A stretch of DNA of 64,000 nucleotides from Thermococcus barophilus MP. GTDB lineage: Archaea > Methanobacteriota_B > Thermococci > Thermococcales > Thermococcaceae. Below the pieces are notes generated by a model, which did not search any database, was not told where the DNA came from, and saw only the letters and a program-made list of their open reading frames with translations. The position numbers were made by a program, and so were the translations under genes. Where the stretch lies: the NCBI RefSeq assembly GCF_000151105.2, contig NC_014804.1, positions 1,116,001 through 1,180,000 on the forward strand, read 5' to 3'. Of the stretch, positions 1-64,000 are shown piece after piece (the first letter of the stretch is position 1; each line of letters opens with the position of its first letter).

Positions 1-992
1 TTTGGATATGTTGCCGGTGCTGATGTCCAGAATGCTGGACCTGTTCCTTGAATTGTTCCAACAAGCCAGACTGCTGCTAAAGCAATGGTATAGTTTCCGC
101 TGAGCATTGCTTTGGCGTAGACAATCAGTCCCACAAAAGATAACATATATGATATTACCATAACCTGGACAATAGCCCTAAATAGACCTCTTGAGGTTGG
201 ATTCTTCCTTGAAAGCAGATATCCTATGTATCCAAATACAATTGACCAGATTGCCTTGGAGATATTGAGGTTCGTGCTTAGTGTTGCTACATGAGCCTTT
301 GTCCAGCCCATGTCATAGGCGATTGAGGCTGAGAAGCCAACAATCGTGAAGATTACCCATAAAGCCGGAAAGAACGTGAATCCCAAAACCCATGTAAACT
401 TGAGCTTCCAGACGTTTATCTTTGCTTCTCCCCTTTCGTGGATTATTTCAAAGTCCTCTGTAAAGAGCCACCATATCAGTAGAACTGCGTACATTATGAG
501 GACTGTAACTAAAAAGCCCCCCTTCCATCCAAATGCATGGATTAAATATTTAGCACTCATTGAGCCAAAAACCCCGCCCCAGAAGATTCCAGAAAGGATT
601 ATACCCTTTGCAAATGGCCTTTCAGCAACAAAGTACCTTGCTATCTGAGTGCTGAAGAGTGGAACGAGAGTAACCACGAAACCTTGGATGAATCTTAAGA
701 AAACTGCAACATACCAGTTTGGAGCGTAAGGAATGAGCAGTTGCGGAACTGCAGCCCAGCTTAGGGCTATTGCAACGCTCCTCTTAAAGCTCCCTTCATA
801 AATTCTTGTATGCCCCAAAAGAAATGCGACAAAAAGACCAAAAACATAGGCTATGTGCTGCAGATCAAAGGCATCGCTGCTGATTCCAAAATGGGCAATC
901 ACATCTGGCTTAGCGACGCTCATCATGGTGAGCGTTCCAAATCCAGCGGTCATGACAATTGTATTCAGGATCACAGACCTCCAGCGATTCAT
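1..992 (-). CDS. MFS-family membrane transporter (3' end outside window)
   Basis: About 330 codons stay open from an ATG at 992 to the window edge, so the C-terminus is missing. The product is very hydrophobic, with successive membrane spans separated by short basic loops (for example RIYEGSFKRS near residue 65 and SRKNPTSRG near residue 265). This is the pattern of a major facilitator superfamily carrier, which normally has 12 spans. A Gly-rich span (GIILSGIFWGGVFGS, about residue 130) is typical of these transporters. The start has a strong ribosome site (GGGGTGAG) just ahead. It begins 12 nt after the GDT1-type gene on the same strand, so the two probably share an mRNA. The substrate cannot be told from the sequence. 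Confidence 0.8.
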   Translation of the reverse strand, partial: MNRWRSVILNTIVMTAGFGTLTMMSVAKPDVIAHFGISSDAFDLQHIAYVFGLFVAFLLGHTRIYEGSFKRSVAIALSWAAVPQLLIPYAPNWYVAVFLRFIQGFVVTLVPLFSTQIARYFVAERPFAKGIILSGIFWGGVFGSMSAKYLIHAFGWKGGFLVTVLIMYAVLLIWWLFTEDFEIIHERGEAKINVWKLKFTWVLGFTFFPALWVIFTIVGFSASIAYDMGWTKAHVATLSTNLNISKAIWSIVFGYIGYLLSRKNPTSRGLFRAIVQVMVISYMLSFVGLIVYAKAMLSGNYTIALAAVWLVGTIQGTGPAFWTSAPATYP

Positions 993-1004
993 TTTCTCAC
1001 CCCA

Positions 1005-1268
1005 CTAAATTTTTCCAAAGAACATCAGCAAGCCGAATATAATGAACAGCACTCCTGCTCCTTTGTGGATTATCTCCACGGGTAGGGCTTCCCCAATTTT
1101 TTCACCAACAAAAGCACCTATCAAATTCACCAGAGCGAGTCCCAAAATAGCGCCGGTAAACGCTTTAGCCCATCCATATTTTGATGCAAACGCTATTGTA
1201 GCCAACTGTGTTTTATCACCAAGCTCGGCAAGGAATATTGCAACAAAGACATAGAGCACTTCTTTCAT
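1005..1268 (-). CDS. GDT1/TMEM165 (UPF0016) family cation transporter, single-domain form
   Basis: An 87-residue membrane protein with the family signature ELGDKTQ at about residues 15-21, followed by two further hydrophobic segments. UPF0016/GDT1 proteins move Mn2+ or Ca2+ against H+. Eukaryotic members carry two copies of the ELGDKT motif in one chain, and short prokaryotic forms like this carry one and are expected to dimerise. A longer reading with a TTG at 1283 exists, but the ATG at 1268 sits directly behind GGGAGGAGGTC, which decides the start. It lies in an apparent operon with the downstream MFS gene. The metal specificity is inferred from the family. Confidence 0.8.
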   Translation of the reverse strand: MKEVLYVFVAIFLAELGDKTQLATIAFASKYGWAKAFTGAILGLALVNLIGAFVGEKIGEALPVEIIHKGAGVLFIIFGLLMFFGKI

Positions 1269-1307
1269 TTGACCTCCTCCCAAAGATGTGAAAAGGAAAA
1301 TGAAACT

Positions 1308-2483
1308 TCAAAGCTCTTCCAAAGCTTTCTTCATCCTTTTCATAGCTTCAATGAGTTTTTCTTTCTTTGTTGCATAGCTTATCCTTACATATCCTTCTCC
1401 ATTCTTTCCAAATGCTGTTCCTGGAATTACAACTACCTTAGCTTTCTCCAAAAGCCATTCACTGAACTCCTCACTTGTCATCCCAGTCTCTTTTATGTTT
1501 GCAAAGATGTAAAATGCACCTTTAGGTTCGAATGCAGAAATATAAGGCATTTCTTTAATTGCATCGAGAACTATCTTTCTTCTCTCAGCATATTCCTCTC
1601 TCATCTTCTCAACAGCTTCCCAGCTCTTTGGACTCCTTAAGGCTTCAATTCCCGCAACCTGAACAAAGGACGCAACGTTTCCGATAACATATGCATGGAG
1701 CTTTATCATGTCCCTGATAATGTCCTTTGGTGCGATTGCAAAGCCCAAACGCCAGCCGGTCATCGCAAATGTTTTGGAGAAGCTATTTGCCAAAATCGTA
1801 TTGTCCGGGGCATATTTAAGCATTGGGTAGTGCTTTGCACCATCATAAAGAAAGTGCTCATAAGGTTCATCGCTGAGAATGTAGAGATTATAGTCTTCAG
1901 CAATATCCGCAACAGCTTTTGCAGTTTCTTCATCCATTGTAGCACCAGTTGGATTGTTGGGATAGTTAATCACTATCATCCTTGTCCTCTTTGTTATGAG
2001 CTCCAAAAGCTCGTCTGGATCTGGCTGAAAACCATTTTCCTCTCTTAATGGAAGCCTCACTATTCCCGCCTCGGCAAGCTTAGCATCTTCAGCATAACAG
2101 ACAAACGCAGGATCTGGGATTATGACCTCGTCGCCTCTTTCGAGGAGGGTCTCAAAGGCTAAGTATGTTGCTTCATAAGCACCAGCAGTTACTATAATGT
2201 TGTCAGTTGGAACATCTAAGTTGTACATCTCCCTGTAATATTCACTTATGGCTTGTCTAAGCTCTGGGATTCCAGCGTTTGGGGTGTAATGAGTCCATCC
2301 TTCATCCAATGCCCTTTTTGCGGCTTCCTTTATATTATCTGGTGTGTCAAAGTCAGGTTCTCCAATTCCAAGAGAAATTACATTTTCTATTTTTCTTGCT
2401 TTTTCAAAAAGCTCTCTGATCTTTGAGCGTTGAATTAAGTTGACACGCTCCGCTATAAAATATCTGTGTCTCTTATAACGCAT
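1308..2483 (-). CDS. PLP-dependent aminotransferase, aspartate aminotransferase family (class I/II)
   Basis: A 391-residue fold-type I aminotransferase that moves an amino group between an amino acid and 2-oxoglutarate. Visible landmarks are the substrate region SLGIGEPDFDTP (about 40), NNPTGA (about 175), SDEPYEHF with the PLP-contacting Asp/Tyr (about 203), the Schiff-base lysine in NSFSKTFAMTGWRLG (about 235) and the substrate-carboxylate Arg in GYVRISYA near the C-terminus. It resembles the thermococcal aspartate-type enzymes more than the aromatic enzyme encoded at 14974-16221. Two ATGs lie close together (2489 and 2483). The inner one has a GGGGGG ribosome site at proper distance. It appears to be monocistronic. 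Confidence 0.88.
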   Translation of the reverse strand: MRYKRHRYFIAERVNLIQRSKIRELFEKARKIENVISLGIGEPDFDTPDNIKEAAKRALDEGWTHYTPNAGIPELRQAISEYYREMYNLDVPTDNIIVTAGAYEATYLAFETLLERGDEVIIPDPAFVCYAEDAKLAEAGIVRLPLREENGFQPDPDELLELITKRTRMIVINYPNNPTGATMDEETAKAVADIAEDYNLYILSDEPYEHFLYDGAKHYPMLKYAPDNTILANSFSKTFAMTGWRLGFAIAPKDIIRDMIKLHAYVIGNVASFVQVAGIEALRSPKSWEAVEKMREEYAERRKIVLDAIKEMPYISAFEPKGAFYIFANIKETGMTSEEFSEWLLEKAKVVVIPGTAFGKNGEGYVRISYATKKEKLIEAMKRMKKALEEL

Positions 2484-2617
2484 AATCATCCCCCCGTGGC
2501 ATTTAGAGGGTGAATTAATATTCTTATAAACTTATCGAGAAGGATTTTCTGCTTTTTGATATATTAGTGAAACAAAATTCAATAAAATACAGACATTATG
2601 GCAAATTTTCAGAAAAG

Positions 2618-3040
2618 TCAAAGAGCTTCAACTATGGCTGCCTGTTCAAAAAGCCTCTTCACCTTTTCCACGTCACAGTCAACAAGGGGAATCTCCTTTA
2701 GTGAGTTCTTTTTAAGAAAGTCTTCAAGGGTCTTCCGGGCATTTTGACCAAAAGCTACAATGAAGTTTTCACCCTTTTTGGCACCAACTTTTTTTATTGC
2801 TTCTCCAATTTGCAGAGTCCCTGCAAGCCTGAGAAGAATTTCCCCCTTCACTGTTTTTGCTTTATTTGTTCCTCGCTCAAATGACTTTAACGCCAAGATA
2901 GTAGCGAACACAAGTTGTTCCCAGCATTCAACACTTGCTATTTGCATATTATCACCAAGCTCTTCAAAGATCCACGAAACATCTCCGAGCACAATTCTAC
3001 TAATTGCAATTTCATGCTTGCCCAATTTTACTACCTTCAA
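2618..3040 (-). CDS. KEOPS complex subunit Cgi121-like protein
   Basis: A 140-residue protein resembling archaeal Cgi121, the small KEOPS subunit that binds tRNA and helps Bud32/Kae1 install t6A37. The supporting stretch is QIASVECWEQLVFA, ALKSFERGTNKAKT, GEILLRLAGTLQI and AIKKVGAKKGE, which follows the family pattern of a central helix with a conserved 'ERG-N-AK' turn and a 'RLAGT-QI' strand. The start is a TTG at 3040 preceded by GGAGGTG. A longer form starting with TTG at 3109 is possible but has no ribosome site. Other KEOPS genes are not in this window, as is common. The assignment rests on remembered family pattern and has not been checked by a search. Confidence 0.65.
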   Translation of the reverse strand: MKVVKLGKHEIAISRIVLGDVSWIFEELGDNMQIASVECWEQLVFATILALKSFERGTNKAKTVKGEILLRLAGTLQIGEAIKKVGAKKGENFIVAFGQNARKTLEDFLKKNSLKEIPLVDCDVEKVKRLFEQAAIVEAL

Positions 3041-3254
3041 CCTTACACCTCCAATTTCACTATAAATGCAAGATATTAAACTCTTTCCCTTGCACTCAAT
3101 AATATCCAATGATAAAAAATCCTTAATTATTTTGCCAATTTTTTAAAATTTTTTGAAATTTATATTATCATAATATTAAGACCAAAGCAAAAAATATTTA
3201 ACTACTTAAAGCAAATGAAAAAATTAGCAGCTTCATGTACTTGGAGGTTCAGCG
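3041..3254. promoter_or_regulatory. AT-rich divergent promoter region between Cgi121-like gene and cdrS
   Basis: About 210 nt separate the two divergent starts. The middle (about 3115-3210) is almost pure A/T and holds several TATA-like blocks, among them AAATATTTAA near 3193 and TTTATATTA near 3160. A clear GGAGGT ribosome site precedes the rightward start. No further gene is seen here. Confidence 0.5.
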
Positions 3255-3446
3255 ATGACAAAGATGAAAATAATTAGCGTGCAGATACCGCAAGGTCTTC
3301 TGAATGCTATTGATACCCTCGTAAAGAGGGGGGTTTATCCTAATAGAAGTGAGGTTATAAGAGAAGCTATCAGGGAGCTGATAAAGAAAGAGCTCTACAA
3401 ACTTGAGACAGAAGAAAGAACAACTCCTGAATACATACTCGAATAA
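3255..3446 (+). CDS. CdrS-like ribbon-helix-helix (CopG/Arc) regulator of cell division
   Basis: A 63-residue basic protein. The N-terminal strand MKIISVQIPQGLLNAID and the helices RSEVIREAIRELIKKEL are a textbook ribbon-helix-helix DNA-binding fold. It lies 47 nt upstream of ftsZ on the same strand. This pairing is the one described in haloarchaea, where CdrS (cell division regulator, short) is encoded next to ftsZ2 and controls division genes; calling it CdrS here rests on that synteny plus fold. The ATG at 3255 has GGAGGT 7 nt upstream. It would bind DNA as a dimer and may regulate its own operon with ftsZ. A plain CopG-family repressor is the alternative. Confidence 0.75.
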   Translation: MTKMKIISVQIPQGLLNAIDTLVKRGVYPNRSEVIREAIRELIKKELYKLETEERTTPEYILE

Positions 3447-3493
3447 GGGTTTGTGATCAATTAGTTAACAATTAAGCCCGGGGGTTAAAGGCA

Positions 3494-4726
3494 ATGGTGT
3501 GGAAACTCTTGGAACAGGCGGGTATTAACTTGGACTTTGATGAAAACACAAAAGAAAAATTTGGGGAATATGAGGAAAACTTAGAGGGTCTGATTAAGAT
3601 TGCAATCATCGGGGTTGGAGGTTCTGGGAACAATACTATAACACGACTCTATGAGCTTGGTGTCCAAGGTGCAGAATTAATTGCGATGAATACCGATGCT
3701 CAGCATTTGGCGAGAACTAAAGCTCACAAAAAAATCCTTCTCGGGAAGAACATAACTCACGGCAAGGGTTCTGGTGGTGATCCAAGAATCGGATACTTGG
3801 CAGCTGAAGCAAGTGCCCAAGAAATTGCAGAAGTAGTTAGAGACGTTGATTTAGTCTTCATAACAGCTGGAATGGGCAATGGTACTGGAACTGGAGCCGC
3901 ACCAGTTGTTGCAAGGATAATCAAAGAGGTAGCAAGAAACAATGGTCGGTATCAAGAACCGCTTGTTGTGAGTGTTGTAACATTTCCATTCTCAACTGAA
4001 GGAACAAGAAGAATCGAGAAGGCGAAAGCGGGCATACAGGCTTTGCTCCAGTATTCAGATACTGTTGTAATAATTGAAAATGACAAGCTCTTAGAGCTCG
4101 TTCCAAATCTGCCACTCTCAGCTGCATTTAGGTTTGCGGACGAGATTATAGCAAGAATGGTCAAGGGCATAACGGAAACAATAAAGCTCCCTTCTATAGT
4201 TAACATAGACTTTGCTGACGTTTACAGCGTCATGAAAAATGGTGGCGCTGCTTTGATAGGTATAGGCGAGAGCGACTCAAAGAACAGGGCTGTTGATGCT
4301 GTAGTTAACGCTCTCAACAACAAGATGCTTGAGGTTGAGTTCGGAAGCGGCGAAGCGGCATTAATTCACTTTACGGTTGGCCCAGATGTAAAGCTTGGTG
4401 AAGTCCACGAGGCAATGAAAATAGTTTATGAGAAGTTAGGCACAAAGTCGGAGATAAAGTGGGGTGCAATGATTGATGAGGATCTGGGTAAAACCGTTAG
4501 GGCAATGGTTATAATGACTGGAGTCAATTCTCCTCACATTTTAAGCGGTGAAGTTAACGCGCTTCAAGACAACAACAGAATTCTCATGCCTACAGATACT
4601 CTAAAGATGATCACAAAGGACACCAAACTTGAAAGGATCTTCGAGAGCACAATGAAAAGTGAAAAATCTAAACCACCTGTAAATGAAGATGTAGAAAGAA
4701 TCTTTAGAGATATTTACCAGTTTTGA
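3494..4726 (+). CDS. ftsZ: cell division GTPase FtsZ
   Basis: A 410-residue tubulin/FtsZ GTPase that polymerises into the division ring at midcell. It shows the nucleotide-binding start GVGGSGNNT (about 40), the tubulin G-box as [13 protein letters not shown] (about 125), FPFSTEG, NDKL, and the catalytic T7 loop [11 protein letters not shown] (about 236) needed for GTP hydrolysis between subunits. There is an N-terminal extension of about 35 residues and a C-terminal tail ending in a short hydrophobic/aromatic peptide (RIFRDIYQF) that could be the docking site for SepF or other anchors. Linkage to the CdrS-like gene suggests the FtsZ2 group, but archaea often have two paralogues and I cannot assign the subgroup with certainty. 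A pyrimidine-rich tract follows the stop and may end the transcript. Confidence 0.96.
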
Positions 4727-4774
4727 TGTTTCTTCCTCTTTCTCTCTATCTAAATTAGATTACAAGGTGATAGC

Positions 4775-5551
4775 ATGGCAAAAGTCATTAGTATAGCCAA
4801 TCAAAAAGGTGGAGTCGGAAAAACAACAATAACAATGAATCTCGGCTTTGCTCTCGCGAATATGGGGAGGAGGGTTCTCTTAGTCGATATAGACCCACAA
4901 TTTAACTTGACTTTTGGATTAATAGGGATGGAGGTTCTTAACTATGAGGATAACAATGTTGGGACATTAATGACAAGGGAAAGCAGGGTTGAGGATTCCA
5001 TAATTGAAATCAGAGAAAATCTGCATCTAATTCCTTCTCACCTGAATCTCTCTGCCAAAGAAATTGAGATAATTAATGCATACAATCGTGAAAGGCGCTT
5101 AGAAAAAGCATTGAAATCAGTTCTCCCAGAGTACGATTATGTTTTAATTGACAATCCACCAAGTATGGGGATATTCCTTGTGAACTCACTCACAACTTCA
5201 GATTATGTTTTGATCCCCCTTGAGCTTAGCTATTTTGGAGTTATCGGGATGCAGCTTATGTTCAATCTTATGAAGATGATTAAGGAAGAGACCAACGAGA
5301 ACCTTACACTTCTTGGATTGATTCCCAATAAATTTACAAGACAGACAAAAGTTCCAGCTACACGGCTGAAGGAGTTAAAAGAGACGTATCCAAATGCTCC
5401 ATTGCTGACAACCATACCTAAGTCAGTTGCTCTTGAAAAAGCTCAATCTCAGGGAATCAGCATATTTGAATTCGAGGGTGATGGGAGAGCAGCCAAAGCA
5501 TTTTTAAAGCTTGCAAAAGAGGTGATTGCTCTTGTCGAAGGAGAAAGGTAA
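4775..5551 (+). CDS. parA: ParA/Soj-type chromosome partitioning ATPase
   Basis: A 258-residue deviant Walker-A ATPase. KGGVGKTT with the signature Lys lies at residues 11-18, switch I VDIDPQFN at about 39, and the Walker B region VLIDNPPSMG at about 122. These match ParA/Soj/SegA proteins that form ATP-dependent dimers on nucleoid DNA and are stimulated by a ParB-like partner, and fit less well to MinD, because no C-terminal membrane-targeting helix is evident. It is followed by an RHH gene that overlaps its 3' end, as expected for a ParA plus centromere-binding pair. Its position 48 nt after ftsZ puts partition and division functions side by side. Confidence 0.88.
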   Translation: MAKVISIANQKGGVGKTTITMNLGFALANMGRRVLLVDIDPQFNLTFGLIGMEVLNYEDNNVGTLMTRESRVEDSIIEIRENLHLIPSHLNLSAKEIEIINAYNRERRLEKALKSVLPEYDYVLIDNPPSMGIFLVNSLTTSDYVLIPLELSYFGVIGMQLMFNLMKMIKEETNENLTLLGLIPNKFTRQTKVPATRLKELKETYPNAPLLTTIPKSVALEKAQSQGISIFEFEGDGRAAKAFLKLAKEVIALVEGER

Positions 5552-5870
5552 AATTCCACAGCTATTTTCTGGCTCAATTGACGAGCTCACAAGACCTAAG
5601 ACAAAGAAAGCTGATAAAAGAAGAGAGGAGCTTAAGAAAATCAAGAAGCAGAAAACATTATACATCAGCCAAGACACAAATTTAAAACTAATTGAGCTTT
5701 ACGCTGAAGAAAGCAGAAGACAGAGCAATATTGTGGAAGATGCTGTAAATCTGTACTACTATCTCAAAAAGGCGATGGGCGAAAAGAACTTTGATGAGCT
5801 GATGAGCGCTGTGCTCAGAGAGGATCCAGAGTTTTTAAGAAGCTATCTGGAGAAAGCCAAGCTCATTTAA
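5532..5870 (+). CDS. ribbon-helix-helix partner of ParA (putative ParB/SegB-like DNA-binding protein)
   Basis: A 112-residue, highly charged protein. The first 45 residues are basic and look disordered (SIDELTRPKTKKADKRRE). They are followed by a strand QKTLYISQDTN and two helices (LKLIELYAEESRRQSNI, VEDAVNLYYYLKKAM) that fit an RHH DNA-binding fold. It overlaps the end of parA by 20 nt. The ribosome site GAGGTGA lies 6 nt ahead of a TTG at 5532, better placed than the TTG at 5526. Small RHH proteins with flexible basic N-termini (ParG, Omega type) contact ParA with the tail and the centromere with the RHH, and that role is inferred here from order and shape. Confidence 0.7.
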   Translation: MSKEKGKIPQLFSGSIDELTRPKTKKADKRREELKKIKKQKTLYISQDTNLKLIELYAEESRRQSNIVEDAVNLYYYLKKAMGEKNFDELMSAVLREDPEFLRSYLEKAKLI

Positions 5871-5907
5871 TCACCACTAACCCAGCAGCTCAAATCAGGA
5901 GATAAAA

Positions 5908-6360
5908 TCACTCACAGAATATTTCCACTATCCTCTTTATTATTCTGCTTGTTTTTGCGACGTCACTTTTGTAGAGATAGGGAATTCTTATAACCTCCGC
6001 ATTTATGCCGTGCTGCCTCAGTTGTCTTTTAAGCTCTTCACATTTAAAATCCTGATCAGGTCCTAAAGCTACAACGTCTGGGTTTATCCTCTTCACGAGC
6101 TCAAAACTTATCCCATCAGGCTCCCCAATGTAAACCTCATCCACCATCTTTAAGGCTTTTAAAACTTCAGCCCTTTCATGCATTGAGTTTATTGGAGGTC
6201 TTCCCTTCCTCCTAACAACAGTTTCATCATGTGCCACTATCACAACGAGCTCATCTCCAAGCTGTTTTGCTTGACTCAAAAAATGGATATGCCCAACATG
6301 AAGAATGTCAAAAACTCCCCCGACGAGGACTCTTATCTTCTTTTCTCTCTCCTTACTCAT
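5908..6360 (-). CDS. ribL: archaeal FAD synthetase (cytidylyltransferase-like)
   Basis: A 150-residue nucleotidyltransferase. [15 protein letters not shown] (about 13-27) carries the HxGH motif that binds the nucleotide phosphates, and [14 protein letters not shown] near residue 130 corresponds to the second (ISSTxx-like) motif. This arrangement, with length near 150, matches archaeal RibL, which adenylylates FMN to FAD; a glycerol-3-phosphate cytidylyltransferase is the near relative. Its ATG overlaps the stop of the preceding PUA gene (ATGA), so the two are translationally coupled within the four-gene DUF4443-pyrF-PUA-ribL operon. Confidence 0.85.
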
Positions 6361-6875
6361 GGTCCCACCGTCAGCTCCCAGATTTTGTCCTTTGCGTGGT
6401 GGATTACCTTTACGGCTTTTCCTCTGTTTTTTTCTTTCATATCCCTGCCGCTCATCAACGCAATTCCAATTGCAAGAGGTCTCCCATAATTTTCTTCAAC
6501 GACAAATACAAAATCTCCTTCTTTTATATCCTCATCTGCATCGACTATTCCAGGAGCCATTACATCGGCACCTTTTAGGATGAACGGAACAGCACCTTCA
6601 TCAACTACAACCCTTCGCTTCCATTTCCTCAAGTCTTCCTCATTGGACAGCTCATATAGAGCAATTACAAGCGGAAATACCAAGTTCTGACGTTTTATAA
6701 ACATTGGCTTCCCATTTACAAAAAGTATTTGGGTAGTTTTATCAAATTCAGCAAGCTGAACGTTATCCTTTTTGCTTATTAGCTTCTTAGCAACTTCCTC
6801 CCCAAAAATTGAACTCATCTCCCGTATTATCTCTTTAATCTCTTTCTTGCTTAAAGGATGCTTAATCTTCAGCAT
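6357..6875 (-). CDS. PUA-domain RNA-binding protein (archaeal MCT-1/Tma20-like, pre-PUA plus PUA)
   Basis: 172 residues. The N-terminal about 80 residues ([19 protein letters not shown], then [13 protein letters not shown]) fit the 'pre-PUA' domain. The C-terminal half ([41 protein letters not shown]) is a clear PUA RNA-binding domain. Archaeal proteins of this build resemble eukaryotic MCT-1/Tma20 and eIF2D, linked to translation initiation or recycling. It overlaps pyrF upstream by 14 nt and ribL downstream by 4 nt. The exact RNA target is unknown. Confidence 0.8.
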
Positions 6876-7491
6876 TCAGCTCACCCCAAAGGCTTTTAAC
6901 AGCTTCTCTCGGATTATCAGCATTATAAATTGCTCTCCCAACAATTATGTAGTCAGCACCAGCTTTTAAAGCTTCTTTAGCTTTCCCACCCTGAGCACCT
7001 ATTCCCGGAGTGAAGATTTTTATATCCCCATCAAGCTTTTCTCTGATGTATCTTATCCTTTCAGGCCTCGTTCCAGGAGCTACAACTCCAAAAGGCTTAA
7101 GCTCATTCGCCATTTCTATAAGTCTGTCAGTAATTGGCTGCATGAATTCCTCAGCTCCAGGATGGCTCATCTCCACAACGATAATCGTACTGCCCTCCTC
7201 CATAACCGCCCTGACACTGTCCCTTCCAACAAAGCCGTGAACAATTATATAATCCGCCCCATTATCAAAAACTTTCTTTGCAATGAGTTTGTTTGTATTT
7301 GGGATATCAGCAACTTTTAAGTCAGCTATAACCGGTAAGCCTGTTTTCTCTTTTAGCTCTCCAATTATTCCAATCCCGCTTCCAAGAATGAGAGGCCAGT
7401 TGATCTTTATCGCCCAAAGGTAGTCCTTAGTTTCCTCTGCTATTTTCAATGCCCTCTTTCTCTCATAAACATCCAGTGCCAAGATAATCAT
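6862..7491 (-). CDS. pyrF: orotidine 5'-phosphate decarboxylase
   Basis: A 209-residue TIM-barrel enzyme making UMP from OMP in pyrimidine synthesis. It shows the N-terminal strand ILALDV, KINWPLIL with the catalytic-network Lys, the core motif IADLKVADIPNT (about residues 56-67) containing the charged D-K-D network, and the phosphate-binding loop region TPGIGAQGG and VGRAIYNA. The length is normal for archaeal OMPDC. It overlaps the upstream DUF4443 gene by 4 nt. Confidence 0.95.
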   Translation of the reverse strand: MIILALDVYERKRALKIAEETKDYLWAIKINWPLILGSGIGIIGELKEKTGLPVIADLKVADIPNTNKLIAKKVFDNGADYIIVHGFVGRDSVRAVMEEGSTIIVVEMSHPGAEEFMQPITDRLIEMANELKPFGVVAPGTRPERIRYIREKLDGDIKIFTPGIGAQGGKAKEALKAGADYIIVGRAIYNADNPREAVKSLWGELNAED

Positions 7492-8087
7492 TCGCCCACC
7501 TCAAGGATTTCCTTGGGGAGTTCATTCTTTTTAAGTGTTAATGCAACATGAATTGCGCTTTTAATTGCATCTGCTCTATTTTCAGCCCATGTAACAACGA
7601 TCAGATCCCCCTCTTTTGGGCTAAGTTTTTTTAGGTCTTCGGCAAGCCTGGGGAGAGTTTCCTTTAATGGTCTTTCATCTTCGGGGAATACAATTTCACC
7701 TGCTTTGTAAACCAAAATCATGGCACCTTTGGCAAAATAGCGAATAGCTTCGTCTCTAAGGTCTATGCTTTTAAATTGGGGTGGGTTCTTAACAATCAAG
7801 GCATAGGTGGGCATGTTTTCAACTTTTTCAACTTCAGCGGGCTCAGAGAACAAAGTTAGTATTTGGAACAGAACATTAAGACCTTTTTCATTCAAATAAT
7901 GCCCCTTTTGTTTTGACTCAATTAATTCCAGCTTTGCAAGCTTCTTCAAAAGAGTTCTAACGCTTCCCTCGCCGAGATCAAGATCCTCAGAAATCTGTTT
8001 TCTTCCTCTCGGAGTTTTTAAGAGAAAAAGTGTTGCGACTGCATCTTCAAGGGTAAACTCGGGATAAGCTCCTCTTTTCCAGCTCAT
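7488..8087 (-). CDS. DUF4443-type HTH protein, likely regulator
   Basis: 199 residues. The N-terminal about 75 residues form a winged helix (EFTLEDAVATLFLLKT, GRKQISEDLDLGEGSVRTLLKKLAKLELIE). The C-terminal domain (PPQFKSIDLRDEAIRYFAKGAMILVYKAG) resembles a small ligand-binding unit as in DUF4443 proteins. It heads the operon pyrF-PUA-ribL, so a nucleotide or flavin effector is conceivable but not shown. The ATG at 8087 lies behind GAGGTGAGG. The upstream in-frame codons are unlikely to be translated. Confidence 0.75.
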   Translation of the reverse strand: MSWKRGAYPEFTLEDAVATLFLLKTPRGRKQISEDLDLGEGSVRTLLKKLAKLELIESKQKGHYLNEKGLNVLFQILTLFSEPAEVEKVENMPTYALIVKNPPQFKSIDLRDEAIRYFAKGAMILVYKAGEIVFPEDERPLKETLPRLAEDLKKLSPKEGDLIVVTWAENRADAIKSAIHVALTLKKNELPKEILEVGE

Positions 8088-8184
8088 TTCCTCACCTCTC
8101 AGAATTGTCTCGCTCAGCTGATAAATAAATGTTTTTATCATCAAATCATTCGAGAACAAAGTTAAAATAAAAGACAAAACGCCT

Positions 8185-9873
8185 TCAGAAGATCAACGGT
8201 GCTCTGTATTCGCCCCAGACTTCTCTTAAAACATCAGTAACCTCACCAAGTGTTGCTAAATGTCTGTGTGCTTCAATTATGTATGGCATTAAGTTCACAT
8301 CTTCCTTCTCAGCAGCATTCCTCAGCTTGTCTAAAGCCTCTTCAACTTTCTTGTTGTCTCTTTCGCTCCTCAGCTTCCTCAAACGTTCAATCTGCTTGTC
8401 TCTAATGCTTGGATCAACCTTGAGAATCTCGACCTCAATTGGCTCATCCACAACAAACTTGTTGACACCAACGATTATCCTTTTGCCCTCCTCGACTTCT
8501 TTCTGATACTTGTAAGCGGAATCTGCGATCTCCTTCTGGATGTAGCCACGTTCAATAGCCCTCATCATTCCACCCATGCGCTCAATCTTCTCAATGTACT
8601 TCATGGCTTCCTCCTCGATATGATCGGTAAGCCACTCAATGTAATACGCTCCACCTAATGGATCAATCGTGTCAACGACGCCGCTCTCATAAGCGATAAT
8701 TTGCTGCGTTCTTAATGCGATCCTGACACTCTTTTCAGTTGGAAGGGACAAAGCCTCATCATAGCTGTTCGTATGCAAGCTTTGAGTCCCGCCCAACACA
8801 GCGGCTAAAGCCTGGATCGTGACTCTAATGATGTTGTTCTCTGGCTGCTGGGCTGTAAGCGTTGAACCGGCAGTTTGCGTGTGGAATCTAAGGAGCATTG
8901 ACTTTGGATTCTTTGCACCGAATTTCTCCTTCATTATCTTAGCCCACAACCTTCTCGCTGCCCTGAATTTAGCAATCTCCTCAAGGAAGTTGTTGTGAGC
9001 ATTGAAGAAGAAGCTCAATCTTGGGGCAAACTTATCAACGTCCATTCCCCTCTCAATAACAGCTTTAACATACTCGATACCATCCGCCAATGTGAAAGCA
9101 ACCTCTTGGACTGCATTTGCACCTGCTTCTCTGATGTGATAGCCGCTTATTGAAATTGGGTTCCACTTTGGAACGTTCTCAGCACAGTACATGATAATAT
9201 CCGTAGTTAAGCGCATTGAGGGCTGTGGTGGGAAGATATAAGTTCCCCTCGCAATGTACTCCTTAAGAATGTCATTCTGCACGGTTCCCCTTAAAACATG
9301 CTGTGGAACGCCCTGCTTTTCAGCAACGAGGATGTACATTGCCAGAAGGTTTGCGGCTGTAGAGTTTATTGTCATTGAGGTTGAAACCTTATCCAAAGGA
9401 ATCCCATCAAAGAGAATCTCCATATCCCAGAGGGAATCAATAGCAACACCGACTTTACCAACCTCTCCTTCTGCCATTGGATGGTCGCTGTCATAGCCGA
9501 GCTGAGTTGGCAAGTCAAAGGCTACACTTAAACCTGTTTGTCCTTGTTCCAAAAGGTACTTGTAACGTTTGTTTGATTCCTCAGCGGTGGCATAGCCAGC
9601 ATATTGCCTCATCGTCCAGAATCTTCCTCTATACATTGTCGCATAAACGCCACGAGTGAAGGGGTACTGTCCCGGAAAGCCCAGCTTCTCCATGTAGTCC
9701 CAATCTTCTCCAAGGTCAGCGGGGGTGTAGACTCTTTTAATTTCAAAACCATCGTCAGTCATGAACTTCTCTTTCCTCTCTGGTCTTTTTGCAATAAGTG
9801 GCTTAACCACATTTTCTTCCCACTCTTGTTCAGCTTTTCTGATCTCATCAAGCTTTTTTCTATCAAAGGTCAT
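8185..9873 (-). CDS. methylmalonyl-CoA mutase, large catalytic chain (alpha subunit, N-terminal domain)
   Basis: A 562-residue TIM-barrel subunit that interconverts (R)-methylmalonyl-CoA and succinyl-CoA. Recognisable parts are [13 protein letters not shown] near the start, [20 protein letters not shown] (about 66-85), [26 protein letters not shown], and [20 protein letters not shown]. The cobalamin-binding domain is not in this chain and no small-subunit gene lies nearby, as in other archaea where the B12 subunit is a separate gene. The ATG at 9873 is chosen because GGTGATCCC precedes it. It starts divergently from the metallo-beta-lactamase gene at 10001. Confidence 0.93.
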
Positions 9874-10000
9874 CGGGATCACCAGATGAGCTTTTAGCTC
9901 TCAACATATAAAAACCTTTTACATAACTAAAGGTTGGACTTGATATTGGATATTTTATCCATACTAAGAAAAGCTTAACTTAGTGCAAGTGAATCTCATT

Positions 10001-10873
10001 ATGATGATAATTTACGGAATAGGTCTTGACAGCTCAGCAAGGGTTACTTTTCAAAGTCATGCTCACAGTGATCATTTTGTTAGTGGAAACATTATATTCT
10101 CCACGAAAGCTACCAAATTTCTGAGCCATCTAAAGAAAAGTGGGCTTTATAAAGTGGTAAAGTTTGGAAAAACGTTCTACTTAGGTGATTATAAGGCCAA
10201 GCTTTATCCCGCTGGTCACATGTTGGGCTCCGCTCAAATTTATATTGAATTTGATGAGTTTTCTCTGCTTTATACTGGAGATGTCAAGTGGTTTAAGCTG
10301 AGAACTGCTGAAAAGAGCAGGTTTAGAAAGGCAGATGTTCTAATAATCGAAGCAACTTTCGGTGTTCCTATGTATAATTTTCCTTCACCAAAAGAAGCAG
10401 AAAAAAAGCTTATTGCTTTTGTTGAGAGTGCTCTTGACAAGCGAAAAACACCCACCCTTTATGCAAACCAGATGGGCAAAGCCCAAGAGCTTTTAAAGAT
10501 TCTTGAGGTTCATGGCTATACCGTGAAAGCCTCAAGGAGCATAATCAAGGTTGCAAAAGTTTACGAGAAATTTGGGATTAAATTTGGGAACATCGATAGG
10601 AATGGGGAAGTCGTTTTAAGAGGATTTAGAACTCCAAAACCAGAAAATTCTCTCTCCCCCTCCGAGCTTTATGTTTCTGGATTTGGCAATTTAAAGCTCA
10701 GCAACCATGCTGATTTTTGGGAACTCATCAAAATTATAGAGAAAGTCAAGCCAGAGAAGATCTACACTGTTTATGGATATGCGGAAAATTTTGCAAAAAT
10801 TTTAAGAGGCTTGGGATATGACGCTACTGCCATAGACAGAGATTGCTGTTTATCATGTTACAAAAATATTTAA
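10001..10873 (+). CDS. metallo-beta-lactamase fold protein of the RNA exonuclease/3'-end processing type
   Basis: About 290 residues. The zinc motif SHAHSDHF (about residue 19) is motif 2 of the MBL fold, followed by AGHMLGSAQ and LLYTGDVKW (motifs 3 and 4) and a late SNHADF. The 'GHxxGSA' and 'TGD' arrangement is that of the Artemis/CPSF-73/SNM1 group that cuts nucleic acids, here with a short intervening domain rather than a full beta-CASP. A C-terminal CCLSCY cluster is unusual. Two adjacent ATGs (10001, 10004) follow a weak AGTGA site, and a GTG at 9983 is less likely. A nuclease role is inferred from family only. Confidence 0.72.
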   Translation: MMIIYGIGLDSSARVTFQSHAHSDHFVSGNIIFSTKATKFLSHLKKSGLYKVVKFGKTFYLGDYKAKLYPAGHMLGSAQIYIEFDEFSLLYTGDVKWFKLRTAEKSRFRKADVLIIEATFGVPMYNFPSPKEAEKKLIAFVESALDKRKTPTLYANQMGKAQELLKILEVHGYTVKASRSIIKVAKVYEKFGIKFGNIDRNGEVVLRGFRTPKPENSLSPSELYVSGFGNLKLSNHADFWELIKIIEKVKPEKIYTVYGYAENFAKILRGLGYDATAIDRDCCLSCYKNI

Positions 10874-10896
10874 GGGCTAATGTGTAAACCTCTATC

Positions 10897-11313
10897 ATGA
10901 ACTATAGCAAACATAAACGGTATACTCCCCGCAGACACATCTTCCTGAACTACCTCCTCCTTACGCACAAAAAGAGGATTATTCGGAAGAAAGAGCTTGT
11001 CTACGAGATGAAGATACAAAAGCTCCAGGACATAATGGATGCCTTAAGTGGATGGGTGGAAGCTGCAGAGATTGAAAGAAATTTAAAACATGCTTTTCTG
11101 CATGATCTGGAGATGTTCAGGAAGTTTCTGCTGACTTTCCTCACTCGATCTACACTAAACAGCATTAATTACTATACCCTGAAGGCATGGGAAAGCAGAA
11201 TTGATGCACTTGCAAATGAAATTTCCAGACGAAAAAATCCATTTTTTAAGCTCCTGTATTCAAGATTTAAGCTTTCTTTGGATGAATTCTACAGAGAGCT
11301 GGGCATTAGATGA
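10897..11313 (+). CDS. hypothetical basic helical protein
   Basis: 138 residues, strongly basic in the first 40 (NYSKHKRYTPRRHIF, THKKRIIRKKELVY) and largely helical afterwards (LQDIMDALSGWVEAAEIERNLKHA). I see no known motif. It sits 23 nt after the MBL gene and 46 nt before the KaiC gene on the same strand, so it may be co-transcribed with either. The codon pattern looks like its neighbours. Alternative start MKIQKLQD at about 11008 exists. Confidence 0.55.
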   Translation: MNYSKHKRYTPRRHIFLNYLLLTHKKRIIRKKELVYEMKIQKLQDIMDALSGWVEAAEIERNLKHAFLHDLEMFRKFLLTFLTRSTLNSINYYTLKAWESRIDALANEISRRKNPFFKLLYSRFKLSLDEFYRELGIR

Positions 11314-11359
11314 TTATGTTTAAATATCTCAACAACAAAATTCTGGTAGGGTGAGAAAT

Positions 11360-12718
11360 ATGAAAACGGGAATAGAGTTCTTTGATGAAACTATCATCAG
11401 AGAAGGGTTTCCAGAGGGTTCTTTAATCATAGTGGCTGGAGAACCAGGAACTGGAAAAACGATTTTCACATCAACTATAATACACAATGGGCTCGAAAAA
11501 TTCGGAGAGAAAGGTATGTATATCTCGCTTTCAGAAACAAAAGAAGATTTTTATGACGAGATGAAAAGGCTCGGCATGGATTTTGAAAAGTACGAGAAAA
11601 GTGGACTCTTTAGGTTTATGGATTTAGTTACTGTTACACCTGATGTCATTGAAAAGGAAATTGAGCTGATCATGAAGGAAATCTTAAGCTTTCGTCCAAA
11701 ACGTATTGTCATAGATTCAATAACTGCACTCACACAGCTTTTAGGCACAGAAAAAACAAGAATCTTCTTGCATACAACATTAGGAAGATTCATTAAGTCC
11801 TTTGGAGCAGTTGCGTTCCTGATTGCAGAAAAGCCTTTAGGAAAAGAAACAATCGGGCATGGTGTTGAAGAATTCGTGGTGGATGGCGTTATAGTGCTCA
11901 AGTACATAAGCCTCGGAGAAGTCAGGAGGAGAGTAATGGAAATTCCAAAGATGAGAAAAAGAAGCATTGAGAAATCCCAGTATGAGTATGTAATAACAGA
12001 CAGAGGGATAGAGTTCTTAGCTATTCCAGAACTCATCAGAGGACAAGGGGATGCTTCAGAAGAAAAGATAAGCACCGGCATTAAGGAACTCGACGCAATT
12101 TTAGATGGTGGCGTTTACAGGGGATCGATAACATTGATTGTCGGGATGACTGGAACTGGAAAAACTACTTTCGGCTTACACTTTGCAATAGCAAATGCCC
12201 TCCAGGGGAGAAAAGCTATATACATTTCTTTTGAAGAATCTGTAGGGCAGCTAAAGAGGGCAGCAAGAAGGTATGGAATGCCAGTTGATGAAGTTTTGGA
12301 TAAGACATTGAAGATGTTCAGCTGGGTTCCCGAAGCAAAAACACCAGTTCACACATTCCTTAAGATTAGAGAAATTATTGATGAGCATAAACCAGAAGTT
12401 CTTGTGATTGACAGCCTGACCTCACTCAGGGAGCATATGAACGAAACAGAGCTTGAAAAGATGCTCAGATACCTAAGTCTTATAATAAAGCAATATGGAG
12501 TAGCAACATACATAACCCTTAATGCAGAGACAGATTTTGAAACGGTTCCATTCACCAAAGCAAGCACTCTCTCAGACAACATCATCGGGCTGAAATATGT
12601 CATAAAAAACGAGCTCATAGAAAGACGGTTGGCAGTTATTAAGGCCAGAGGGTCAAATCATTCCAGGAAAATTCACAAATATGATATAACCGACAAGGGG
12701 GTGATGATCTATGAGTAG
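11360..12718 (+). CDS. double-domain KaiC-like RecA-family ATPase
   Basis: 452 residues with two KaiC/RecA domains. Domain 1 has Walker A GEPGTGKT (about 29) and Walker B RIVIDSIT (about 118). Domain 2 has Walker A GMTGTGKT (about 262), the catalytic-glutamate stretch ISFEES (about 290), and Walker B VLVIDSLTS (about 350). Archaeal KaiC-like proteins are ATPase/kinase switches tied to signalling and motility, and many act as phospho-switch modules rather than clocks. The ATG at 11360 follows GGTGAG. The next gene starts inside its stop (ATGAGTAG), so it heads a coupled operon with two partner proteins. Confidence 0.88.
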   Translation: MKTGIEFFDETIIREGFPEGSLIIVAGEPGTGKTIFTSTIIHNGLEKFGEKGMYISLSETKEDFYDEMKRLGMDFEKYEKSGLFRFMDLVTVTPDVIEKEIELIMKEILSFRPKRIVIDSITALTQLLGTEKTRIFLHTTLGRFIKSFGAVAFLIAEKPLGKETIGHGVEEFVVDGVIVLKYISLGEVRRRVMEIPKMRKRSIEKSQYEYVITDRGIEFLAIPELIRGQGDASEEKISTGIKELDAILDGGVYRGSITLIVGMTGTGKTTFGLHFAIANALQGRKAIYISFEESVGQLKRAARRYGMPVDEVLDKTLKMFSWVPEAKTPVHTFLKIREIIDEHKPEVLVIDSLTSLREHMNETELEKMLRYLSLIIKQYGVATYITLNAETDFETVPFTKASTLSDNIIGLKYVIKNELIERRLAVIKARGSNHSRKIHKYDITDKGVMIYE

Positions 12719-13010
12719 TGCTGAGGATATAGTGGTCAGAGCTGTGACCTACGCTGTGGAAAAGGCAAACCCAACTCTCAAGAATCTTTTAGAATTCCAT
12801 CTAAAGACAACGACAGGAAAAGGTTATGAGCTTGCGTATGAGGATCCAAAAATGTTTAAAGAAGCCGTCTCAAAGCTTTTCGGAGAATACAGCGGAAGAT
12901 TACTTGAAATGCTGATAATAAGCTATTTCAAGGAAAAGGTTGGACTCAAAGAGAACATAGAAGATCTCGAAGATCTTGTAGAATATGTTAAGAAGATTTA
13001 TGGGGAATAA
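12711..13010 (+). CDS. small helical protein coupled to KaiC (possible NitrOD5-like output domain)
   Basis: 99 residues, acidic and helical (SSAEDIVVRAVTYAVEKA, FKEAVSKLFGEYSGRLLEMLI, IEDLEDLVEYVKKIYGE). It overlaps the KaiC stop by 8 nt and ends 2 nt before the next gene. Small archaeal output domains such as NitrOD5 have this size and are often linked to KaiC or histidine-kinase systems; that link is tentative here. Its most likely role is as a partner or readout of the ATPase. Confidence 0.6.
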   Translation: MSSAEDIVVRAVTYAVEKANPTLKNLLEFHLKTTTGKGYELAYEDPKMFKEAVSKLFGEYSGRLLEMLIISYFKEKVGLKENIEDLEDLVEYVKKIYGE

Positions 13011-13012
13011 AA

Positions 13013-13723
13013 ATGGAAGTCGACCCTCTTGAAATTTTAAAGGAATCTTCCAAAAGGATAAGCCCAACTCTCATTGAATATGAGATCGGAAGCGAAATCG
13101 AGATAATTCTCTATACTCTAATAAAAAAGCTCAGACAAGAATACCAGAACTTCATAATAATATCGTTCCATGATGCATACCTTGTCTTAAGGAGATATCT
13201 TGAAAATGTGTTCTCAGAGACGGAGGTGAACACAGCATTCGATGGTGCCCACTTGATTTCGGTGAATCCCATTCTTGAGACTGAAGAAAATCGGCCACAG
13301 GATATAATCAAAAGCACACATCACGACATCATTGTTGGACGAATCCTTGAGGCTACTTCAAAGATAAATGGCGAGTCTTTATTCATAATATTGGGACTGG
13401 ACTTTTTTGGAATAAGAATAGGAAAGGATGAACTCATAGACTTATTTCCCGCATTAGTATCGACCATAGGACGAAAGAAGAACAACAATGTGATAATGAC
13501 GCTCAATGTTAAGGTCTTTCCCCAAAGCCTTGTAGAGATTGTGAACAGCTTTGCATTCAACGTAGCCCATGTTGGGATTGAACTTCAGGACAAGGAGATC
13601 AGGAGGTATATAACCCTTATTCGCACGGTATTTTTAGAGTACAACCTCAAGAAGTGGTACTACACACTCCTTGGAAAAAAGCTTGTGTTTAAGCGTGTGA
13701 ACTCTGAGGGGCTAATTTTTTAA
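13013..13723 (+). CDS. degenerate KaiC/RecA-like protein (DUF257-type, Thermococcales)
   Basis: 236 residues. Strand-helix pattern with FIIISFHDAYLVLRRYL, GESLFIILGLDFFGI and NNVIMTLNVKVFP resembles a RecA-like core in which the Walker A lysine loop is lost, so it is probably not an ATPase. Thermococcales encode several such DUF257 proteins near KaiC genes. It is the third gene of the KaiC operon. I infer a scaffolding or regulatory role, with moderate confidence in the family name. Confidence 0.6.
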   Translation: MEVDPLEILKESSKRISPTLIEYEIGSEIEIILYTLIKKLRQEYQNFIIISFHDAYLVLRRYLENVFSETEVNTAFDGAHLISVNPILETEENRPQDIIKSTHHDIIVGRILEATSKINGESLFIILGLDFFGIRIGKDELIDLFPALVSTIGRKKNNNVIMTLNVKVFPQSLVEIVNSFAFNVAHVGIELQDKEIRRYITLIRTVFLEYNLKKWYYTLLGKKLVFKRVNSEGLIF

Positions 13724-13770
13724 GCCCTATCTTTTCTTTAGTTTTAAATCCAAAAGAAAAGGTGATAATA

Positions 13771-14742
13771 ATGGAGATCAACTTAGATGAGCAGAGGGTT
13801 GTGAAGGATATAACGCTAAGACATGGAATGAGTGTGAACGAAATAACAAAACAGCTCTTCGAGAGTGGCGGCTTTGTTGCAAAGAAGTTCGCAATAGCAG
13901 TTGACATACTTGAGAGGATGATAAAAGATAAAGATACATTCAAGTTTCTGAGCTTTCCAGCATGCATAATGGCAACAGGAACAAGAGGAATAATTGTAGA
14001 TCTGATTAAAAACAAGCTCTTCGATGCTGTAGTTACAACCTGCGGAACGTTAGATCACGATTTAGCGAGACTATGGAAGCCCTACTATCATGGAAGCTTT
14101 CTGATGAATGATAGGGAACTCCATAAACAGGGGATAAACAGATTGGGAAACGTCTTAGTCCCCAACGACAGCTACTGGATTGTTGAGGAAAAATTGCAAG
14201 GAATCTTCCAAGATATCTATGATTCGGGCAAAAGAAGATTAGCAACATATGAGCTTGTGTGGGAAATTGGAAAACGTTTGGAGAATGAAGAAGGCAAAGA
14301 GAACAGCTTCACTTACTGGGCGTATAAAAATAAAATTCCAGTGTTCATCCCTGGCATTACTGATGGAGCAGTTGGCTACCAGCTCTGGCTTTTCATGCAA
14401 GATAAAGAGGATTTCATCGTCGATGTTTTCAAAGATGAAACAAAGCTCGATGAGATAATGGCATCGTTGGCTTCAAACAACAAGAAGAGCGGCGCTTTGA
14501 TGATTGGTGGAGGGATTTCAAAGCACCACACAATATGGTGGAATCAGTTTTGGAAAGAAGGTCTTGACTATGCTGTCTATATAACGACAGCAGTTGAATG
14601 GGATGGTTCATTGAGCGGTGCAAGGATGAGAGAAGCAGTTTCATGGGGCAAAGTTAAGGAAGATGCAAGGTACGTTACCGTTGAAGGTGATGCGACGGTT
14701 TTACTTCCCTTTATGATTGCATCTCTACTGGAAAGGCTTTAA
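13771..14742 (+). CDS. dys: deoxyhypusine synthase
   Basis: 323 residues. The enzyme uses NAD and spermidine to modify a lysine of aIF5A, the first step of hypusine formation. Supporting motifs are the N-terminal region DITLRHGMSVNEI, SFPACIMATGTRGII with the NAD-binding Thr/Ser-Gly loop, TTCGTLDHDLAR, PGITDGAVGYQLW, GALMIGGGISKHH containing the lysine that forms the enzyme-butylimine intermediate, and the C-terminal VEWDGSLSGAR. The ATG at 13771 follows AAGGTGATAATA. The spermidine it needs is made by the polyamine genes at 49.8-52.2 kb. Confidence 0.95.
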   Translation: MEINLDEQRVVKDITLRHGMSVNEITKQLFESGGFVAKKFAIAVDILERMIKDKDTFKFLSFPACIMATGTRGIIVDLIKNKLFDAVVTTCGTLDHDLARLWKPYYHGSFLMNDRELHKQGINRLGNVLVPNDSYWIVEEKLQGIFQDIYDSGKRRLATYELVWEIGKRLENEEGKENSFTYWAYKNKIPVFIPGITDGAVGYQLWLFMQDKEDFIVDVFKDETKLDEIMASLASNNKKSGALMIGGGISKHHTIWWNQFWKEGLDYAVYITTAVEWDGSLSGARMREAVSWGKVKEDARYVTVEGDATVLLPFMIASLLERL

Positions 14743-14814
14743 TTTTAATCCCAACTTTTAATTTTTAATGCACTTAGGTATCAAAACATTATTAAACTCC
14801 AAAAGCCAATTCTC

Positions 14815-14895
14815 TAATGCCCGGGGAGCACCGCCGAAGGCGGAGTCTATGAACTTGGGCGGGTTATTGCCCCCATCACTTCTCGGAAATTAGTC
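14815..14895. ncRNA. GC-rich structured island, candidate small non-coding RNA
   Basis: In the 231-nt gap between the convergent dys and aminotransferase genes, about 14817-14877 is markedly GC-rich against AT-rich flanks, a known mark of structured RNAs in AT-rich hyperthermophiles. It can form the hairpin CCGCC-GAA-GGCGG, enclosed by GCCC/GGGC pairs with an asymmetric internal loop, then GGGCGGG-TTATT-GCCC, all closed by CTAAT/ATTAG (about 14814 and 14889). The strand is undecided. A TATA-like GGTTTATCC near 14905 would fit leftward transcription. No clear C/D or ACA boxes were found, so the class is unknown. Confidence 0.4.
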
Positions 14896-14973
14896 TAAAG
14901 CTGGATAAACCCCAAAGTGCTAATAAGTGCATGTAAAAAGCTGAAATTAAAAACGAGAAGAAGAGAAAAGGGC

Positions 14974-16221
14974 TCACATACCAAGCTCTTCTTTAATTGT
15001 CTCAGCAAGCTTTTGGATTCCAATCTTAATCTTCTCTTCGTCAACGTATGTGAAGTTCAAACGCATTGTGTTCTTGACATCTCTGTACGCAAAGAACGCC
15101 TCTCCTGGGACATAGGCAACACCCTTTGCAACTGCCTTTTCAAGCATCTTCTTCGTGTCAATGCTTTCTGGAACCGTTGCCCAGACAAACATACCACCCT
15201 CAGGCTTTGTCCACTTAACCCCCTCTGGCATGTAGTCCTCAAGGGCGTCAAGCATTGCGTCCCTCTTTGGCTTGTAGAACTTTATTATCCTCGGTATGTG
15301 CTTCTCCAAGAGCCCCTTTTCAAGGAACTTCCATGCGATAACCTGACCAAATGGATTTGTACAGAGATCGACTGCCTGCTTGGCAATCTCAATCTTCCTT
15401 ATGAAGTGCGGCTCCCCTGCTATCCAGCCGAGTCTAAATCCTGGAGCAAGAATCTTTGAGAATGTTCCAAAGTAGAATACCCTTCCCTCAGTGTCAAACT
15501 TCTTTATCGGTGGAACTGGTTTACCTGAGTAACGGAGCTCACCGTATGGATCATCCTCAATGACCAAGAAGTCATATTCACTTGCAAGCTCTACAAGGTA
15601 CTTTCTTCTCTCCTCGCTCATTGTCACACCTGCAGGATTCTGGAATGTTGGAACAGTATAAACAAACTTAACCTTCTTATTCTCTGCTTTGAGTTTTCTC
15701 AGCTTTTCTTCAAGAAGATCAACCCTCATTCCCTCATCGTCAAGGGGGATCTGAATGAAATTCGGCTCATAGTACTTGAAGGCATTTAAAGCTGCTAAAT
15801 ATGTTGGTGCTTCAACAACTATCAAGTCTCCAGGATTAATGAAGGTCCTCCCGATTAGATCCAAAGCTTGCTGTGAGCCAGAGACAACCATTATGTCCAC
15901 TTTTGAGATCGGGATTCCGTATCTATCTCGTAACCACTCTGCGATTTTAAGCCTTAATGGAGTGAACCCTTTTGTTGTTCCATACTGAAGGGCTTTATCA
16001 GCATGCTCCTCAATGACTTCTTGAGCAATCTGCTTAATCTCCTCCTTTGGAAACGTTGCGGGGTTAGGTAATCCTCCCGCCATAGAGATTACATCAGAAG
16101 TCTCAACGAGCTTTAAGAGCTCTCTAATTTCAGATGCTTTCATCTGTAAGGCTTTTTCTGAGAAATAACTCTCATAATCCAGTACTTTGGATTCCAACTT
16201 TTTTTGAAGCATCTCTTCCAT
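14974..16221 (-). CDS. aromatic/2-aminoadipate-type aminotransferase (MocR/Lys N-like class I)
   Basis: A 415-residue PLP enzyme. ISMAGGLPNPATFP (about 45-58), VSGSQQALDLIGR, TFQNPAGVT, IEDDPYGELRY, the Schiff-base Lys in YFGTFSKILAPGFRLGW (about 265) and MRLNFTY at the end match the thermococcal aromatic/kynurenine/aminoadipate aminotransferases. These convert Phe, Tyr and Trp to 2-oxoacids, the substrates of the IOR encoded at 27-29.6 kb. Some family members instead serve lysine synthesis through 2-aminoadipate. The ATG at 16221 follows a GGGGG site; the inner ATG (fourth codon) is also possible. Confidence 0.9.
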   Translation of the reverse strand: MEEMLQKKLESKVLDYESYFSEKALQMKASEIRELLKLVETSDVISMAGGLPNPATFPKEEIKQIAQEVIEEHADKALQYGTTKGFTPLRLKIAEWLRDRYGIPISKVDIMVVSGSQQALDLIGRTFINPGDLIVVEAPTYLAALNAFKYYEPNFIQIPLDDEGMRVDLLEEKLRKLKAENKKVKFVYTVPTFQNPAGVTMSEERRKYLVELASEYDFLVIEDDPYGELRYSGKPVPPIKKFDTEGRVFYFGTFSKILAPGFRLGWIAGEPHFIRKIEIAKQAVDLCTNPFGQVIAWKFLEKGLLEKHIPRIIKFYKPKRDAMLDALEDYMPEGVKWTKPEGGMFVWATVPESIDTKKMLEKAVAKGVAYVPGEAFFAYRDVKNTMRLNFTYVDEEKIKIGIQKLAETIKEELGM

Positions 16222-16244
16222 AGTATAACCCCCACTTTGTTATG

Positions 16245-16279
16245 ATGTACAAATTTGAACATATCCCCAGTTTTATACA
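16245..16279 (-). promoter_or_regulatory. aminotransferase promoter with an 18-bp near-palindrome at the predicted start site
   Basis: Reading leftward, the box GTATAAAAC (16271-16279) is a good archaeal TATA element. About 20-25 nt downstream lies ATGTACAAATTTGAACAT (16245-16262), an inverted repeat with 16 of 18 symmetrical positions. A protein bound there would block initiation, so it is a plausible operator. The same half-sites recur at 16389-16404. Confidence 0.5.
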
Positions 16280-16371
16280 TGGAAAACTTTGTGGCGATTA
16301 AATATAAAGCTTTCGGCATTGGTCGTGAATGCCCTTTATGTTTGTAAAGAAAAAAGTGGTCTTTTTTTTAA

Positions 16372-16464
16372 GTACATCAAAGTCTCATTACGAACATCAA
16401 TGTACAGAAAAAGTGAAGAAAGTGCAAATATAAAAAGTGCTGGTCAAAGGGTGAAATATATAAA
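16372..16464 (+). promoter_or_regulatory. promoter of R15P isomerase gene with upstream GTACAT/GAACAT half-sites
   Basis: A strong TATA element, ATATATAAAG (about 16456-16465), lies about 50 nt ahead of the start. Upstream are GTACAT (16372-16377) and the inverted pair GAACAT-CA-ATGTAC (about 16392-16405), which reuses the half-sites of the palindrome at 16245. The rest of the 289-nt gap (16222-16510) holds no gene. Confidence 0.45.
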
Positions 16465-16489
16465 GCCCCACGAGAAAAATAAGCCTTAA

Positions 16490-17479
<990 letters not shown>

Positions 17480-17541
17480 CTCCATTATTTTCTTTATTTA
17501 CATCAGTTCTCGGGACAAATAAAGAGACAAAAAGAAAAAAC

Positions 17542-18222
17542 TCAGGGTTTTCTGACCACAAAGAGTGCATGATCTTTTTCATATGGCTCCAGAGAAATGC
17601 GCTCAACAATCTCAAAGTACTCGCCCAGCTCTTCCTCAACCATCTTGAAGACTTCTTCTGGCTCCTTTGTAACGTCAATGCTTCTGCTCTTAACGGCGAT
17701 CATTCCATACCCTCTGCTCTTGAGGTAAGCCTTTGCATTATCAATCAAGATTTTTGCCTGAGTTGGCTGGGCAACATCCTCAAAGATAACATCAACCTTC
17801 GTAACCAACGCTCTGTATTCTTCAGGCTTCGTGGCATCTCCAAGGATTGGGATTATGTTCCTTCTCTCCTCAACAATTGGAACCAATTCCCTCAGAACCC
17901 TTGGTGAGAACTCAATTCCAAATATTTTGCCCTCCCATCCAACGATGTCGCTCACGTGAGAAGCAGTTGTACCGCTTGCAATCCCCAAATAGAGAACGCT
18001 CACCCCAGGTTTGATTGGGAAGTTTTTGAGACCATTCATAATTGCAGCGGCAAGCTTTGACCTCCTTGGGTTCCAGATTCTGTACTCTTCACCTTCCCAC
18101 TTCACTATACGCTCGCCGTAAACCTTCTGCCCCGGAACTAAATTCTTGGTTGCAATTTTCTCGCTTCCATCTTCATCAATGAACACGTAAACGCCAGGGA
18201 ATTTGTGCTTTTTAATCTTCAT
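17542..18222 (-). CDS. flpA: fibrillarin-like rRNA/tRNA 2'-O-methyltransferase
   Basis: 226 residues. The protein is the SAM-dependent catalytic subunit of C/D box RNPs, which methylate the 2'-OH of rRNA and tRNA guided by small RNAs. [18 protein letters not shown] (about 78-95) is the SAM-binding loop, [10 protein letters not shown] carries the acidic residue contacting SAM, and [15 protein letters not shown] with VKSRSID completes the active site. GGAGGTGAAG precedes the ATG. It starts 5 nt after nop5 on the same strand, the usual archaeal nop5-flpA pair. Confidence 0.97.
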
Positions 18223-18227
18223 CTACT

Positions 18228-19469
18228 TCACCTCCTTCTTTTACCTTTCTCCTTTTTGCCTTTGAACTTCTTTCCTTTTTCCTTCCCCTTGAACTTTTTC
18301 CCCTTCTTGAACTTCTCCTTCTTTTTCTTCTTCGGCTTCTCCTTCCTCTTCGGCGGATTCGGATACTTCTCTTTAATTTCTTTGATTCTTGCCTCAAGCT
18401 CTTTCTTCAGCTCCTCAGCTATGTACTCACCTGAGAAGTAGTCCACACGAGCAGCTATTGCTAACTTACCAGCCAATGCTCTTGCAATTTTACCCCTTTG
18501 CCACCATGGAGACTTGTTGATTGCTGGATACTGGTAGATAACACCATGCTTTGGCGGCTTTGCACCAGTCCTTAAGTGTCTGAAGAGAGCTTTTTCAGCA
18601 CCAAGAACCTGAATTGTCGATGACGGCATCATTGCCAGCTCCTTCAACCCGCCAGCCAAGCTTATCAAACGAGCGGCAAGCTTTGCACCAACGAGACCTT
18701 TGAGGTTTGGTGCAACGTCATCCATCGCCCTGTCAATGTAGTCTTCAATCTCTTCTCTAAGCTTGTAGAGGTCATCGATTTCTTTAGCAAAATCTTGAAT
18801 TATCTTGATGTCCTTTTCATCCATCCATGCGCCCATAGTCTTTTCCTTAGCCTTGAGAATTCTCTCAATTTTGCCCTCGCTAAAGCCGAGCTTTTCGAGG
18901 TTCTCTTTAGTTACATTCTCCCTATGCCCTATGTTCTTAACAAAAGCAACATACTGCGGGTGCTTTGGTAAGATCTCATCAAGCTCCGGGAAGTGAAGTG
19001 AATACCACTCCCTAAGCCTTGAGACGAGCAGGTTTATGACCTTGTCAATATCATCCAAAGCTTCAATTGCCTGAATCACCATCTTGTCCCTTGCTCCGCT
19101 CTGCTCCTGAATCCTCAAACGAGTCAAGGCTACACCAACAGAATAATAGCGTTCAAACCATTCTTTACCGAGAAACTCTTCTGGTCTTTTCCTGAGTATC
19201 TCTCCGGCTAAATTTGGGAATTCCGCATCTGCATTAAAGCCAAGCTCTTTTGCTTTCCTGCTTAAATCTGGATGCTCAAAAATGAACTCTTCATAACCTT
19301 TCTCTTTAAGCTCTTCAAGAAATGCTATCAGATCATCAGTAATCTCACCAGACAAGAGTCTATCCAAGGCTATCTCAGGCTTTTCTCTGTACTCTCTCTT
19401 GGCGATTAGGTTGCCGCTCTCATCAAAGGCATAAATTCCCTGAACGTTTTCGCTTATGTAAGCTTTCAT
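18228..19469 (-). CDS. nop5: Nop5/Nop56/58-like C/D box RNP core protein
   Basis: 413 residues. The N-terminal domain binds fibrillarin, a middle coiled coil (about 120-270) makes the Nop5 dimer, and the NOP domain (KLAARLISLAGGLKELAMMP and STIQVLGAEKALFRHLRTG, about 265-310) binds the L7Ae-RNA complex. The last 45 residues are a Lys/Gly-rich tail (KKGKKFKGKEKGKKF type) typical of these proteins and likely to contact RNA. The ATG at 19469 follows GGTGATGCT; upstream GTG/ATG codons are poorer. It forms an operon with flpA. Confidence 0.96.
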   Translation of the reverse strand: MKAYISENVQGIYAFDESGNLIAKREYREKPEIALDRLLSGEITDDLIAFLEELKEKGYEEFIFEHPDLSRKAKELGFNADAEFPNLAGEILRKRPEEFLGKEWFERYYSVGVALTRLRIQEQSGARDKMVIQAIEALDDIDKVINLLVSRLREWYSLHFPELDEILPKHPQYVAFVKNIGHRENVTKENLEKLGFSEGKIERILKAKEKTMGAWMDEKDIKIIQDFAKEIDDLYKLREEIEDYIDRAMDDVAPNLKGLVGAKLAARLISLAGGLKELAMMPSSTIQVLGAEKALFRHLRTGAKPPKHGVIYQYPAINKSPWWQRGKIARALAGKLAIAARVDYFSGEYIAEELKKELEARIKEIKEKYPNPPKRKEKPKKKKKEKFKKGKKFKGKEKGKKFKGKKEKGKRRR

Positions 19470-19569
19470 CAGCATCACCTTTTATCATTTTGCTAAAGAA
19501 ATATAAAAGGATTGAGCTTTTAAACCTAAGCTTCTGAGCTTGGGAAAACTTTCACCACTTTAGAATACT

Positions 19570-19604
19570 GTTAAAAACCAAAGGTTGAACAAAGCCTTTT
19601 ATAC
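19570..19604 (+). promoter_or_regulatory. SurR-like site plus TATA box ahead of the osmC gene
   Basis: The 17-mer at 19570-19586 reads GTT-AAA-AAC-CAAAG-GTT, an exact fit to the extended SurR consensus GTTn3AACn5GTT known from Pyrococcus. A TATA element TTTTATAC (19597-19604) follows 10 bp later, and the gene starts 32 nt further on. A site upstream of the TATA box is the geometry expected for activation. This is sequence evidence only. Confidence 0.5.
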
Positions 19605-19635
19605 TGTAGTTTTCTATTTGTAAATGGTGGTATCT

Positions 19636-20052
19636 ATGCCCACGATTAAGGTTTCCGTAATAGGCGAAAGCGTTTCTCCAACGAGGATGATAGTCAAAGG
19701 AAAGAAAACTGAATACGTTGTTGATAAAGATGAGTCAAGCCCCCTTGAATACATTTTGGCAGCATTTGCAGGTTGCATAAACATTGTTGGGTTTATGGTT
19801 GCAAAGGATATGAACCTTGATATAGAAAAAATCATCGTTGAAATTAGTGGAAAGCTCAATACAGACAAACTCATGGGCAAAAACGTTGAAGATAGAGCGG
19901 GATATAAGGAGATTAAGGTCAAAGTCAAGGTTCAGGGGAACGTCGAAGAGGGGAAGCTTAAAGAATGGATTGCCAAAGTAGAAGAGAGATGTCCGATAGG
20001 AGATAACATAATGCACGAAACCCCCGTCTGTGTTGAAGTTGAAAAAGCTTAG
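19636..20052 (+). CDS. OsmC/Ohr-family peroxidase-like protein
   Basis: 138 residues. It has the OsmC fold landmarks SSPLEYILAAFAGCINIVG with the first cysteine (about 47) and the second cysteine in ERCPIGDNI near residue 120, the pair used by OsmC/Ohr proteins to reduce organic hydroperoxides. The spacing is shorter than in bacterial Ohr, as in archaeal OsmC-like proteins. The ATG at 19636 has GGTGG upstream, and an ATG at 19624 would add four residues. It faces the AIM24-type gene tail to tail across a T-rich tract. A SurR-type site upstream suggests a redox or sulphur response. Confidence 0.82.
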   Translation: MPTIKVSVIGESVSPTRMIVKGKKTEYVVDKDESSPLEYILAAFAGCINIVGFMVAKDMNLDIEKIIVEISGKLNTDKLMGKNVEDRAGYKEIKVKVKVQGNVEEGKLKEWIAKVEERCPIGDNIMHETPVCVEVEKA

Positions 20053-20092
20053 CTCTTTTCTTTTTCCTTTAAAAAGTTTAAAGAGGGAACAC
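20053..20092. terminator. pyrimidine-rich tract between convergent genes
   Basis: CTCTTTTCTTTTTCC immediately follows the osmC stop and would give a U-rich 3' end, which is how Thermococcales transcription commonly terminates. The opposite strand ends in a short A/T-rich run. Confidence 0.4.
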
Positions 20093-20093
20093 T

Positions 20094-20762
20094 TTAATCC
20101 TTTGTTGGCAGGTGTGGAATAATCCAGCTTAAAAAGCTGTCTAAACTCCTTGTTTGAATATAAAGAGTCCCTGTTCCATAGAACTCCGCAACCAAACCTT
20201 CCCCACTTAGGAAGGTGCTTTTCAATCCCCCTACCCTTTTAACCCTGAAGTCTAATCCTTCGCTGAATGCAACCAAGTGACCGGTGTCAATTATAAAATG
20301 CTCATTGTTCAGCTCAACTTTTTGAATTGCTCCATAGCTTGAAAGGAACACCACACCCCTTCCGCTCATCTTCAGGAGGAACAACCCCTCTCTGGCAAAA
20401 AATGTCTTTGCTCCTCCCCATTTTGTATCAATCTTTATATCTGCTGAACTTGCCAAAAATGCCCCGCTCTGAGCATATAATGTTCCGTCAATCTCAAAAG
20501 CTTCGATGTCTCCAGGATAAGGCGGTGCAAACCCTACTTTTCCCCCATCTCTTTCAGCTTTAAATATATTTATGAAAAAGCTTTCTCCAGCCAAGAGAGA
20601 TCTCTTAAGTGCTCCAAAAATGCCGCCCTTTGCCTTTGTTTCTATTTTTATGCTGGGGCTCATAAACACCATAGCCCCCGCTTCCGCTTGTACTGCTTCT
20701 CCCCTTTCCAGCTCAACCTCAACTAAGCTAAAACTTGGTCTATGCTTTATCTCATACCTCAC
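20094..20762 (-). CDS. AIM24/TIGR00266-family protein
   Basis: 222 residues rich in beta strands and glycines: VELERGEAVQAEAGAMVFMSP, KGGIFGALKRSLLAGESFF, GTLYAQSGAFLASSAD and SGRGVVFLSSYG are typical of the AIM24 family (TIGR00266), named from a yeast mitochondrial protein. The biochemical role is unknown; the fold is a beta-prism-like repeat. The start is taken as GTG at 20762, because AGGTGA lies 5 nt ahead. An outer GTG at 20771 is less well placed. Confidence 0.82.
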   Translation of the reverse strand: MRYEIKHRPSFSLVEVELERGEAVQAEAGAMVFMSPSIKIETKAKGGIFGALKRSLLAGESFFINIFKAERDGGKVGFAPPYPGDIEAFEIDGTLYAQSGAFLASSADIKIDTKWGGAKTFFAREGLFLLKMSGRGVVFLSSYGAIQKVELNNEHFIIDTGHLVAFSEGLDFRVKRVGGLKSTFLSGEGLVAEFYGTGTLYIQTRSLDSFLSWIIPHLPTKD

Positions 20763-20917
20763 AAGGGTCACCTAAAATTTAACTATGAGTGGTGGTATAT
20801 ATCACTTCCTATCGCCAATTGACGAAAAACAATTGACCTTTTACCGAAAGACTTTTATAACTCCCCCTTCTACTTCCCAGAGAACATTTAGGTTCAACGC
20901 TTTTACAGGTGATGACA

Positions 20918-21970
20918 ATGAAGAGACTGCTGAAACCAGCCAAAGAAGTTGGTATTGTTGGATACGGTGCCTATGTACCTATGTTCAGAATTAAAAATGC
21001 CGAAATAGGCAGAGTATGGGGAGTTAATGGATTCCCAATTGAGGAAAAAGCTGTTAACAACCTCGATGAGGACGCATTAACAATAGGGATTGAGGCAGCA
21101 AGAAATGCTCTGAAGAGAGCTAAAATTGATCCCAAGCTTATTAGAGCAATATGGTTTGGTTCTGAATCAAAACCCTACGCAGTTAAACCTTCTGCAACTG
21201 TTATAGCTGAAGCAATTGGGGCAACTCCAGATTTAGACGCTGCAGATTTTGAATTTGCTTGTAAAGCTGGAACAGAAGCATTGCAAGCAGCAATAGGCTT
21301 TGTCGGCTCTGGAATGGCAGAGTATGCAATGGCCATTGGAGCAGACACTGCTCAGGGGAGACCCGGTGACCATCTTGAATTCACGGCTGCTGCTGGAGGA
21401 GCGGCTTACATTGTCGGAGAAAAGAGCTCAGAAACTTTGGCATATTTTGAAGGGAGCTACTCCTACGTTACAGATACCCCGGACTTCTGGAGGAGACAGC
21501 ATGAGCACTATCCAAGACATGGAAACAGATTTACCGGTGAGCCAGCTTACTTCCACCATGTTATCAGTGCCGCCAAAGGATTAATGGAAGAGCTGGGTTT
21601 GACAGTCAATGATTTCGACTATGCCGTTTTCCACCAGCCAAATGTAAAGTTTCCACTCACAGCTGCAAAGATTTTGGGCATTCCAATTGAGAAGGTCAAA
21701 CCCGGTCTTCTCAGCGGAATAATCGGTAACACGTACAGCGGTGCGACTTTAGTTGGAGTTTCCGCTGTTCTGGACATAGCGAAGCCGGGCGAGAGAATCC
21801 TCTGGGTCAGCTTTGGCTCGGGAGCGGGAAGCGACGCTTTCAGCTTAGTCGTGCAAGATGCAATTGAGGAAAAGAGAGACCTTGCTCCCAAAACCTGGGA
21901 CTACATAAACAGGAAGAAGTACATTGACTATGCACTGTACGTAAAGCACAGAGGAAAGTTGATAATGTGA
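20918..21970 (+). CDS. hydroxymethylglutaryl-CoA synthase (archaeal type)
   Basis: 350 residues of thiolase-fold condensing enzyme. [10 protein letters not shown] at the N-terminus, the active-site cysteine in [14 protein letters not shown] (about residue 110), the [14 protein letters not shown] stretch, the His/Asn region FHQPNVKFP and GNTYSGAT match archaeal HMGS. It makes HMG-CoA from acetoacetyl-CoA and acetyl-CoA, the entry to mevalonate and isoprenoid lipids. The start follows AGGTGATGAC. It is followed within 10 nt by the thiolase and the DUF35 gene, whose products form a substrate-channelling complex in methanogenic archaea. Confidence 0.95.
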
Positions 21971-21980
21971 GGTGGTTGAG

Positions 21981-23141
21981 ATGAAAAAGGCTGTAATAAT
22001 TGGAGTTGGCATGACCCCTGTTGGGGAGCACTGGAAAACTTCACTTAGAGACTTAGCTGTCGAAGCTTTGCTGAATGCAATGGATGATGCTAACCTTGAC
22101 AAAGTTGATTCTCTCTATGTGGGAAACATGATTTCGGGACCATTCGTTGAACAGGAGAATCTCGGAGCACTTATAGCTGACTGGGCTGGTTTGGGACACA
22201 TCCCCGCTGTAAAAATTGAAGCCGCTTGTGCTTCTGGAGGAGCAGCAGTTCAAGAAGGTGCTAAAGCAGTCATGAGCGGTCTTGAAGACGTTGTTGCCGT
22301 CGTTGGAGTGGAAAAGATGACGGATGCATGGCCAAGTGACGCCACGAGATACTTAGCTTATGCCTCTGATGCTGAATGGGAGCTCTTCCACGGAGCGAGC
22401 TTTGTAGCTTTGAATGCACTTGTCATGCGCTACTACATGCACACATACGGCTATACGGAGGAGGATTTGGCTTTATTCGCTGTTAACGCTCACATAAACG
22501 GTGCAAAGAACCCATATGCAATGTTTAAAAAGCCAATAAAAGTTGAAACTGTGCTTAGGAGCCCATACATAGCTGATCCGCTTAAGCTGTTTGATGCCTC
22601 TCCAGTCTGTGATGGTGCCGCCGCTGTGATAATCACAACTCCTGAAAAAGCAAAGGAGCTTGGAATTCCAAAAGAAAAGTGGGTTGAGATAGCCGGAATG
22701 GGGAGGGCAATTGATACAATTAACTTAGCAAACAGGAAGGACTTGCTCAGACTTAAAGCAGCAGAAGTTGCAGCTGAGAGAGCTTACAAGATGGCAGGAA
22801 TTGAAGCTAAAGATGTGGATCTCTTTGAGGTTCACGATGCATTTACTATCATGGCCGCTTTGAGCTTGGAAGCCGTGGGTGCTGCTGAACGTGGCAAAGG
22901 TGCGGAGCTGGCTAAGGAAGGGCAGATCGCAATTGATGGCGACTACCCAATCCAGACGATGGGTGGGCTCAAGTCAAGGGGACATCCAGTTGGTGCAACG
23001 GGAGTTTATCAAACCGTTGAAGCAGCTTTACAGCTCAGGGGAGAAGCACCAAATCAAGTACCTGATGCAGAGATTGCACTAACGCAGAACATTGGAGGAA
23101 CAGGTTCAAACATAACCGTAACAATCCTTAGGAGGGTTTGA
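21981..23141 (+). CDS. acetyl-CoA acetyltransferase (archaeal thiolase)
   Basis: 386 residues. The nucleophilic cysteine lies in VKIEAACASGGAAVQ (about residue 83). The histidine loop FEVHDAFT (about 280) and the C-terminal GGLKSRGHPVGATGV carry the remaining catalytic residues. It condenses two acetyl-CoA to acetoacetyl-CoA, an unfavourable step pulled forward by direct hand-over to the adjacent HMG-CoA synthase. The ATG at 21981 follows GAGGTGGTTGAG. The stop is 2 nt before the DUF35 start. Confidence 0.94.
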   Translation: MKKAVIIGVGMTPVGEHWKTSLRDLAVEALLNAMDDANLDKVDSLYVGNMISGPFVEQENLGALIADWAGLGHIPAVKIEAACASGGAAVQEGAKAVMSGLEDVVAVVGVEKMTDAWPSDATRYLAYASDAEWELFHGASFVALNALVMRYYMHTYGYTEEDLALFAVNAHINGAKNPYAMFKKPIKVETVLRSPYIADPLKLFDASPVCDGAAAVIITTPEKAKELGIPKEKWVEIAGMGRAIDTINLANRKDLLRLKAAEVAAERAYKMAGIEAKDVDLFEVHDAFTIMAALSLEAVGAAERGKGAELAKEGQIAIDGDYPIQTMGGLKSRGHPVGATGVYQTVEAALQLRGEAPNQVPDAEIALTQNIGGTGSNITVTILRRV

Positions 23142-23143
23142 AA

Positions 23144-23551
23144 ATGGGGAAGCCAATGCAGGTTTCAAGATTTTGGAGGCACTTTAAAGAGAAATACCGC
23201 TTAGTTGGGAGCAAGTGCAAAAAGTGCGGAAAGATCCACTTTCCTCCAAGGCAGGTTTGTGATGAATGTGGAAGCAGAGAGATGGAAGAGATACAGCTCA
23301 GCGGAAGAGGAAAGGTTATCAGCTGGACTATTGTGAGAAACCCACCAAGCGGCTTTGAATATTACAAACCCTATCCTCTGGCATTGATTGAGCTTGAAGA
23401 AGGGCCCATCATCTTAGCCCAGCTTACAGATGTTGACCCAGAGGAAATTACCTTCGGCATGGAAGTTGAGATGGTCACAAGGAAGATAAGAGAGTTCAAC
23501 GAAGACGGAATAATACTCTACGGATACAAGTTCAGACCTCCTATTAAGTGA
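23144..23551 (+). CDS. DUF35 OB-fold/zinc-ribbon protein of the thiolase-HMGS complex
   Basis: 135 residues. The rubredoxin-like zinc ribbon is CKKCGKIHFPPRQVCDECG (about 25-43), followed by an OB fold (GKVISWTIVRNPPSG, YPLALIELEEGPIILAQL). In the archaeal thiolase/HMGS complex, this protein holds the two enzymes together and shapes the shared CoA channel. The ATG at 23144 follows AGGAGGG. It is the last gene of the three-gene mevalonate entry operon, and a T-rich tract follows. Confidence 0.92.
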   Translation: MGKPMQVSRFWRHFKEKYRLVGSKCKKCGKIHFPPRQVCDECGSREMEEIQLSGRGKVISWTIVRNPPSGFEYYKPYPLALIELEEGPIILAQLTDVDPEEITFGMEVEMVTRKIREFNEDGIILYGYKFRPPIK

Positions 23552-23645
23552 GCTTTTTCCTTTTTTGATTTTGATTCCATAAGCAACATCAGCAACTCCC
23601 TCTGTAGAGAAGCGTATTTTCAAACAAGTGAAAAAACCTGCTGAT

Positions 23646-24146
23646 TTACTGGGAGCTTTGCGGCTCATTTTGGACATCTTTAACCATCCTCACCCAAATT
23701 CCGCTCTGCCCAACAACTCTGAAGCCATATTTTTCATAGAATTTAATTGCCTTCTTATTCTTCTCGCCAACCCAGAGCTCTATTTTATCGTTGTATTTGC
23801 TCAGATAGCAGAGACACTTCTCCATGAGCTTTTTCCCAATGCTCTTACCTTGGTACCGCTTATCAACCACAAACTCATGAATAGCTCCGACGACTTTTCC
23901 CTCATATTTGCTGAACCAGTCTCTATCGCAGACTATAAACCCAACGATTTCATCGCCGATTTTAGCAATAAAAAAGCCATCTTTGGCTTTATCCCAGCAC
24001 CACCGTAAATATCTCCGCGCATATCTTCTACCTTCTCCCCCATACTCCGGCATGTCCTCATATCCTCTCATATAGACATCAACAAGCTTTTCCAAGAGTT
24101 CTTGGTTGAATTCTTTCAGCTTCTCTATCTTTACTTCCTCTTCCAT
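23646..24146 (-). CDS. GNAT-family N-acetyltransferase
   Basis: 166 residues. The acetyl-CoA-binding motif A is VVGAIHEFVVDKRYQGKSIG (R/Q-x-x-G-x-G/A variant, about 85-104), followed by KKAIKFYEKYGFRVVG of motif B. GNAT enzymes acetylate protein N-termini, polyamines, antibiotics or tRNA; nothing here tells which. A start at 24146 is favoured (GTGATGGGT ahead), with 24152 possible. It converges on the DUF35 gene. Confidence 0.8.
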   Translation of the reverse strand: MEEEVKIEKLKEFNQELLEKLVDVYMRGYEDMPEYGGEGRRYARRYLRWCWDKAKDGFFIAKIGDEIVGFIVCDRDWFSKYEGKVVGAIHEFVVDKRYQGKSIGKKLMEKCLCYLSKYNDKIELWVGEKNKKAIKFYEKYGFRVVGQSGIWVRMVKDVQNEPQSSQ

Positions 24147-24236
24147 ACCCATCACTATTAAGTTAAGAGATGGGCTTAAAAAGCATAGGGTTTTTATGGT
24201 TTGAGGGAGAGAATAGAGCAGGAGAAGGTGGTTTTA

Positions 24237-24770
24237 ATGGGAAAGGCAAAGCCAAAAATTTGCGAAATTTGCGGTGCTGAAATCAGAGGACAGGGGCACA
24301 CTGTAAAAATTGAAGGTGCAGAGCTCTTAGTTTGCTCTAACTGTTACAGAAAATATGGAAGAAAGAAGCCTGGAACGTTCAGCATAATGCCAACTGGAAG
24401 GGAGCCGAGAAGGACATACAAACCAAAACCAAGACCTCAGAAAAGACCCTACCGAGAAAGACCGCTCTATACAGAGGATATTGTTGAGGATTACGCTGAG
24501 AGGGTTTACCAAGCAATACAGAGGAGTAAGATGAGTTATGAGGAGCTTTCCCATAAAGTGGGACTTTCTGTTAATGTACTTAGGAGAATTGCCCACGGCG
24601 AATACATGCCAACCATTGAGGAAGCCAAAAAGCTGGAGAGATACTTCAAGATAAAGCTCATTGAGAGAGTGGAAGAAGTGCATGAGGAAAAGATCAGCAT
24701 ACCCAAGGATTACGAGCCAACACTCGGTGACATTGCGAGGATAAAGATCAAGAAGAAAAAGAAGAAATGA
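24237..24770 (+). CDS. archaeal multiprotein-bridging factor 1-like protein (MBF1)
   Basis: 177 residues. An N-terminal zinc ribbon (CEICGAEIRGQGHTVKIEG then CSNCYRKYG) is followed by a Pro/Arg-rich linker and a cro-type HTH (YQAIQRSKMSYEELSHKVG, VNVLRRIAHGEYMPTIEEA) and a Lys-rich tail. This is the layout of archaeal MBF1 (TIGR00270), linked to transcription and to small-subunit ribosomes in translation. The start at 24237 sits behind GGTGGTTTTA. Upstream in-frame codons lack support. Confidence 0.87.
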   Translation: MGKAKPKICEICGAEIRGQGHTVKIEGAELLVCSNCYRKYGRKKPGTFSIMPTGREPRRTYKPKPRPQKRPYRERPLYTEDIVEDYAERVYQAIQRSKMSYEELSHKVGLSVNVLRRIAHGEYMPTIEEAKKLERYFKIKLIERVEEVHEEKISIPKDYEPTLGDIARIKIKKKKKK

Positions 24771-24779
24771 GAGAACATT

Positions 24780-25184
24780 TCAGTAAAACTCCTCTCCTTC
24801 CTCTTTCTCAACTTTCTGCTCAATTCTCTTAACCTTCGGCGGATGAAAGCCCTTAAGCTTCTCAAAAGTACCCCACAAGCGCAAAAGCTCCTTATGAACC
24901 GGACTTTCCGGAGGAATCACGATTATATGAGCAGGAGGATGGATATCTCTCAGACGACCGATTGCCTTAGCTGGAGGCAAATCAATCTGAGCGACGACAT
25001 GAGCCCTGTATCTCTTTCTTGGCTTTTCTCCAACGATCTTTTCAAAGGCCCAATCTGAAAGTGCGGGAGGTACTATCCTCGGATCCCCCCTGATCCGCAT
25101 TCCGCCATATCTCACAAGATCTGCCAAAGCCACCATTGCTTTGTCAAAGTTGTCTGTCCTTATTAATACAATCGTGTTTAGCAT
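24780..25184 (-). CDS. DUF356-like archaeal protein
   Basis: 134 residues with NTIVLIRTDNFDKAMVALADL, RIRGDPRIVPPALSDWAFE and AHVVAQIDLPPAKAIGRLRDIHPPAHIIVI. This resembles the euryarchaeal DUF356 family of unknown function, about 120 residues long. The C-terminus is acidic (KVEKEEGEEF). The ATG at 25184 follows AGGTGGAAG. Convergent with the MBF1 gene with only 9 nt between. Confidence 0.65.
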   Translation of the reverse strand: MLNTIVLIRTDNFDKAMVALADLVRYGGMRIRGDPRIVPPALSDWAFEKIVGEKPRKRYRAHVVAQIDLPPAKAIGRLRDIHPPAHIIVIPPESPVHKELLRLWGTFEKLKGFHPPKVKRIEQKVEKEEGEEFY

Positions 25185-25444
25185 TGCTTCCACCTAAGGT
25201 CTGCTCATCTTTTGAGTTTTTAAAGGTTTGGCATTTTTAGTAACTATAAGTTCTAAAAATATTCTGCCAAACAAAAACTTCCCAGAAAAGGAACAAACAA
25301 CCATGTAGACAAAATGAGTAGCATAGTTTTAGTGGAAGCTTACGTTAGGAAATCCACTATTCTTCAAAATTTCCTAAACCTTTAAAAACCTAAAGTGAGG
25401 TATTTATAAAGGGTTTTTAAGCCCACTAACTGGGGGTGTAATTT
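25185..25444 (+). promoter_or_regulatory. promoter region of the TBP gene
   Basis: The gap is 260 nt. A strong TATA element TATTTATAAAG (about 25401-25411) with purines just upstream (AAAGTGAGG) as a TFB-recognition element lies about 35 nt ahead of the ATG, and GGGGGTG is the ribosome site. The remaining 200 nt show no gene or clear structure. Confidence 0.6.
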
Positions 25445-26017
25445 ATGGTAGATATGAGCAAGGTAAAGCTTAGGATAGAAAACATCGTTGCTTCTGTGGA
25501 TCTTTTCACACAGCTCGATTTGGAAAAGGTAATTGAAATATGTCCAAATTCCAAATACAACCCTGAGGAATTCCCCGGTATCATCTGTCGCTTCGATGAG
25601 CCTAAAGTTGCCCTCTTGGTTTTCAGCTCAGGTAAGCTCGTCGTTACCGGTGCTAAAAGCGTTGAAGATATTGAAAGAGCTGTCTCAAAGCTTGTCCAGA
25701 TGCTCTCAAAGATTGGAACTAAGTTCCAAAGGGCTCCCCAAATTGATATTCAAAACATGGTCTTCAGCGGAGACATTGGAATGGAGTTCAACTTGGATGC
25801 AGTCGCCTTAGTACTGCCAAACTGTGAGTATGAACCGGAGCAGTTCCCCGGTGTTATCTACCGTGTTAAAGAACCAAGGGCTGTTATTCTGCTCTTCAGC
25901 TCAGGAAAGATTGTCTGCTCAGGCGCAAAAAGCGAACATGATGCATGGGAGGCCGTTAGAAAGCTCCTCAGAGAGCTCGAGAAGTACGGTCTGATTGAAG
26001 AAGAGGAGGAATTCTGA
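25445..26017 (+). CDS. tbp: TATA-box binding protein
   Basis: 190 residues made of two similar about 90-residue halves forming the DNA saddle. Each has the paired pattern [17 protein letters not shown] with [16 protein letters not shown], and [15 protein letters not shown] with [15 protein letters not shown]. The acidic C-terminal tail EEEEEF is characteristic of Thermococcales TBP. TBP bends promoter DNA and recruits TFB and RNA polymerase. The ATG at 25445 follows GGGGGTG; an inner ATG at codon 4 is possible. Confidence 0.98.
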
Positions 26018-26046
26018 GTTTTCATAATTTCCTTTTTGTGGTGCTC

Positions 26047-27051
26047 ATGCTTAGGATTCTCTACTCCTCCATTTTTAAAGAGCACAAACCCCTTGATTAT
26101 CATCCAGAAAATCCCAACCGCTTGGACTTTGCAATTGAAGGGTTAAAAGCCAAAAATCTGTGGCAAAATGTTGTTAAACCAAATCCAGCAAACATTGAAG
26201 AAATTTTAGAGGTCCATTTTGAGAATTACGTTGAAAGGATAAGAAAAGCTTCACAAATGGGGTTTCACTACATAGATCCAGATACTTACGTATGCGAGAA
26301 AACATGGAATGCAGCAATTTACGCATTTGGAGCGGCAAGAGAAGCTGCCCTAATGGCTTTGGAGGAAAAAGGAATTTATTTAGCTTTGGTGAGACCACCC
26401 GGACATCATGCCGGAAAAAGCGGCAGAGCGTTCTATGCTTCTACTTTAGGTTTCTGCATCTTCAACAACATTGCTGGAGCAGCTAAGCTCCTTGAAAGTC
26501 TTGAAGGAAATGCATTGATTATAGACTTTGACGTCCATCACGGAAACGGAACTCAGGAAATCTTCTGGAATGATGCAAATGTTGTCCATATAGATTTGCA
26601 TGAAAGGGATATTTACCCGTGGAGCGGCTATGAATGGGAAGTTGGTGGAAAAGATGCTGAAGGGACAAAGATAAACATTCCAATGACCTCTTATTCGGGC
26701 GACGATGATTACATGTACGCTTGGAAGGAAATAGTCATGCCAATTGTAGATGTAATTAAACCAAAGGTTATTTTGATTTCGGCAGGGTTTGATGCGTTCA
26801 AAGGTGATGGCTTAGCAACGATCCAGCTAACAGAGGAGTTTTATAGATTTGCCGGGGCAAGCCTTTCTGGTTACAGCCTCAGTGTGGTTCTTGAGGGAGG
26901 TTATGGTATAGGGCTCGAAAAAGGGCTGCCCGCTTTTGTTGAAGGCTACATCAAAGGCGAAACTGGAAAAGAGATTATAATGCCAAGTTATGAGACACTT
27001 AAAGTTGTTGGAAAAGTTAAAGAGATTTTGAGAGAATGGTGGGAGATTTAA
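26047..27051 (+). CDS. histone deacetylase-fold amidohydrolase (AcuC/APAH family)
   Basis: 334 residues. RPPGHHAGKS (about 120) holds the tandem His charge relay, IIDFDVHHGNGTQEIF (about 158) the zinc-binding Asp/His, and SAGFDAFKGD (about 243) the third zinc ligand, with the catalytic Tyr replaced or embedded in VVLEGGYG near residue 290. Prokaryotic members act on acetylpolyamines, acetoin-pathway enzymes or acetylated proteins. A polyamine or chromatin-protein (Alba) substrate is conceivable here. The start at 26047 follows GGTGCTC. Confidence 0.87.
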   Translation: MLRILYSSIFKEHKPLDYHPENPNRLDFAIEGLKAKNLWQNVVKPNPANIEEILEVHFENYVERIRKASQMGFHYIDPDTYVCEKTWNAAIYAFGAAREAALMALEEKGIYLALVRPPGHHAGKSGRAFYASTLGFCIFNNIAGAAKLLESLEGNALIIDFDVHHGNGTQEIFWNDANVVHIDLHERDIYPWSGYEWEVGGKDAEGTKINIPMTSYSGDDDYMYAWKEIVMPIVDVIKPKVILISAGFDAFKGDGLATIQLTEEFYRFAGASLSGYSLSVVLEGGYGIGLEKGLPAFVEGYIKGETGKEIIMPSYETLKVVGKVKEILREWWEI

Positions 27052-27064
27052 AAATGAAAAGACC

Positions 27065-27676
27065 TTAAAGCCCAAGCAATTCCTTGGCAGCTTTAACGCC
27101 AAGCTCGAAGGCCTTCATATTGACATCAACTGCCTTCTTTGGAACGCTGAGCCTGATGACTTCCTTAACGTGTTCAGCACTCAACGGGAACCCTGGCGTC
27201 TGTGTGAGTGCTCCAATGAGGACAACATTTGTTGTGATGACATTTCCAGCCTCCAAAGCCAATTTTTCAGCATCTAAGGTTATGAGCTTGCCCTTAAAGT
27301 CCTCCTCGATGATCTTCCTGATTTCCTCCATGCTTGGATATGTCGCTAATCCCATTGAAACTTGAACCGGTGGAATAGGATTTGAGTTTGCTATAACCAA
27401 CCCACCTTCTTTGAGGTAGTTGATGTATCTCAAAGCTTCAACTGGCTCAAAAGCCATTATGACATCCGCTTTTCCCTCTGGAACCATTGCTCCATAGACA
27501 TCTTCACCAAATCTGACGTAAGCAATAACTGAACCGAAACGCTGGCTCATTCCGTGAACCTCGCCAACCCTCACCTTGTAGCCAGCATGAAGGGCAGCCC
27601 AGCCTAAGAGGTTGGCAGCTGTGAGAATTCCCTGACCGCCAACACCAGTGATGACAATGTTGTACTCCTTAACCAT
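27065..27676 (-). CDS. iorB: indolepyruvate:ferredoxin oxidoreductase, beta subunit
   Basis: 203 residues of the gamma-domain type of 2-oxoacid oxidoreductases. [15 protein letters not shown] at the start is a nucleotide-type loop, followed by [12 protein letters not shown] and ANSNPIPP. With IorA it decarboxylates aryl pyruvates (from Trp, Phe, Tyr) to aryl-acetyl-CoA while reducing ferredoxin. The ATG at 27676 begins 1 nt after the iorA stop and uses the GGAGGGTGAG inside the end of iorA, so the pair is coupled. Confidence 0.94.
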
Positions 27677-27677
27677 C

Positions 27678-29615
27678 TCACTCACCCTCCTTCATGACCT
27701 CAAACGCTCCGAATGGACAGACCTGTGCACATCCACCACATCCCCAACACATAAGCGGATTCACTTGGGCTTTCTTCTTCTCTGCATCCCAGTAGATTGC
27801 CGGACATCCATAGGCGTTAATACAGATCTTACAGCCTGTACACTTATCCTCATTTACTGTGTATATTAGCCACTTCTCACCTCTTCTCCTCAGCTGTCCT
27901 ATGTGGTGCAAGGCACATACCCTTCTTGCAACAACAACGCTAACTCCTTCTGTCTCAATGGCTTTCTTCATGACTTCATATGTCGCCTTTATGTCATACG
28001 GATCCACTACTTCAACGAAGTCAGCACCCATAGCTCTTGCAACCTCTTCAATGAGGATTCTCTTGCCCGGGCCGTGTGGAGTATCGCCCGTTCCCGGGTT
28101 GGGCTGATCTCCAGTCATTGCCGTAACAAGGTTGTCGACAACCACTATGACCACATTTGAGCGGTTGTAAATTGCGTTTGCCAAAGCTGGCAGTCCTGTG
28201 TGGAAGAACGTTGAGTCACCAATCGTGGCAACGATGACTTTCTTCTTTTCTTTTGTATCTTTTTCACCAGGAACTCCATTCAATGCAACATCCAATCCAT
28301 GAGCAACACCAATTGATGCACCCATTGCAACCGTCGTGTCAACGGTCTTAAGCGGAGGAAGAACACCAAGCGTGTAACATCCAATGTCGCTTGGGAATAT
28401 CGCTTTTGAACCGGCGGCTTTTCTTATAGCATAGAAGGTGTTCCTGTGAGGACACGCCGGACACAGGCTTGGAGGTCTTGGTGGAACGATGGCTGAAACT
28501 TTCTTATACTTCCCGTCAACACTCTCAAAGTCAATCGGAGTCTCAAGACCAAGGAATTTTGCTATCGCAGTTACAGCTCTCCTTGTTGTCATTTCATAAA
28601 CTCTTGGAACGTAGTCTTTTCCATGAATCGGAATTCTTATCCCATTGTCAAAAGCCCATACCTTAACCTGCTCTTCAACAACCGGCTCGAGCTCTTCAAC
28701 TATGAGAACTCTTTCCAATCCATTAAAGAACTTCTCAAGCAGTTTGTATGGAACAGGGAAAGGCGTGCCAAGCTTTAGGATTTTCACCTCATCAACGCCA
28801 AGCCATGCTAAAGCTTCTTTTACATATGAATAAGCCAATCCTGGGGCTATGATACCTACTTTAGCGTCTTCTTTGCCCTCAATCCAGTTGAATGGGCATT
28901 TGGCAAGCTCTTCCCTGATCTTTTCAATCTTCTCCAGAATCTGTGGGTGGAACTTCCTTGCGTTAGAGGGAACATCAACAAACCTTGATGGGTCTTTCTT
29001 AAAGTCACCAAATTTCCTCTTTGCCTGCTTAATCTCCTCTGGGAGCTCGCCTAAAATGACATCTCCCCTTGCGTGTGAAATTCTCGTTGTGGTTCTCAAG
29101 ATAACCATGTGCTTGAACTTCTCGCTTAGTTCAAAGGCATATTTTGTCATTTCCTTTGCTTCATGCGGACTTGAGGGCTCAAGAACTGGAACATTAGCAA
29201 ACTTTGCATAAACCCTTGTATCCTGCTCGTTCTGTGAGGACCACATGCTCGGATCATCAGCAACCATTATGACAAATCCACCTTCAACACCCATACCAAC
29301 GGCACTGAGGAAAGTGTCTGCTGCAACATTCAATCCGACGTGCTTCATTGCTGTCATAGCCCTCAATCCAGACCATGCTGCACTTAAAGCTGTCTCAAAT
29401 GCAACCTTCTCGTTTGTTGAATACTCCATATAAACGCCCGCTTTTTCTGCAACAGCAGCCATCGTGTCCGTAAGCTCAGAACTTGGTGTTCCAGGATAAG
29501 CTGCGAAAACAGCTATGTTTGCCTCAAGGGCACCTCTTGCTATTGCGTGATTTCCCAAAAGGAGAACCTTCTCTCCAGGCTTATCCCATAAAACTATGTC
29601 AGTAACCTTTGCCAT
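27678..29615 (-). CDS. iorA: indolepyruvate:ferredoxin oxidoreductase, alpha subunit
   Basis: 645 residues. The N-terminal domain ([13 protein letters not shown], about 38) and the thiamine-diphosphate domain ([11 protein letters not shown], about 470; DNLVTAMTG) are followed by a C-terminal ferredoxin domain with two cysteine clusters, [14 protein letters not shown] (about 595) and [12 protein letters not shown] (about 627). CPACPHR (about 390) is the conserved middle cysteine stretch. The enzyme is central to peptide fermentation in Thermococcales. The order acdA-iorA-iorB equals that known in Pyrococcus. GGTG lies ahead of the start. Confidence 0.96.
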
Positions 29616-29625
29616 CTACAACACC

Positions 29626-30990
29626 TCATCCATTTTTCCTTCTTGCGATTTCCCAAAGGGCATATGCCGCTATTCCCACATCTTCAGGCCTTTCATAAAC
29701 CGGAATGCCTTCTTTCTCAAGGAGCTCTTTAGCTGGCTCACTGACATAGCCAGCCATGAATAATGCCAAAACAGGCTTTCCGTTATTAACTTCCTTCACA
29801 GCTCTTATGACGCCTTCAGCATGCTCCGTTGGAGTCATTCCAGCAAATGTAGGAACTACACAAATTGCAATGAGCATATCAACGTTCTTATCCTCCAAAA
29901 GTAGCTTGGCAGTCTTGTAGTACTCTTCTCCCCTTGCGCTTGCTATCATGTCCACGGGATTCTTAACGGCAGCCATTGGAGGTAAAAACTCCCTAAGTTT
30001 CTGCATTGTTTCCTCTTCAAGATTTGCCAATTTGAGTCCGTGTTTGTCAATTTCATCGGCCGTTAACACTCCAGGACCGCCAGCATTTGTCATAATTGCA
30101 ACTCTGTTGCCCTTCGGAAGAGGCTGGGTAAATGCTCTTGCCATGCTGAGCATCTCATCAATCGTATTTGCAACCAAAATGCCGGTCTGCTTAAATGCTG
30201 CCTCATAGATCTTGTAGCTTCCAGCTAATGAACCTGTATGACTTGAAGCAGCCCTCGCTCCGCTCTCACTCTTTCCAGCCTTGAGAACAATGACAGGCTT
30301 CTTTTTGGTGACTTTTTTAGCGGCTTCCATGAACTTCCTTCCATCCTTAACACCTTCAATGTACAGCGCGATTGCCTTGCTCTCTTCATCATCTGCTAAG
30401 TACTCCATGAGCTCTGAAAAGTCAACATCAGCCATGTTCCCAATGCTTATGAACTTAGAAAAGCCAATTCCTTCCTTAACAGTTTTATAAACAATTCCAG
30501 CTCCCAACGCACCGCTCTGAGAAACAAATGCTATGTCGCCCCTCTTTGCATCCATGATGAATGTTGCGTTCATATCATTGTGAGTGTTCATTATCCCGAC
30601 ACAGTTGGGGCCGATGATCCTCATTCCATATTTGTGGGCAATTTCAACGAGTTCTTTTTCCTCCCTCTTCCCTTCTTCTCCAGTTTCCCCAAATCCGGCC
30701 GTGATTAGAACAATTCCCTTCACGCCCTTTTCACCGCAGTCAATTACTGTCTGCTTGACAAAGCGCTTTGGAACAACGATTACCGCTAAGTCCACTTCAT
30801 CCGGGATGTTTCTGACATTCTTGTAAGCTTTAACCCCTTGGACAACTTCATCTTTTACGTTTACTGGGTAAACTCTGCCCTCTTTGTATTTCTTGAGATT
30901 TTTAAAAACTTCATAGCCGAGCTTTAAAGGATCATTAGAAGCACCAATTACAGCTATTGCCTTAGGTTTGAAGAAATAATCGAACGTCAT
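29626..30990 (-). CDS. acdA: ADP-forming acyl-CoA synthetase, alpha subunit (ACS II type)
   Basis: 454 residues. The CoA-binding domain (AIAVIGASNDPLKLGYEVF, about 10-28) and succinyl-CoA-ligase-like domain (VSQSGALG; the SSHTGSLAG loop near 260 carries the active-site His that becomes phosphorylated) match AcdA. Working with a separate beta subunit it turns acyl-CoA, ADP and Pi into acid and ATP. Linkage to iorAB points to the ACS II isozyme acting on aryl-acetyl-CoA. The ATG at 30990 follows GGTGATTG. It heads the acdA-iorA-iorB operon. Confidence 0.93.
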   Translation of the reverse strand: MTFDYFFKPKAIAVIGASNDPLKLGYEVFKNLKKYKEGRVYPVNVKDEVVQGVKAYKNVRNIPDEVDLAVIVVPKRFVKQTVIDCGEKGVKGIVLITAGFGETGEEGKREEKELVEIAHKYGMRIIGPNCVGIMNTHNDMNATFIMDAKRGDIAFVSQSGALGAGIVYKTVKEGIGFSKFISIGNMADVDFSELMEYLADDEESKAIALYIEGVKDGRKFMEAAKKVTKKKPVIVLKAGKSESGARAASSHTGSLAGSYKIYEAAFKQTGILVANTIDEMLSMARAFTQPLPKGNRVAIMTNAGGPGVLTADEIDKHGLKLANLEEETMQKLREFLPPMAAVKNPVDMIASARGEEYYKTAKLLLEDKNVDMLIAICVVPTFAGMTPTEHAEGVIRAVKEVNNGKPVLALFMAGYVSEPAKELLEKEGIPVYERPEDVGIAAYALWEIARRKNG

Positions 30991-31275
30991 TTTTACAATC
31001 ACCGAATTTTACATCGGTAAAAGTCTATATAAGCTTTCCGAAAAGGTACAGTTAGACGTTTTTGAGCATAAATAAAGGAAAATAGTCGTCAATGGGATAA
31101 AAGCAGCACCAATGTCCAAATATATGTAAAGTCCCAACTACGAACCTTTTATTACAACAAAATCCTCAAATTTAACATTTCAACTTGAGTTCAGAGTGGA
31201 TGGGTAGCAACCTCTTCGAAACATTTAAGTAATCTTTTGTTATTATTCCAAATGTAGCTTCTGGAGGTGGTAAAG
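30991..31275. promoter_or_regulatory. divergent promoter region of acdA operon and UPF0173 gene
   Basis: Leftward, CTTATATAGAC (about 31022-31032) is a good TATA box for the acdA operon. Rightward, an A/T-rich stretch before the GGAGGTGG ribosome site at 31262 lacks an obvious consensus, with ATTTAAGTA near 31228 as the best candidate. No open frame of note or repeat was found in the intervening about 200 nt. Confidence 0.45.
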
Positions 31276-31953
31276 ATGGTGAAGATAAGGTTTTTAGGGC
31301 ATGCGGCATTTGAGATCGAAGGAAGCAAGAGAATTCTCATTGATCCATTCTTAACAGGAAATCCTGTTGCAGCTACAAAGCCAGAGGACTTTGATAAGGT
31401 TGATCTGATTTTAGTTACTCATATGCATGGTGACCACGTTGGTGATGCCGTAAAAATCGCACAGAAGACCGGAGCAAAGATTGTGGCAATGTATGACATA
31501 GCAAATTACCTTGTTGAAAGGAACAAGGGTATAACAACTATTGGGATGAACTACGGCCCAACTGAGATTGATGGAGTAAAGATCGTTCAAGTCCCAGCCT
31601 GGCATTCAAGCGGAGCAGATGAAGGCTTCATGGTGGGCAACGCATGCGGGTTCATAATTGGCATTGACGGTGTAACAATTTACCACGCCGGCGACACGTA
31701 TGTATTCAAGGACATGGAGCTCTTCGGCGAGCTTTATGGAATTGATGTTGCCTTACTCCCAATCGGAGGACACTTTACAATGGGGCCAAAAGAGGCGGCA
31801 AAGGCAGTTGAACTGTTAAAGCCCAAATATGTAATCCCAATGCACTACAACACCTGGCCGCCGATTGCTCAGGATCCAGAAGAATTTAAGAAGCTTGTTG
31901 GAGACAAAGCGGAGGTCATAATCCTCAAGCCTGGAGAAACCTTCGAGCTTTGA
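31276..31953 (+). CDS. UPF0173 metal-dependent hydrolase (metallo-beta-lactamase fold)
   Basis: 225 residues. RFLGHAAFEIEG at the start, the zinc motif THMHGDHVGD (about 48-57), VPAWHSSGADEGF, YHAGDTYVFKDM and PMHYNTWPPI are the metal-ligand stretches of UPF0173. Substrate unknown; some relatives are thiolesterases or lactonases. The ATG at 31276 follows GGAGGTGGTAAAG. The next gene follows at 46 nt. Confidence 0.85.
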   Translation: MVKIRFLGHAAFEIEGSKRILIDPFLTGNPVAATKPEDFDKVDLILVTHMHGDHVGDAVKIAQKTGAKIVAMYDIANYLVERNKGITTIGMNYGPTEIDGVKIVQVPAWHSSGADEGFMVGNACGFIIGIDGVTIYHAGDTYVFKDMELFGELYGIDVALLPIGGHFTMGPKEAAKAVELLKPKYVIPMHYNTWPPIAQDPEEFKKLVGDKAEVIILKPGETFEL

Positions 31954-31999
31954 AAAACCTTTTAAACTCTTTTCTTTTAGCTTTATTCTGGTGGTAAGA

Positions 32000-33013
32000 T
32001 TGAAGAATAAAGTCTGGATTTCACTTTCACTGCTCATATTGCTGGCAGTGTCCTTGGTAAGCTTCACTCTTCTTCCTGTGAATGCACAGGAAAACAAGCA
32101 GCAGTACGATTTAATAATTGTTAGGAATGATGATTTAATTGACTACATTGTCGCTCTTCCCTATTCTAAGCTTATAAATGCCCCCATCTTACCTGTAGAT
32201 CCTCAAATGCTTGATGATAAAACAAAAGCCCAGCTTTACTCCTATGCACAGCTTGGGTGGAGGAAGATACTTATAGTGGGCAACTCGAATGCTATAAGCA
32301 AAGAAGTTGAGGATGAACTTCTCTCCCTTGGTTTTAGTGTTACAAGGATTGGAGGGGCTGTAAGAACGGAAACGGCAGAAAAGTTAGCAGTTGCCTTTTA
32401 TCCAGAGGGAAGCAACACCGTTGTCTTGGCAAGTGCAATGGATTATGGGTCAGCATTGGCTGCGGCAAAGTTCGCAATGGAGTATCAGCTTCCTCTGCTT
32501 TTAACTTTGGAGAATGACCTATCAGAGTTTACCATTATGGGGCTGAAGAAGCTCCATCCAAGATTGGTCATCATGATCGGTACCGGATTAAACGAAACAA
32601 TTGAAAAAAGGCTGCAGGAGATGGGTTACGAAACCTACTGGCTTGGGCACCAGATTGGACCGCCTCCAGTTTCAAAACCCGAAAAAGAGTCCCCAATCCC
32701 ATGGGTTGTCATTGGTGCTGTGCTGTCTCTCGCAATTGCAGTTCCGATAATTCTCTATTGGGCAAAGAAGAAGTGGGCAGCAAACAGAGTTCCAATTGAA
32801 GTTTTAACTGAAAAGGAGAGGATAGTTGTTAAGGCAATACTTGAAAAAGGTGGGAAGGTTAAACAAGAGGATTTGCCAGAGTTAACTGGATATTCGAGAC
32901 CTACAGTGAGCAGAATAGTCCAAGAGCTTGAGAAGAAGCAGCTTGTAACGAGGGAAAAAATCGGAAAAACATTCATAGTAAAGCTGATAAAGGAAATAAA
33001 CCTCAAAGAATAG
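32000..33013 (+). CDS. membrane-anchored regulator: extracellular cell-wall-binding-2-like domain, one span, cytoplasmic winged helix
   Basis: About 337 residues in three parts. An N-terminal signal peptide (VWISLSLLILLAVSLVSF, cut near VNAQ) is followed by a roughly 190-residue extracytoplasmic part with the repeated pattern typical of cell-wall-binding repeat 2 proteins (INAPILPVDP, KILIVGNSNAISKEVEDEL, FSVTRIGG, RTETAEKLA, LLLTLEN). A single membrane span (PWVVIGAVLSLAIAVPIILYW, about 232-252) leads to a winged-helix DNA-binding domain (LTEKERIVVKAILEKGG, SRPTVSRIVQELEKKQLV). The topology implies a one-component sensor regulating genes from the membrane. TTG at 32000 behind GGTGGTAAGA is the likely start; GTG at 31991 is the alternative. 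Confidence 0.75.
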   Translation: MKNKVWISLSLLILLAVSLVSFTLLPVNAQENKQQYDLIIVRNDDLIDYIVALPYSKLINAPILPVDPQMLDDKTKAQLYSYAQLGWRKILIVGNSNAISKEVEDELLSLGFSVTRIGGAVRTETAEKLAVAFYPEGSNTVVLASAMDYGSALAAAKFAMEYQLPLLLTLENDLSEFTIMGLKKLHPRLVIMIGTGLNETIEKRLQEMGYETYWLGHQIGPPPVSKPEKESPIPWVVIGAVLSLAIAVPIILYWAKKKWAANRVPIEVLTEKERIVVKAILEKGGKVKQEDLPELTGYSRPTVSRIVQELEKKQLVTREKIGKTFIVKLIKEINLKE

Positions 33014-33111
33014 GTCGGATAAGCCCTCCGCTCATCACAGCTCAGGGTCCTGGCTGTTTCCTCATCCCCTTTGGGTTTTTGCTTTTCCCTTAATAAAAAT
33101 TAAGAAAAGGT
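33014..33111. terminator. convergent 3' region with T-rich and A-rich tracts
   Basis: Between the regulator and the small zinc-finger gene lie TTTGGGTTTTTGCTTTT (about 33070-33086) and TAATAAAAATTAAGAAAA (about 33092-33109), which give U-rich transcript ends in both directions. Confidence 0.35.
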
Positions 33112-33255
33112 TCACTTCTTGAAGAGATGGCCGTGTGCCCTGTTTATGTGCTTGATATAATCCTTGCTTCTCTTAAATACCATCCCACATCTTGGGCATC
33201 TGAAGAATATCTCACCGTCCCTGTCCCTGACCTTTATTGCCTTCAACACCGCCAT
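33112..33255 (-). CDS. 47-residue C2H2 zinc-finger microprotein
   Basis: A short gene with a complete ribosome site (GGGGGTGG, 7 nt before the ATG). The protein has one CxxC...HxxxxH finger: [22 protein letters not shown] (shown here as residues 20-41, key residues C20, C23, H36, H41), with the aromatic and leucine-like positions of a classical C2H2 finger. The N-terminal 19 residues ([18 protein letters not shown]) are basic. Such single-finger proteins recur in archaea and usually bind nucleic acid or proteins. It has its own promoter-like A/T-rich stretch upstream. No function is assigned. Confidence 0.82.
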
Positions 33256-33770
33256 CTCTCCACCCCCGTGCTTTGATTTTTAGGCTTGATTTTTAAGCTT
33301 TACTTTGTGTTGTGCGAAGCTCAGTTAGGGACACAGAAAGGTGAGTAGGAAGTGTGATTTCTATAGAAATCTATCCGGGGTCGTGGGGGAGTAGCCCCCC
33401 GATAGATAAGAAGAAAGCGAGGTGTGGAGCGGAGCTCCACTATGGGGGTTTGAGAGTACAGCAAACTTTGCATAGCAAAGTTTGATCAAAAGGTTAAACT
33501 ATCAAAAATTGCCAGAAAGAGTTTGTATGCCATCCAAGATTTCAGTAGGCATCAATTGGTTTCACTGTTTTAGTTTTTAGGATGATTACGTTGTTCCATT
33601 TTTCTTTTGACGCCCTTTGGGCACCATGTTGGAGTGAAACCTTGAAACACAGCTCATTTAATGGTGAAACCATTTGAGAGTGGCAGATTAATTGCAACAT
33701 ACAAGTTGAATCTTGAGCATCAGAACAGTCAGAAACTTTCCGCCAGCGCTTGCGCAAGCAAGGGCTGTAA
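33256..33770. other. 515-nt gene-free region with several hairpins and a GC-rich structured block
   Basis: No credible coding frame. A GC-rich block (about 33369-33460) can form TCTATC...GATAGA enclosing GGGGG-AGTAG-CCCCC, then the perfect hairpin GTGGAGC-GGA-GCTCCAC (about 33427-33443). A perfect 10-bp inverted repeat CAAACTTTGC-ATA-GCAAAGTTTG lies at about 33460-33482. Further right are GCCC-TTT-GGGC (about 33612) and the palindrome GCTTGCGCAAGC (about 33748-33759) just downstream of tRNA-Val. Inverted copies GGTTTCACT and AGTGAAACC lie about 80 nt apart. A small RNA in the GC-rich part is plausible; the rest may be degenerate sequence next to a tRNA. Confidence 0.4.
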
Positions 33771-33848
33771 TGGTGGGCCCGCGGGGACTTGAACCCCGGA
33801 CCTCCGCCTTGTGAGGGCGGCGTCATAACCAGTCTAGACCACGGGCCC
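33771..33848 (-). tRNA. tRNA-Val(CAC), CCA encoded
   Basis: The minus strand folds into a full cloverleaf. The acceptor stem GGGCCCG pairs with CGGGCCC, the anticodon stem CCGCC/GGCGG holds the loop CTCACAA with anticodon CAC (reads GUG), and the T arm is CGGGG-TTCAAGT-CCCCG. The discriminator is A, as in valine tRNAs, followed by an encoded CCA (33771-33773). U33 is normal and no intron is present. Confidence 0.96.
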
Positions 33849-33890
33849 TTCCCGGCAATAATGAACAGAGCGAAAAATATAAAGCTTTCG

Positions 33891-34691
33891 CTACAAATCT
33901 CTCCGCCTAAGTATCTCTTCCGGAGCATCGGCGAATGCCACGAGATACTCCTTCTCGACTATATGCAACCTTCCTGGGACAACCATTATGTGAGGCTGCT
34001 TTCCAAAGTCCTCCTTTATCATATCCTCCACGTAGCCGGCTTTGAGCGTAGGATTGAGCGAGCCGGCCCTCGCTAAGACTACCACAAAAGTTTCAGGCGT
34101 AAACACGTTTTGTCTCTTCATCTCCTCGACTTGGAGAAGAATGTCCATTGCTTCGTTCGCTGTCATGTATCTCCCTTGATCTGCTTTTATATCGAGGAAA
34201 AGCAATGTGTGTAGTCCCCTTTCCTTGTTCTCCTTTATTACCTCATAGTGGCTCGTTGGAAACCAGTTCTTTTCTGGATAAGCAACTGTTGCGCTTTTAC
34301 CAAACTTGTAAATCTGCAAGCCCGTAATGGAAACAGCCGAATAAATGGAAGGGGCATGGATTACATAGCTTTCAATTCCCATCTGCTTTGCCCTGATTCT
34401 TAAATCGGCATGCGTTGTTGCTACCATTGGATCACCCGCTGTTAAAAATGCCACATCTCTGTTTTTAGCCTCGCTTAAGACAATCCTCTCAAAATGCAGC
34501 TCTACTTCCTCCCTGTTTAAAACTCTGATGGGCTTTCCAATCAGCTTCTCGATTTTCTCAATTTTTGCTCCTGCAAGCAGAGATGTGTAAAATTCTGCAA
34601 AGATCAAATCGCATTTTCTCGCTATCTCAAGACCCTTGAGCGTGATATCCTTTTCATCGTACAACCCAAGCCCTATGAAGTAGATCGCCAT
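33891..34691 (-). CDS. dphB: diphthine synthase
   Basis: 266 residues of the tetrapyrrole-methylase fold. YFIGLGLYDEKDIT (start), FLTAGDPMVATTHADL (SAM-binding GDPM motif, about 85), IHAPSIYSAVSITGL and VVVLARAGS are the class landmarks of DphB/Dph5. It methylates the elongation factor 2 histidine derivative to diphthine. The ATG at 34691 follows GGTGATTGTA. It lies between two tRNA genes on the same strand. Confidence 0.95.
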   Translation of the reverse strand: MAIYFIGLGLYDEKDITLKGLEIARKCDLIFAEFYTSLLAGAKIEKIEKLIGKPIRVLNREEVELHFERIVLSEAKNRDVAFLTAGDPMVATTHADLRIRAKQMGIESYVIHAPSIYSAVSITGLQIYKFGKSATVAYPEKNWFPTSHYEVIKENKERGLHTLLFLDIKADQGRYMTANEAMDILLQVEEMKRQNVFTPETFVVVLARAGSLNPTLKAGYVEDMIKEDFGKQPHIMVVPGRLHIVEKEYLVAFADAPEEILRRRDL

Positions 34692-34712
34692 TACAATCAC
34701 CACAAAAAATGC

Positions 34713-34790
<78 letters not shown>

Positions 34791-34891
34791 TCAGCACAAG
34801 TTATTAGTTTCAGCTTAAAAATCTAAGGGTCAAATTTGCTGCCCAAAGTTTATATATTCAAATGAATCTTTTTTCTATTCAGTGATGCGAT

Positions 34892-36022
34892 ATGGAAGAC
34901 AATATGCACAGGTTTACCTTTGATAACAGTCTGATTTTAATTCCAAAAGAACCCGATTTAAAATACCTTTATATTGAAATAACAAATCGATGTAATCTAA
35001 GATGTAAAATGTGCTTTAAGCAGTACTGGGAGGATGAAGAGGGCGACATGGACTACAGCCTCTTTTTAAAGATCCTTAATGATGCAGAAGATTTTCCGGA
35101 GCTTGAAATGATATATTTCGGTGGCATTGGAGAACCAACGGTACACCCACGTTTCATGGATATGGTAAGGGAGGTTAAAAAAAGAGGTTATGCATTGGGA
35201 ATGTCCACTAACGGCTTCCTGCTTACAGATAAAGTCATCAAAGAGCTTGTGGAGCTGGAAACTGATTTGATATACATTTCACTTGACACAATACCCACTC
35301 AGGAAACCCGAATTGGACATATAATGCCGAGTGTAGCTGTGGATAGAATAAAGAAGATAGTTGAAGAAAAAAAGCGTCAAAAGAAGGACTTCCCCCATAT
35401 TGGGGTTGAAGTCGTTGTGACGAAGGAAAACTACTGGCAAATGGCTGAGATAGCGGACTACCTTGGGGAATTGGGTATTGATGTTCTGCTGTTTTCCAAC
35501 ATAATTCCGATTGAGAAACATCAAGCAGACCAAATAGTTTACGATGGGAGCGTTGATATGCAAAGCCACATTGACGAGCTCCATGCAAAAGCATACAAGC
35601 ATTTCCTCCTCAAGCTTCCAGAGTTTGAACTTAGGACTGAAAGACACTGTGACTTCATTGAAAAGAAAGTTGCAGTGGTAAGATGGGATGGAGAAGTTGC
35701 CCCATGCTATCGTTTCCTTCACACGTATCCAGAGATAATTTTTGGCAGGGAAAAGAAGGTTTATGCATATTCTTTTGGGAATGTTAAGCAAAAATCTCTC
35801 AAAGAGATATGGACGAGCAGAGATTATACTTGGTTTAGATTTATTGTCAAAAATTCCATTTATCCCTCATGTACAGATTGCCAGCTTGCAGATTCATGCA
35901 GTTTTGTCGAAGACACGAATGCAGACTGTTGGGGAAACACACCAAGCTGCGGTGACTGTTTATGGGCAAGAAGGATAGTGGTATGCCCAATACCCGAGAA
36001 GGGGATAAAAGGATTCTGGTGA
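34892..36022 (+). CDS. cmo: radical SAM/SPASM protein partner of AOR (tungsten cofactor-modifying protein)
   Basis: 376 residues. The radical SAM cluster motif is CNLRCKMCF (about 34-42), followed by FGGIGEPTVHP. The C-terminal part holds a SPASM-type cysteine set: RWDGEVAPCYRF, CTDCQLADSC and NTPSCGDCLWARRIVVC. In Pyrococcus the gene just upstream of aor, cmo, is of this type and thought to act on the tungstopterin cofactor or its ligand. The 227-nt gap before aor carries its own regulatory sequences. The catalytic reaction is not known. Confidence 0.87.
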   Translation: MEDNMHRFTFDNSLILIPKEPDLKYLYIEITNRCNLRCKMCFKQYWEDEEGDMDYSLFLKILNDAEDFPELEMIYFGGIGEPTVHPRFMDMVREVKKRGYALGMSTNGFLLTDKVIKELVELETDLIYISLDTIPTQETRIGHIMPSVAVDRIKKIVEEKKRQKKDFPHIGVEVVVTKENYWQMAEIADYLGELGIDVLLFSNIIPIEKHQADQIVYDGSVDMQSHIDELHAKAYKHFLLKLPEFELRTERHCDFIEKKVAVVRWDGEVAPCYRFLHTYPEIIFGREKKVYAYSFGNVKQKSLKEIWTSRDYTWFRFIVKNSIYPSCTDCQLADSCSFVEDTNADCWGNTPSCGDCLWARRIVVCPIPEKGIKGFW

Positions 36023-36249
36023 TTCGATTTTTAGTATTGCCAAGGAAGCTACCTCATGCTAAGCATTCAGTGTACATGAAAATAAAAGCCGTCATTTTTG
36101 CAATTTTTTAAATTTTTATACATCAATGTTCATATGTGCAAATATGTATATTTAACGTTTGCTAATGTTGATAATAATTTTGCTTTCGTCAAGTTTATTA
36201 GCCGTAAAATATCTAAAATTATTCTGAGAGCATTCGGGAGGTTCCAAAG
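36023..36249 (+). promoter_or_regulatory. aor upstream region with inverted repeat TATACAT-N20-ATGTATA
   Basis: The 227 nt ahead of aor are A/T-rich. An inverted repeat TATACAT (36117-36123) and ATGTATA (36144-36150) brackets ATACAT-CA-ATGTTC (36118-36131), a close match to the reversed motif at 16392-16405. Another GTACAT lies at 36072-36077. TATTTAACG near 36149 may be the TATA element, and CGGGAGGT precedes the start. Confidence 0.4.
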
Positions 36250-38067
36250 ATGTTCGGATACCAAGGAAAGATTTTGAGGGTAAACCTGACCACAGGAAAG
36301 ATCAGCGAAGAGAAGATCGATGAAAACTTTGCAAAGAAGTGGCTCGGAACAAGAGGATTTGGTATCTACTTCCTCCTTAAAGAGATGGACCCCAAGGCTA
36401 AGCCATTCAGCCCGGAAAACAAATTGATCTTTGCGACGGGCCCATTAACAGGAACTACAGCTCCGACAGGCGGCAGATACATGGTTATTACGAAGAGCCC
36501 GCTAACAGGATACATTGCAATGGCAAACTCTGGTGGATTCTTCGGTGCAGAGCTTAAATTTGCTGGATGGGATGCCATAATATTCGAAGGAAAAGCAGAC
36601 CACCCTGTGTATCTCTATATAAACGACGACCAAGTTGAGCTCAGAGATGCTTCACATATATGGGGTAAAGTCGTCAGTGAGACAGAGAAGATCCTCATGG
36701 AGGAGGTTGGTGACAAGAGGGTGCAGATAGCATCAATCGGACCGGCTGGTGAAAACTTAGTTAGATTCGCTGCCGTTATGAACAATGGACATAGAGCGGC
36801 AGGTAGGGGTGGAGTAGGAGCTGTAATGGGATCAAAGAACCTTAAGGCGGTGGTTGTGAGAGGCCACAAGAGAGTTGAAGTTGCTGACAGGCAGAAGTTC
36901 ACAAGTGTTGTCAAGGAGAAGATTGAGAAGCTCAAGAAGGATCCAGTTGCAGGTGGAGGACTGCCGAAGTACGGAACAGCTGTTCTGGTCAATATAATCA
37001 ACTCAAATGGATTGTATCCAACAAGAAACTTCCAAGACAGCCAGTTCGAGTACGCAGAAGAGCAGAGCGGTGAGGCATTGGCTGCCAAGTACCTCAAGAG
37101 GAACAAGCCGTGCTTTGCATGTCCCATTGGATGTGGAAGGGTAACATACCATCCAGCTCTTGGAGAAACCGAGGGCCCAGAGTACGAGAGCATCTGGGCA
37201 CTTGGAGCCAACCTTGGAATAAACGATCTTGCAAGCATAGTAATAGCGAACCATCTCTGTGACGAGTACGGTCTTGACACAATCTCAACAGGCGGTACCT
37301 TGGCGACGGCAATGGAGCTTTACGAAAAGGGCCTCATAAAGCCTGAAGACTTAGGCGATGCTCCACCACTCAGGTTTGGAAACACAGAAGTTTTGCACTA
37401 CTACATTGAAAAACTGACATTCAGAAAAGGATTCGGTGACAAGCTTGCAGAAGGTGGATACAGGCTTGCTGAGATGTACAACGGCGTTGAGTACTTCATG
37501 GGCGTTAAAAAGCAAGAACTGCCTGCATATGATCCAAGAGGTGCCGAAGGTCATGGATTGGCATACGCCACAAACAACAGAGGAGGGTGTCACATTAAGA
37601 ACTACATGATCAGCCCAGAAATCCTTGGATATCCATACAAGATGGATCCACACGACATAAGCGACGAAAAGATAAAGATGGTCATTCTCTTCCAAGACCT
37701 GACGGCATTAATTGATGCTGCTGGGCTCTGTGTATTCACGACCTTTGGACTTGGTGCAGACGACTACAGAGACATGCTCAATGCAGCCCTTGGCTGGGAC
37801 TTCACAACAGAAGAGTACCTCAAGATCGGTGAGAGAATCTGGAATGCAGAGAGACTCTTCAACCTCAAAGCTGGACTTGATCCACTCAAAGAGGACACAC
37901 TGCCAAAGAGACTTCTTGAAGAGCCCGTCAAAGCAGGACCAAACAAGGGACATGTCGTCAGGCTCAAGGAGATGCTTCCGAGATACTACGCACTCAGAGG
38001 ATGGACAGAGGAAGGTAAGGTTCCAGAAGAGAAGATCAAGGAGCTTGGACTTGAGGAAGTTGCTTGA
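36250..38067 (+). CDS. aor: tungsten-containing aldehyde:ferredoxin oxidoreductase
   Basis: 605 residues, the normal AOR length. It oxidises aldehydes (products of 2-oxoacid decarboxylation) to acids using a bis-tungstopterin and reduces ferredoxin. The [4Fe-4S] ligands are in CFACPIGC (about 288-295) and the fourth Cys in DAAGLCVF (about 494). Pterin-contacting stretches such as GGVGAVMGSKNLKA, GPEYESIWALGANLG and LILFQDLTALI-like VILFQDLTALIDAAG are evident. It is very close to the Pyrococcus furiosus enzyme throughout. cmo is directly upstream. Confidence 0.97.
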   Translation: MFGYQGKILRVNLTTGKISEEKIDENFAKKWLGTRGFGIYFLLKEMDPKAKPFSPENKLIFATGPLTGTTAPTGGRYMVITKSPLTGYIAMANSGGFFGAELKFAGWDAIIFEGKADHPVYLYINDDQVELRDASHIWGKVVSETEKILMEEVGDKRVQIASIGPAGENLVRFAAVMNNGHRAAGRGGVGAVMGSKNLKAVVVRGHKRVEVADRQKFTSVVKEKIEKLKKDPVAGGGLPKYGTAVLVNIINSNGLYPTRNFQDSQFEYAEEQSGEALAAKYLKRNKPCFACPIGCGRVTYHPALGETEGPEYESIWALGANLGINDLASIVIANHLCDEYGLDTISTGGTLATAMELYEKGLIKPEDLGDAPPLRFGNTEVLHYYIEKLTFRKGFGDKLAEGGYRLAEMYNGVEYFMGVKKQELPAYDPRGAEGHGLAYATNNRGGCHIKNYMISPEILGYPYKMDPHDISDEKIKMVILFQDLTALIDAAGLCVFTTFGLGADDYRDMLNAALGWDFTTEEYLKIGERIWNAERLFNLKAGLDPLKEDTLPKRLLEEPVKAGPNKGHVVRLKEMLPRYYALRGWTEEGKVPEEKIKELGLEEVA

Positions 38068-38217
38068 TATCTCTGACTTTTAAATCTTATCTTTTTTATT
38101 AATAAAGTTCTGCTAAATAAATTCGTCGAAGAATGTATTCTCTTAATTTCTGATTTATAAAGAAAAATTTAGAAAATCATAAATATCTCTATCTTAAATT
38201 TCTTCACGGTGTTGAGC

Positions 38218-38799
38218 ATGGGAATTTCAATAACCCCCCATGGGATCAAGATAACAAGAGAACTCAGCGAACTCGACAACTTCGTTCTTGATGTTGTTAA
38301 GCTCATTGAAAAGTATTCCCCATATGTAATAGTTAGCGGCTATGTTACAATACTTTTCGGTCGCTCAAGAGGTACAGAAGATGTTGACTTTGTGGTTGAG
38401 AGAATCCCCAAGGAGGAATTTATAAAATTCTGCAGAGACGCTCAAGGATCCGGGTTTGAATTCATAAATCCTGAAGATTGCTTTGGACTGTATGAGATGC
38501 TTGATGGGAGAATGAGTATAAGAATGGCACGCAGAGGGGAAATAATTCCAAATGCCGAGATAAAGTTTCCAAAGGATTTCTTTCATCAAGAGGCATTGAA
38601 AAAAAGAATTTCTGTAATCCTGAATGATAAACAAATTTACATCTCTCCAATAGAGCTTCAGATAGCATACAAGCTCTATCTTGGAAGCGATAAGGATGTT
38701 GAGGATGCATACTACCTCTATGAGTTGTTTAAGGAAAATTTGAACAGGAGGCTTCTTCATGACTATGCAAAAAGGCTGGACATTGAAGTACCATTCTAA
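38218..38799 (+). CDS. nucleotidyltransferase-fold protein (possible toxin or enzyme of a two-gene module)
   Basis: 193 residues. VIVSGYVTILFGRSRGTEDVDFVVE (first 20 residues at about 45-64) has the G-[GS]-x9-13-D-x-[DE] pattern of minimal nucleotidyltransferases, with the D-V-D pair present. Later segments (YISPIELQIAYKLYLGSDKDVEDAYYL) resemble the AbiEii/DUF6036 group found in toxin-antitoxin pairs. The next gene overlaps by 41 nt and has its own strong ribosome site. Start at 38218 (CGGTGTTGAGC ahead); GTG at 38209 is possible. A toxin role is inference. Confidence 0.68.
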   Translation: MGISITPHGIKITRELSELDNFVLDVVKLIEKYSPYVIVSGYVTILFGRSRGTEDVDFVVERIPKEEFIKFCRDAQGSGFEFINPEDCFGLYEMLDGRMSIRMARRGEIIPNAEIKFPKDFFHQEALKKRISVILNDKQIYISPIELQIAYKLYLGSDKDVEDAYYLYELFKENLNRRLLHDYAKRLDIEVPF

Positions 38800-38989
38800 A
38801 AGGGATATAGAGGAAAGATTAGCATTCATTAAGATTTATGTTGAAAAGCTTAAAGAAAATCCTGATGAGGTCTTTCGACAGCAAGTCAGACTTGTAAATT
38901 CCTTTTTAAAGGCTGCAAAGAATTATCCTCTCACAAAGGAGGCATATCTCAAGATAAAAGGTGAATTAAGGACAAAAGAGCGTTCCTGA
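38759..38989 (+). CDS. small charged helical protein, partner of the nucleotidyltransferase-fold gene
   Basis: 76 residues, highly charged and helical (RDIEERLAFIKIYVEKLK, DEVFRQQVRLVNSFLKAA). It begins inside the upstream gene in another frame. AGGAGG 7 nt ahead of the ATG supports real translation. Size, overlap and helical nature fit an accessory or antidote of the neighbouring protein, but I recognise no family. Confidence 0.6.
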   Translation: MTMQKGWTLKYHSKRDIEERLAFIKIYVEKLKENPDEVFRQQVRLVNSFLKAAKNYPLTKEAYLKIKGELRTKERS

Positions 38990-39300
38990 AATCAGGAACC
39001 TTACAGTCTTAATCTCAAATGTTCTCCATTAGCTTCTTGAGATTTCTAAAGACTCTTGGAATTCTCTCGAACGTATATTTACAAAGACAAAACTTCAAGG
39101 AGCAACCTACAGTTGCTGTTACATTTTTATTTTCACCTCAGTTCTCATCATGTTCCAATGTATGCATTCATTGAGGTGAATGTGCGCATTTTTGAGCAAA
39201 CACATTTAGATGGTATCTCTTTGAAAATTGTCTGCTGTGATAAAACTCAAATGAGGAATAAAGTTTTATTTTCCTCTGCAGTTCTTCTCTTGGTGGTCTT
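38990..39300. other. 311-nt gap ahead of the UPF0282 gene
   Basis: No convincing complete gene. On the minus strand a 39-codon stretch ending at 39015 reads like a protein C-terminus (FERIPRVFRNLKKLMENI) and may be a gene remnant. A TATA-like AAAGTTTTATTTT (about 39261-39273) and TGGTGG at 39290 serve the next gene. Confidence 0.35.
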
Positions 39301-40203
39301 ATGAAAATCGTCCCCTTAGCCTCTGAGAGCTTGGGAGTGAGGAGTTTAGCAACTTATGTTAAAATTGATAAAACTGGAATTTTGATCGATCCGGGTGTAG
39401 CCTTGGGACCTAAGCGCTACTCTTTACCTCCAGCAAAAGCTGAGCTTGAAGCATTAATGAAAGCAAGAGAAAAAATCCAATCCTATGCCAAAAAAGCAGA
39501 TATAGTTACAATTTCCCATTACCATTATGATCATCACACCCCTTTCTTTGAGGGGATTTATGAGAGCTCATCCCCAGAAAAAGCGAGAGAAATTTATGAG
39601 GGGAAGATTCTGCTCATTAAGCATCCAAAGGAAAACATAAACTTCAGCCAGCGAAAAAGGGCTTGGAATTTTCTTAAAGGGGTTGAAAAGATTGCTGAAA
39701 AGGTTGAATATGCAGATGGGAGGTTCTTTGACTTTGGAGATTTTATAATGGAGTTCTCTCCAGCGGTTCCCCATGGGAGTGAGGGAACTAAGCTCGGCTT
39801 TGTAATCATGGTCATGATTGATGATGGAACAAAAAGATTGGTTCACGCAAGCGATATTCAGCTTTTAAATAGGAAAGCCGTGGAGTGGATAATAAAGCAG
39901 ATGCCGGATATTTTAATTACTGGAGGCCCTCCAACGTATTTGGAAGGTTATAGAGTCAAAGACGCTTGGAATACAGGCCTAAAGAACCTAAATGAAATTA
40001 TAAAGGAAACCAACGCCCAGATAATCCTTGATCATCACTTGATCAGAGACAAACGCTACCCAGAGTTCTTCGCCCACCTTGAGAAAGAGCCTTTAACTTT
40101 TGCACGCTTCCTTAAAAGAGAGGATAAACCACTGGAAGCATACAGAAAAGAGCTTCACAAAATCAAGAAGGGAGAAGATGTAGATTTGCCCTTCAAGATT
40201 TGA
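39301..40203 (+). CDS. UPF0282 family metallo-beta-lactamase-fold protein
   Basis: 300 residues. GILIDPGVALGP (about 26), ISHYHYDHHTPF (zinc motif, about 75), AVPHGSEGTKLGFV, HASDIQLLN and ILDHHLIRDKRY (about 240) are the characteristic stretches of archaeal UPF0282. Function unknown. The last 11 nt overlap the convergent flavodoxin gene. Confidence 0.85.
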   Translation: MKIVPLASESLGVRSLATYVKIDKTGILIDPGVALGPKRYSLPPAKAELEALMKAREKIQSYAKKADIVTISHYHYDHHTPFFEGIYESSSPEKAREIYEGKILLIKHPKENINFSQRKRAWNFLKGVEKIAEKVEYADGRFFDFGDFIMEFSPAVPHGSEGTKLGFVIMVMIDDGTKRLVHASDIQLLNRKAVEWIIKQMPDILITGGPPTYLEGYRVKDAWNTGLKNLNEIIKETNAQIILDHHLIRDKRYPEFFAHLEKEPLTFARFLKREDKPLEAYRKELHKIKKGEDVDLPFKI

Positions 40204-40645
40204 TTTCTAAATTTTTGAGAAGCTCCTTAATCCAATTTTGAACCACCACCTTTTGGGAGAAATTAGGCTTTCTAATCCATCCTTTGATAACAGCTGTCTC
40301 AATGACCTTTCCTGGAACCCTTTTAATCAAAGCCCCAACATAGCGCTTTTCGGCATAAGCCTTACCGGCATGTCCAAAAATCTCTGCTATGCAGACCACA
40401 AAAACAGCAACCTTCTTGTTCCTAAGTTCATCTTGATGCTGCTCCAAAAACTCAAGAACGCTCTTCAATGGACGTTCATAGTATATGGGGCTCCCAATTA
40501 CAATTAAGTCACAGTCCTTTAACGTATTTACCTCACCAATGTGCATGACTCTAACGTCGCACACATCCTTTATCGCTTCCCCCATCCAGCTGGCTATAAT
40601 CCCAGTTGAGCCCCTTTTTGTGTCGTAGACAATACAGACCTTCAT
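40193..40645 (-). CDS. flavodoxin-domain protein
   Basis: 150 residues. The FMN phosphate loop VYDTKRGSTGIIA is at residues 5-17, followed by VIGSPIYYERPLKSV (about 55) and the central strand VAVFVVCIAEIFGHAGKA. These are hallmarks of flavodoxin/menaquinone-dependent protoporphyrinogen oxidase-like (HemG) proteins. It probably carries electrons with FMN; partners are unknown. GGGAGGAAGG precedes the ATG at 40645, and the upstream in-frame 21 codons are likely untranslated. Confidence 0.83.
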   Translation of the reverse strand: MKVCIVYDTKRGSTGIIASWMGEAIKDVCDVRVMHIGEVNTLKDCDLIVIGSPIYYERPLKSVLEFLEQHQDELRNKKVAVFVVCIAEIFGHAGKAYAEKRYVGALIKRVPGKVIETAVIKGWIRKPNFSQKVVVQNWIKELLKNLEIKS

Positions 40646-40757
40646 TTCCTTCCTCCCAATAGAGAATGGGATCAAAAGTATAATATGTCTTATCATTTCC
40701 ATAACCAAAAACCCTAAATTTGCCTAATGTAAAAGTTAAAGCATCGGAGGTGAGAAA

Positions 40758-41930
40758 ATGAAGAGCTTTTACATCGCCCATGAAGATGACATAAAAGCTG
40801 GAAAAACTACCGATGTTTACTTCATTCGAACAAAGAAGATACTCGAGGCAAAGGGCATCCATAAGAAAGTTCTTGCAGATGTCTCAACAACTTCTCTTCC
40901 AAAGAGCTGGAAGTGGGGAGTTCTGGCTGGAGTTGAAGAGGTTGCCAAGCTCTTAGAAGGGTTGCCGGTGAACGTTTATTCCATGCCTGAGGGAACTATA
41001 TTCCACCCATACGAACCTGTCATGCAAATTGAAGGTTACTATGAGGAATTTGGGATTTATGAAACCGCTTTGTTGGGGATGCTCAGTCAGGCAAGCGGAA
41101 TAGCCACTGCAGCCTTAAGAGTAAAAATAGCCGCAAAATTCAAGCCAGTCTATTCCTTCGGAATAAGGCACATGCATCCTGCTATAGCTCCAATGATAGA
41201 TCGCTCTGCATTCATAGGTGGCTGCGACGGTGTTTCCGGCGTTCTCGGTGCAGAGATGATGGGCGAAAAGCCCGTTGGGACAATGCCTCATGCCCTAATT
41301 CTGACAGTTGGGGATCAAGTAAAGGCATGGAAATATTTCGATGAAGTTGTTGAACCGGAAGTTCCAAGGACTGCATTGATTGACACCTTCTGCGACGAGA
41401 AGTTCGAGGCGCTGATGGCGGCTGAGACGCTGGGTGAGAAGCTATTTGCCGTCCGCTTAGATACTCCAAGCTCAAGAAGAGGAAACTTTAAGCGCATAAT
41501 AGAGGAGGTTCGCTGGGAGCTTGACTTGAGGGGGTATACCCATGTCAAGATTTTCCTCAGCGGTGGGCTTGATGAAGAAAGCATAAAAGAGCTTGTTGAT
41601 GTTGCTGATGCCTTTGGAGTAGGCGGTTCAATAGCTTCAGCAAAGCCCGTTGATTTCTCACTTGACATAGTGGAGATAGAAGGAAAGCCAATAACGAAGC
41701 GCGGAAAGCTCAGCGGAAGGAAGCAGGTTTACCGCTGCGAGAAAGGGCACTACCATAGAGTCCCAGTCGAAAAGAAGCTCGAACGCTGTCCAGTATGCGG
41801 AGCAAAAGTAGAACCGCTCTTAAAGCCTCTCATTGAAAACGGTGAAATTGTTGCTGAACTTCCAAAAGCCAGGGAGATAAGGGAATACGTGCTTGAACAG
41901 GCAAGAAAATTCAATCTCAGCTTAGAATAA
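40758..41930 (+). CDS. pncB: nicotinate phosphoribosyltransferase
   Basis: 390 residues. SFGIRHMHPAIAPMIDRSAF (about 134-153) with the catalytic His and phosphate loop, GTMPHALIL, LIDTFCDEK, and FLSGGLDEESI with GVGGSIASAKPVDFSLDIV near 290 are family marks. It makes nicotinate mononucleotide for NAD. Archaeal forms carry a C-terminal zinc ribbon as here: CEKGHYHRVPVEKKLERCPVC (first 20 at about 329). GGAGGTGAGAAA precedes the ATG. Confidence 0.93.
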   Translation: MKSFYIAHEDDIKAGKTTDVYFIRTKKILEAKGIHKKVLADVSTTSLPKSWKWGVLAGVEEVAKLLEGLPVNVYSMPEGTIFHPYEPVMQIEGYYEEFGIYETALLGMLSQASGIATAALRVKIAAKFKPVYSFGIRHMHPAIAPMIDRSAFIGGCDGVSGVLGAEMMGEKPVGTMPHALILTVGDQVKAWKYFDEVVEPEVPRTALIDTFCDEKFEALMAAETLGEKLFAVRLDTPSSRRGNFKRIIEEVRWELDLRGYTHVKIFLSGGLDEESIKELVDVADAFGVGGSIASAKPVDFSLDIVEIEGKPITKRGKLSGRKQVYRCEKGHYHRVPVEKKLERCPVCGAKVEPLLKPLIENGEIVAELPKAREIREYVLEQARKFNLSLE

Positions 41931-41976
41931 AACCCCTTTCTTCTCTGTTTTTAAATATGAAGAAAATAAAAAGAAA

Positions 41977-42840
<864 letters not shown>

Positions 42841-43047
42841 TCAATCTATCTGCTCCATATATATGCAGGCAGCAGTGCAGGCGTCAACAGCTTCCTTTAC
42901 GCAATCATAGAGGTTTTCATCTATTATTTCCTTTAAAACAATAGCTTTTCCATCTTCATCAAGCTGAAAAACCTCGGGGCAAAAGCTGACACAAACTGCG
43001 TCCCCAACACAAAGTTCTCTATCAATCCAGACCTTCCATCTGGACAT
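42841..43047 (-). CDS. ferredoxin, Asp-ligand type, divergent copy
   Basis: A 68-residue ferredoxin. CVGDAVCVSFCPEVF again has Asp as second ligand. The C-terminal ligand region reads DACTAACIYME, with CT instead of the usual CP. It is about as long as the neighbouring copy and shares WKVW(I/V)DR at the start, so it is a tandem duplicate that has drifted. The ATG at 43047 follows GGTGATTACA. A SurR-like site overlaps its promoter. Confidence 0.92.
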   Translation of the reverse strand: MSRWKVWIDRELCVGDAVCVSFCPEVFQLDEDGKAIVLKEIIDENLYDCVKEAVDACTAACIYMEQID

Positions 43048-43227
43048 TGTAATCACCAAGATTTTTACATAAACCTTTTGTTATAAACCTTTCGTTAACT
43101 TTTCCAAAAGTAGAGATATTTTGACAAAATCATAAGGAAAGTGGAATAAATGACAAATAAATCTTTTATTTTTGTCATGGTTTAAATATTAATAATACCA
43201 AATAAAAAGCAAAAAATTGGATAAAAG
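43048..43227 (-). promoter_or_regulatory. promoter of third ferredoxin overlapped by SurR-like motif
   Basis: On the minus strand GTTTATAAC (43080-43088) is the best TATA box, about 35 nt ahead of the ATG. Read on the plus strand, 43080-43096 is GTT-ATA-AAC-CTTTC-GTT, an exact extended SurR consensus. Overlap with the TATA box is the geometry for repression. Further upstream (43100-43227) nothing else is seen. Confidence 0.45.
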
Positions 43228-43551
43228 TCAAATAAGTCCGAGCTTCTTCTTATATTCCTCGCTTATCCTCTCCGGTGACCATGGAGGATCAAAGGTGAGC
43301 TCAATTTCAGCATCCTTAACTCCCGGGATTTCAAGTATTTTCTCCTCAACGGCTTTTAAAAGCCACATGGTCAGAGGACAGCCTGGTGTTGTCATGGTCA
43401 TTTTAACATACACGGTATTGTCAGGCCTTATCTCCAGCTCATATATCAATCCTAAATTAACGACGTCAATCCCTATTTCAGGATCTACAACTTCCTTAAG
43501 CTTCTCCAATATAGCTTCTTTGCTGAGCTTTACCTCTTCCGCTTTGTCCAT
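43228..43551 (-). CDS. DUF59/MIP18 family Fe-S assembly-type protein (SufT-like)
   Basis: 107 residues. LKEVVDPEIGIDVVNLGLIYE (first part about 16-36), MTTPGCPLTMWL with the conserved Cys (about 63) and GVKDAEIELTFDPPWSP are the DUF59 signature. Relatives help deliver or mature Fe-S clusters (SufT, MIP18/CIA2, PaaD). Proximity to three ferredoxins fits. The ATG at 43551 follows GGTGAAGGAA. It opens leftward, away from the gene at 43622, which also reads leftward, so the two could form one transcript. Confidence 0.85.
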   Translation of the reverse strand: MDKAEEVKLSKEAILEKLKEVVDPEIGIDVVNLGLIYELEIRPDNTVYVKMTMTTPGCPLTMWLLKAVEEKILEIPGVKDAEIELTFDPPWSPERISEEYKKKLGLI

Positions 43552-43621
43552 TTCCTTCACCTAAACTTTCCTTTTAGATAACAAATTTAAACCTTTTGGG
43601 TCATTTTTGAGCAATGTTTGT

Positions 43622-44362
43622 TTATTTCTGAAGTACATCCAATATAAGCTTTGTCGCAATCTCATCGTCAATGGCTCCTGCTCTTAGCTCCCTCAGGACT
43701 CTTTGAATGGCAAATCTTTTCAAAACTGGCGATTTACGAGCGGCGGATTTCCATAGCGAACATCCGAATCCGAGGGCATACTTCCTCCCAAGGATAGCTA
43801 TGGCTTCTTTTTTATCCATAGCAAGAAAGGCAGGAAGATTCAGCCTGACAACTTTTCCCTTTGGATATATTGAGATGCTCCCCACGCTCAGCAAATCTCC
43901 AGAAGCAACTATCTTAATTCCCTCTCTGATTGCATACTCCTCAACAGCCTCCATTATCATTGAGTGACATTTACCACAAATTGGAGCACCTTTCTCGATC
44001 TGCTTGCTTATTTTTTCCATATAATCTGGGATTTCAACAAAAACAGCACCATACGACTGAGCATTCCAAAGAACAGGCTCTCTTATTTGAGGCAACTTCA
44101 CCATAACTGGAACAACATCAAAGCCCGTCCATCTAAGAATCTTCACTGTTGCTGTACTGTCACTACCAGCAGAAAATGCTACAGCTATTTTTTCATTGAT
44201 AGGGGCTCTATCAAAGTCCTTGCCAAAAAGCCTGTACTCGACTAATGCCTTTAATCGTTCATAGCTTTGTTCACCAATTATGTCCCTAACTCTCTCGAGG
44301 GCTTCAAGAGACTGCTGTAGCCTATATCGTCTTACAAAGTCATCTCCAACAACTTTAAGCAA
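43622..44362 (-). CDS. PP-loop ATP pyrophosphatase-family protein
   Basis: 246 residues. VAFSAGSDSTATVKILRW (about 60-77) is the PP-loop (S-x-G-x-D-S) that adenylates a substrate. GAPICGKCHSMIMEAV supplies a CxxC pair and GFGCSLW a third cysteine, reminiscent of tRNA thiolases that use cysteines or an Fe-S cluster. The family member and target are not recognised. TTG at 44362 follows GGTGGTGACC and lies 2 nt after the upstream stop, so the two genes are coupled. Confidence 0.7.
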   Translation of the reverse strand: MLKVVGDDFVRRYRLQQSLEALERVRDIIGEQSYERLKALVEYRLFGKDFDRAPINEKIAVAFSAGSDSTATVKILRWTGFDVVPVMVKLPQIREPVLWNAQSYGAVFVEIPDYMEKISKQIEKGAPICGKCHSMIMEAVEEYAIREGIKIVASGDLLSVGSISIYPKGKVVRLNLPAFLAMDKKEAIAILGRKYALGFGCSLWKSAARKSPVLKRFAIQRVLRELRAGAIDDEIATKLILDVLQK

Positions 44363-44364
44363 GG

Positions 44365-45174
44365 TCACCACCAGATTCTGTTGCCCTTGACCTTGATGTA
44401 CCCCAAACTTTGCAACTCTTTAAGGAGATCCTCCAGAGCTTCTTCGTCAAAGTAAATGTTTATCTTCTCTCTCCTTCCTTCTATTGGAATGGGTTCCCTT
44501 TCAAGCAGAGCCTCAATAAGCTCGTTTTTTCTGTTCTTCCTCTTAACCATCTCAAGAATTATCTCTGCCAGTGCTGATTTTGCAACTCCTACAAACATTG
44601 CATCCACTAAAGACTCTTCAGTTGCATATTTCTCTGCTATCTCAAGCGCCTCTTGGATCAGCTCCTTCTCAACTTCAAGAACCTCAACATAGTATCTCTT
44701 TACAAACGTGAACTCTGTTATGAGCTTTGCATTCATCTTCTCCTCAAGCTCATCTAAAAATTCCTCAACTTCATCTATCGGGAACCTCAGCTCAATAACT
44801 AAATCATCAAGCTTGGGTTTTTTCATGAGCTTCAGCTTTTCTTCCCCGACGATATATCCGCCTTCAATCAGCGCTGATAAAACTACGAGTCTGTTTATAT
44901 CAACTTCATCGAATAATTCACCAATTTCCTTTTCTTCCCCAACCTGCCACTTTTGCATAAGCATTTCAAAAGACTGCTGAATCTCACCAAGCTTTTCATC
45001 GATCACATCAAAACCTTCGCTTTTTACAACCAGCTCGGAGTACCTTCCTTTGATCATGATAAAATGCTGGATTTCCCACCCAAGTTCTTCTTTTGTTTTG
45101 TTCATAATCCCAGCTTTGCTAAGCTCCTTTGAAAGTTCGATCATATCGTTCTTACTCAAGACTTCAAATCTCAT
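44365..45174 (-). CDS. unknown acidic protein coupled to the PP-loop ATPase
   Basis: 269 residues, acidic and helix-rich, with ELGWEIQHFIMIKGRYSELVV near the start, LDDLVIELRFPIDEVEEFLDEL in the middle, and a final winged-helix-like segment (EALEDLLKELQSLGYIKVKGNRIWW). I do not recognise a family. It overlaps or abuts genes on both sides (45219 and 44362), suggesting a shared operon with the PP-loop protein, to which it may supply the substrate-binding part. The ATG at 45174 follows GGGGATACAA; upstream codons to 45222 are less likely. Confidence 0.6.
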   Translation of the reverse strand: MRFEVLSKNDMIELSKELSKAGIMNKTKEELGWEIQHFIMIKGRYSELVVKSEGFDVIDEKLGEIQQSFEMLMQKWQVGEEKEIGELFDEVDINRLVVLSALIEGGYIVGEEKLKLMKKPKLDDLVIELRFPIDEVEEFLDELEEKMNAKLITEFTFVKRYYVEVLEVEKELIQEALEIAEKYATEESLVDAMFVGVAKSALAEIILEMVKRKNRKNELIEALLEREPIPIEGRREKINIYFDEEALEDLLKELQSLGYIKVKGNRIWW

Positions 45175-45218
45175 TTGTATCCCCAAAGGTACTCCAGAAT
45201 ATCTGGTTATAAAGTTTC

Positions 45219-45881
45219 TCAACTTTTCTCAAGGAGAGACATCATCAGGGCTTTTAACGGCTTGTTTCTTAAAAGAGCCACTGCTTCCTCTATGTCATCT
45301 TTAAGATTGGGATATTTATCCCTGCTAATATACAGATAAAGAGCATACGCCATTATTTTTGGATTTCCTTCATTTATATTCTCTATTGCTTCCGCCAAGC
45401 TCAGATTCGTGAGCAGGGTATCTGCAAGGAGACGAAGCCTCTCCTTGTCTTGCTTTTTCAGAGCTTCCTTTAAAGGAAGATAAAATTCATTCAGAACAAT
45501 GCGTGCACTTTTTTCCCTTTTATGAAGGTAATCCAGTGGGCTTTCAATAGCCTCCCTGTGCATGAATTTCCAAACGAGGTAGCCTAAAGGGAATGATATC
45601 AATATAACAACGAGAACCACGTATGGTGTGAGAGAAAAAGGTATCCTCTGAGCATACCGGCTTTTAATGTAGTATAAAAACATCATACCAACAACTAACC
45701 ATAATGCAATTAAAATTAGGTAGTACTCAGAATAGTCCTTTCTTTTCTCCCAGATCCTATATTTATGGGCTGCTCCTGTTTCTTCAAGTAATTTTAACCT
45801 CTGTTCTGCCAGTTCAATCTCAGCTTCCAGTCTCTTTATCCTTTTCTCTATTTCTTTAAATACTTCCTCCATGTCCCTCAT
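45219..45881 (-). CDS. membrane protein with N-terminal coiled coil and two spans
   Basis: 220 residues. The first 45 residues are a charged coiled coil (EEVFKEIEKRIKRLEAEIEL). Then come two hydrophobic spans (YLILIALWLVVGMMFLYYI, about 55-73; YVVLVVILISFPLGYLVWKF, about 87-106), followed by a helical cytoplasmic domain of about 115 residues. No known domain recognised. It overlaps the end of the creatininase-family gene; ATG at 45881 or 45872. Confidence 0.6.
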   Translation of the reverse strand: MRDMEEVFKEIEKRIKRLEAEIELAEQRLKLLEETGAAHKYRIWEKRKDYSEYYLILIALWLVVGMMFLYYIKSRYAQRIPFSLTPYVVLVVILISFPLGYLVWKFMHREAIESPLDYLHKREKSARIVLNEFYLPLKEALKKQDKERLRLLADTLLTNLSLAEAIENINEGNPKIMAYALYLYISRDKYPNLKDDIEEAVALLRNKPLKALMMSLLEKS

Positions 45882-45882
45882 C

Positions 45883-46593
45883 TCAATCTTCCAAGATGAA
45901 GCGGGCAATTTTTTTGCTGATAACCTCTAAAATTGCCTCACCCTTCTCTTTTGTTGCACCTCTTGGATCATCATTTACGCCATTTGGAAACAGTTCAAGA
46001 GCTATATCCTTTCTAATTTTTCTGACTTTTGAAGTTCTCTTTTCGCCTTCAGCTTTTTCCATTTTAACTAATTCCGGCTTTATTGCCAGAATAACGGATG
46101 TCTCGTCTTCTCCAGCATGACCTTGAGAAGAGCATATGCTCAGAATGTCTTCCCTAAAGTCAATCCACCAGTTTATCAGCCACACTTCAACATTGTATCT
46201 CCTGGCAACCTCTTCAGCAGCTTCAACAAGCGGATAATAGTTTCCACCATGCCCATTTAGCAAGATGATTTTTCTGAAACCTTCTTCTGCAAATTCTGCC
46301 ATAACGTCTCTAACGTATCTCCTCAGGGTGTCTGCTTTAACGTTTATAGTTCCTGGAAAGACATCGAGAACAAAACTATGCCCATACCAGATTGGAGGTG
46401 CAATTAGGATTTCTTTTCCTTTCTCCCTCAGCTTAGCTTCAACCCTCTTTGCTATTTCAACTGGAGCAAAGACATCAGTGCCAAGAGGCAAATGCTTTCC
46501 ATGAGCCTCAACACTCCCAATCGGCAGAATTACAGTGTCGATTTTCTTCTTGATCTCATTAAATTCATCCCATGTCAAATTTTCCATGTACAT
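45883..46593 (-). CDS. creatininase-family amidohydrolase (ArfB/creatinine amidohydrolase fold)
   Basis: 236 residues. ILPIGSVEAHGKHLPLGTD (about 22-40) with its Glu and two His metal ligands, LNGHGGNYYPL (about 110) and GHAGEDETSVIL (about 160) form the creatininase metal site. In archaea, relatives deformylate the riboflavin/F420 precursor (ArfB), but other reactions are possible. Here it is next to a glycosyltransferase on the same strand, so the substrate is open. GAGGGGGATT precedes the ATG. Confidence 0.82.
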   Translation of the reverse strand: MYMENLTWDEFNEIKKKIDTVILPIGSVEAHGKHLPLGTDVFAPVEIAKRVEAKLREKGKEILIAPPIWYGHSFVLDVFPGTINVKADTLRRYVRDVMAEFAEEGFRKIILLNGHGGNYYPLVEAAEEVARRYNVEVWLINWWIDFREDILSICSSQGHAGEDETSVILAIKPELVKMEKAEGEKRTSKVRKIRKDIALELFPNGVNDDPRGATKEKGEAILEVISKKIARFILED

Positions 46594-46604
46594 TTTAATC
46601 CCCC

Positions 46605-47741
46605 TCAGATTTTTGACAGAATATCCTCATAAGTTTTTTCAATCTGCTTCGCAACCTTGTCCCAGGAATACCTTTCCTCCACAGCTCTCCTTCCGTTATT
46701 CCCAAACCATTCTCTAAGATTATCATCAAGGAGAAGCTTTTGAATGGCCTTTCTCAGCTCAAGTTCATTACCCGGAGGGACCAAAAGCCCACTTTCACTC
46801 TCTCTCACAATTTCAGGAATTCCCCCTACATCTGTTGCGATAACCGGCAAACCCGATGCCATTGCCTCCAAGATCACAATTCCAAATGCCTCGGCTGTTA
46901 TTGAGGGAAGAACAAAAACATCTGCCATCCCAAAAATCTTTGGTAACATCTTGCTATCTACGTATCCCAAAAACCTAACCCTATCCTCAATCCTCAAGAA
47001 CTTTGCTTGTGCTCTTAAGAATGGAAGCATTTCTCCAGAGCCCACCATGACCAAAGTTGCATCTTCAATTTCCGAGAAGGCATTGAGAAGAACGTGGGGA
47101 CCTTTTCGATAGCTCATCCTGCTTACATACAGCACAACCTTGTTATCAATCCCAAATTCAGCTTTAATCCTCTCTTTATCCCATTTTGGTGTAAAAAGCT
47201 TATCATCAACGCCGTTTGGAATGATCTCTATTGGAGTATCCGTGAAATGCTCTATAAATGCTTTGGCAGCCTTGCTAACTGCAATTATCTTATGGGGATA
47301 CTTCAGATAATTGCTGAACATGGGGAACGTTAAGCCCAAAGCCTCCCAGAGCTTTGATTCATGGGCAAAGGAAATACTGTGGGTTGTTAGGAGGGTTGCC
47401 TTTCCCATCTCTCTCCCAGCTTTTGCCGCTTTTAATGCCAGTGGTGTAAATGCATGATGGGAGTGAACAACGTCAAACTCTTTTAGAAATTCATTGAGCT
47501 CCCTTGTTGATTTCAGACTGTATGTGATATTCACCTCAAGAATTGGGCTCACTACGCCGGGGATTTTTATGAGTCTAATTCCCTTTTCTTCCAGCTCAGT
47601 TTCTTTTCCTGTCTCTCTGTTGTTTGTAATAATCGCAACCTCATGTCCCATTTCTCTAAGCTTTAATGCCAGATGGTGCATATGGCTTGCAACGCCGCCG
47701 ATTTTTGGATAATACCAATCGCTAACAAGAGCTATCCTCAT
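46605..47741 (-). CDS. GT4-family glycosyltransferase
   Basis: 378 residues in two Rossmann domains. DWYYPKIGGVASHMHHLA (about 9-26) is the acceptor-side start, IIPNGVDDKLF (about 195), YVSRMSYRKGPHVLLNAF (about 226) and the EX7E motif AEAFGIVILEAMASGLPVIATD with GGIPEI (about 300) bind the sugar nucleotide. It is probably a cytoplasmic retaining hexosyltransferase. It overlaps the LPG_synthase_TM-type gene by 4 nt, so they are coupled. The sugar acceptor is unknown; the neighbours suggest a lipid. Confidence 0.88.
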   Translation of the reverse strand: MRIALVSDWYYPKIGGVASHMHHLALKLREMGHEVAIITNNRETGKETELEEKGIRLIKIPGVVSPILEVNITYSLKSTRELNEFLKEFDVVHSHHAFTPLALKAAKAGREMGKATLLTTHSISFAHESKLWEALGLTFPMFSNYLKYPHKIIAVSKAAKAFIEHFTDTPIEIIPNGVDDKLFTPKWDKERIKAEFGIDNKVVLYVSRMSYRKGPHVLLNAFSEIEDATLVMVGSGEMLPFLRAQAKFLRIEDRVRFLGYVDSKMLPKIFGMADVFVLPSITAEAFGIVILEAMASGLPVIATDVGGIPEIVRESESGLLVPPGNELELRKAIQKLLLDDNLREWFGNNGRRAVEERYSWDKVAKQIEKTYEDILSKI

Positions 47742-48643
47742 TTCTTATCACCCTCACCCAAAGCCCCGTAAAACACCACTGCACCTATTATCGAGTACAT
47801 GTACTGAAAAAGAAATTTATAAATAAATGCGGTTATTGTTGCCTTAGTGGAAGCCCCGATTCCAAGAACAAGCCCAAACTCATTTGCTCCAAAGCCTGCG
47901 GGAATGCCGCTGACGGAAGCAAAGAGGATGCTCATCAGGAACCCATATAAAGCCTGCTTCACTGAAATTTCTAAATTGAACGCTTTTCCAACTGTGATAA
48001 TACCAAAAACCTGGAGGAAAATTATCACTGCAGAGAGCAGAAAAGATATCAGAAGAACCACTCTGTTCTCTTTTGCTTCACTCCATCCCATATGTATCCG
48101 CTCTAAATAACTTCTCAGAGTCAGGATTAATCCTTTAATTCCGACACTTTCCCAAAACTTCAGCAGGGAATCAAGAACTTGGTATATACCCTTTTCATAA
48201 ATGAGAGCAACCAAAATAAGAATCAATCCGAAAATTCCAACCTTTGTAAAGCCAACAAAAATAAGTGCAAATGAAAGGACCACCAAAAATTCTGTGCTCA
48301 GCCCAATTACAAGAGAAGAGAGAGCTTTGAAATAATCTCCCCCAACGAGTTTAACTTTTGCCATATGACCCACACTTGGGGGGAGGATAGTTATTAAGTA
48401 ATAACCACTCAAGAAAGCTTTAAGTGTTTTCTTAAAATTCGTTCCTTGAACCTCCCTTAAAAACAAGTACCATCTGAGAGACGATAAAAGCAGGGTAAAA
48501 ACCGAAAGCACAAGCGCCATGAGAATATACTTACAGGAAGCAGCTTTTAGAGCTAACCCAAGCTCACTGACATTGATGTTTTTGTATAGGTATGCGAGTG
48601 AAATTAAGAGAGCAATTAGAGTAAACACCCGGCTCTTATTCAT
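47738..48643 (-). CDS. LPG_synthase_TM/AglD-like (UPF0104) integral membrane protein
   Basis: 301 residues with about eight hydrophobic spans (for example YILMALVLSVFTLLLSSLRW, LVIGLSTEFLVVLSFALIFV, VVLLISFLLSAVIIFLQVFG). Its GYYLITILPPSVGHMAKV and GIPAGFGANEFG loops match the lysylphosphatidylglycerol synthase membrane-region family, members of which move or modify lipids or accompany glycosyltransferases (AglD type). It is coupled with the GT4 gene downstream and starts 2 nt after the UbiA gene. A lipid-sugar transfer or flipping role is inferred. Confidence 0.8.
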   Translation of the reverse strand: MNKSRVFTLIALLISLAYLYKNINVSELGLALKAASCKYILMALVLSVFTLLLSSLRWYLFLREVQGTNFKKTLKAFLSGYYLITILPPSVGHMAKVKLVGGDYFKALSSLVIGLSTEFLVVLSFALIFVGFTKVGIFGLILILVALIYEKGIYQVLDSLLKFWESVGIKGLILTLRSYLERIHMGWSEAKENRVVLLISFLLSAVIIFLQVFGIITVGKAFNLEISVKQALYGFLMSILFASVSGIPAGFGANEFGLVLGIGASTKATITAFIYKFLFQYMYSIIGAVVFYGALGEGDKK

Positions 48644-48644
48644 A

Positions 48645-49439
48645 TTACGCACCCAGTAATACCCTTAAAGCATGCAGAGCTAAAAGAAAAATTACAACTG
48701 CATCAAGGGTTCTATAATTTGCCCTAACACCCACAATCATGATGCCAAATGCCCCAAAGGGAATATTTAGGGCAGCTAAGAGCAGGGCTATTGAGATACC
48801 TGAAAATACCACAACAAGCTTTTCTGATAAAGCTTTGCCGATGACAATTGGGGTCGTTTTTAAATTTGCCGCTAAGTCACTTTCATAGTCTTCAAGATGA
48901 TTTCTCAGCTCCATCGCAAACGAATAAAGTAGAAGAGCCAAACCGATCACGATTTCATATTTTGTTAGAACCCCGTCAAAAAATGCGCCATAGAAGAATG
49001 GCATCGCTCCGAAGAATATTCCGTGAGACACTACATCTAACACAGGCAGTGCTTTAAGTCTTGGTGGTGCTGAGTAGAGAGTAGCTAATAGCACCATTGA
49101 GACATAAATCAAAAGTTCTTCGCGCCCAAGGAAAGCCGCAAATAGTATCCCCAAAAACCCAATTACAGCTGAAGATATGATCCCATTTTTAAAGGTAAGC
49201 TCTCCATTAGCAATTGGGTTTTTATCTCTCTTCTGAGGATTCACTAAATCGGTGTCTACATCGAAGCAGTTATTGATGGCAAAGGCATATGCAACATACA
49301 GTATCAGGGATATTAAAACCAATACAGCATCTTTGAAATCAGGGTTATACTTGAAGCTTATCACCAATCCAAGCAACCCCATCCCTATGAAAGATTTACC
49401 GTCGATTATCCTGGTGTTTTTTATCATGGCTCGTAACAT
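48645..49439 (-). CDS. UbiA-family prenyltransferase
   Basis: 264 residues, about eight membrane spans. Motif 1 INNCFDVDTDLVNPQKRDKN (about 57-76) and motif 2 NHLEDYESDLAAN (about 180-192) hold the Asp residues that bind Mg-polyprenyl diphosphate. UbiA enzymes join prenyl groups to aromatics, sugars or glycerol lipids. The dedicated archaeal digeranylgeranylglyceryl phosphate synthase is one class, but the linkage to a glycosyltransferase and a flippase-like protein suggests a different acceptor. The ATG at 49439 follows GGTGAGTGT. Confidence 0.87.
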   Translation of the reverse strand: MLRAMIKNTRIIDGKSFIGMGLLGLVISFKYNPDFKDAVLVLISLILYVAYAFAINNCFDVDTDLVNPQKRDKNPIANGELTFKNGIISSAVIGFLGILFAAFLGREELLIYVSMVLLATLYSAPPRLKALPVLDVVSHGIFFGAMPFFYGAFFDGVLTKYEIVIGLALLLYSFAMELRNHLEDYESDLAANLKTTPIVIGKALSEKLVVVFSGISIALLLAALNIPFGAFGIMIVGVRANYRTLDAVVIFLLALHALRVLLGA

Positions 49440-49530
49440 ACACTCACCATCAGACATGCCTCAAAAATGCTTATAAGTATTTCCACCAAATTGTGAATAG
49501 GTATGAAGAAAAAGTTTCATAGTGATTGAG

Positions 49531-49854
49531 ATGGAAGAAATGTTGAAAGCCTTCACAAACACACTTGAAAAATTCAAGCTCACCCGTTCGGAAATTAGAA
49601 TATACTCCCTCCTCCTAAAAGAGCAGTTGACACCAAGGCAGATAGCGAAAAAGCTTGGTTTGTCCGAAAGAATCGTCAGGGAAAAGCTTCAGCATCTCCT
49701 TGAGCTTGGACTGGTGGAAAGAGAGCTTATAAGCAGGGGATGGATTGGATACCTATACAAAGCAAAGGCACCAAATGAGGCTCTTGATTCTCTCCTTTCT
49801 AAAATGGAAGAGCTGATAAAAAGTCTTAAAAAAGAAGCTAATAGGATGATCTAA
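49531..49854 (+). CDS. TrmB/ArsR-like winged-helix regulator (short)
   Basis: 107 residues. [20 protein letters not shown] and [20 protein letters not shown] (about 18-57) form a winged helix of the TrmB/MarR type, with a wing [18 protein letters not shown] and a C-terminal dimerisation helix. No sugar-binding domain is attached. It is divergent from ubiA by about 90 nt, so it may control the lipid-glycan cluster. The ATG at 49531 follows AGTGATTGAG. Confidence 0.75.
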
Positions 49855-50687
49855 AGCTTGAGCTTTCCTTCAAGAAGTTCTTTAACATATTTTGGCATTT
49901 GGAACAAGGTTTCATGCCTTTCTGGGTCATAGTAAACAAGCTCAAGCTCTTTCGCCCTATTCATATCTATTTTTTCAAAGTCAATGCTGCCTTTAATTCC
50001 AACTAAGAAGCTCCACGGGGAGGCATAACCTATAACTGGAAAGCTGAAATAATAAACCCTATCAAACACACTCTTCATGGCACTGTAGGCATCCAAAAGC
50101 TCATTTGTAAAGAGATAAACGCTACCTGATTGAGTTATTAGTATTCCTTCAGAATTCAGCACTTCGTACGCATGTCTGTAGAATTCTTCGCTGAAGAGCT
50201 GTTTTGCTGGCCCAACTGGATCAGTTGAATCAATTATTATCACATCAAACTTTTCTTCTGCTCTTTTGATGTACTCAACTCCATCACCAATGACAACCTC
50301 TGCCCTTGGGTCATCAAATGCTCCTCTATCAATGCCGAGATAAATCTTTGAAATCTCAACAACCATTTCGTCGATTTCAACCATAATGGCTTTTTCAACA
50401 GTTTTGTGCTTTAAGACCTCTCTCAAGGTTCCCCCATCGCCACCTCCAATGATAAGAACTTTCCTTGGGTTGGGATGAGCGAGCATTACGGGATGAACAA
50501 GCGGCTCATGATAGCTCTCCTCTCCCTGCTCCACAAGCTGGACTGTTCCTTCCAAAACCAAAAGCTTCCCAAATCCTTCAGTTTCATAAATCTCAATTCT
50601 CTGATATGAGCTCTGGGTCTCAAACAGTTTCTCCTTGATTTTGAATGCAACTCCGTAACCTCTTGGGTACCATTCTATGAAATGCAT
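49851..50687 (-). CDS. speE: polyamine aminopropyltransferase (spermidine synthase family)
   Basis: 278 residues. [18 protein letters not shown] (about 77-94) is the decarboxylated-SAM site, [10 protein letters not shown] the ribose-binding acid, and [16 protein letters not shown] (about 150) carries the catalytic Asp. In Thermococcus this enzyme aminopropylates agmatine to N1-aminopropylagmatine on the way to spermidine and longer polyamines. Four nt of 3' overlap with the convergent HTH gene. GGTGAGTCCAG precedes the ATG. Confidence 0.94.
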
Positions 50688-50796
50688 CTGGACTCACCTG
50701 ATAACATATCCTTGGGGTTTAGTTTTAAAGTTAATGACAACAATCAAGGTTAAGATTATAAATCTCCCCTTCTTGTAAAGATATAAGTGAGCAACA

Positions 50797-51288
50797 ATGA
50801 CAGAGATGAGCTTTCGAAAGCAGTTATTCAAGGCAATAAAGGAACTTAAAAATGAGCTTGAAGAGCTTGGGAGATATGGAACACCATATTTAATAGGAGA
50901 GATAAAAAAGGATAACGGTAAATGGGAAGTTCATTTGGCAGTCTCTGTAATTGAAGAGGAAATAGAAGAATTCTCAATAGAAGAAAATGAAACTCTTATG
51001 TTTATTTGCCCGGTAAGGGATACTCGGCCATATAAGGTGTACATGGATGTTATATCCCTTATATCTAACAAGAGGCTACAACAAGAAATCAAGCCTGGAA
51101 GTGTAATAAAGGGAAACCCACGGAGAGCTTTAAAAAGAATGGGGTTCGAAATTCTGTGGATGCATTCTCAGAACACATCTGAAGGAGCCTATATCACAGT
51201 ATGGGCCTCTAAAAGGGGAAACAAGTACACGATAACCATGAAGGTTGTAGGAGAGGAAGCCAAAATAATAGAGGTAAAAAAGATTTAA
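50797..51288 (+). CDS. hypothetical protein, helical N-terminus and beta-rich C-terminus
   Basis: 163 residues. A charged helix (RKQLFKAIKELKNELEELG) is followed by alternating strands (PYLIGEIKKDNGKWEVHLAVS, ETLMFICPVRDT, YTITMKVVGEEAKIIEV). I recognise no domain. A TATA element GATTATAAATC (about 50753-50763) lies about 40 nt upstream. The 3' end overlaps speD by 4 nt in the opposite sense. Confidence 0.55.
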   Translation: MTEMSFRKQLFKAIKELKNELEELGRYGTPYLIGEIKKDNGKWEVHLAVSVIEEEIEEFSIEENETLMFICPVRDTRPYKVYMDVISLISNKRLQQEIKPGSVIKGNPRRALKRMGFEILWMHSQNTSEGAYITVWASKRGNKYTITMKVVGEEAKIIEVKKI

Positions 51289-51659
51289 TCCTCAAAAAGC
51301 AAACCTCTATCAAGTTTAACAATTGTTGGTCTTTTGCATTTAAGTGCCCTAATTATATATTCACTTGCCTTTAATGGCATCGTGTGATCTCCACAAGTAT
51401 AAACATCAACTGCTGCGTAACCGTGCTCTGGCCATGTATGAATTGCAATGTGGCTTTCAGAAACCACAACGACACCAGAAACGCCCTGGGGAGAAAACTT
51501 ATGAAAGCGCTTATCTATAATTGTGGCATTAGCTATCTCAGCCGCCTTAGTCAAGATTTCTTCTATCCTCTCTATATCGTCCAAGATTTGTGGATCGCAT
51601 TCGTATAAATCCAAGACAACATGCATTCCAATTGGGTTGTCCACAGTGACTTGGGTCAT
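51285..51659 (-). CDS. speD: S-adenosylmethionine decarboxylase proenzyme (pyruvoyl, archaeal class)
   Basis: 124 residues. VVVVSESHIAIHTWPEHGYA (about 64-83): autocatalytic cleavage before the Ser in VSES yields the pyruvoyl group, with the His in ESHIAIHTWPE aiding. DVYTCG provides the catalytic Cys. It makes decarboxylated SAM, the aminopropyl donor for speE. The ATG at 51659 follows GGGGGGTGAG. It lies 45 nt after pdaD on the same strand. Confidence 0.93.
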   Translation of the reverse strand: MTQVTVDNPIGMHVVLDLYECDPQILDDIERIEEILTKAAEIANATIIDKRFHKFSPQGVSGVVVVSESHIAIHTWPEHGYAAVDVYTCGDHTMPLKASEYIIRALKCKRPTIVKLDRGLLFED

Positions 51660-51704
51660 CACACTCACCCCCCTCCATTCCCGCTTCACCTCCTCACACT
51701 TGGA

Positions 51705-52178
51705 TCAGTAAGGGAACATAACCACAGCGGCAACAGCGGCGGCAGGCTTATTCTTCACCGTTATTTCTGCTGCTGCTACTTTGAATTCCTTGAGTTTCCA
51801 CCCTCTGATTCTAAAGCCTTCTTCCACCATTCTCTTGACCATCTCTGTTGCTTCCTCTTTTGTGCAGTATCCGCTGTACTCATATATGAGCCCTCCTTGG
51901 TTCCCCTCACTTATTCCAACACCCAACGCTGCACTTATTGTTGTTCCTGGTTCGTCACTCTCGATGTGAGCATAGACTGTAGGAAGGAGCATTCCAATTG
52001 GGATCTCTGGGACTTTCTCAATCCACTCTATATGCGATGGAATAACACTGCTGAGCTTTACAAGATTAACATTTCCAATTCCCATCTTAAGCAGGGCATT
52101 ATCAAAGGCATTCAGTTTGGTCCCACCTTCAGCACTCGCAGCAAGCATAATCGCTTTTTTTGGAGTTGTCCAGCTCAT
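51705..52178 (-). CDS. pdaD: pyruvoyl-dependent arginine decarboxylase proenzyme
   Basis: 157 residues. KLSSVIPSHIEWI (about 41-53): cleavage between the two serines forms the pyruvoyl cofactor. AEGGTKLNAFDNALL at the start and IYEYSGYCTKEEATEM later are family features. It decarboxylates arginine to agmatine, the first step of archaeal polyamine synthesis. The ATG at 52178 follows GGGGGTAAAG. It is upstream of speD, so the two pyruvoyl enzymes and speE form one pathway region. Confidence 0.94.
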   Translation of the reverse strand: MSWTTPKKAIMLAASAEGGTKLNAFDNALLKMGIGNVNLVKLSSVIPSHIEWIEKVPEIPIGMLLPTVYAHIESDEPGTTISAALGVGISEGNQGGLIYEYSGYCTKEEATEMVKRMVEEGFRIRGWKLKEFKVAAAEITVKNKPAAAVAAVVMFPY

Positions 52179-52403
52179 CTCTCTTTACCCCCAATTTTGA
52201 CTATTATTAACAACTCAATTCCAATTTTAATAAAAATTACTGGAAAATTTTAAGTTCAATTAAACCATACTTGATGGTTTGCTTATAAGCATTTCGCTTT
52301 CAGGCAGAATTTGAAATAACCCATTAATAACCGATCACTCCAAAAATGGTCTAAAATAAGCAGTTAAAAACAAAAACAAACCTTCAAAAATCAGTTTTCA
52401 TGC
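52179..52403. promoter_or_regulatory. AT-rich region upstream of pdaD
   Basis: A 225-nt gap with no gene. On the minus strand AATTTTTATTAAAA (about 52221-52234) may hold the pdaD promoter. A single GTTAAAAAC (52361-52369) fits the short SurR core but lacks the extension, and lies far from any start. Confidence 0.35.
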
Positions 52404-53552
52404 TCACATTTCATTATTGTTTATATGGGAGATAATCCTACCAATTGTCGCTGAGACAAAAATACCCATTATGCTGGCAAGGGATGCAAGTGCATACATG
52501 TGCTGGCTTAAAACTCCATAGGTATATCCAATTTCTCCAACTAAAAGTCCCAAAACACCAAAGCTGGCAATTCCTGCTCCTCTTGCTAAGGATGTCTTGA
52601 GGTCATGCTCCCAAACGAGAACTGTCGTAAGAAGAACCCTAACCAAGTAAATCACCACAAAGAAGTATACAACCTCAAGAGAGAACTCTGTTTCAAAGTT
52701 TATTCCCCTCCAAGCGAAGAAAATTGGTGCAAATATTCCGTATGTGACCCCGGATATTATGGTGTAAAGCCTTTCATACTGTTTTGTACCAACTAAGTCG
52801 CTGTGCAGGATAAGACCCACCAGAAATGCCCCAATACTGAAATGAAGACCTATCTGTTCGCTGATTAATGCAAGAGATGTTGCAAGAATCATGACTATTC
52901 CAAAAACAGCCTCATCGCTTTTCAATCTTCTCAACGCTCGTATTATCCAGACTTTATGCTGAATCCCGATAAAATAGTTTAGTCCAAGCACGGTTCCCAA
53001 GAACACTATGTCCTTAACAAACTCAAAAAACAGTTCCATATAGCTTAAATGGTGAAGCTCAAAATTTATCAAGAGGTAAAGAATAACAAGACTTCCAACT
53101 TCACTTATAACGGCATATGAAAGTGCAACATGGAGAAAATCGTGGCCAAAGAATCTCGTAAATCTTATTACAATTGGGGCAGATGCGACGGCAAGTATCG
53201 ATGCCACTATGAGATTGTCCGTAGAAAATCGGTAGTTTGTGAATGGCAGGGTTAGAAATAGCATCACTACATACGTCGCAACATACATTGGCAGGCTCTT
53301 TCTCCCTCCAAGGTGAATCTCCTCAGGAGTTAGCTCAAGACCCGCATAGATCATAAGAAAAAATATGCCAAGCTCTGCAAGGAGCGCCATTTCTTCCCTT
53401 GGAAGATTCTTTAAAAGCACTCCAAGTAACAATCCTGCACTTATTTCACCAAGAAATCCTGGATATCCTAATCTCTCAAAAATCTCAGCCAGAATCCTTG
53501 CCACTGCGATGATTATAAAAACATATCCTATAACATCCACGCGAATCCCCAT
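52404..53552 (-). CDS. CPA2-family Na+/H+ or K+/H+ antiporter (KefB/NapA-like membrane domain)
   Basis: 382 residues, about 12 spans. GYPGFLGEISAGLLLGVLL (about 29-47), AELGIFFLMIYAGLELTPEEI and ILAVASAPIVIRFTRFF, with SIGAFLVGLIL in the later core, match the monovalent cation:proton antiporter-2 family. It has no C-terminal TrkA domain. The ion is not determinable. GGGG precedes the ATG weakly. It is divergent from the AbrB-ACT gene. Confidence 0.86.
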   Translation of the reverse strand: MGIRVDVIGYVFIIIAVARILAEIFERLGYPGFLGEISAGLLLGVLLKNLPREEMALLAELGIFFLMIYAGLELTPEEIHLGGRKSLPMYVATYVVMLFLTLPFTNYRFSTDNLIVASILAVASAPIVIRFTRFFGHDFLHVALSYAVISEVGSLVILYLLINFELHHLSYMELFFEFVKDIVFLGTVLGLNYFIGIQHKVWIIRALRRLKSDEAVFGIVMILATSLALISEQIGLHFSIGAFLVGLILHSDLVGTKQYERLYTIISGVTYGIFAPIFFAWRGINFETEFSLEVVYFFVVIYLVRVLLTTVLVWEHDLKTSLARGAGIASFGVLGLLVGEIGYTYGVLSQHMYALASLASIMGIFVSATIGRIISHINNNEM

Positions 53553-53689
53553 TTAGTTATAAAGGACATTATTTAAAAATTTTCGGAAAATTTCAAAGGG
53601 GTAGAATTAATTTTAGATTCAATGTTAAACTTTCGAACATTAATTCGCAAAGTTTATTATTGTTGTATCCTAACATGCTCTGATGAACC

Positions 53690-54097
53690 ATGAGACACTA
53701 TGAAATTGTTAGAATAAAAGAAAATGGGAAGGTCGAGATACCATTAGAATTCGCATATGAGATTGGGCTATTGAAGGATGCTTATTTCTTAGTTGAAATT
53801 GATACTGATTTAAAAGAACTGCATCTGGAGATGGTTGCCCTTCCTGGCAAGAAGCTTGTTGAAATTGAGCTTGTAGTTGAGGACAAGCCGGGAGTTCTTG
53901 CGAAGATAAGCGGAGTTCTCGGGCGAAATCGGGTGAACATTCTCTTCAGTGAAGCAGAGGAACTTGAGGGAATCGGGCTTGCTGCAATTGTAACCGTTGT
54001 AGATGTTAGTGAAGCAAAAATCAGCATTGAGGAACTCAAAGATGAACTGGAAAACATTGAGGAAGTGAAAGAGATAACACTAAAAATTCTGGAGTAG
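53690..54097 (+). CDS. AbrB/SpoVT-like DNA-binding domain fused to an ACT domain
   Basis: 135 residues. The first 50 (YEIVRIKENGKVEIPLEFA, EIGLLKDAYFLVEID) look like a SpoVT/AbrB swapped-hairpin. The rest (VEIELVVEDKPGVLAKISGV, NILFSEAEELEGIGLAAIVTVVDV) is an ACT domain, which usually senses amino acids. Such fusions act as small effector-sensing regulators. Its 3' end overlaps mrpD by 18 nt in the opposite sense. It is divergent from the antiporter gene, a possible target. Confidence 0.7.
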   Translation: MRHYEIVRIKENGKVEIPLEFAYEIGLLKDAYFLVEIDTDLKELHLEMVALPGKKLVEIELVVEDKPGVLAKISGVLGRNRVNILFSEAEELEGIGLAAIVTVVDVSEAKISIEELKDELENIEEVKEITLKILE

Positions 54098-55597
54098 CAG
54101 GAATAGAGTAAATAACAAGAAAACAGCCATAAAGATGTTTATCTCCTCACCAACGGTTTTTGAAAATCTGTATCTGATGTCTTTTTCGATGATTCCGCTT
54201 CTCCTAAGGAGCGCAAAACCCATAACTGCGGAAACGATCAAAACAAAGTCCATATAGTCAATCCTCTGACCGTAATACACTCCAGAAGCTAATACCAACA
54301 AAGAGAGCAAAAATGGAGGCATCCTCTGGAGTAAACAGATGTTGGAGTGCTCACGAGACTTCAGGAGATAGTAGTTGAGTTTTGTGAACGCAGCAAGTGT
54401 CCCAATGCCTGCGATATAAAGAATGTACCCTAAGGGCTTTTTCATTCCCTCAAGTAAGAGGCTTTTTCCATAAGCCCCCACAAAAGGCGAAACACCACCT
54501 ATCGCTAAGCTGAGCATAAGAATGCTAAGCATTAAGATTGCGTCTCCTCTATAAGACAGATTTCTTATTTCTTTTGATTTCTGTGCTCTTATCAGCGCCC
54601 CGGCACTGAGAAACAGTGCCCCTTTAATGAGAGCGTGAGCAAAGGCATAGTACACACTTCCAAGGATATTTGAAGTCGATACTCCTAATACTACATACCC
54701 CACCTGGGAAACCGTGGAGTATGCCAGAAACTTCTTGATATTACTCTCAACAATCATCAGCACAATACCGAAGAATATAGATGCAAATGCCACAACCATA
54801 AGAACAGTTAGAAACCTTTTAGTTAAAGGGAGGGAAAGATACAGCAGCAGCATGCCGTAAACCGGGACTTTAACCACAATTCCAGAAAGCAAAGCGGAAA
54901 CAGGATCCGGAGCTTTTGAATGAGCATCCGGAAGCCAAGAATGTAGGGGAAAAACACCAGCCTTTAACAGCAGTGCGGAAAACGCTATACCTGCTGCAAC
55001 ATCTATCTCTCGAGAGGGCAGTATACTGCCACGGATAAGCTCAGTGTTCAAGTAACCTGTCTTTAGATACATCATTCCAACCGCAAAAACAAAAAGATAA
55101 GAGGCAGTGAGGGATAGAATCAGATACTTATATGCTGCTCTTTTGGCACCTTTCTCTTCTGAAATAGCAATTAAGGCAAACGCTGAAACAGATGCAATTT
55201 CCATGTAAATGTAATAATTGAAGAGATCCCTTGAGATAAAAGCCCCTAAAAGTCCCGCGTGCATCAGAAGTAAGAGGGAGTATATTTTGCCGTTTTTTCT
55301 GTGTTTCGAAAAGTATTCAATAGAGTAAATAGAGACTGCAAAAAACAATATCAGCTCAGCAAGTACAAAATAGACGTTAATGTAATCAAGGGAAACCTGA
55401 ATCCCAGCTGTTTTTGCATATCTCCCCACAATTTCGTCCAGAGGTATTTTTGCCCTCACCCCAAAGAAAACAATCCACGGTGATACAGCACCTGTTAAGA
55501 ATAAGAAGCGAGTAATCTTATCCCTAACACCAAGAACATCAAAAAGAGAAACCAAAAATGCAAAAAGCAGAGGGCATGCTACTAAGAGTGGAATCAC
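54080..55597 (-). CDS. mrpD: Mrp-type antiporter subunit D (MbhH-like, NuoN/NuoM family)
   Basis: 505 residues, about 14 spans. The conserved proton-channel stretches are YYIYMEIASVSAFALIA with the intramembrane Glu (about 132), AALLLKAGVFPLHSWLPDAH-type SALLLKAGVFPLHSWLPDAH (about 207-226) with Lys and His, SAPDPVSALLSG-like KAPDPVSALLSGIVVKV, and later VESNIKKFLAYSTVSQVGY and FAHALIKGALFLSAG. It is the only large antiporter-like subunit of this operon. GTG start overlapping the mrpC stop (ATGTGA). Confidence 0.92.
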   Translation of the reverse strand: MIPLLVACPLLFAFLVSLFDVLGVRDKITRFLFLTGAVSPWIVFFGVRAKIPLDEIVGRYAKTAGIQVSLDYINVYFVLAELILFFAVSIYSIEYFSKHRKNGKIYSLLLLMHAGLLGAFISRDLFNYYIYMEIASVSAFALIAISEEKGAKRAAYKYLILSLTASYLFVFAVGMMYLKTGYLNTELIRGSILPSREIDVAAGIAFSALLLKAGVFPLHSWLPDAHSKAPDPVSALLSGIVVKVPVYGMLLLYLSLPLTKRFLTVLMVVAFASIFFGIVLMIVESNIKKFLAYSTVSQVGYVVLGVSTSNILGSVYYAFAHALIKGALFLSAGALIRAQKSKEIRNLSYRGDAILMLSILMLSLAIGGVSPFVGAYGKSLLLEGMKKPLGYILYIAGIGTLAAFTKLNYYLLKSREHSNICLLQRMPPFLLSLLVLASGVYYGQRIDYMDFVLIVSAVMGFALLRRSGIIEKDIRYRFSKTVGEEINIFMAVFLLFTLFLLLQNF

Positions 55598-55887
55598 ATC
55601 TCATCCCCCCTCATCCTTAAGATAATAGCCAGCGCGAGGGATGTTATTGCAACGTCAACAACAAGAGTTGTGAGCATCAGAGTAGCAGGCAAGGGATCAA
55701 CAACTGTCTGCTGAGGCATTATTGGAACTTCTCCTCCTTCAACGTATCCCGTTCCTACAAAAAACAACACCAGACCAGTTGATGCAACATTAACCGATAG
55801 AACTTGTTTGATTAAATCTTTCTTTGTCATCAGCCCGTAGAGTCCAATCAGCATGATCAGTATGCCTGCAATTTCAGCGTTAATCAC
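55594..55887 (-). CDS. mrpC: Mrp antiporter subunit C (MbhG-like, NuoK family)
   Basis: 97 residues, three spans: AGILIMLIGLYGLMTKKDL, VLSVNVASTGLVLFFVGTGY, and LMLTTLVVDVAITSLALAIIL with the intramembrane acidic residue of the NuoK type. GTG start behind GGTGGGTCG, overlapping mrpB by 8 nt. Confidence 0.9.
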   Translation of the reverse strand: MINAEIAGILIMLIGLYGLMTKKDLIKQVLSVNVASTGLVLFFVGTGYVEGGEVPIMPQQTVVDPLPATLMLTTLVVDVAITSLALAIILRMRGDEM

Positions 55888-56296
55888 TTTCGACCCACCT
55901 CAGTAGGATATAAAACACAAATGTAAACGCTGCACCAACCTTCAGACCTACAGCTATGTTGAACAGCGGTATTATGCCGCCGCTCATCACGGATCTAAAT
56001 TCTCCTTTAATTAAGAAATTATAGAAAAAGCTCCCGAACATAAACCCAATCAACCCAAGAGACACCAGAAACACTGCTGAGATGTTCTCAATCATGCCAA
56101 CTTCTTTAAATTTAAAGCGTTTTCTAACTTTTTTATATCCATGCGATGTTATAAGGAGAATTACGCTAACTGCAAGGACTACTCCAGCTTGGAATCCTCC
56201 CCCCGGGCTTAAATGTCCATATATCATCAGATACACGGCATATGTCACAAGAAAGGGACTGATGAGCTTTGTGGTTGTCCTCACAACAGTGCTCAT
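55880..56296 (-). CDS. mrpB: Mrp antiporter subunit B (MbhF-like)
   Basis: 138 residues, four spans. LISPFLVTYAVYLMIYGHLS and PGGGFQAGVVLAVSVILLITS (the PGGGFQAG stretch is diagnostic for MrpB/MnhB) are followed by ISAVFLVSLGLIGFMFG and GLKVGAAFTFVFYILL. ATG at 56296 just after the upstream stop; GTG at 56302 is an alternative. Confidence 0.9.
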   Translation of the reverse strand: MSTVVRTTTKLISPFLVTYAVYLMIYGHLSPGGGFQAGVVLAVSVILLITSHGYKKVRKRFKFKEVGMIENISAVFLVSLGLIGFMFGSFFYNFLIKGEFRSVMSGGIIPLFNIAVGLKVGAAFTFVFYILLRWVESD

Positions 56297-56298
56297 TT

Positions 56299-56544
56299 TC
56301 ACTTTTTCTTCCCCCCTAAGAGAAGATAGAAACCGATAACTGCCGTAAAAAGGAGGGTTGCCTCACCAAGAGTGTCGTATGCACGCCAGTCGGCTAAAAT
56401 GGCAGTTACAAGATTTGGAATGTTCACCTCTTGCCAGTGTGAAATGTAGTATTCATAGCTTCCTCCTTCAACCTTAGAGTAATCCAGCTGCAACAAGGTA
56501 AATGCCAATGAAAGAACGATTAGAGCAGCAACGATTCTCCTCAC
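56299..56544 (-). CDS. MbhE-like subunit (C-terminal part of MrpA as a separate gene)
   Basis: 81 residues with two spans, RRIVAALIVLSLAFTLLQLD and EATLLFTAVIGFYLLLG. HWQEVNIPNLVTAILADWRA (about 36-55) followed by DTLGE is the conserved stretch of the MrpA C-terminus/MbhE, where the membrane subunit couples to the ion module. Overlaps the previous gene by 4 nt. Confidence 0.85.
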   Translation of the reverse strand: MRRIVAALIVLSLAFTLLQLDYSKVEGGSYEYYISHWQEVNIPNLVTAILADWRAYDTLGEATLLFTAVIGFYLLLGGKKK

Positions 56545-56789
56545 CTTTTTGTTCCCCCTGACTTTTCTACCTCTTCTATCGTGAACAGAAAAATCCCAAT
56601 AATCACAGCCCCCACAACTATAGCGGATAAGGCAACGTCCGGTGCTTTAAGCTGGAAGAGCACCAGCACAAATATGAGGCTTAGCAAAGCATATTTAACC
56701 ACTGCAACCACCAAATCTCTTTCTTCAATAACCGCAAGTGCTGTGATAACCATAAGGACAAGTAAGAGCTCATGGATTATCCCAAGCAT
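56541..56789 (-). CDS. MbhD-like DUF4040 subunit (MrpA C-terminal region as a separate gene)
   Basis: 82 residues, three spans: LLLVLMVITALAVIEERDLVV, KYALLSLIFVLVLFQLKAPDV and LSAIVVGAVIIGIFLFTIEE. The QLKAPDVALSAIVVGAVI pattern is the DUF4040/MbhD signature. It overlaps mrpG by 20 nt. Confidence 0.86.
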   Translation of the reverse strand: MLGIIHELLLVLMVITALAVIEERDLVVAVVKYALLSLIFVLVLFQLKAPDVALSAIVVGAVIIGIFLFTIEEVEKSGGTKR

Positions 56790-57084
56790 ACATATCCACC
56801 ACCACTTTTGGTTTTATTCCATATTTGTATGCTCCTTTTGCTATTGCGTGCGAGACCATGGGATTTATTAATGCTATCAGAAATGCCAAGAGAAGGAGCT
56901 TAAGTTTGATGAAAACAGACGCATCAGTATAGAGTGCCAAAGCTAAGAGAATTGTCATTGCACCTCCAGTATCACATTTTGTAGCTGCATGCAATCTTGT
57001 GTAAACATCAGGAAAGCGGAGTATTCCTAAAGCCCCAAACACCATCACAACCTCTCCAAATGCCAAAAGCATATACTCAATCAC
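56770..57084 (-). CDS. mrpG: Mrp antiporter subunit G (MbhC-like)
   Basis: 104 residues, three spans. GILRFPDVYTRLHAATKCDT (about 20-39) is the diagnostic MrpG motif, and NPMVSHAIAKGAYKYGI the second. Overlaps mrpF by 8 nt. Confidence 0.91.
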   Translation of the reverse strand: MIEYMLLAFGEVVMVFGALGILRFPDVYTRLHAATKCDTGGAMTILLALALYTDASVFIKLKLLLLAFLIALINPMVSHAIAKGAYKYGIKPKVVVDMYAWDNP

Positions 57085-57361
57085 GTCTGCCCCTCCTTTC
57101 GAGGTACTTTGCCAAAATTAATCCACCAACTGCATTAACCATTAAAAGAACAACCGCCAAGTCTACCAGAAAGTACTGCTTGTTTATAACAGAGAGAATT
57201 GCTATTATAACAACGACTTTTGTAGTTATTGTGTTGAGCCCAACTACCCTGTCAGGCAACGTTGGTCCAAATAACACCCGGTACATGAGCATAACGCTTG
57301 TGGATATCAGCACTATAACCCCCCACCCAAAAGGATTCACCAGAATATTTTCTTCAACCAT
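57077..57361 (-). CDS. mrpF: Mrp antiporter subunit F (MbhB-like)
   Basis: 94 residues, three spans. LMYRVLFGPTLPDRVVGLNT with the conserved Asp (about 24-43), followed by the second span and QYFLVDLAVVLLMVNAVGGL. Overlaps mrpE by 25 nt. Confidence 0.91.
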   Translation of the reverse strand: MVEENILVNPFGWGVIVLISTSVMLMYRVLFGPTLPDRVVGLNTITTKVVVIIAILSVINKQYFLVDLAVVLLMVNAVGGLILAKYLERRGRRD

Positions 57362-57942
57362 TCCTCTATGTCCCCCTTAATTTTTTCCCCTGCCTTTTCC
57401 CTGTTGAGGGTTTCAACATCAATCCAGTGCACATACAGATAAGTTTCTCCAAGCCTCTCTGAGACATCAAGTGTTAATGTACCTGGAGTTAAAGTTATTG
57501 AGTTTGCAAGTATTGTGATGCCTGTATCTGAATGCAGGTCTGTTTTTATCTTTATTATCCCCGGGTTTATGTCCATGAGGATGACATTCTTAGCAACTTT
57601 TATATTGCTTTCAATCAGACGAAACGCCATTATTATGAGGTATTGGGGAGCGTACAGCAGCAGAAAATACACAATTTTCTCAATTAGGTGTCCTCTATGC
57701 CTAACATCCTCCATAAGCATATCTCTCATAAATGATGCAATAATGAGCGTTGCAATCGCACCTATGATTAGATTGTCTAAAGAAGTATTTGCAGTGATTA
57801 CAATCCAGAAAGAAAACAGAAGTATCCATGTTAAAACTATTCGCTCCCACACGGGGAGTTTCTGAGCCTCATAACTTTCATAGACTATCCTCCTCTGAAC
57901 TTCTTCTAATCGTTCTTTGAGATAGAAGGGAATCCTGCTCAT
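57337..57942 (-). CDS. mrpE: Mrp antiporter subunit E (MbhA-like), first gene of the operon
   Basis: 201 residues. The N-terminal 30 residues are charged (RIPFYLKERLEEVQRRIVY), then come spans (TWILLFSFWIVITANTSLDN, YFLLLYAPQYLIIMAFRLIE) and the conserved segment SITLTPGTLTLDV with YVHWID near residue 160 (MrpE signature). Order E-F-G-D'-E'-B-C-D with overlaps equals the MbhA-H module of membrane hydrogenase operons, but no hydrogenase genes follow. Confidence 0.9.
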   Translation of the reverse strand: MSRIPFYLKERLEEVQRRIVYESYEAQKLPVWERIVLTWILLFSFWIVITANTSLDNLIIGAIATLIIASFMRDMLMEDVRHRGHLIEKIVYFLLLYAPQYLIIMAFRLIESNIKVAKNVILMDINPGIIKIKTDLHSDTGITILANSITLTPGTLTLDVSERLGETYLYVHWIDVETLNREKAGEKIKGDIEEWLKKIFW

Positions 57943-58064
57943 GGTTCAATATTCGTTTTTGAAAGTTATAACCCTTTTTGCAGATTTTAACAGAGACTTT
58001 CCGGATAGAGAAGTGTCCAAAAATATGTCTTTCCAAAATTTACTCTTTTAATTTTAATCTTTTG

Positions 58065-58115
58065 GTTAAAAACTCCTCTTTAGTTTTCAACTTTAGGTTT
58101 TGGAAAGATATAAAT
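58065..58115 (+). promoter_or_regulatory. hypF promoter with two SurR-like sites
   Basis: GTTAAAAAC (58065-58073) and, 18 nt on, GTT-TTC-AAC-TTTAG-GTT (58083-58099), the latter an exact match to the extended SurR consensus GTTn3AACn5GTT. A TATA box TATAAAT (58109-58115) follows 9 bp downstream and the ATG lies 33 nt further. A site just upstream of the TATA box is the activating arrangement. Confidence 0.55.
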
Positions 58116-58147
58116 TATCCTCTTCCAAATTTGAGATAGGTGAGAAG

Positions 58148-60460
58148 ATGAAAGCATATCACATTCACGTCGAAGGCATAGTTCAAGGGGTGGGGTTTCG
58201 GCCTTTCGTTTACAGAATAGCCCATGAGCACAACTTAAGAGGCTATGTCAAAAATCTTGGAGATGCAGGGGTTGAAATTGTAGTCGAAGGAGAAGAACAT
58301 GATATTAAAGCTTTTCTTCATGACCTAAAATACAGGGCGCCTCCTCTTGCTAAAATCGAAAAGGTTAAGAAAAGGGAGATACCCCCTCAAGGATTTGACA
58401 ACTTTTACATAGAGAAGAGCTCTCAAGGTGGTTCTGGTGGTGATTCAATAATTCCTCCCGACGTTTCAATCTGTGAGGACTGCATCAGGGAGCTTTTTGA
58501 TCCAACCAACAAGAGATACATGTATCCTTTCATCGTATGTACAAACTGCGGGCCGAGATTTACTATAATTGAAGATTTACCCTACGACCGCATCAATACG
58601 ACAATGAGAGAGTTTGAGATGTGTGAATTCTGTGAAAGCGAATATAAGGATCCGTTAAACAGAAGATATCATGCTGAACCCGTCTGCTGTCCTGTTTGTG
58701 GACCATCTTACAGGCTCTACACAAGAGATGGAGAAGAAATCATCGGAGACCCAATAAAAAAGACGGCAGAGCTAATTGATAAGGGGTACATCGTAGCTAT
58801 CAAGGGGATTGGCGGAATACACATTGCTTGCGACGCAACAAACGAAGATGTTGTTGAAGAACTGAGAAAGAGAATCTTAAGACCTCAGCAGCCTTTTGCT
58901 TTAATGGCAAAAGACTTAGAAACTATTGAGAGCTTTGCTATAGTTAGTGACGCTGAAAAAGAGGAGCTTTTAAGCTACAGGAAACCAATAGTTGCGCTGA
59001 GAAAGAAAGAACCATTTCCACTTCCAGAAGCTTTAGCTCCTGGCTTACATACGATAGGTGTTATGCTCCCATATTCTGGCATTCATTATCTGCTCTTCCA
59101 CTACTCAAAGAGCCCCGTTTATGTAATGACCTCCGCAAACTACCCCGGCCTGCCGATGGTCAAAGATAATGATAAAGCTTTCAAAGAGCTCAAAGATTTA
59201 GCCGACTACTTCCTTCTGCATAACAGAAAAATCCTGAACAGAGCAGATGACAGCGTTATAAGGTTTGTAGATGGAAAAAGAGCAGTCATTAGAAGGAGCA
59301 GAGGTTTCGTGCCTCTGCCAATAGATATTCCATTTGAGTTCATTGGTTTAGCCGTTGGTGCAGAGCTTTTAAATGCCTTTGGCTTTGCCAAAAACAGAAG
59401 GGTCTACCCAAGTCAGTATATAGGCAACACTTCAAAGGTTGAAGTCCTTGAGTTCATGCGTGAAGCCATAGCACATTTTCGCAAAATTTTGAGGATTAAG
59501 AACCTCGATTTGGTAATATCAGATCTACATCCCCTCTACAACACAACAAAACTCGCCATGGAAATAGCTGAAAATGAAGGAGTCGAGTTTCTGCAAGTGC
59601 AGCATCATTATGCTCACATAGCCTCAGTGATGGCAGAGAACAAATTGGATGAAATAATCGGAATAGCCGTTGATGGTGTCGGGTATGGGGTTGACGGCAA
59701 CACTTGGGGAGGAGAAGTCATCTACATGAGTTATGAAGACGTGGAAAGGTTAGCACATATTGATTACTACCCGCTCCCTGGTGGGGACTTGGCAAGCTAC
59801 TATCCCCTCAGAGCACTGGTAGGCATTCTAAGCAAAATATATGACATAGAAGAAGTCAAAGGAGTTATTCAAAGATGCTGTCCAAAGGCCATTGATAGCC
59901 TGAAATATGGCAAAGTCGAGTTCAATGTGATCCTAAATCAGCTTGCGAGAGAGATAAACGTCAGCTATGCATCTTCAACAGGAAGAGTCCTTGATGCTTT
60001 TGCTGTTATGCTGAATGTCGCATACAGGAGAACATACGAAGGAGAACCAGCAATGAAGCTTGAAAGCTTTGCATTCAGGGGTAAAAATGATTTAGGGTTC
60101 AGTATTCCGATTGATGGTGAGAAGATTAAAGTTGAAGAGATGTTCAGGCAGGCTCTTGAAGTGAAAGCAAATCCCGCAGACATTGCTTACTCCGTCCACT
60201 TAGCCCTTGGAAGGGCTTTTGGGGAGATAGCAGTTGAAAAAGCAAGGGAATTTGGAGTAAAGAATGTTGGAGTAAGCGGTGGTGTTGCATATAACGAGCT
60301 GATAGTAAAAACCATAAGAAAAATTGTCGAGCGCAACGGGTTGAAATTCTACGTTACTCAGGAAGTTCCCAGAGGAGACAACGGTATAAACGTTGGACAG
60401 GCATTTTTAGGTGGACTTTACCTGGAAGGTTATCTAAGCAAGGAGGATTTAATGCTTTAG
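58148..60460 (+). CDS. hypF: hydrogenase maturation carbamoyltransferase HypF
   Basis: 770 residues in the usual HypF order: acylphosphatase-like domain (GIVQGVGFRPFVYRIAHEHN, about 10-29), two zinc fingers (CEDCIRELFD, CTNCGPRF, CEFCESEY, CPVCGP), YrdC-like domain, and a Kae1-like domain (QVQHHYAHIASVMAE near 500; GVSGGVAYNE near 720; GDNGINVGQA at the end). It makes carbamoyl-adenylate and loads HypE for cyanide ligands of [NiFe] hydrogenases. ATG at 58148 follows AGGTGAGAAG. Confidence 0.97.
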   Translation: MKAYHIHVEGIVQGVGFRPFVYRIAHEHNLRGYVKNLGDAGVEIVVEGEEHDIKAFLHDLKYRAPPLAKIEKVKKREIPPQGFDNFYIEKSSQGGSGGDSIIPPDVSICEDCIRELFDPTNKRYMYPFIVCTNCGPRFTIIEDLPYDRINTTMREFEMCEFCESEYKDPLNRRYHAEPVCCPVCGPSYRLYTRDGEEIIGDPIKKTAELIDKGYIVAIKGIGGIHIACDATNEDVVEELRKRILRPQQPFALMAKDLETIESFAIVSDAEKEELLSYRKPIVALRKKEPFPLPEALAPGLHTIGVMLPYSGIHYLLFHYSKSPVYVMTSANYPGLPMVKDNDKAFKELKDLADYFLLHNRKILNRADDSVIRFVDGKRAVIRRSRGFVPLPIDIPFEFIGLAVGAELLNAFGFAKNRRVYPSQYIGNTSKVEVLEFMREAIAHFRKILRIKNLDLVISDLHPLYNTTKLAMEIAENEGVEFLQVQHHYAHIASVMAENKLDEIIGIAVDGVGYGVDGNTWGGEVIYMSYEDVERLAHIDYYPLPGGDLASYYPLRALVGILSKIYDIEEVKGVIQRCCPKAIDSLKYGKVEFNVILNQLAREINVSYASSTGRVLDAFAVMLNVAYRRTYEGEPAMKLESFAFRGKNDLGFSIPIDGEKIKVEEMFRQALEVKANPADIAYSVHLALGRAFGEIAVEKAREFGVKNVGVSGGVAYNELIVKTIRKIVERNGLKFYVTQEVPRGDNGINVGQAFLGGLYLEGYLSKEDLML

Positions 60461-60546
60461 CCCTTTCTCTCAGATTTTTATTACCCAAAAATGACCCAAA
60501 ACAGCTTAAAATATCCGACTCCATTAAAGTTTCAGAGGTGGCCAAA

Positions 60547-61557
60547 ATGAAAATTAAGCTTGAATATGGAGCTGGTGGAGAGCTGATGGAGGAGTTCATT
60601 AAAGAGTTCATCCTAAAGAACCTAAGTCTAAAATCAGCAGGAGGAGTTGGACTGGAAGCCTTAGATGATGGTGCAACAATTCCTTTTGGAGACAAGCATA
60701 TAGTGTTCACAATTGACGGGCACACAGTTAAGCCCCTCTTTTTCCCGGGTGGGGATATTGGAAGATTGGCTGTCAGCGGGACAGTTAATGATCTGGCAGT
60801 TATGGGAGCAAAGCCCTTAGCTTTAGCAAATTCCATGATCATTCAAGAAGGATTTGACAGTGGAGATTTTGAAAGAATCCTACAGTCAATGGATGAAACC
60901 GCTAAAGAGGTTCCGGTTCCCATAGTCACAGGAGACACTAAAGTCGTTGAGGATAAGATTGGGATCTTTGTAATTACTGCTGGACTTGGGGTAGCTGAGA
61001 GGGTCATCACGGATTCTGGAGCAAATACTGGAGATGTTGTTTTAGTCAGCGGAACGGTTGGAGATCATGGGATAGCCATAATGAGCCACCGTGAGGGAAT
61101 AGCATTCGAAACTGAGCTCAAGAGCGACGTTGCACCAATTTGGGAAGTTGTCAAAGCAGTTGCCGATGCAATCGGATGGGAAAATATCCACGCAATGAAG
61201 GATCCTACGAGAGGTGGATTAAGCAACGCCTTAAATGAGATAGCGAGAAAAAGCAACGTTGGGATTCTCGTGAGAGAAAGTGACATTCCGGTAAAGCCAG
61301 AGGTTAGAGCGGCAAGTGACATGCTTGGAATAAGCCCCTATGAAGTGGCAAATGAGGGCAAGGTTGTTATGGTTGTTGCAAGGGAGTATGCTGAAGAAGC
61401 ACTTGAAGCCATGAGAAAGACAAAAAGAGGAAAAGACGCCGCAATAATTGGAGAAGTTATCGGCGAATATAAAGGCAAAGTTATCTTGGAGACGGGAATT
61501 GGCGGCAAAAGGTTCATGGAGCCTCCGATTGGGGATCCTGTGCCGAGAGTTTGCTGA
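60547..61557 (+). CDS. hypE: hydrogenase maturation protein HypE
   Basis: 336 residues with a PurM-like fold. GAGGELMEEFI (about 9), DDGATIPF, FFPGGDIGRLAVSGTVNDLA (about 64-83) and KDPTRGGLSNALNEIA (about 220) bind ATP. The chain ends PRVC, the C-terminal cysteine that HypF carbamoylates and HypE dehydrates to thiocyanate, the cyanide donor. It follows hypF by 86 nt. The last 44 nt overlap the convergent ATPase gene. GAGGTGGCC precedes ATG 60547. Confidence 0.97.
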   Translation: MKIKLEYGAGGELMEEFIKEFILKNLSLKSAGGVGLEALDDGATIPFGDKHIVFTIDGHTVKPLFFPGGDIGRLAVSGTVNDLAVMGAKPLALANSMIIQEGFDSGDFERILQSMDETAKEVPVPIVTGDTKVVEDKIGIFVITAGLGVAERVITDSGANTGDVVLVSGTVGDHGIAIMSHREGIAFETELKSDVAPIWEVVKAVADAIGWENIHAMKDPTRGGLSNALNEIARKSNVGILVRESDIPVKPEVRAASDMLGISPYEVANEGKVVMVVAREYAEEALEAMRKTKRGKDAAIIGEVIGEYKGKVILETGIGGKRFMEPPIGDPVPRVC

Positions 61558-62251
61558 TGCACTCCCATAGCTCCTCTATTTGAGGGACTATCTCTATTTC
61601 TTTACCCTCCAAACTCTCGTAAATGAACTTCTGATTGAATGGAATGACCACATCGGGCTTAACATTAACTTTGTCCAAAACTTCCGGTAAAGCCTTATTT
61701 AGAACAAAAATATGCTTTAAGCCAGCTTTTTCAGCCAGTTTTTCAATCTTTCTTGAAAGCTCAATTGACTCCAAATTAAGCTCTGCAACGTTTACTATAA
61801 CATCAACTTCCAAGTCTATTCCCCTTCCAAAGTGCTCTATTCCAGCTTCGGTATCAACCAAGACAATTTCTCCTTTCTTTGGTTGTAAATTTTTTAGAAA
61901 TTTCTTTGCTAAGACCCCATATGGACAGGCGCATCCTTCGCCAGGGTCTTCAATCTTACCAATGCTTATCACACTTAAGTTTTCTCTTTTTGAGAGAATT
62001 TCCTCTGGAATTTCTTCAAAAGTCTTGGGCAGTTCTGGACTATCCAGAATCGCTTTTACCCGCTGTTTTCCACCCAAATATTCCGCCAAAGTTTTTGTTT
62101 TGGACAAGCCTAACATTCTGTATAGGCCAGGATTGGACTCATCCGCATCCACTATTAGGACTCTATGACCCTTATTCGCCAAGTATTTTCCAAGCATTGC
62201 TGTAATTGTGCTTTTCCCACAACCACCTTTTCCGCATATTAAAATCTTCAT
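61514..62251 (-). CDS. CooC-like P-loop ATPase (metal-centre maturation type)
   Basis: 245 residues of the MinD/SIMIBI class. Deviant Walker A GKGGCGKST at residues 7-15, switch VDADESNPGLYRMLG (about 39), and EGCACPYGVLAK (about 106) with a CxC pair. A CxC in this place is known from CooC, where it binds Ni and helps nickel insertion into CO dehydrogenase; related ATPases also serve other nickel enzymes. The overlap with hypE and the presence of hydrogenase maturation genes suggest a role in Ni or metal-cluster delivery. MRP/NBP35-type Fe-S carriers are less likely (no C-terminal CxxC). Confidence 0.83.
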   Translation of the reverse strand: MKILICGKGGCGKSTITAMLGKYLANKGHRVLIVDADESNPGLYRMLGLSKTKTLAEYLGGKQRVKAILDSPELPKTFEEIPEEILSKRENLSVISIGKIEDPGEGCACPYGVLAKKFLKNLQPKKGEIVLVDTEAGIEHFGRGIDLEVDVIVNVAELNLESIELSRKIEKLAEKAGLKHIFVLNKALPEVLDKVNVKPDVVIPFNQKFIYESLEGKEIEIVPQIEELWECISKLSAQDPQSEAP

Positions 62252-62380
62252 TCAGTATCACCAAAATCGAAACCGGCAACTGATTTATAACACTTTTTCT
62301 TATTAGTATTACAAAAGATTTATGTGCATATGCACAAGATTTATATGAAGAAGAATTCAACAATGTACTGGTGGTTAATA

Positions 62381-62704
62381 ATGAGAATTACAATTCCAGC
62401 AAAAGATGACAAGGGGCTGAAAAGTGAGGTCTGTGAGCATTTTGGAAGGGCGAAGTATTTTGTTTTTGTAGATGTTCAAGACGACAAAATTGAAAACGTG
62501 GAGACTGTAGAGGTTCCATTTGAAGATCATAGCCCAGGAGATTTGCCAAACTTCATAAAAGAGCATGGAGGCGAACTTGTCCTGGCTTATGGTATAGGAA
62601 GGAGAGCAATGACATACTTCCAGAGCTTGGGAATACAGGTAGTTACAGGGGCACATGGGAAAATAGAAGATGTTGTTAAGGATTTTATGCAAAGAGGAGG
62701 ATAG
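62381..62704 (+). CDS. NifX/NifB-like iron-molybdenum cofactor-binding domain protein
   Basis: 107 residues. MRITIPAKDDKGLKSEVCEHFGRAKYF (about 1-27, shown in parts) and VEVPFEDHSPGDLPNFIKEH, with GGELVLAYGIGRRAMTYFQS (about 66-85), match the dinitrogenase iron-molybdenum cofactor family (NifX, NifY, C-terminal NifB, MTH1175-like). Such stand-alone proteins bind Fe-S or metal clusters; here no nitrogenase exists. Start at 62381 (GGTGGTTAATA ahead). It is divergent from the CooC-like gene, a frequent archaeal pairing. Confidence 0.87.
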   Translation: MRITIPAKDDKGLKSEVCEHFGRAKYFVFVDVQDDKIENVETVEVPFEDHSPGDLPNFIKEHGGELVLAYGIGRRAMTYFQSLGIQVVTGAHGKIEDVVKDFMQRGG

Positions 62705-62721
62705 AAAAGCAAAGACTTGAC

Positions 62722-63195
62722 TTATTTTTTAAAACACTCCACTTCCTCTTCTTCCATTTTGATAATTTTTGAAAGCACGCATTCAAGTGCATTAAGATCA
62801 GATAGAATTTCTTCGAATCTTACTTTCTGCTCAAAGGATTGCTCCTTTTTCATCAAAATAGAGACTATATTCTTAAGGGGTTTTACCTCTTTTTCAAGAA
62901 TTTCCTTGGGTTGCTTTAGGAACTTCTCGAGAAATGCGGGGATAGGATAAAACAACTTCGTTTTACCATTCTTTCTAACGATTACAAGATAATCCCGGGC
63001 AAGTTTGTTTAAGGACGTAGAGACTGAAGAACGACTCAAACCTGTCAATTGCACAAGCTCGTTTATTGTAAGTGGTTTTTCATTCAATAGAAGGAGGGCA
63101 TATACTTTACCGTCAGTGTGAGTATAGCCCCATCTTATCATCATCCTTTCAACGATTTCAATGAATTTTTTACTTTCTCTATCCTCTCCCTTCAT
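62722..63195 (-). CDS. GbsR/MarR-like winged-helix regulator
   Basis: 157 residues. MIRWGYTHTDGKVYALLLLN, then NELVQLTGLSRSSVSTSLNK (about 46-65) form a winged helix. The C-terminal part is a long charged coiled coil (FLKQPKEILEKEVKPLKNIV, QKVRFEEILSDLNALECVLS) suitable for dimerisation. GbsR-type regulators share the WGY start. Divergent from the radical SAM gene with an 8-bp palindrome between, so autoregulation and control of that gene are likely. A stop-overlap is absent. Confidence 0.8.
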   Translation of the reverse strand: MKGEDRESKKFIEIVERMMIRWGYTHTDGKVYALLLLNEKPLTINELVQLTGLSRSSVSTSLNKLARDYLVIVRKNGKTKLFYPIPAFLEKFLKQPKEILEKEVKPLKNIVSILMKKEQSFEQKVRFEEILSDLNALECVLSKIIKMEEEEVECFKK

Positions 63196-63255
63196 CTTAC
63201 AAACACCTAATAAAATAAAGTCGAAGGCATATTTAAGTTTTTTTCAGTTAGATTT

Positions 63256-63297
63256 GATATAACAGTTATACCAGTTATATCGAAAATTTTATACAGA
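63256..63297. promoter_or_regulatory. candidate operator GATATAAC-N10-GTTATATC and TATA box between divergent HTH and radical SAM genes
   Basis: GATATAAC (63256-63263) and GTTATATC (63274-63281) are perfect inverted arms with a 10-nt spacer (AGTTATACCA). TTTATACAG (about 63288-63296) follows and serves as the TATA element for the rightward gene, 34 nt ahead of its ATG. The arrangement suits a dimeric repressor, most simply the adjacent GbsR-like protein. Confidence 0.55.
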
Positions 63298-63329
63298 AAG
63301 ATATCCAATCACATAATCGGGGGAGGAAG

Positions 63330-64000
63330 ATGAAAGGTGGTAGTAAGAGTAAAGGGAACCAACTCACGGCAGCTCTTATGGCATTTAAAATCATTTTAGG
63401 GAACCCCCTTGCGAGACTCCTCATCAGGCCTGCCTTGAAAAAATATGAGATAGAAGGTAGGAAACTCCCAGCACTCTACTGGGCTCTCAGCATTTATGCA
63501 GGTGAAAGCATAAACTGCCCACTCATGATACGCTTCCAGGCAGAGATCATAAAAACTCTCCTTAAACTCGGCATAAAAATTGCAAAGGGTGATGAAGAAG
63601 CTGTTAAGGAAGCCCTTCTCCGAGATCCGCATATAAGACGTGGTATTTGGGTCGTCCTTGAGGGTATTGCGAGATATGGAATTACAGTACCTCAACGTTT
63701 AGCAGGACCGTTTCTTATAGTGTGGAACTTCACCAATATGTGCAACCTCCGCTGTCAACACTGTTATCAAAGAGCTGACAAACCGCTTTCAAGCGAACTT
63801 TCACTAAAGGAAAAACTGAACCTTGTTGAACAGCTTGATAAAGCTGGAGTTGCAGCTGTCGCCCTTAGTGGGGGTGAGCCAACAATTCATCCACACTTCC
63901 TGAGAATTGTAAGGGAACTCTCAAATAGAGGGATACACACCTCAGTCGCTACCAATGGCTGGACTTTTGCTAATAAAGAGGAATTTAAGAGAGCCATTAA
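63330..64000 (+). CDS. radical SAM protein (3' end outside window)
   Basis: 223 codons are visible to the right edge. An N-terminal helical region of about 130 residues (KIILGNPLARLLIRPALKKY, NCPLMIRFQAEIIKTLLK) precedes the radical SAM core, CNLRCQHCYQ (about 140-149), ALSGGEPTIHPHFLRI (about 180) and ATNGWTFAN. The CxxxCxxC binds the catalytic [4Fe-4S]. Similar thermococcal proteins include haem-d1/AhbD-type enzymes and peptide-modifying maturases, but the deciding C-terminus is not present. ATG at 63330 follows GGGGGAGGAAG. Confidence 0.9.
   Translation, partial: MKGGSKSKGNQLTAALMAFKIILGNPLARLLIRPALKKYEIEGRKLPALYWALSIYAGESINCPLMIRFQAEIIKTLLKLGIKIAKGDEEAVKEALLRDPHIRRGIWVVLEGIARYGITVPQRLAGPFLIVWNFTNMCNLRCQHCYQRADKPLSSELSLKEKLNLVEQLDKAGVAAVALSGGEPTIHPHFLRIVRELSNRGIHTSVATNGWTFANKEEFKRAI

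Follow-up and report, generated by a model that had tools for sequence, protein, structure and literature searches.

In the window, a 64,000-nt stretch of Thermococcus barophilus MP contig NC_014804.1, three genes run head to tail on the minus strand. The first encodes a UbiA-family protein (48645–49439; 264 residues from the ATG at 49439), the second a flippase-like membrane protein of the LPG_synthase_TM type (47738–48643, ATG start), and the third a retaining-type GT4 glycosyltransferase (46605–47741). The first two genes are separated by 1 nt (48644) and the last two overlap by 4 nt (47738–47741), so ORF coordinates with ATG starts bear out the spacing given in the first-pass annotation. 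Two starts have alternatives. A GTG at 48652 would turn the UbiA–flippase gap into an overlap of 8 nt, and the UbiA ORF reaches an upstream ATG at 49457 (270 residues). The UbiA start at 49439 is favored because it is preceded by GGTGAG and, about 30 nt away, by a TTATAA box (both read by eye).

The TTATAA box (~49471–49476, read by eye) lies in an intergenic region (49440–49521) common to the cassette and a divergent small HTH gene (49522–49854, plus strand), whose best Pfam match is PF01978 TrmB (39.9 bits). The HTH gene is probably a local regulator of the cassette. Beyond it lies speE, encoding spermidine synthase (PF01564). On the other side, genes for a creatininase-family hydrolase (45883–46593, minus strand; PF02633, 231 bits) and a two-span coiled-coil protein (45219–45908, minus strand) follow the GT4 gene; this layout, including the divergent HTH gene, is as first annotated. 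Assignment of the hydrolase as ArfB, MftE, or creatininase proper was rejected, with scores of 30, 133, and 146 bits, all below the cut-offs. In a Pfam search, the downstream proteins of 229 and 285 residues matched no family.

Pfam and NCBIfam also agree with the original family calls for the three cassette proteins. The UbiA protein scores 102.6 bits against PF01040 (gathering score 34.2), and the window protein reaches no NCBIfam subfamily cut-off. The flippase-like protein scores 76.3 bits against PF03706 (threshold 33.4) and 43.8 bits against TIGR00374 (cut-off 43.2). PF03706 is shared with the lysyl-phosphatidylglycerol synthases; however, the cassette protein, at 302–304 residues, consists of the LPG_synthase_TM region alone, without the catalytic, aminoacyl-transfer domain. 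It is a putative lipid mover, and its model has a pLDDT of 76. The GT4 protein matches PF00534 (162 bits) and PF13439 (98.4 bits). It resembles the phosphatidylinositol mannosyltransferase PimA (2gej and 4n9w, E ~1e-29), a GT4 enzyme whose acceptor is a membrane lipid head, and a BshA-type enzyme (2jjm, E 5e-31). In particular, the EX7E motif (E284-x7-E292) is invariant in 14 of 14 aligned sequences.

The first-pass annotation had left room for the UbiA protein to be the housekeeping DGGGP synthase (DGGGPS), in company that is not co-conserved. Both parts fail, as the genome encodes a separate DGGGPS and 51 of 52 UbiA genomes also carry GT4. The T. barophilus genome contains two UbiA genes, one DGGGPS-like (158 bits) and the other that of the cassette (101 bits). 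We aligned 44 cassette proteins with 31 proteins of the DGGGPS type and 19 further relatives from archaea or bacteria. Residues N62, D66, D70, Y128, K135, D190, and D194 are kept in all 63 cassette proteins and relatives, as well as in DGGGPS; the two Asp-rich motifs of the UbiA superfamily and its conserved Tyr/Lys motif are likewise present in 63 of 63. Judged by its sequence, which retains the two Asp motifs of enzymes using prenyl diphosphates, the cassette UbiA is predicted to be a prenyltransferase. H145, R185, and N186 are also common to the 63 proteins. In contrast to the D63, V145, K186, and D187 found in 31 of 31 DGGGPS, the cassette proteins have N63, H145, N186, and H187 (44 of 44), and the UbiA protein encoded in the window scores 65 and 55 bits against NCBIfam DGGGPS cut-offs of 353 and 296. 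Because of the separate DGGGPS in the genome and the different motif residues, the cassette UbiA is not the housekeeping enzyme, and the NCBIfam scores tell against that assignment as well.

A second enzyme of ether-lipid core synthesis, similar to DGGGPS and making for example C20–C25 cores, is very improbable for the same reasons. Such an enzyme would fit the minor C20–C25 (PSGD) lipids of T. barophilus (PMC9294538) and the weak similarity to MjDGGGPS (PDB 6m31), which has the same UbiA fold (TM 0.73). However, the T. barophilus lipid fraction with the +68 (C5H8) modification is reported to yield 100% C20–C20 core with traces of PSGD (PMC9294538).

The AlphaFold model of the cassette UbiA (pLDDT 88) resembles 4tq4 and 7bpu. 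A loop of the form NPxKRxKNPIAxG, which presumably resembles that of decaprenyl-phosphate phosphoribosyltransferases, raised the alternative that the enzyme charges polyprenyl phosphate in an archaeal three-component pentofuranose system. PRK12324 matches it at an E-value of 1e-6, with 28 bits against a cut-off of 234, and the published system joins a UbiA-fold enzyme, a flippase, and a glycosyltransferase acting on lipid-linked sugar (PNAS 2024, PMC11127046). However, D190 and D194 are intact in 63 of 63 proteins, whereas phosphoribosyltransferases (DPPRS/PPPRS) have Arg and Glu in this second Asp motif (PMC11127046). The parts differ as well: the published system uses a phosphoribosyltransferase UbiA, a GT-C, and a MATE flippase, whereas the cassette has a UbiA of the prenyltransferase type, a GT4, and a flippase that is not MATE. 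AfUbiA is also nearer in fold (E 1.6e-9) and profile (E 6.6e-32) than 8j8j (3.7e-5 and 0.002, respectively). The second Asp motif and the fold tell against the phosphoribosyltransferase reading, which we reject as extremely unlikely. AfUbiA, from Archaeoglobus fulgidus (PDB 4tq3–4tq6), is the closest solved relative by profile and has the best Foldseek E-value, at ~21% identity in structural alignment. It was crystallised with DMAPP and with GPP, and its authors state that they could not find an acceptor (PMC4106721).

Among 94 Thermococcaceae genomes, UbiA is found in 52, GT4 in 59, and the flippase in 39, at identity cut-offs of at least 45%, 65%, and 42%, respectively; the GT4 count omits one genome (G061) with a 67% partial hit containing an internal stop. 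UbiA and GT4 occur together in 51 genomes, UbiA only in 1, GT4 only in 8, and neither in 34 (p = 8e-17, kinship ignored). In the lone UbiA-only genome, the contig ends within the flippase gene. The flippase and GT4 are associated as well (p = 7e-10 over the 94 genomes, species kinship ignored). Mirror-tree correlations of 0.71–0.85, which ignore the species phylogeny, carry little weight. Across the phylum, 52 of 115 genomes have a match, all 52 inside the Thermococcaceae.

Gene order was read from 50 fetched regions and the window, with ORF ends set, here as in the outside and control loci below, by a greedy longest-ORF caller. Seven genomes with UbiA (G011, G053, G077, G082, G084, G086, and G088) and two with GT4 only (G062 and G091) were left out, and G016 contributes its GT4 contig only. 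GT4 lies downstream of UbiA in 44 of 44 UbiA loci, with a flippase gene also in 28 and none in the other 16; flippase plus GT4 without UbiA, and GT4 alone, are found too (L087, L088, L090–L092). Over the 51 loci, the order HTH/UbiA–flippase–GT4 is repeated both at the spe locus and elsewhere, for example after a conserved pair of genes encoding 300 and 482 residues (L069, L072, L075, L076, L078, L079, L080, and L082). An HTH ortholog is present in 27 of the 51 loci, relocated copies included. The claim that the three genes form a unit thus holds, with GT4 in 51 of 52 UbiA genomes and the order kept at several sites. The creatininase gene lies immediately 3' of GT4 in 28 of 51 loci. Neither it nor the coiled-coil gene accompanies the relocated copies; therefore, both are considered non-core, and the first-pass suggestion that they belong to the pathway is not sustained.

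Several details of these loci deserve mention. At some sites with the 300- and 482-residue pair, one or two genes intervene before the cassette. In three genomes of one genus (L070, L071, and L074), the upstream neighbor is not speE; of these, L071 and L074 still have the creatininase or coiled-coil gene after the cassette. Frames of 644–733 residues in five genomes were considered as UbiA gene fusions and rejected, as they are open frames overrunning the gene, and speE is a separate ORF upstream.

Outside the Thermococcales, a profile built on the cassette UbiA picks up strong relatives in 14 of 398 genomes of the phylum of a Bathyarchaeota genome and in 10 of 389 genomes of another archaeal phylum. 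Over 28 outside UbiA loci (L044–L046, L097–L112, and L153–L161), a cassette-family GT4 adjoins UbiA in 13, lies at most two genes away in 2, and is not beside it in 13; among these last, two break off close to the end of a contig and several are weak scorers. L113 (the same as L044), L114 (the same as L046), and L041 (possibly contamination) were not counted. As a control, the cassette-family GT4 is beside DGGGPS in 0 of 30 loci (31 loci, less L029, which gave no ORF). Queried with a bathyarchaeal partner GT4, all 8 genomes tried give the cassette GT4 as their top hit. No flippase homolog is beside UbiA in the 28 outside loci, indicating that UbiA and GT4 are the core and the flippase is a Thermococcales addition. 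The distant UbiA relatives of L156–L161 (108–124 bits) have other gene surroundings and no cassette-family GT4, and they look like a separate subfamily.

We weighed these observations against the alternative that the genes are loosely linked neighbors, with a co-occurrence that reflects shared ancestry and a UbiA function unrelated to GT4. Eight of the 94 genomes have GT4 but not UbiA, 5 have the flippase but not UbiA, and 16 UbiA loci are flippase-free, all of which fits this alternative. It is nevertheless improbable, given that the order is kept at several sites, that UbiA and GT4 pair in distant archaea, and that the DGGGPS control is empty. The cassette is real, conserved, and mobile, an unusual combination of ordinary families.

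Published lipidomes offer a candidate product. PHexHex and PHexHex + C5H8 diethers are reported in Pyrococcus yayanosii, and T. kodakarensis has both together with hexosamine versions (Tourte 2020, PMC7356043). T. barophilus contains PGlcHex + C5H8 at 1.5%, also with a hexosamine version, and glucose is given as the sole sugar released from its +C5H8 fraction (Tourte 2022, PMC9294538). A loss of 68 Da was seen earlier in T. kodakarensis, where the exact mass supports C5H8 (Meador 2014, PMC3906577). The isoprene unit is a suggestion by Tourte and colleagues, who drew its position arbitrarily (PMC7356043, PMC9294538). The main text of either Tourte paper contains no words beginning with prenyl or enzyme, and in the open-access literature we recognised no paper that assigns the cassette genes or gives a name to an enzyme behind the C5H8 head. 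The first-pass annotation read the cassette as a pathway for a prenylated or glycosylated lipid, which remains the best reading, and called that lipid not yet described, which does not stand: the likely product, PHexHex + C5H8, is in print for three species. It appears to be the genes, not the lipid, that are unassigned.

UbiA and GT4 are both present in all three lipid-positive species, T. barophilus (G000), T. kodakarensis (G024), and P. yayanosii (G012). In T. kodakarensis, the cassette genes lie at about 1,167,450–1,169,420. We take G012 to be the P. yayanosii genome. The match of three in three is weak (~0.17 by chance), because 52 of the 94 relatives carry UbiA in any case. P. furiosus, for which the portion of the 2020 study consulted gives neither PHexHex nor its +C5H8 version (Tourte 2020, PMC7356043), was considered as a negative control. 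This control was dropped, as none of the 12 genomes checked matched spermidine synthase 1mjf, at 77% for the best. We assume that 1mjf is the P. furiosus enzyme. The spermidine synthase of G006 is identical over 277 residues to PDB 2e5w, which is presumably the P. horikoshii protein; P. horikoshii has the flippase and GT4 but no UbiA. Separately, a T. barophilus plasmid segment (L130:6864–11862) matches a stretch of G012 at 81–89%, and a segment shared by plasmid pTBMP1 and P. yayanosii island PYG1 has been published (PMC5126054). Part of the plasmid matched nothing in a plasmid collection that may omit the window's own records.

T. kodakarensis makes the C5H8 lipid with a genome that lacks the cassette flippase, indicating that synthesis does not depend on transport by this flippase. 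A divergent paralog of the flippase-like protein is encoded after speE in this species (L148). The main prenylated lipid of T. kodakarensis carries hexosamine, which a different GT4 may supply. T. barophilus (L150) and T. kodakarensis (L147) each have a polysaccharide deacetylase gene beside a GT4 gene, and the T. barophilus locus also encodes a PF03706 protein of its own. The deacetylase of this pair is absent from P. yayanosii, and the hexosamine lipid is found in the two species with the pair and not in P. yayanosii. The deacetylase-linked GT4s are 31% and 51% identical to the window GT4, and given this difference it is the modifying enzyme whose distribution follows that of the lipid.

Tentatively, and at somewhat less than even odds, we propose that the cassette glycosylates and C5-prenylates the head of an archaeal phospholipid by means of GT4 and UbiA, and that the flippase moves the product. 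Donor and acceptor, which step comes first, transport, and regulation are all inferred, as follows. On the cytoplasmic face, GT4 would extend a phosphatidyl-hexose diether by a second sugar, much as PimA glycosylates phosphatidylinositol. UbiA would then take dimethylallyl (C5) from DMAPP and attach it to one of the hydroxyls on the glycosylated head, yielding PHexHex + C5H8. The LPG_synthase_TM protein could carry the product or a precursor across the membrane, and the divergent HTH gene would regulate the cassette. O-prenylation of a head group is chemically plausible, since DGGGPS O-prenylates an archaeal phospholipid-type acceptor at a glycerol hydroxyl.

UbiA enzymes usually take longer prenyl donors than C5, which counts against a C5 donor here. 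Such long donors suit the alternative that UbiA places a geranylgeranyl or longer chain on a small or aromatic acceptor, which GT4 then glycosylates to a neutral glycoside unrelated to the C5H8 phospholipids. The long tunnel of AfUbiA (PMC4106721) points the same way, as do the polyprenyl-synthetase-like and IPP-isomerase-like genes (families assigned by eye) near a UbiA homolog in a bacterial MAG (L046), although that homolog is a distant relative without GT4. Moreover, no such lipid is reported for T. barophilus in the portion of the study consulted, where the intact polar lipids of the extract are all phosphoglycolipids and glycolipids were not detected, though by the authors' account most of the lipidome was inaccessible (PMC9294538). 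We consider the long-chain alternative unlikely, and C5 prenylation of a phospholipid head the better account.

A broader, more doubtful possibility is that the Thermococcales carry interchangeable phospholipid-sugar cassettes, each with a GT4, a modifier, and an optional flippase, that UbiA in these cassettes O-prenylates sugar, and that prenylated glycolipids await discovery elsewhere. GT4–UbiA would then yield C5-prenylated heads and GT4–polysaccharide deacetylase amino-sugar heads. With the UbiA group defined by H145, R185, and N186, O-prenylation of a sugar would, to our knowledge, enter UbiA enzyme chemistry for the first time. If true, similar prenylated glycolipids are to be expected in Bathyarchaeota and other archaea with a UbiA–GT4 pair, so that unseen lipids of uncultured archaea would be predicted from sequence alone. 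The finding would also give genes to an orphan lipid from three lipidomic studies, and would let the function of an archaeal head-group modification be addressed by deleting two genes in a genetically tractable species.

The UbiA gene in the window is minus-strand and lies with the flippase-like (PF03706, LPG_synthase_TM) and GT4 genes at 46605-49439. In a bacterial metagenome-assembled genome (L046:5490-7923), a UbiA homolog is flanked by genes that, judged by eye, are IPP isomerase-like and polyprenyl synthetase-like. A prenyl diphosphate donor fits with this apparent gene neighborhood. In Bathyarchaeota-type loci, a radical SAM protein gene is positioned immediately upstream of UbiA-GT4 (L098:1289-2911; also L097 and L044), and its product gives a weak B12-binding match. 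A UbiA-flippase pair of Thermococcales type, with 50-55% identity, is present in a metagenome-assembled genome labelled Thermoplasmata (L041); the contig that carries it may be a contaminant. Remote relatives of the window UbiA occur in six further loci (L156-L161), and several of them are close to genes that, on visual inspection, resemble desaturases and further UbiA enzymes; these loci possibly represent an unstudied terpenoid pathway.

Two window proteins (50797-51288 and 44365-45222) are conserved in Thermococcales and have no Pfam matches. A stretch of the T. barophilus MP plasmid (L130:6864-11862) matches the P. yayanosii chromosome at 81-89%.

The T. kodakarensis genome has a flippase-like paralog that is divergent (L148:4182-5063; 30% identity) and is flanked by the spermidine synthase gene speE and the coiled-coil gene, the spot held by the cassette in the window. 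At another T. kodakarensis locus, a GT4 gene, whose product shares 51% identity with the window GT4, is followed by a polysaccharide deacetylase gene and a gene called radical-SAM-like by eye (L147:2988-5919). Judged from coordinates, GT4 also adjoins the deacetylase in several further genomes. Outside the window, T. barophilus MP itself carries a second cassette, in which PF03706 flippase-like, GT4, and polysaccharide deacetylase genes are consecutive (L150:3270-6071). This cassette is a candidate for producing the lipid head with hexosamine, the amino-sugar version of the diglycosyl phospholipid head published for T. barophilus and T. kodakarensis.
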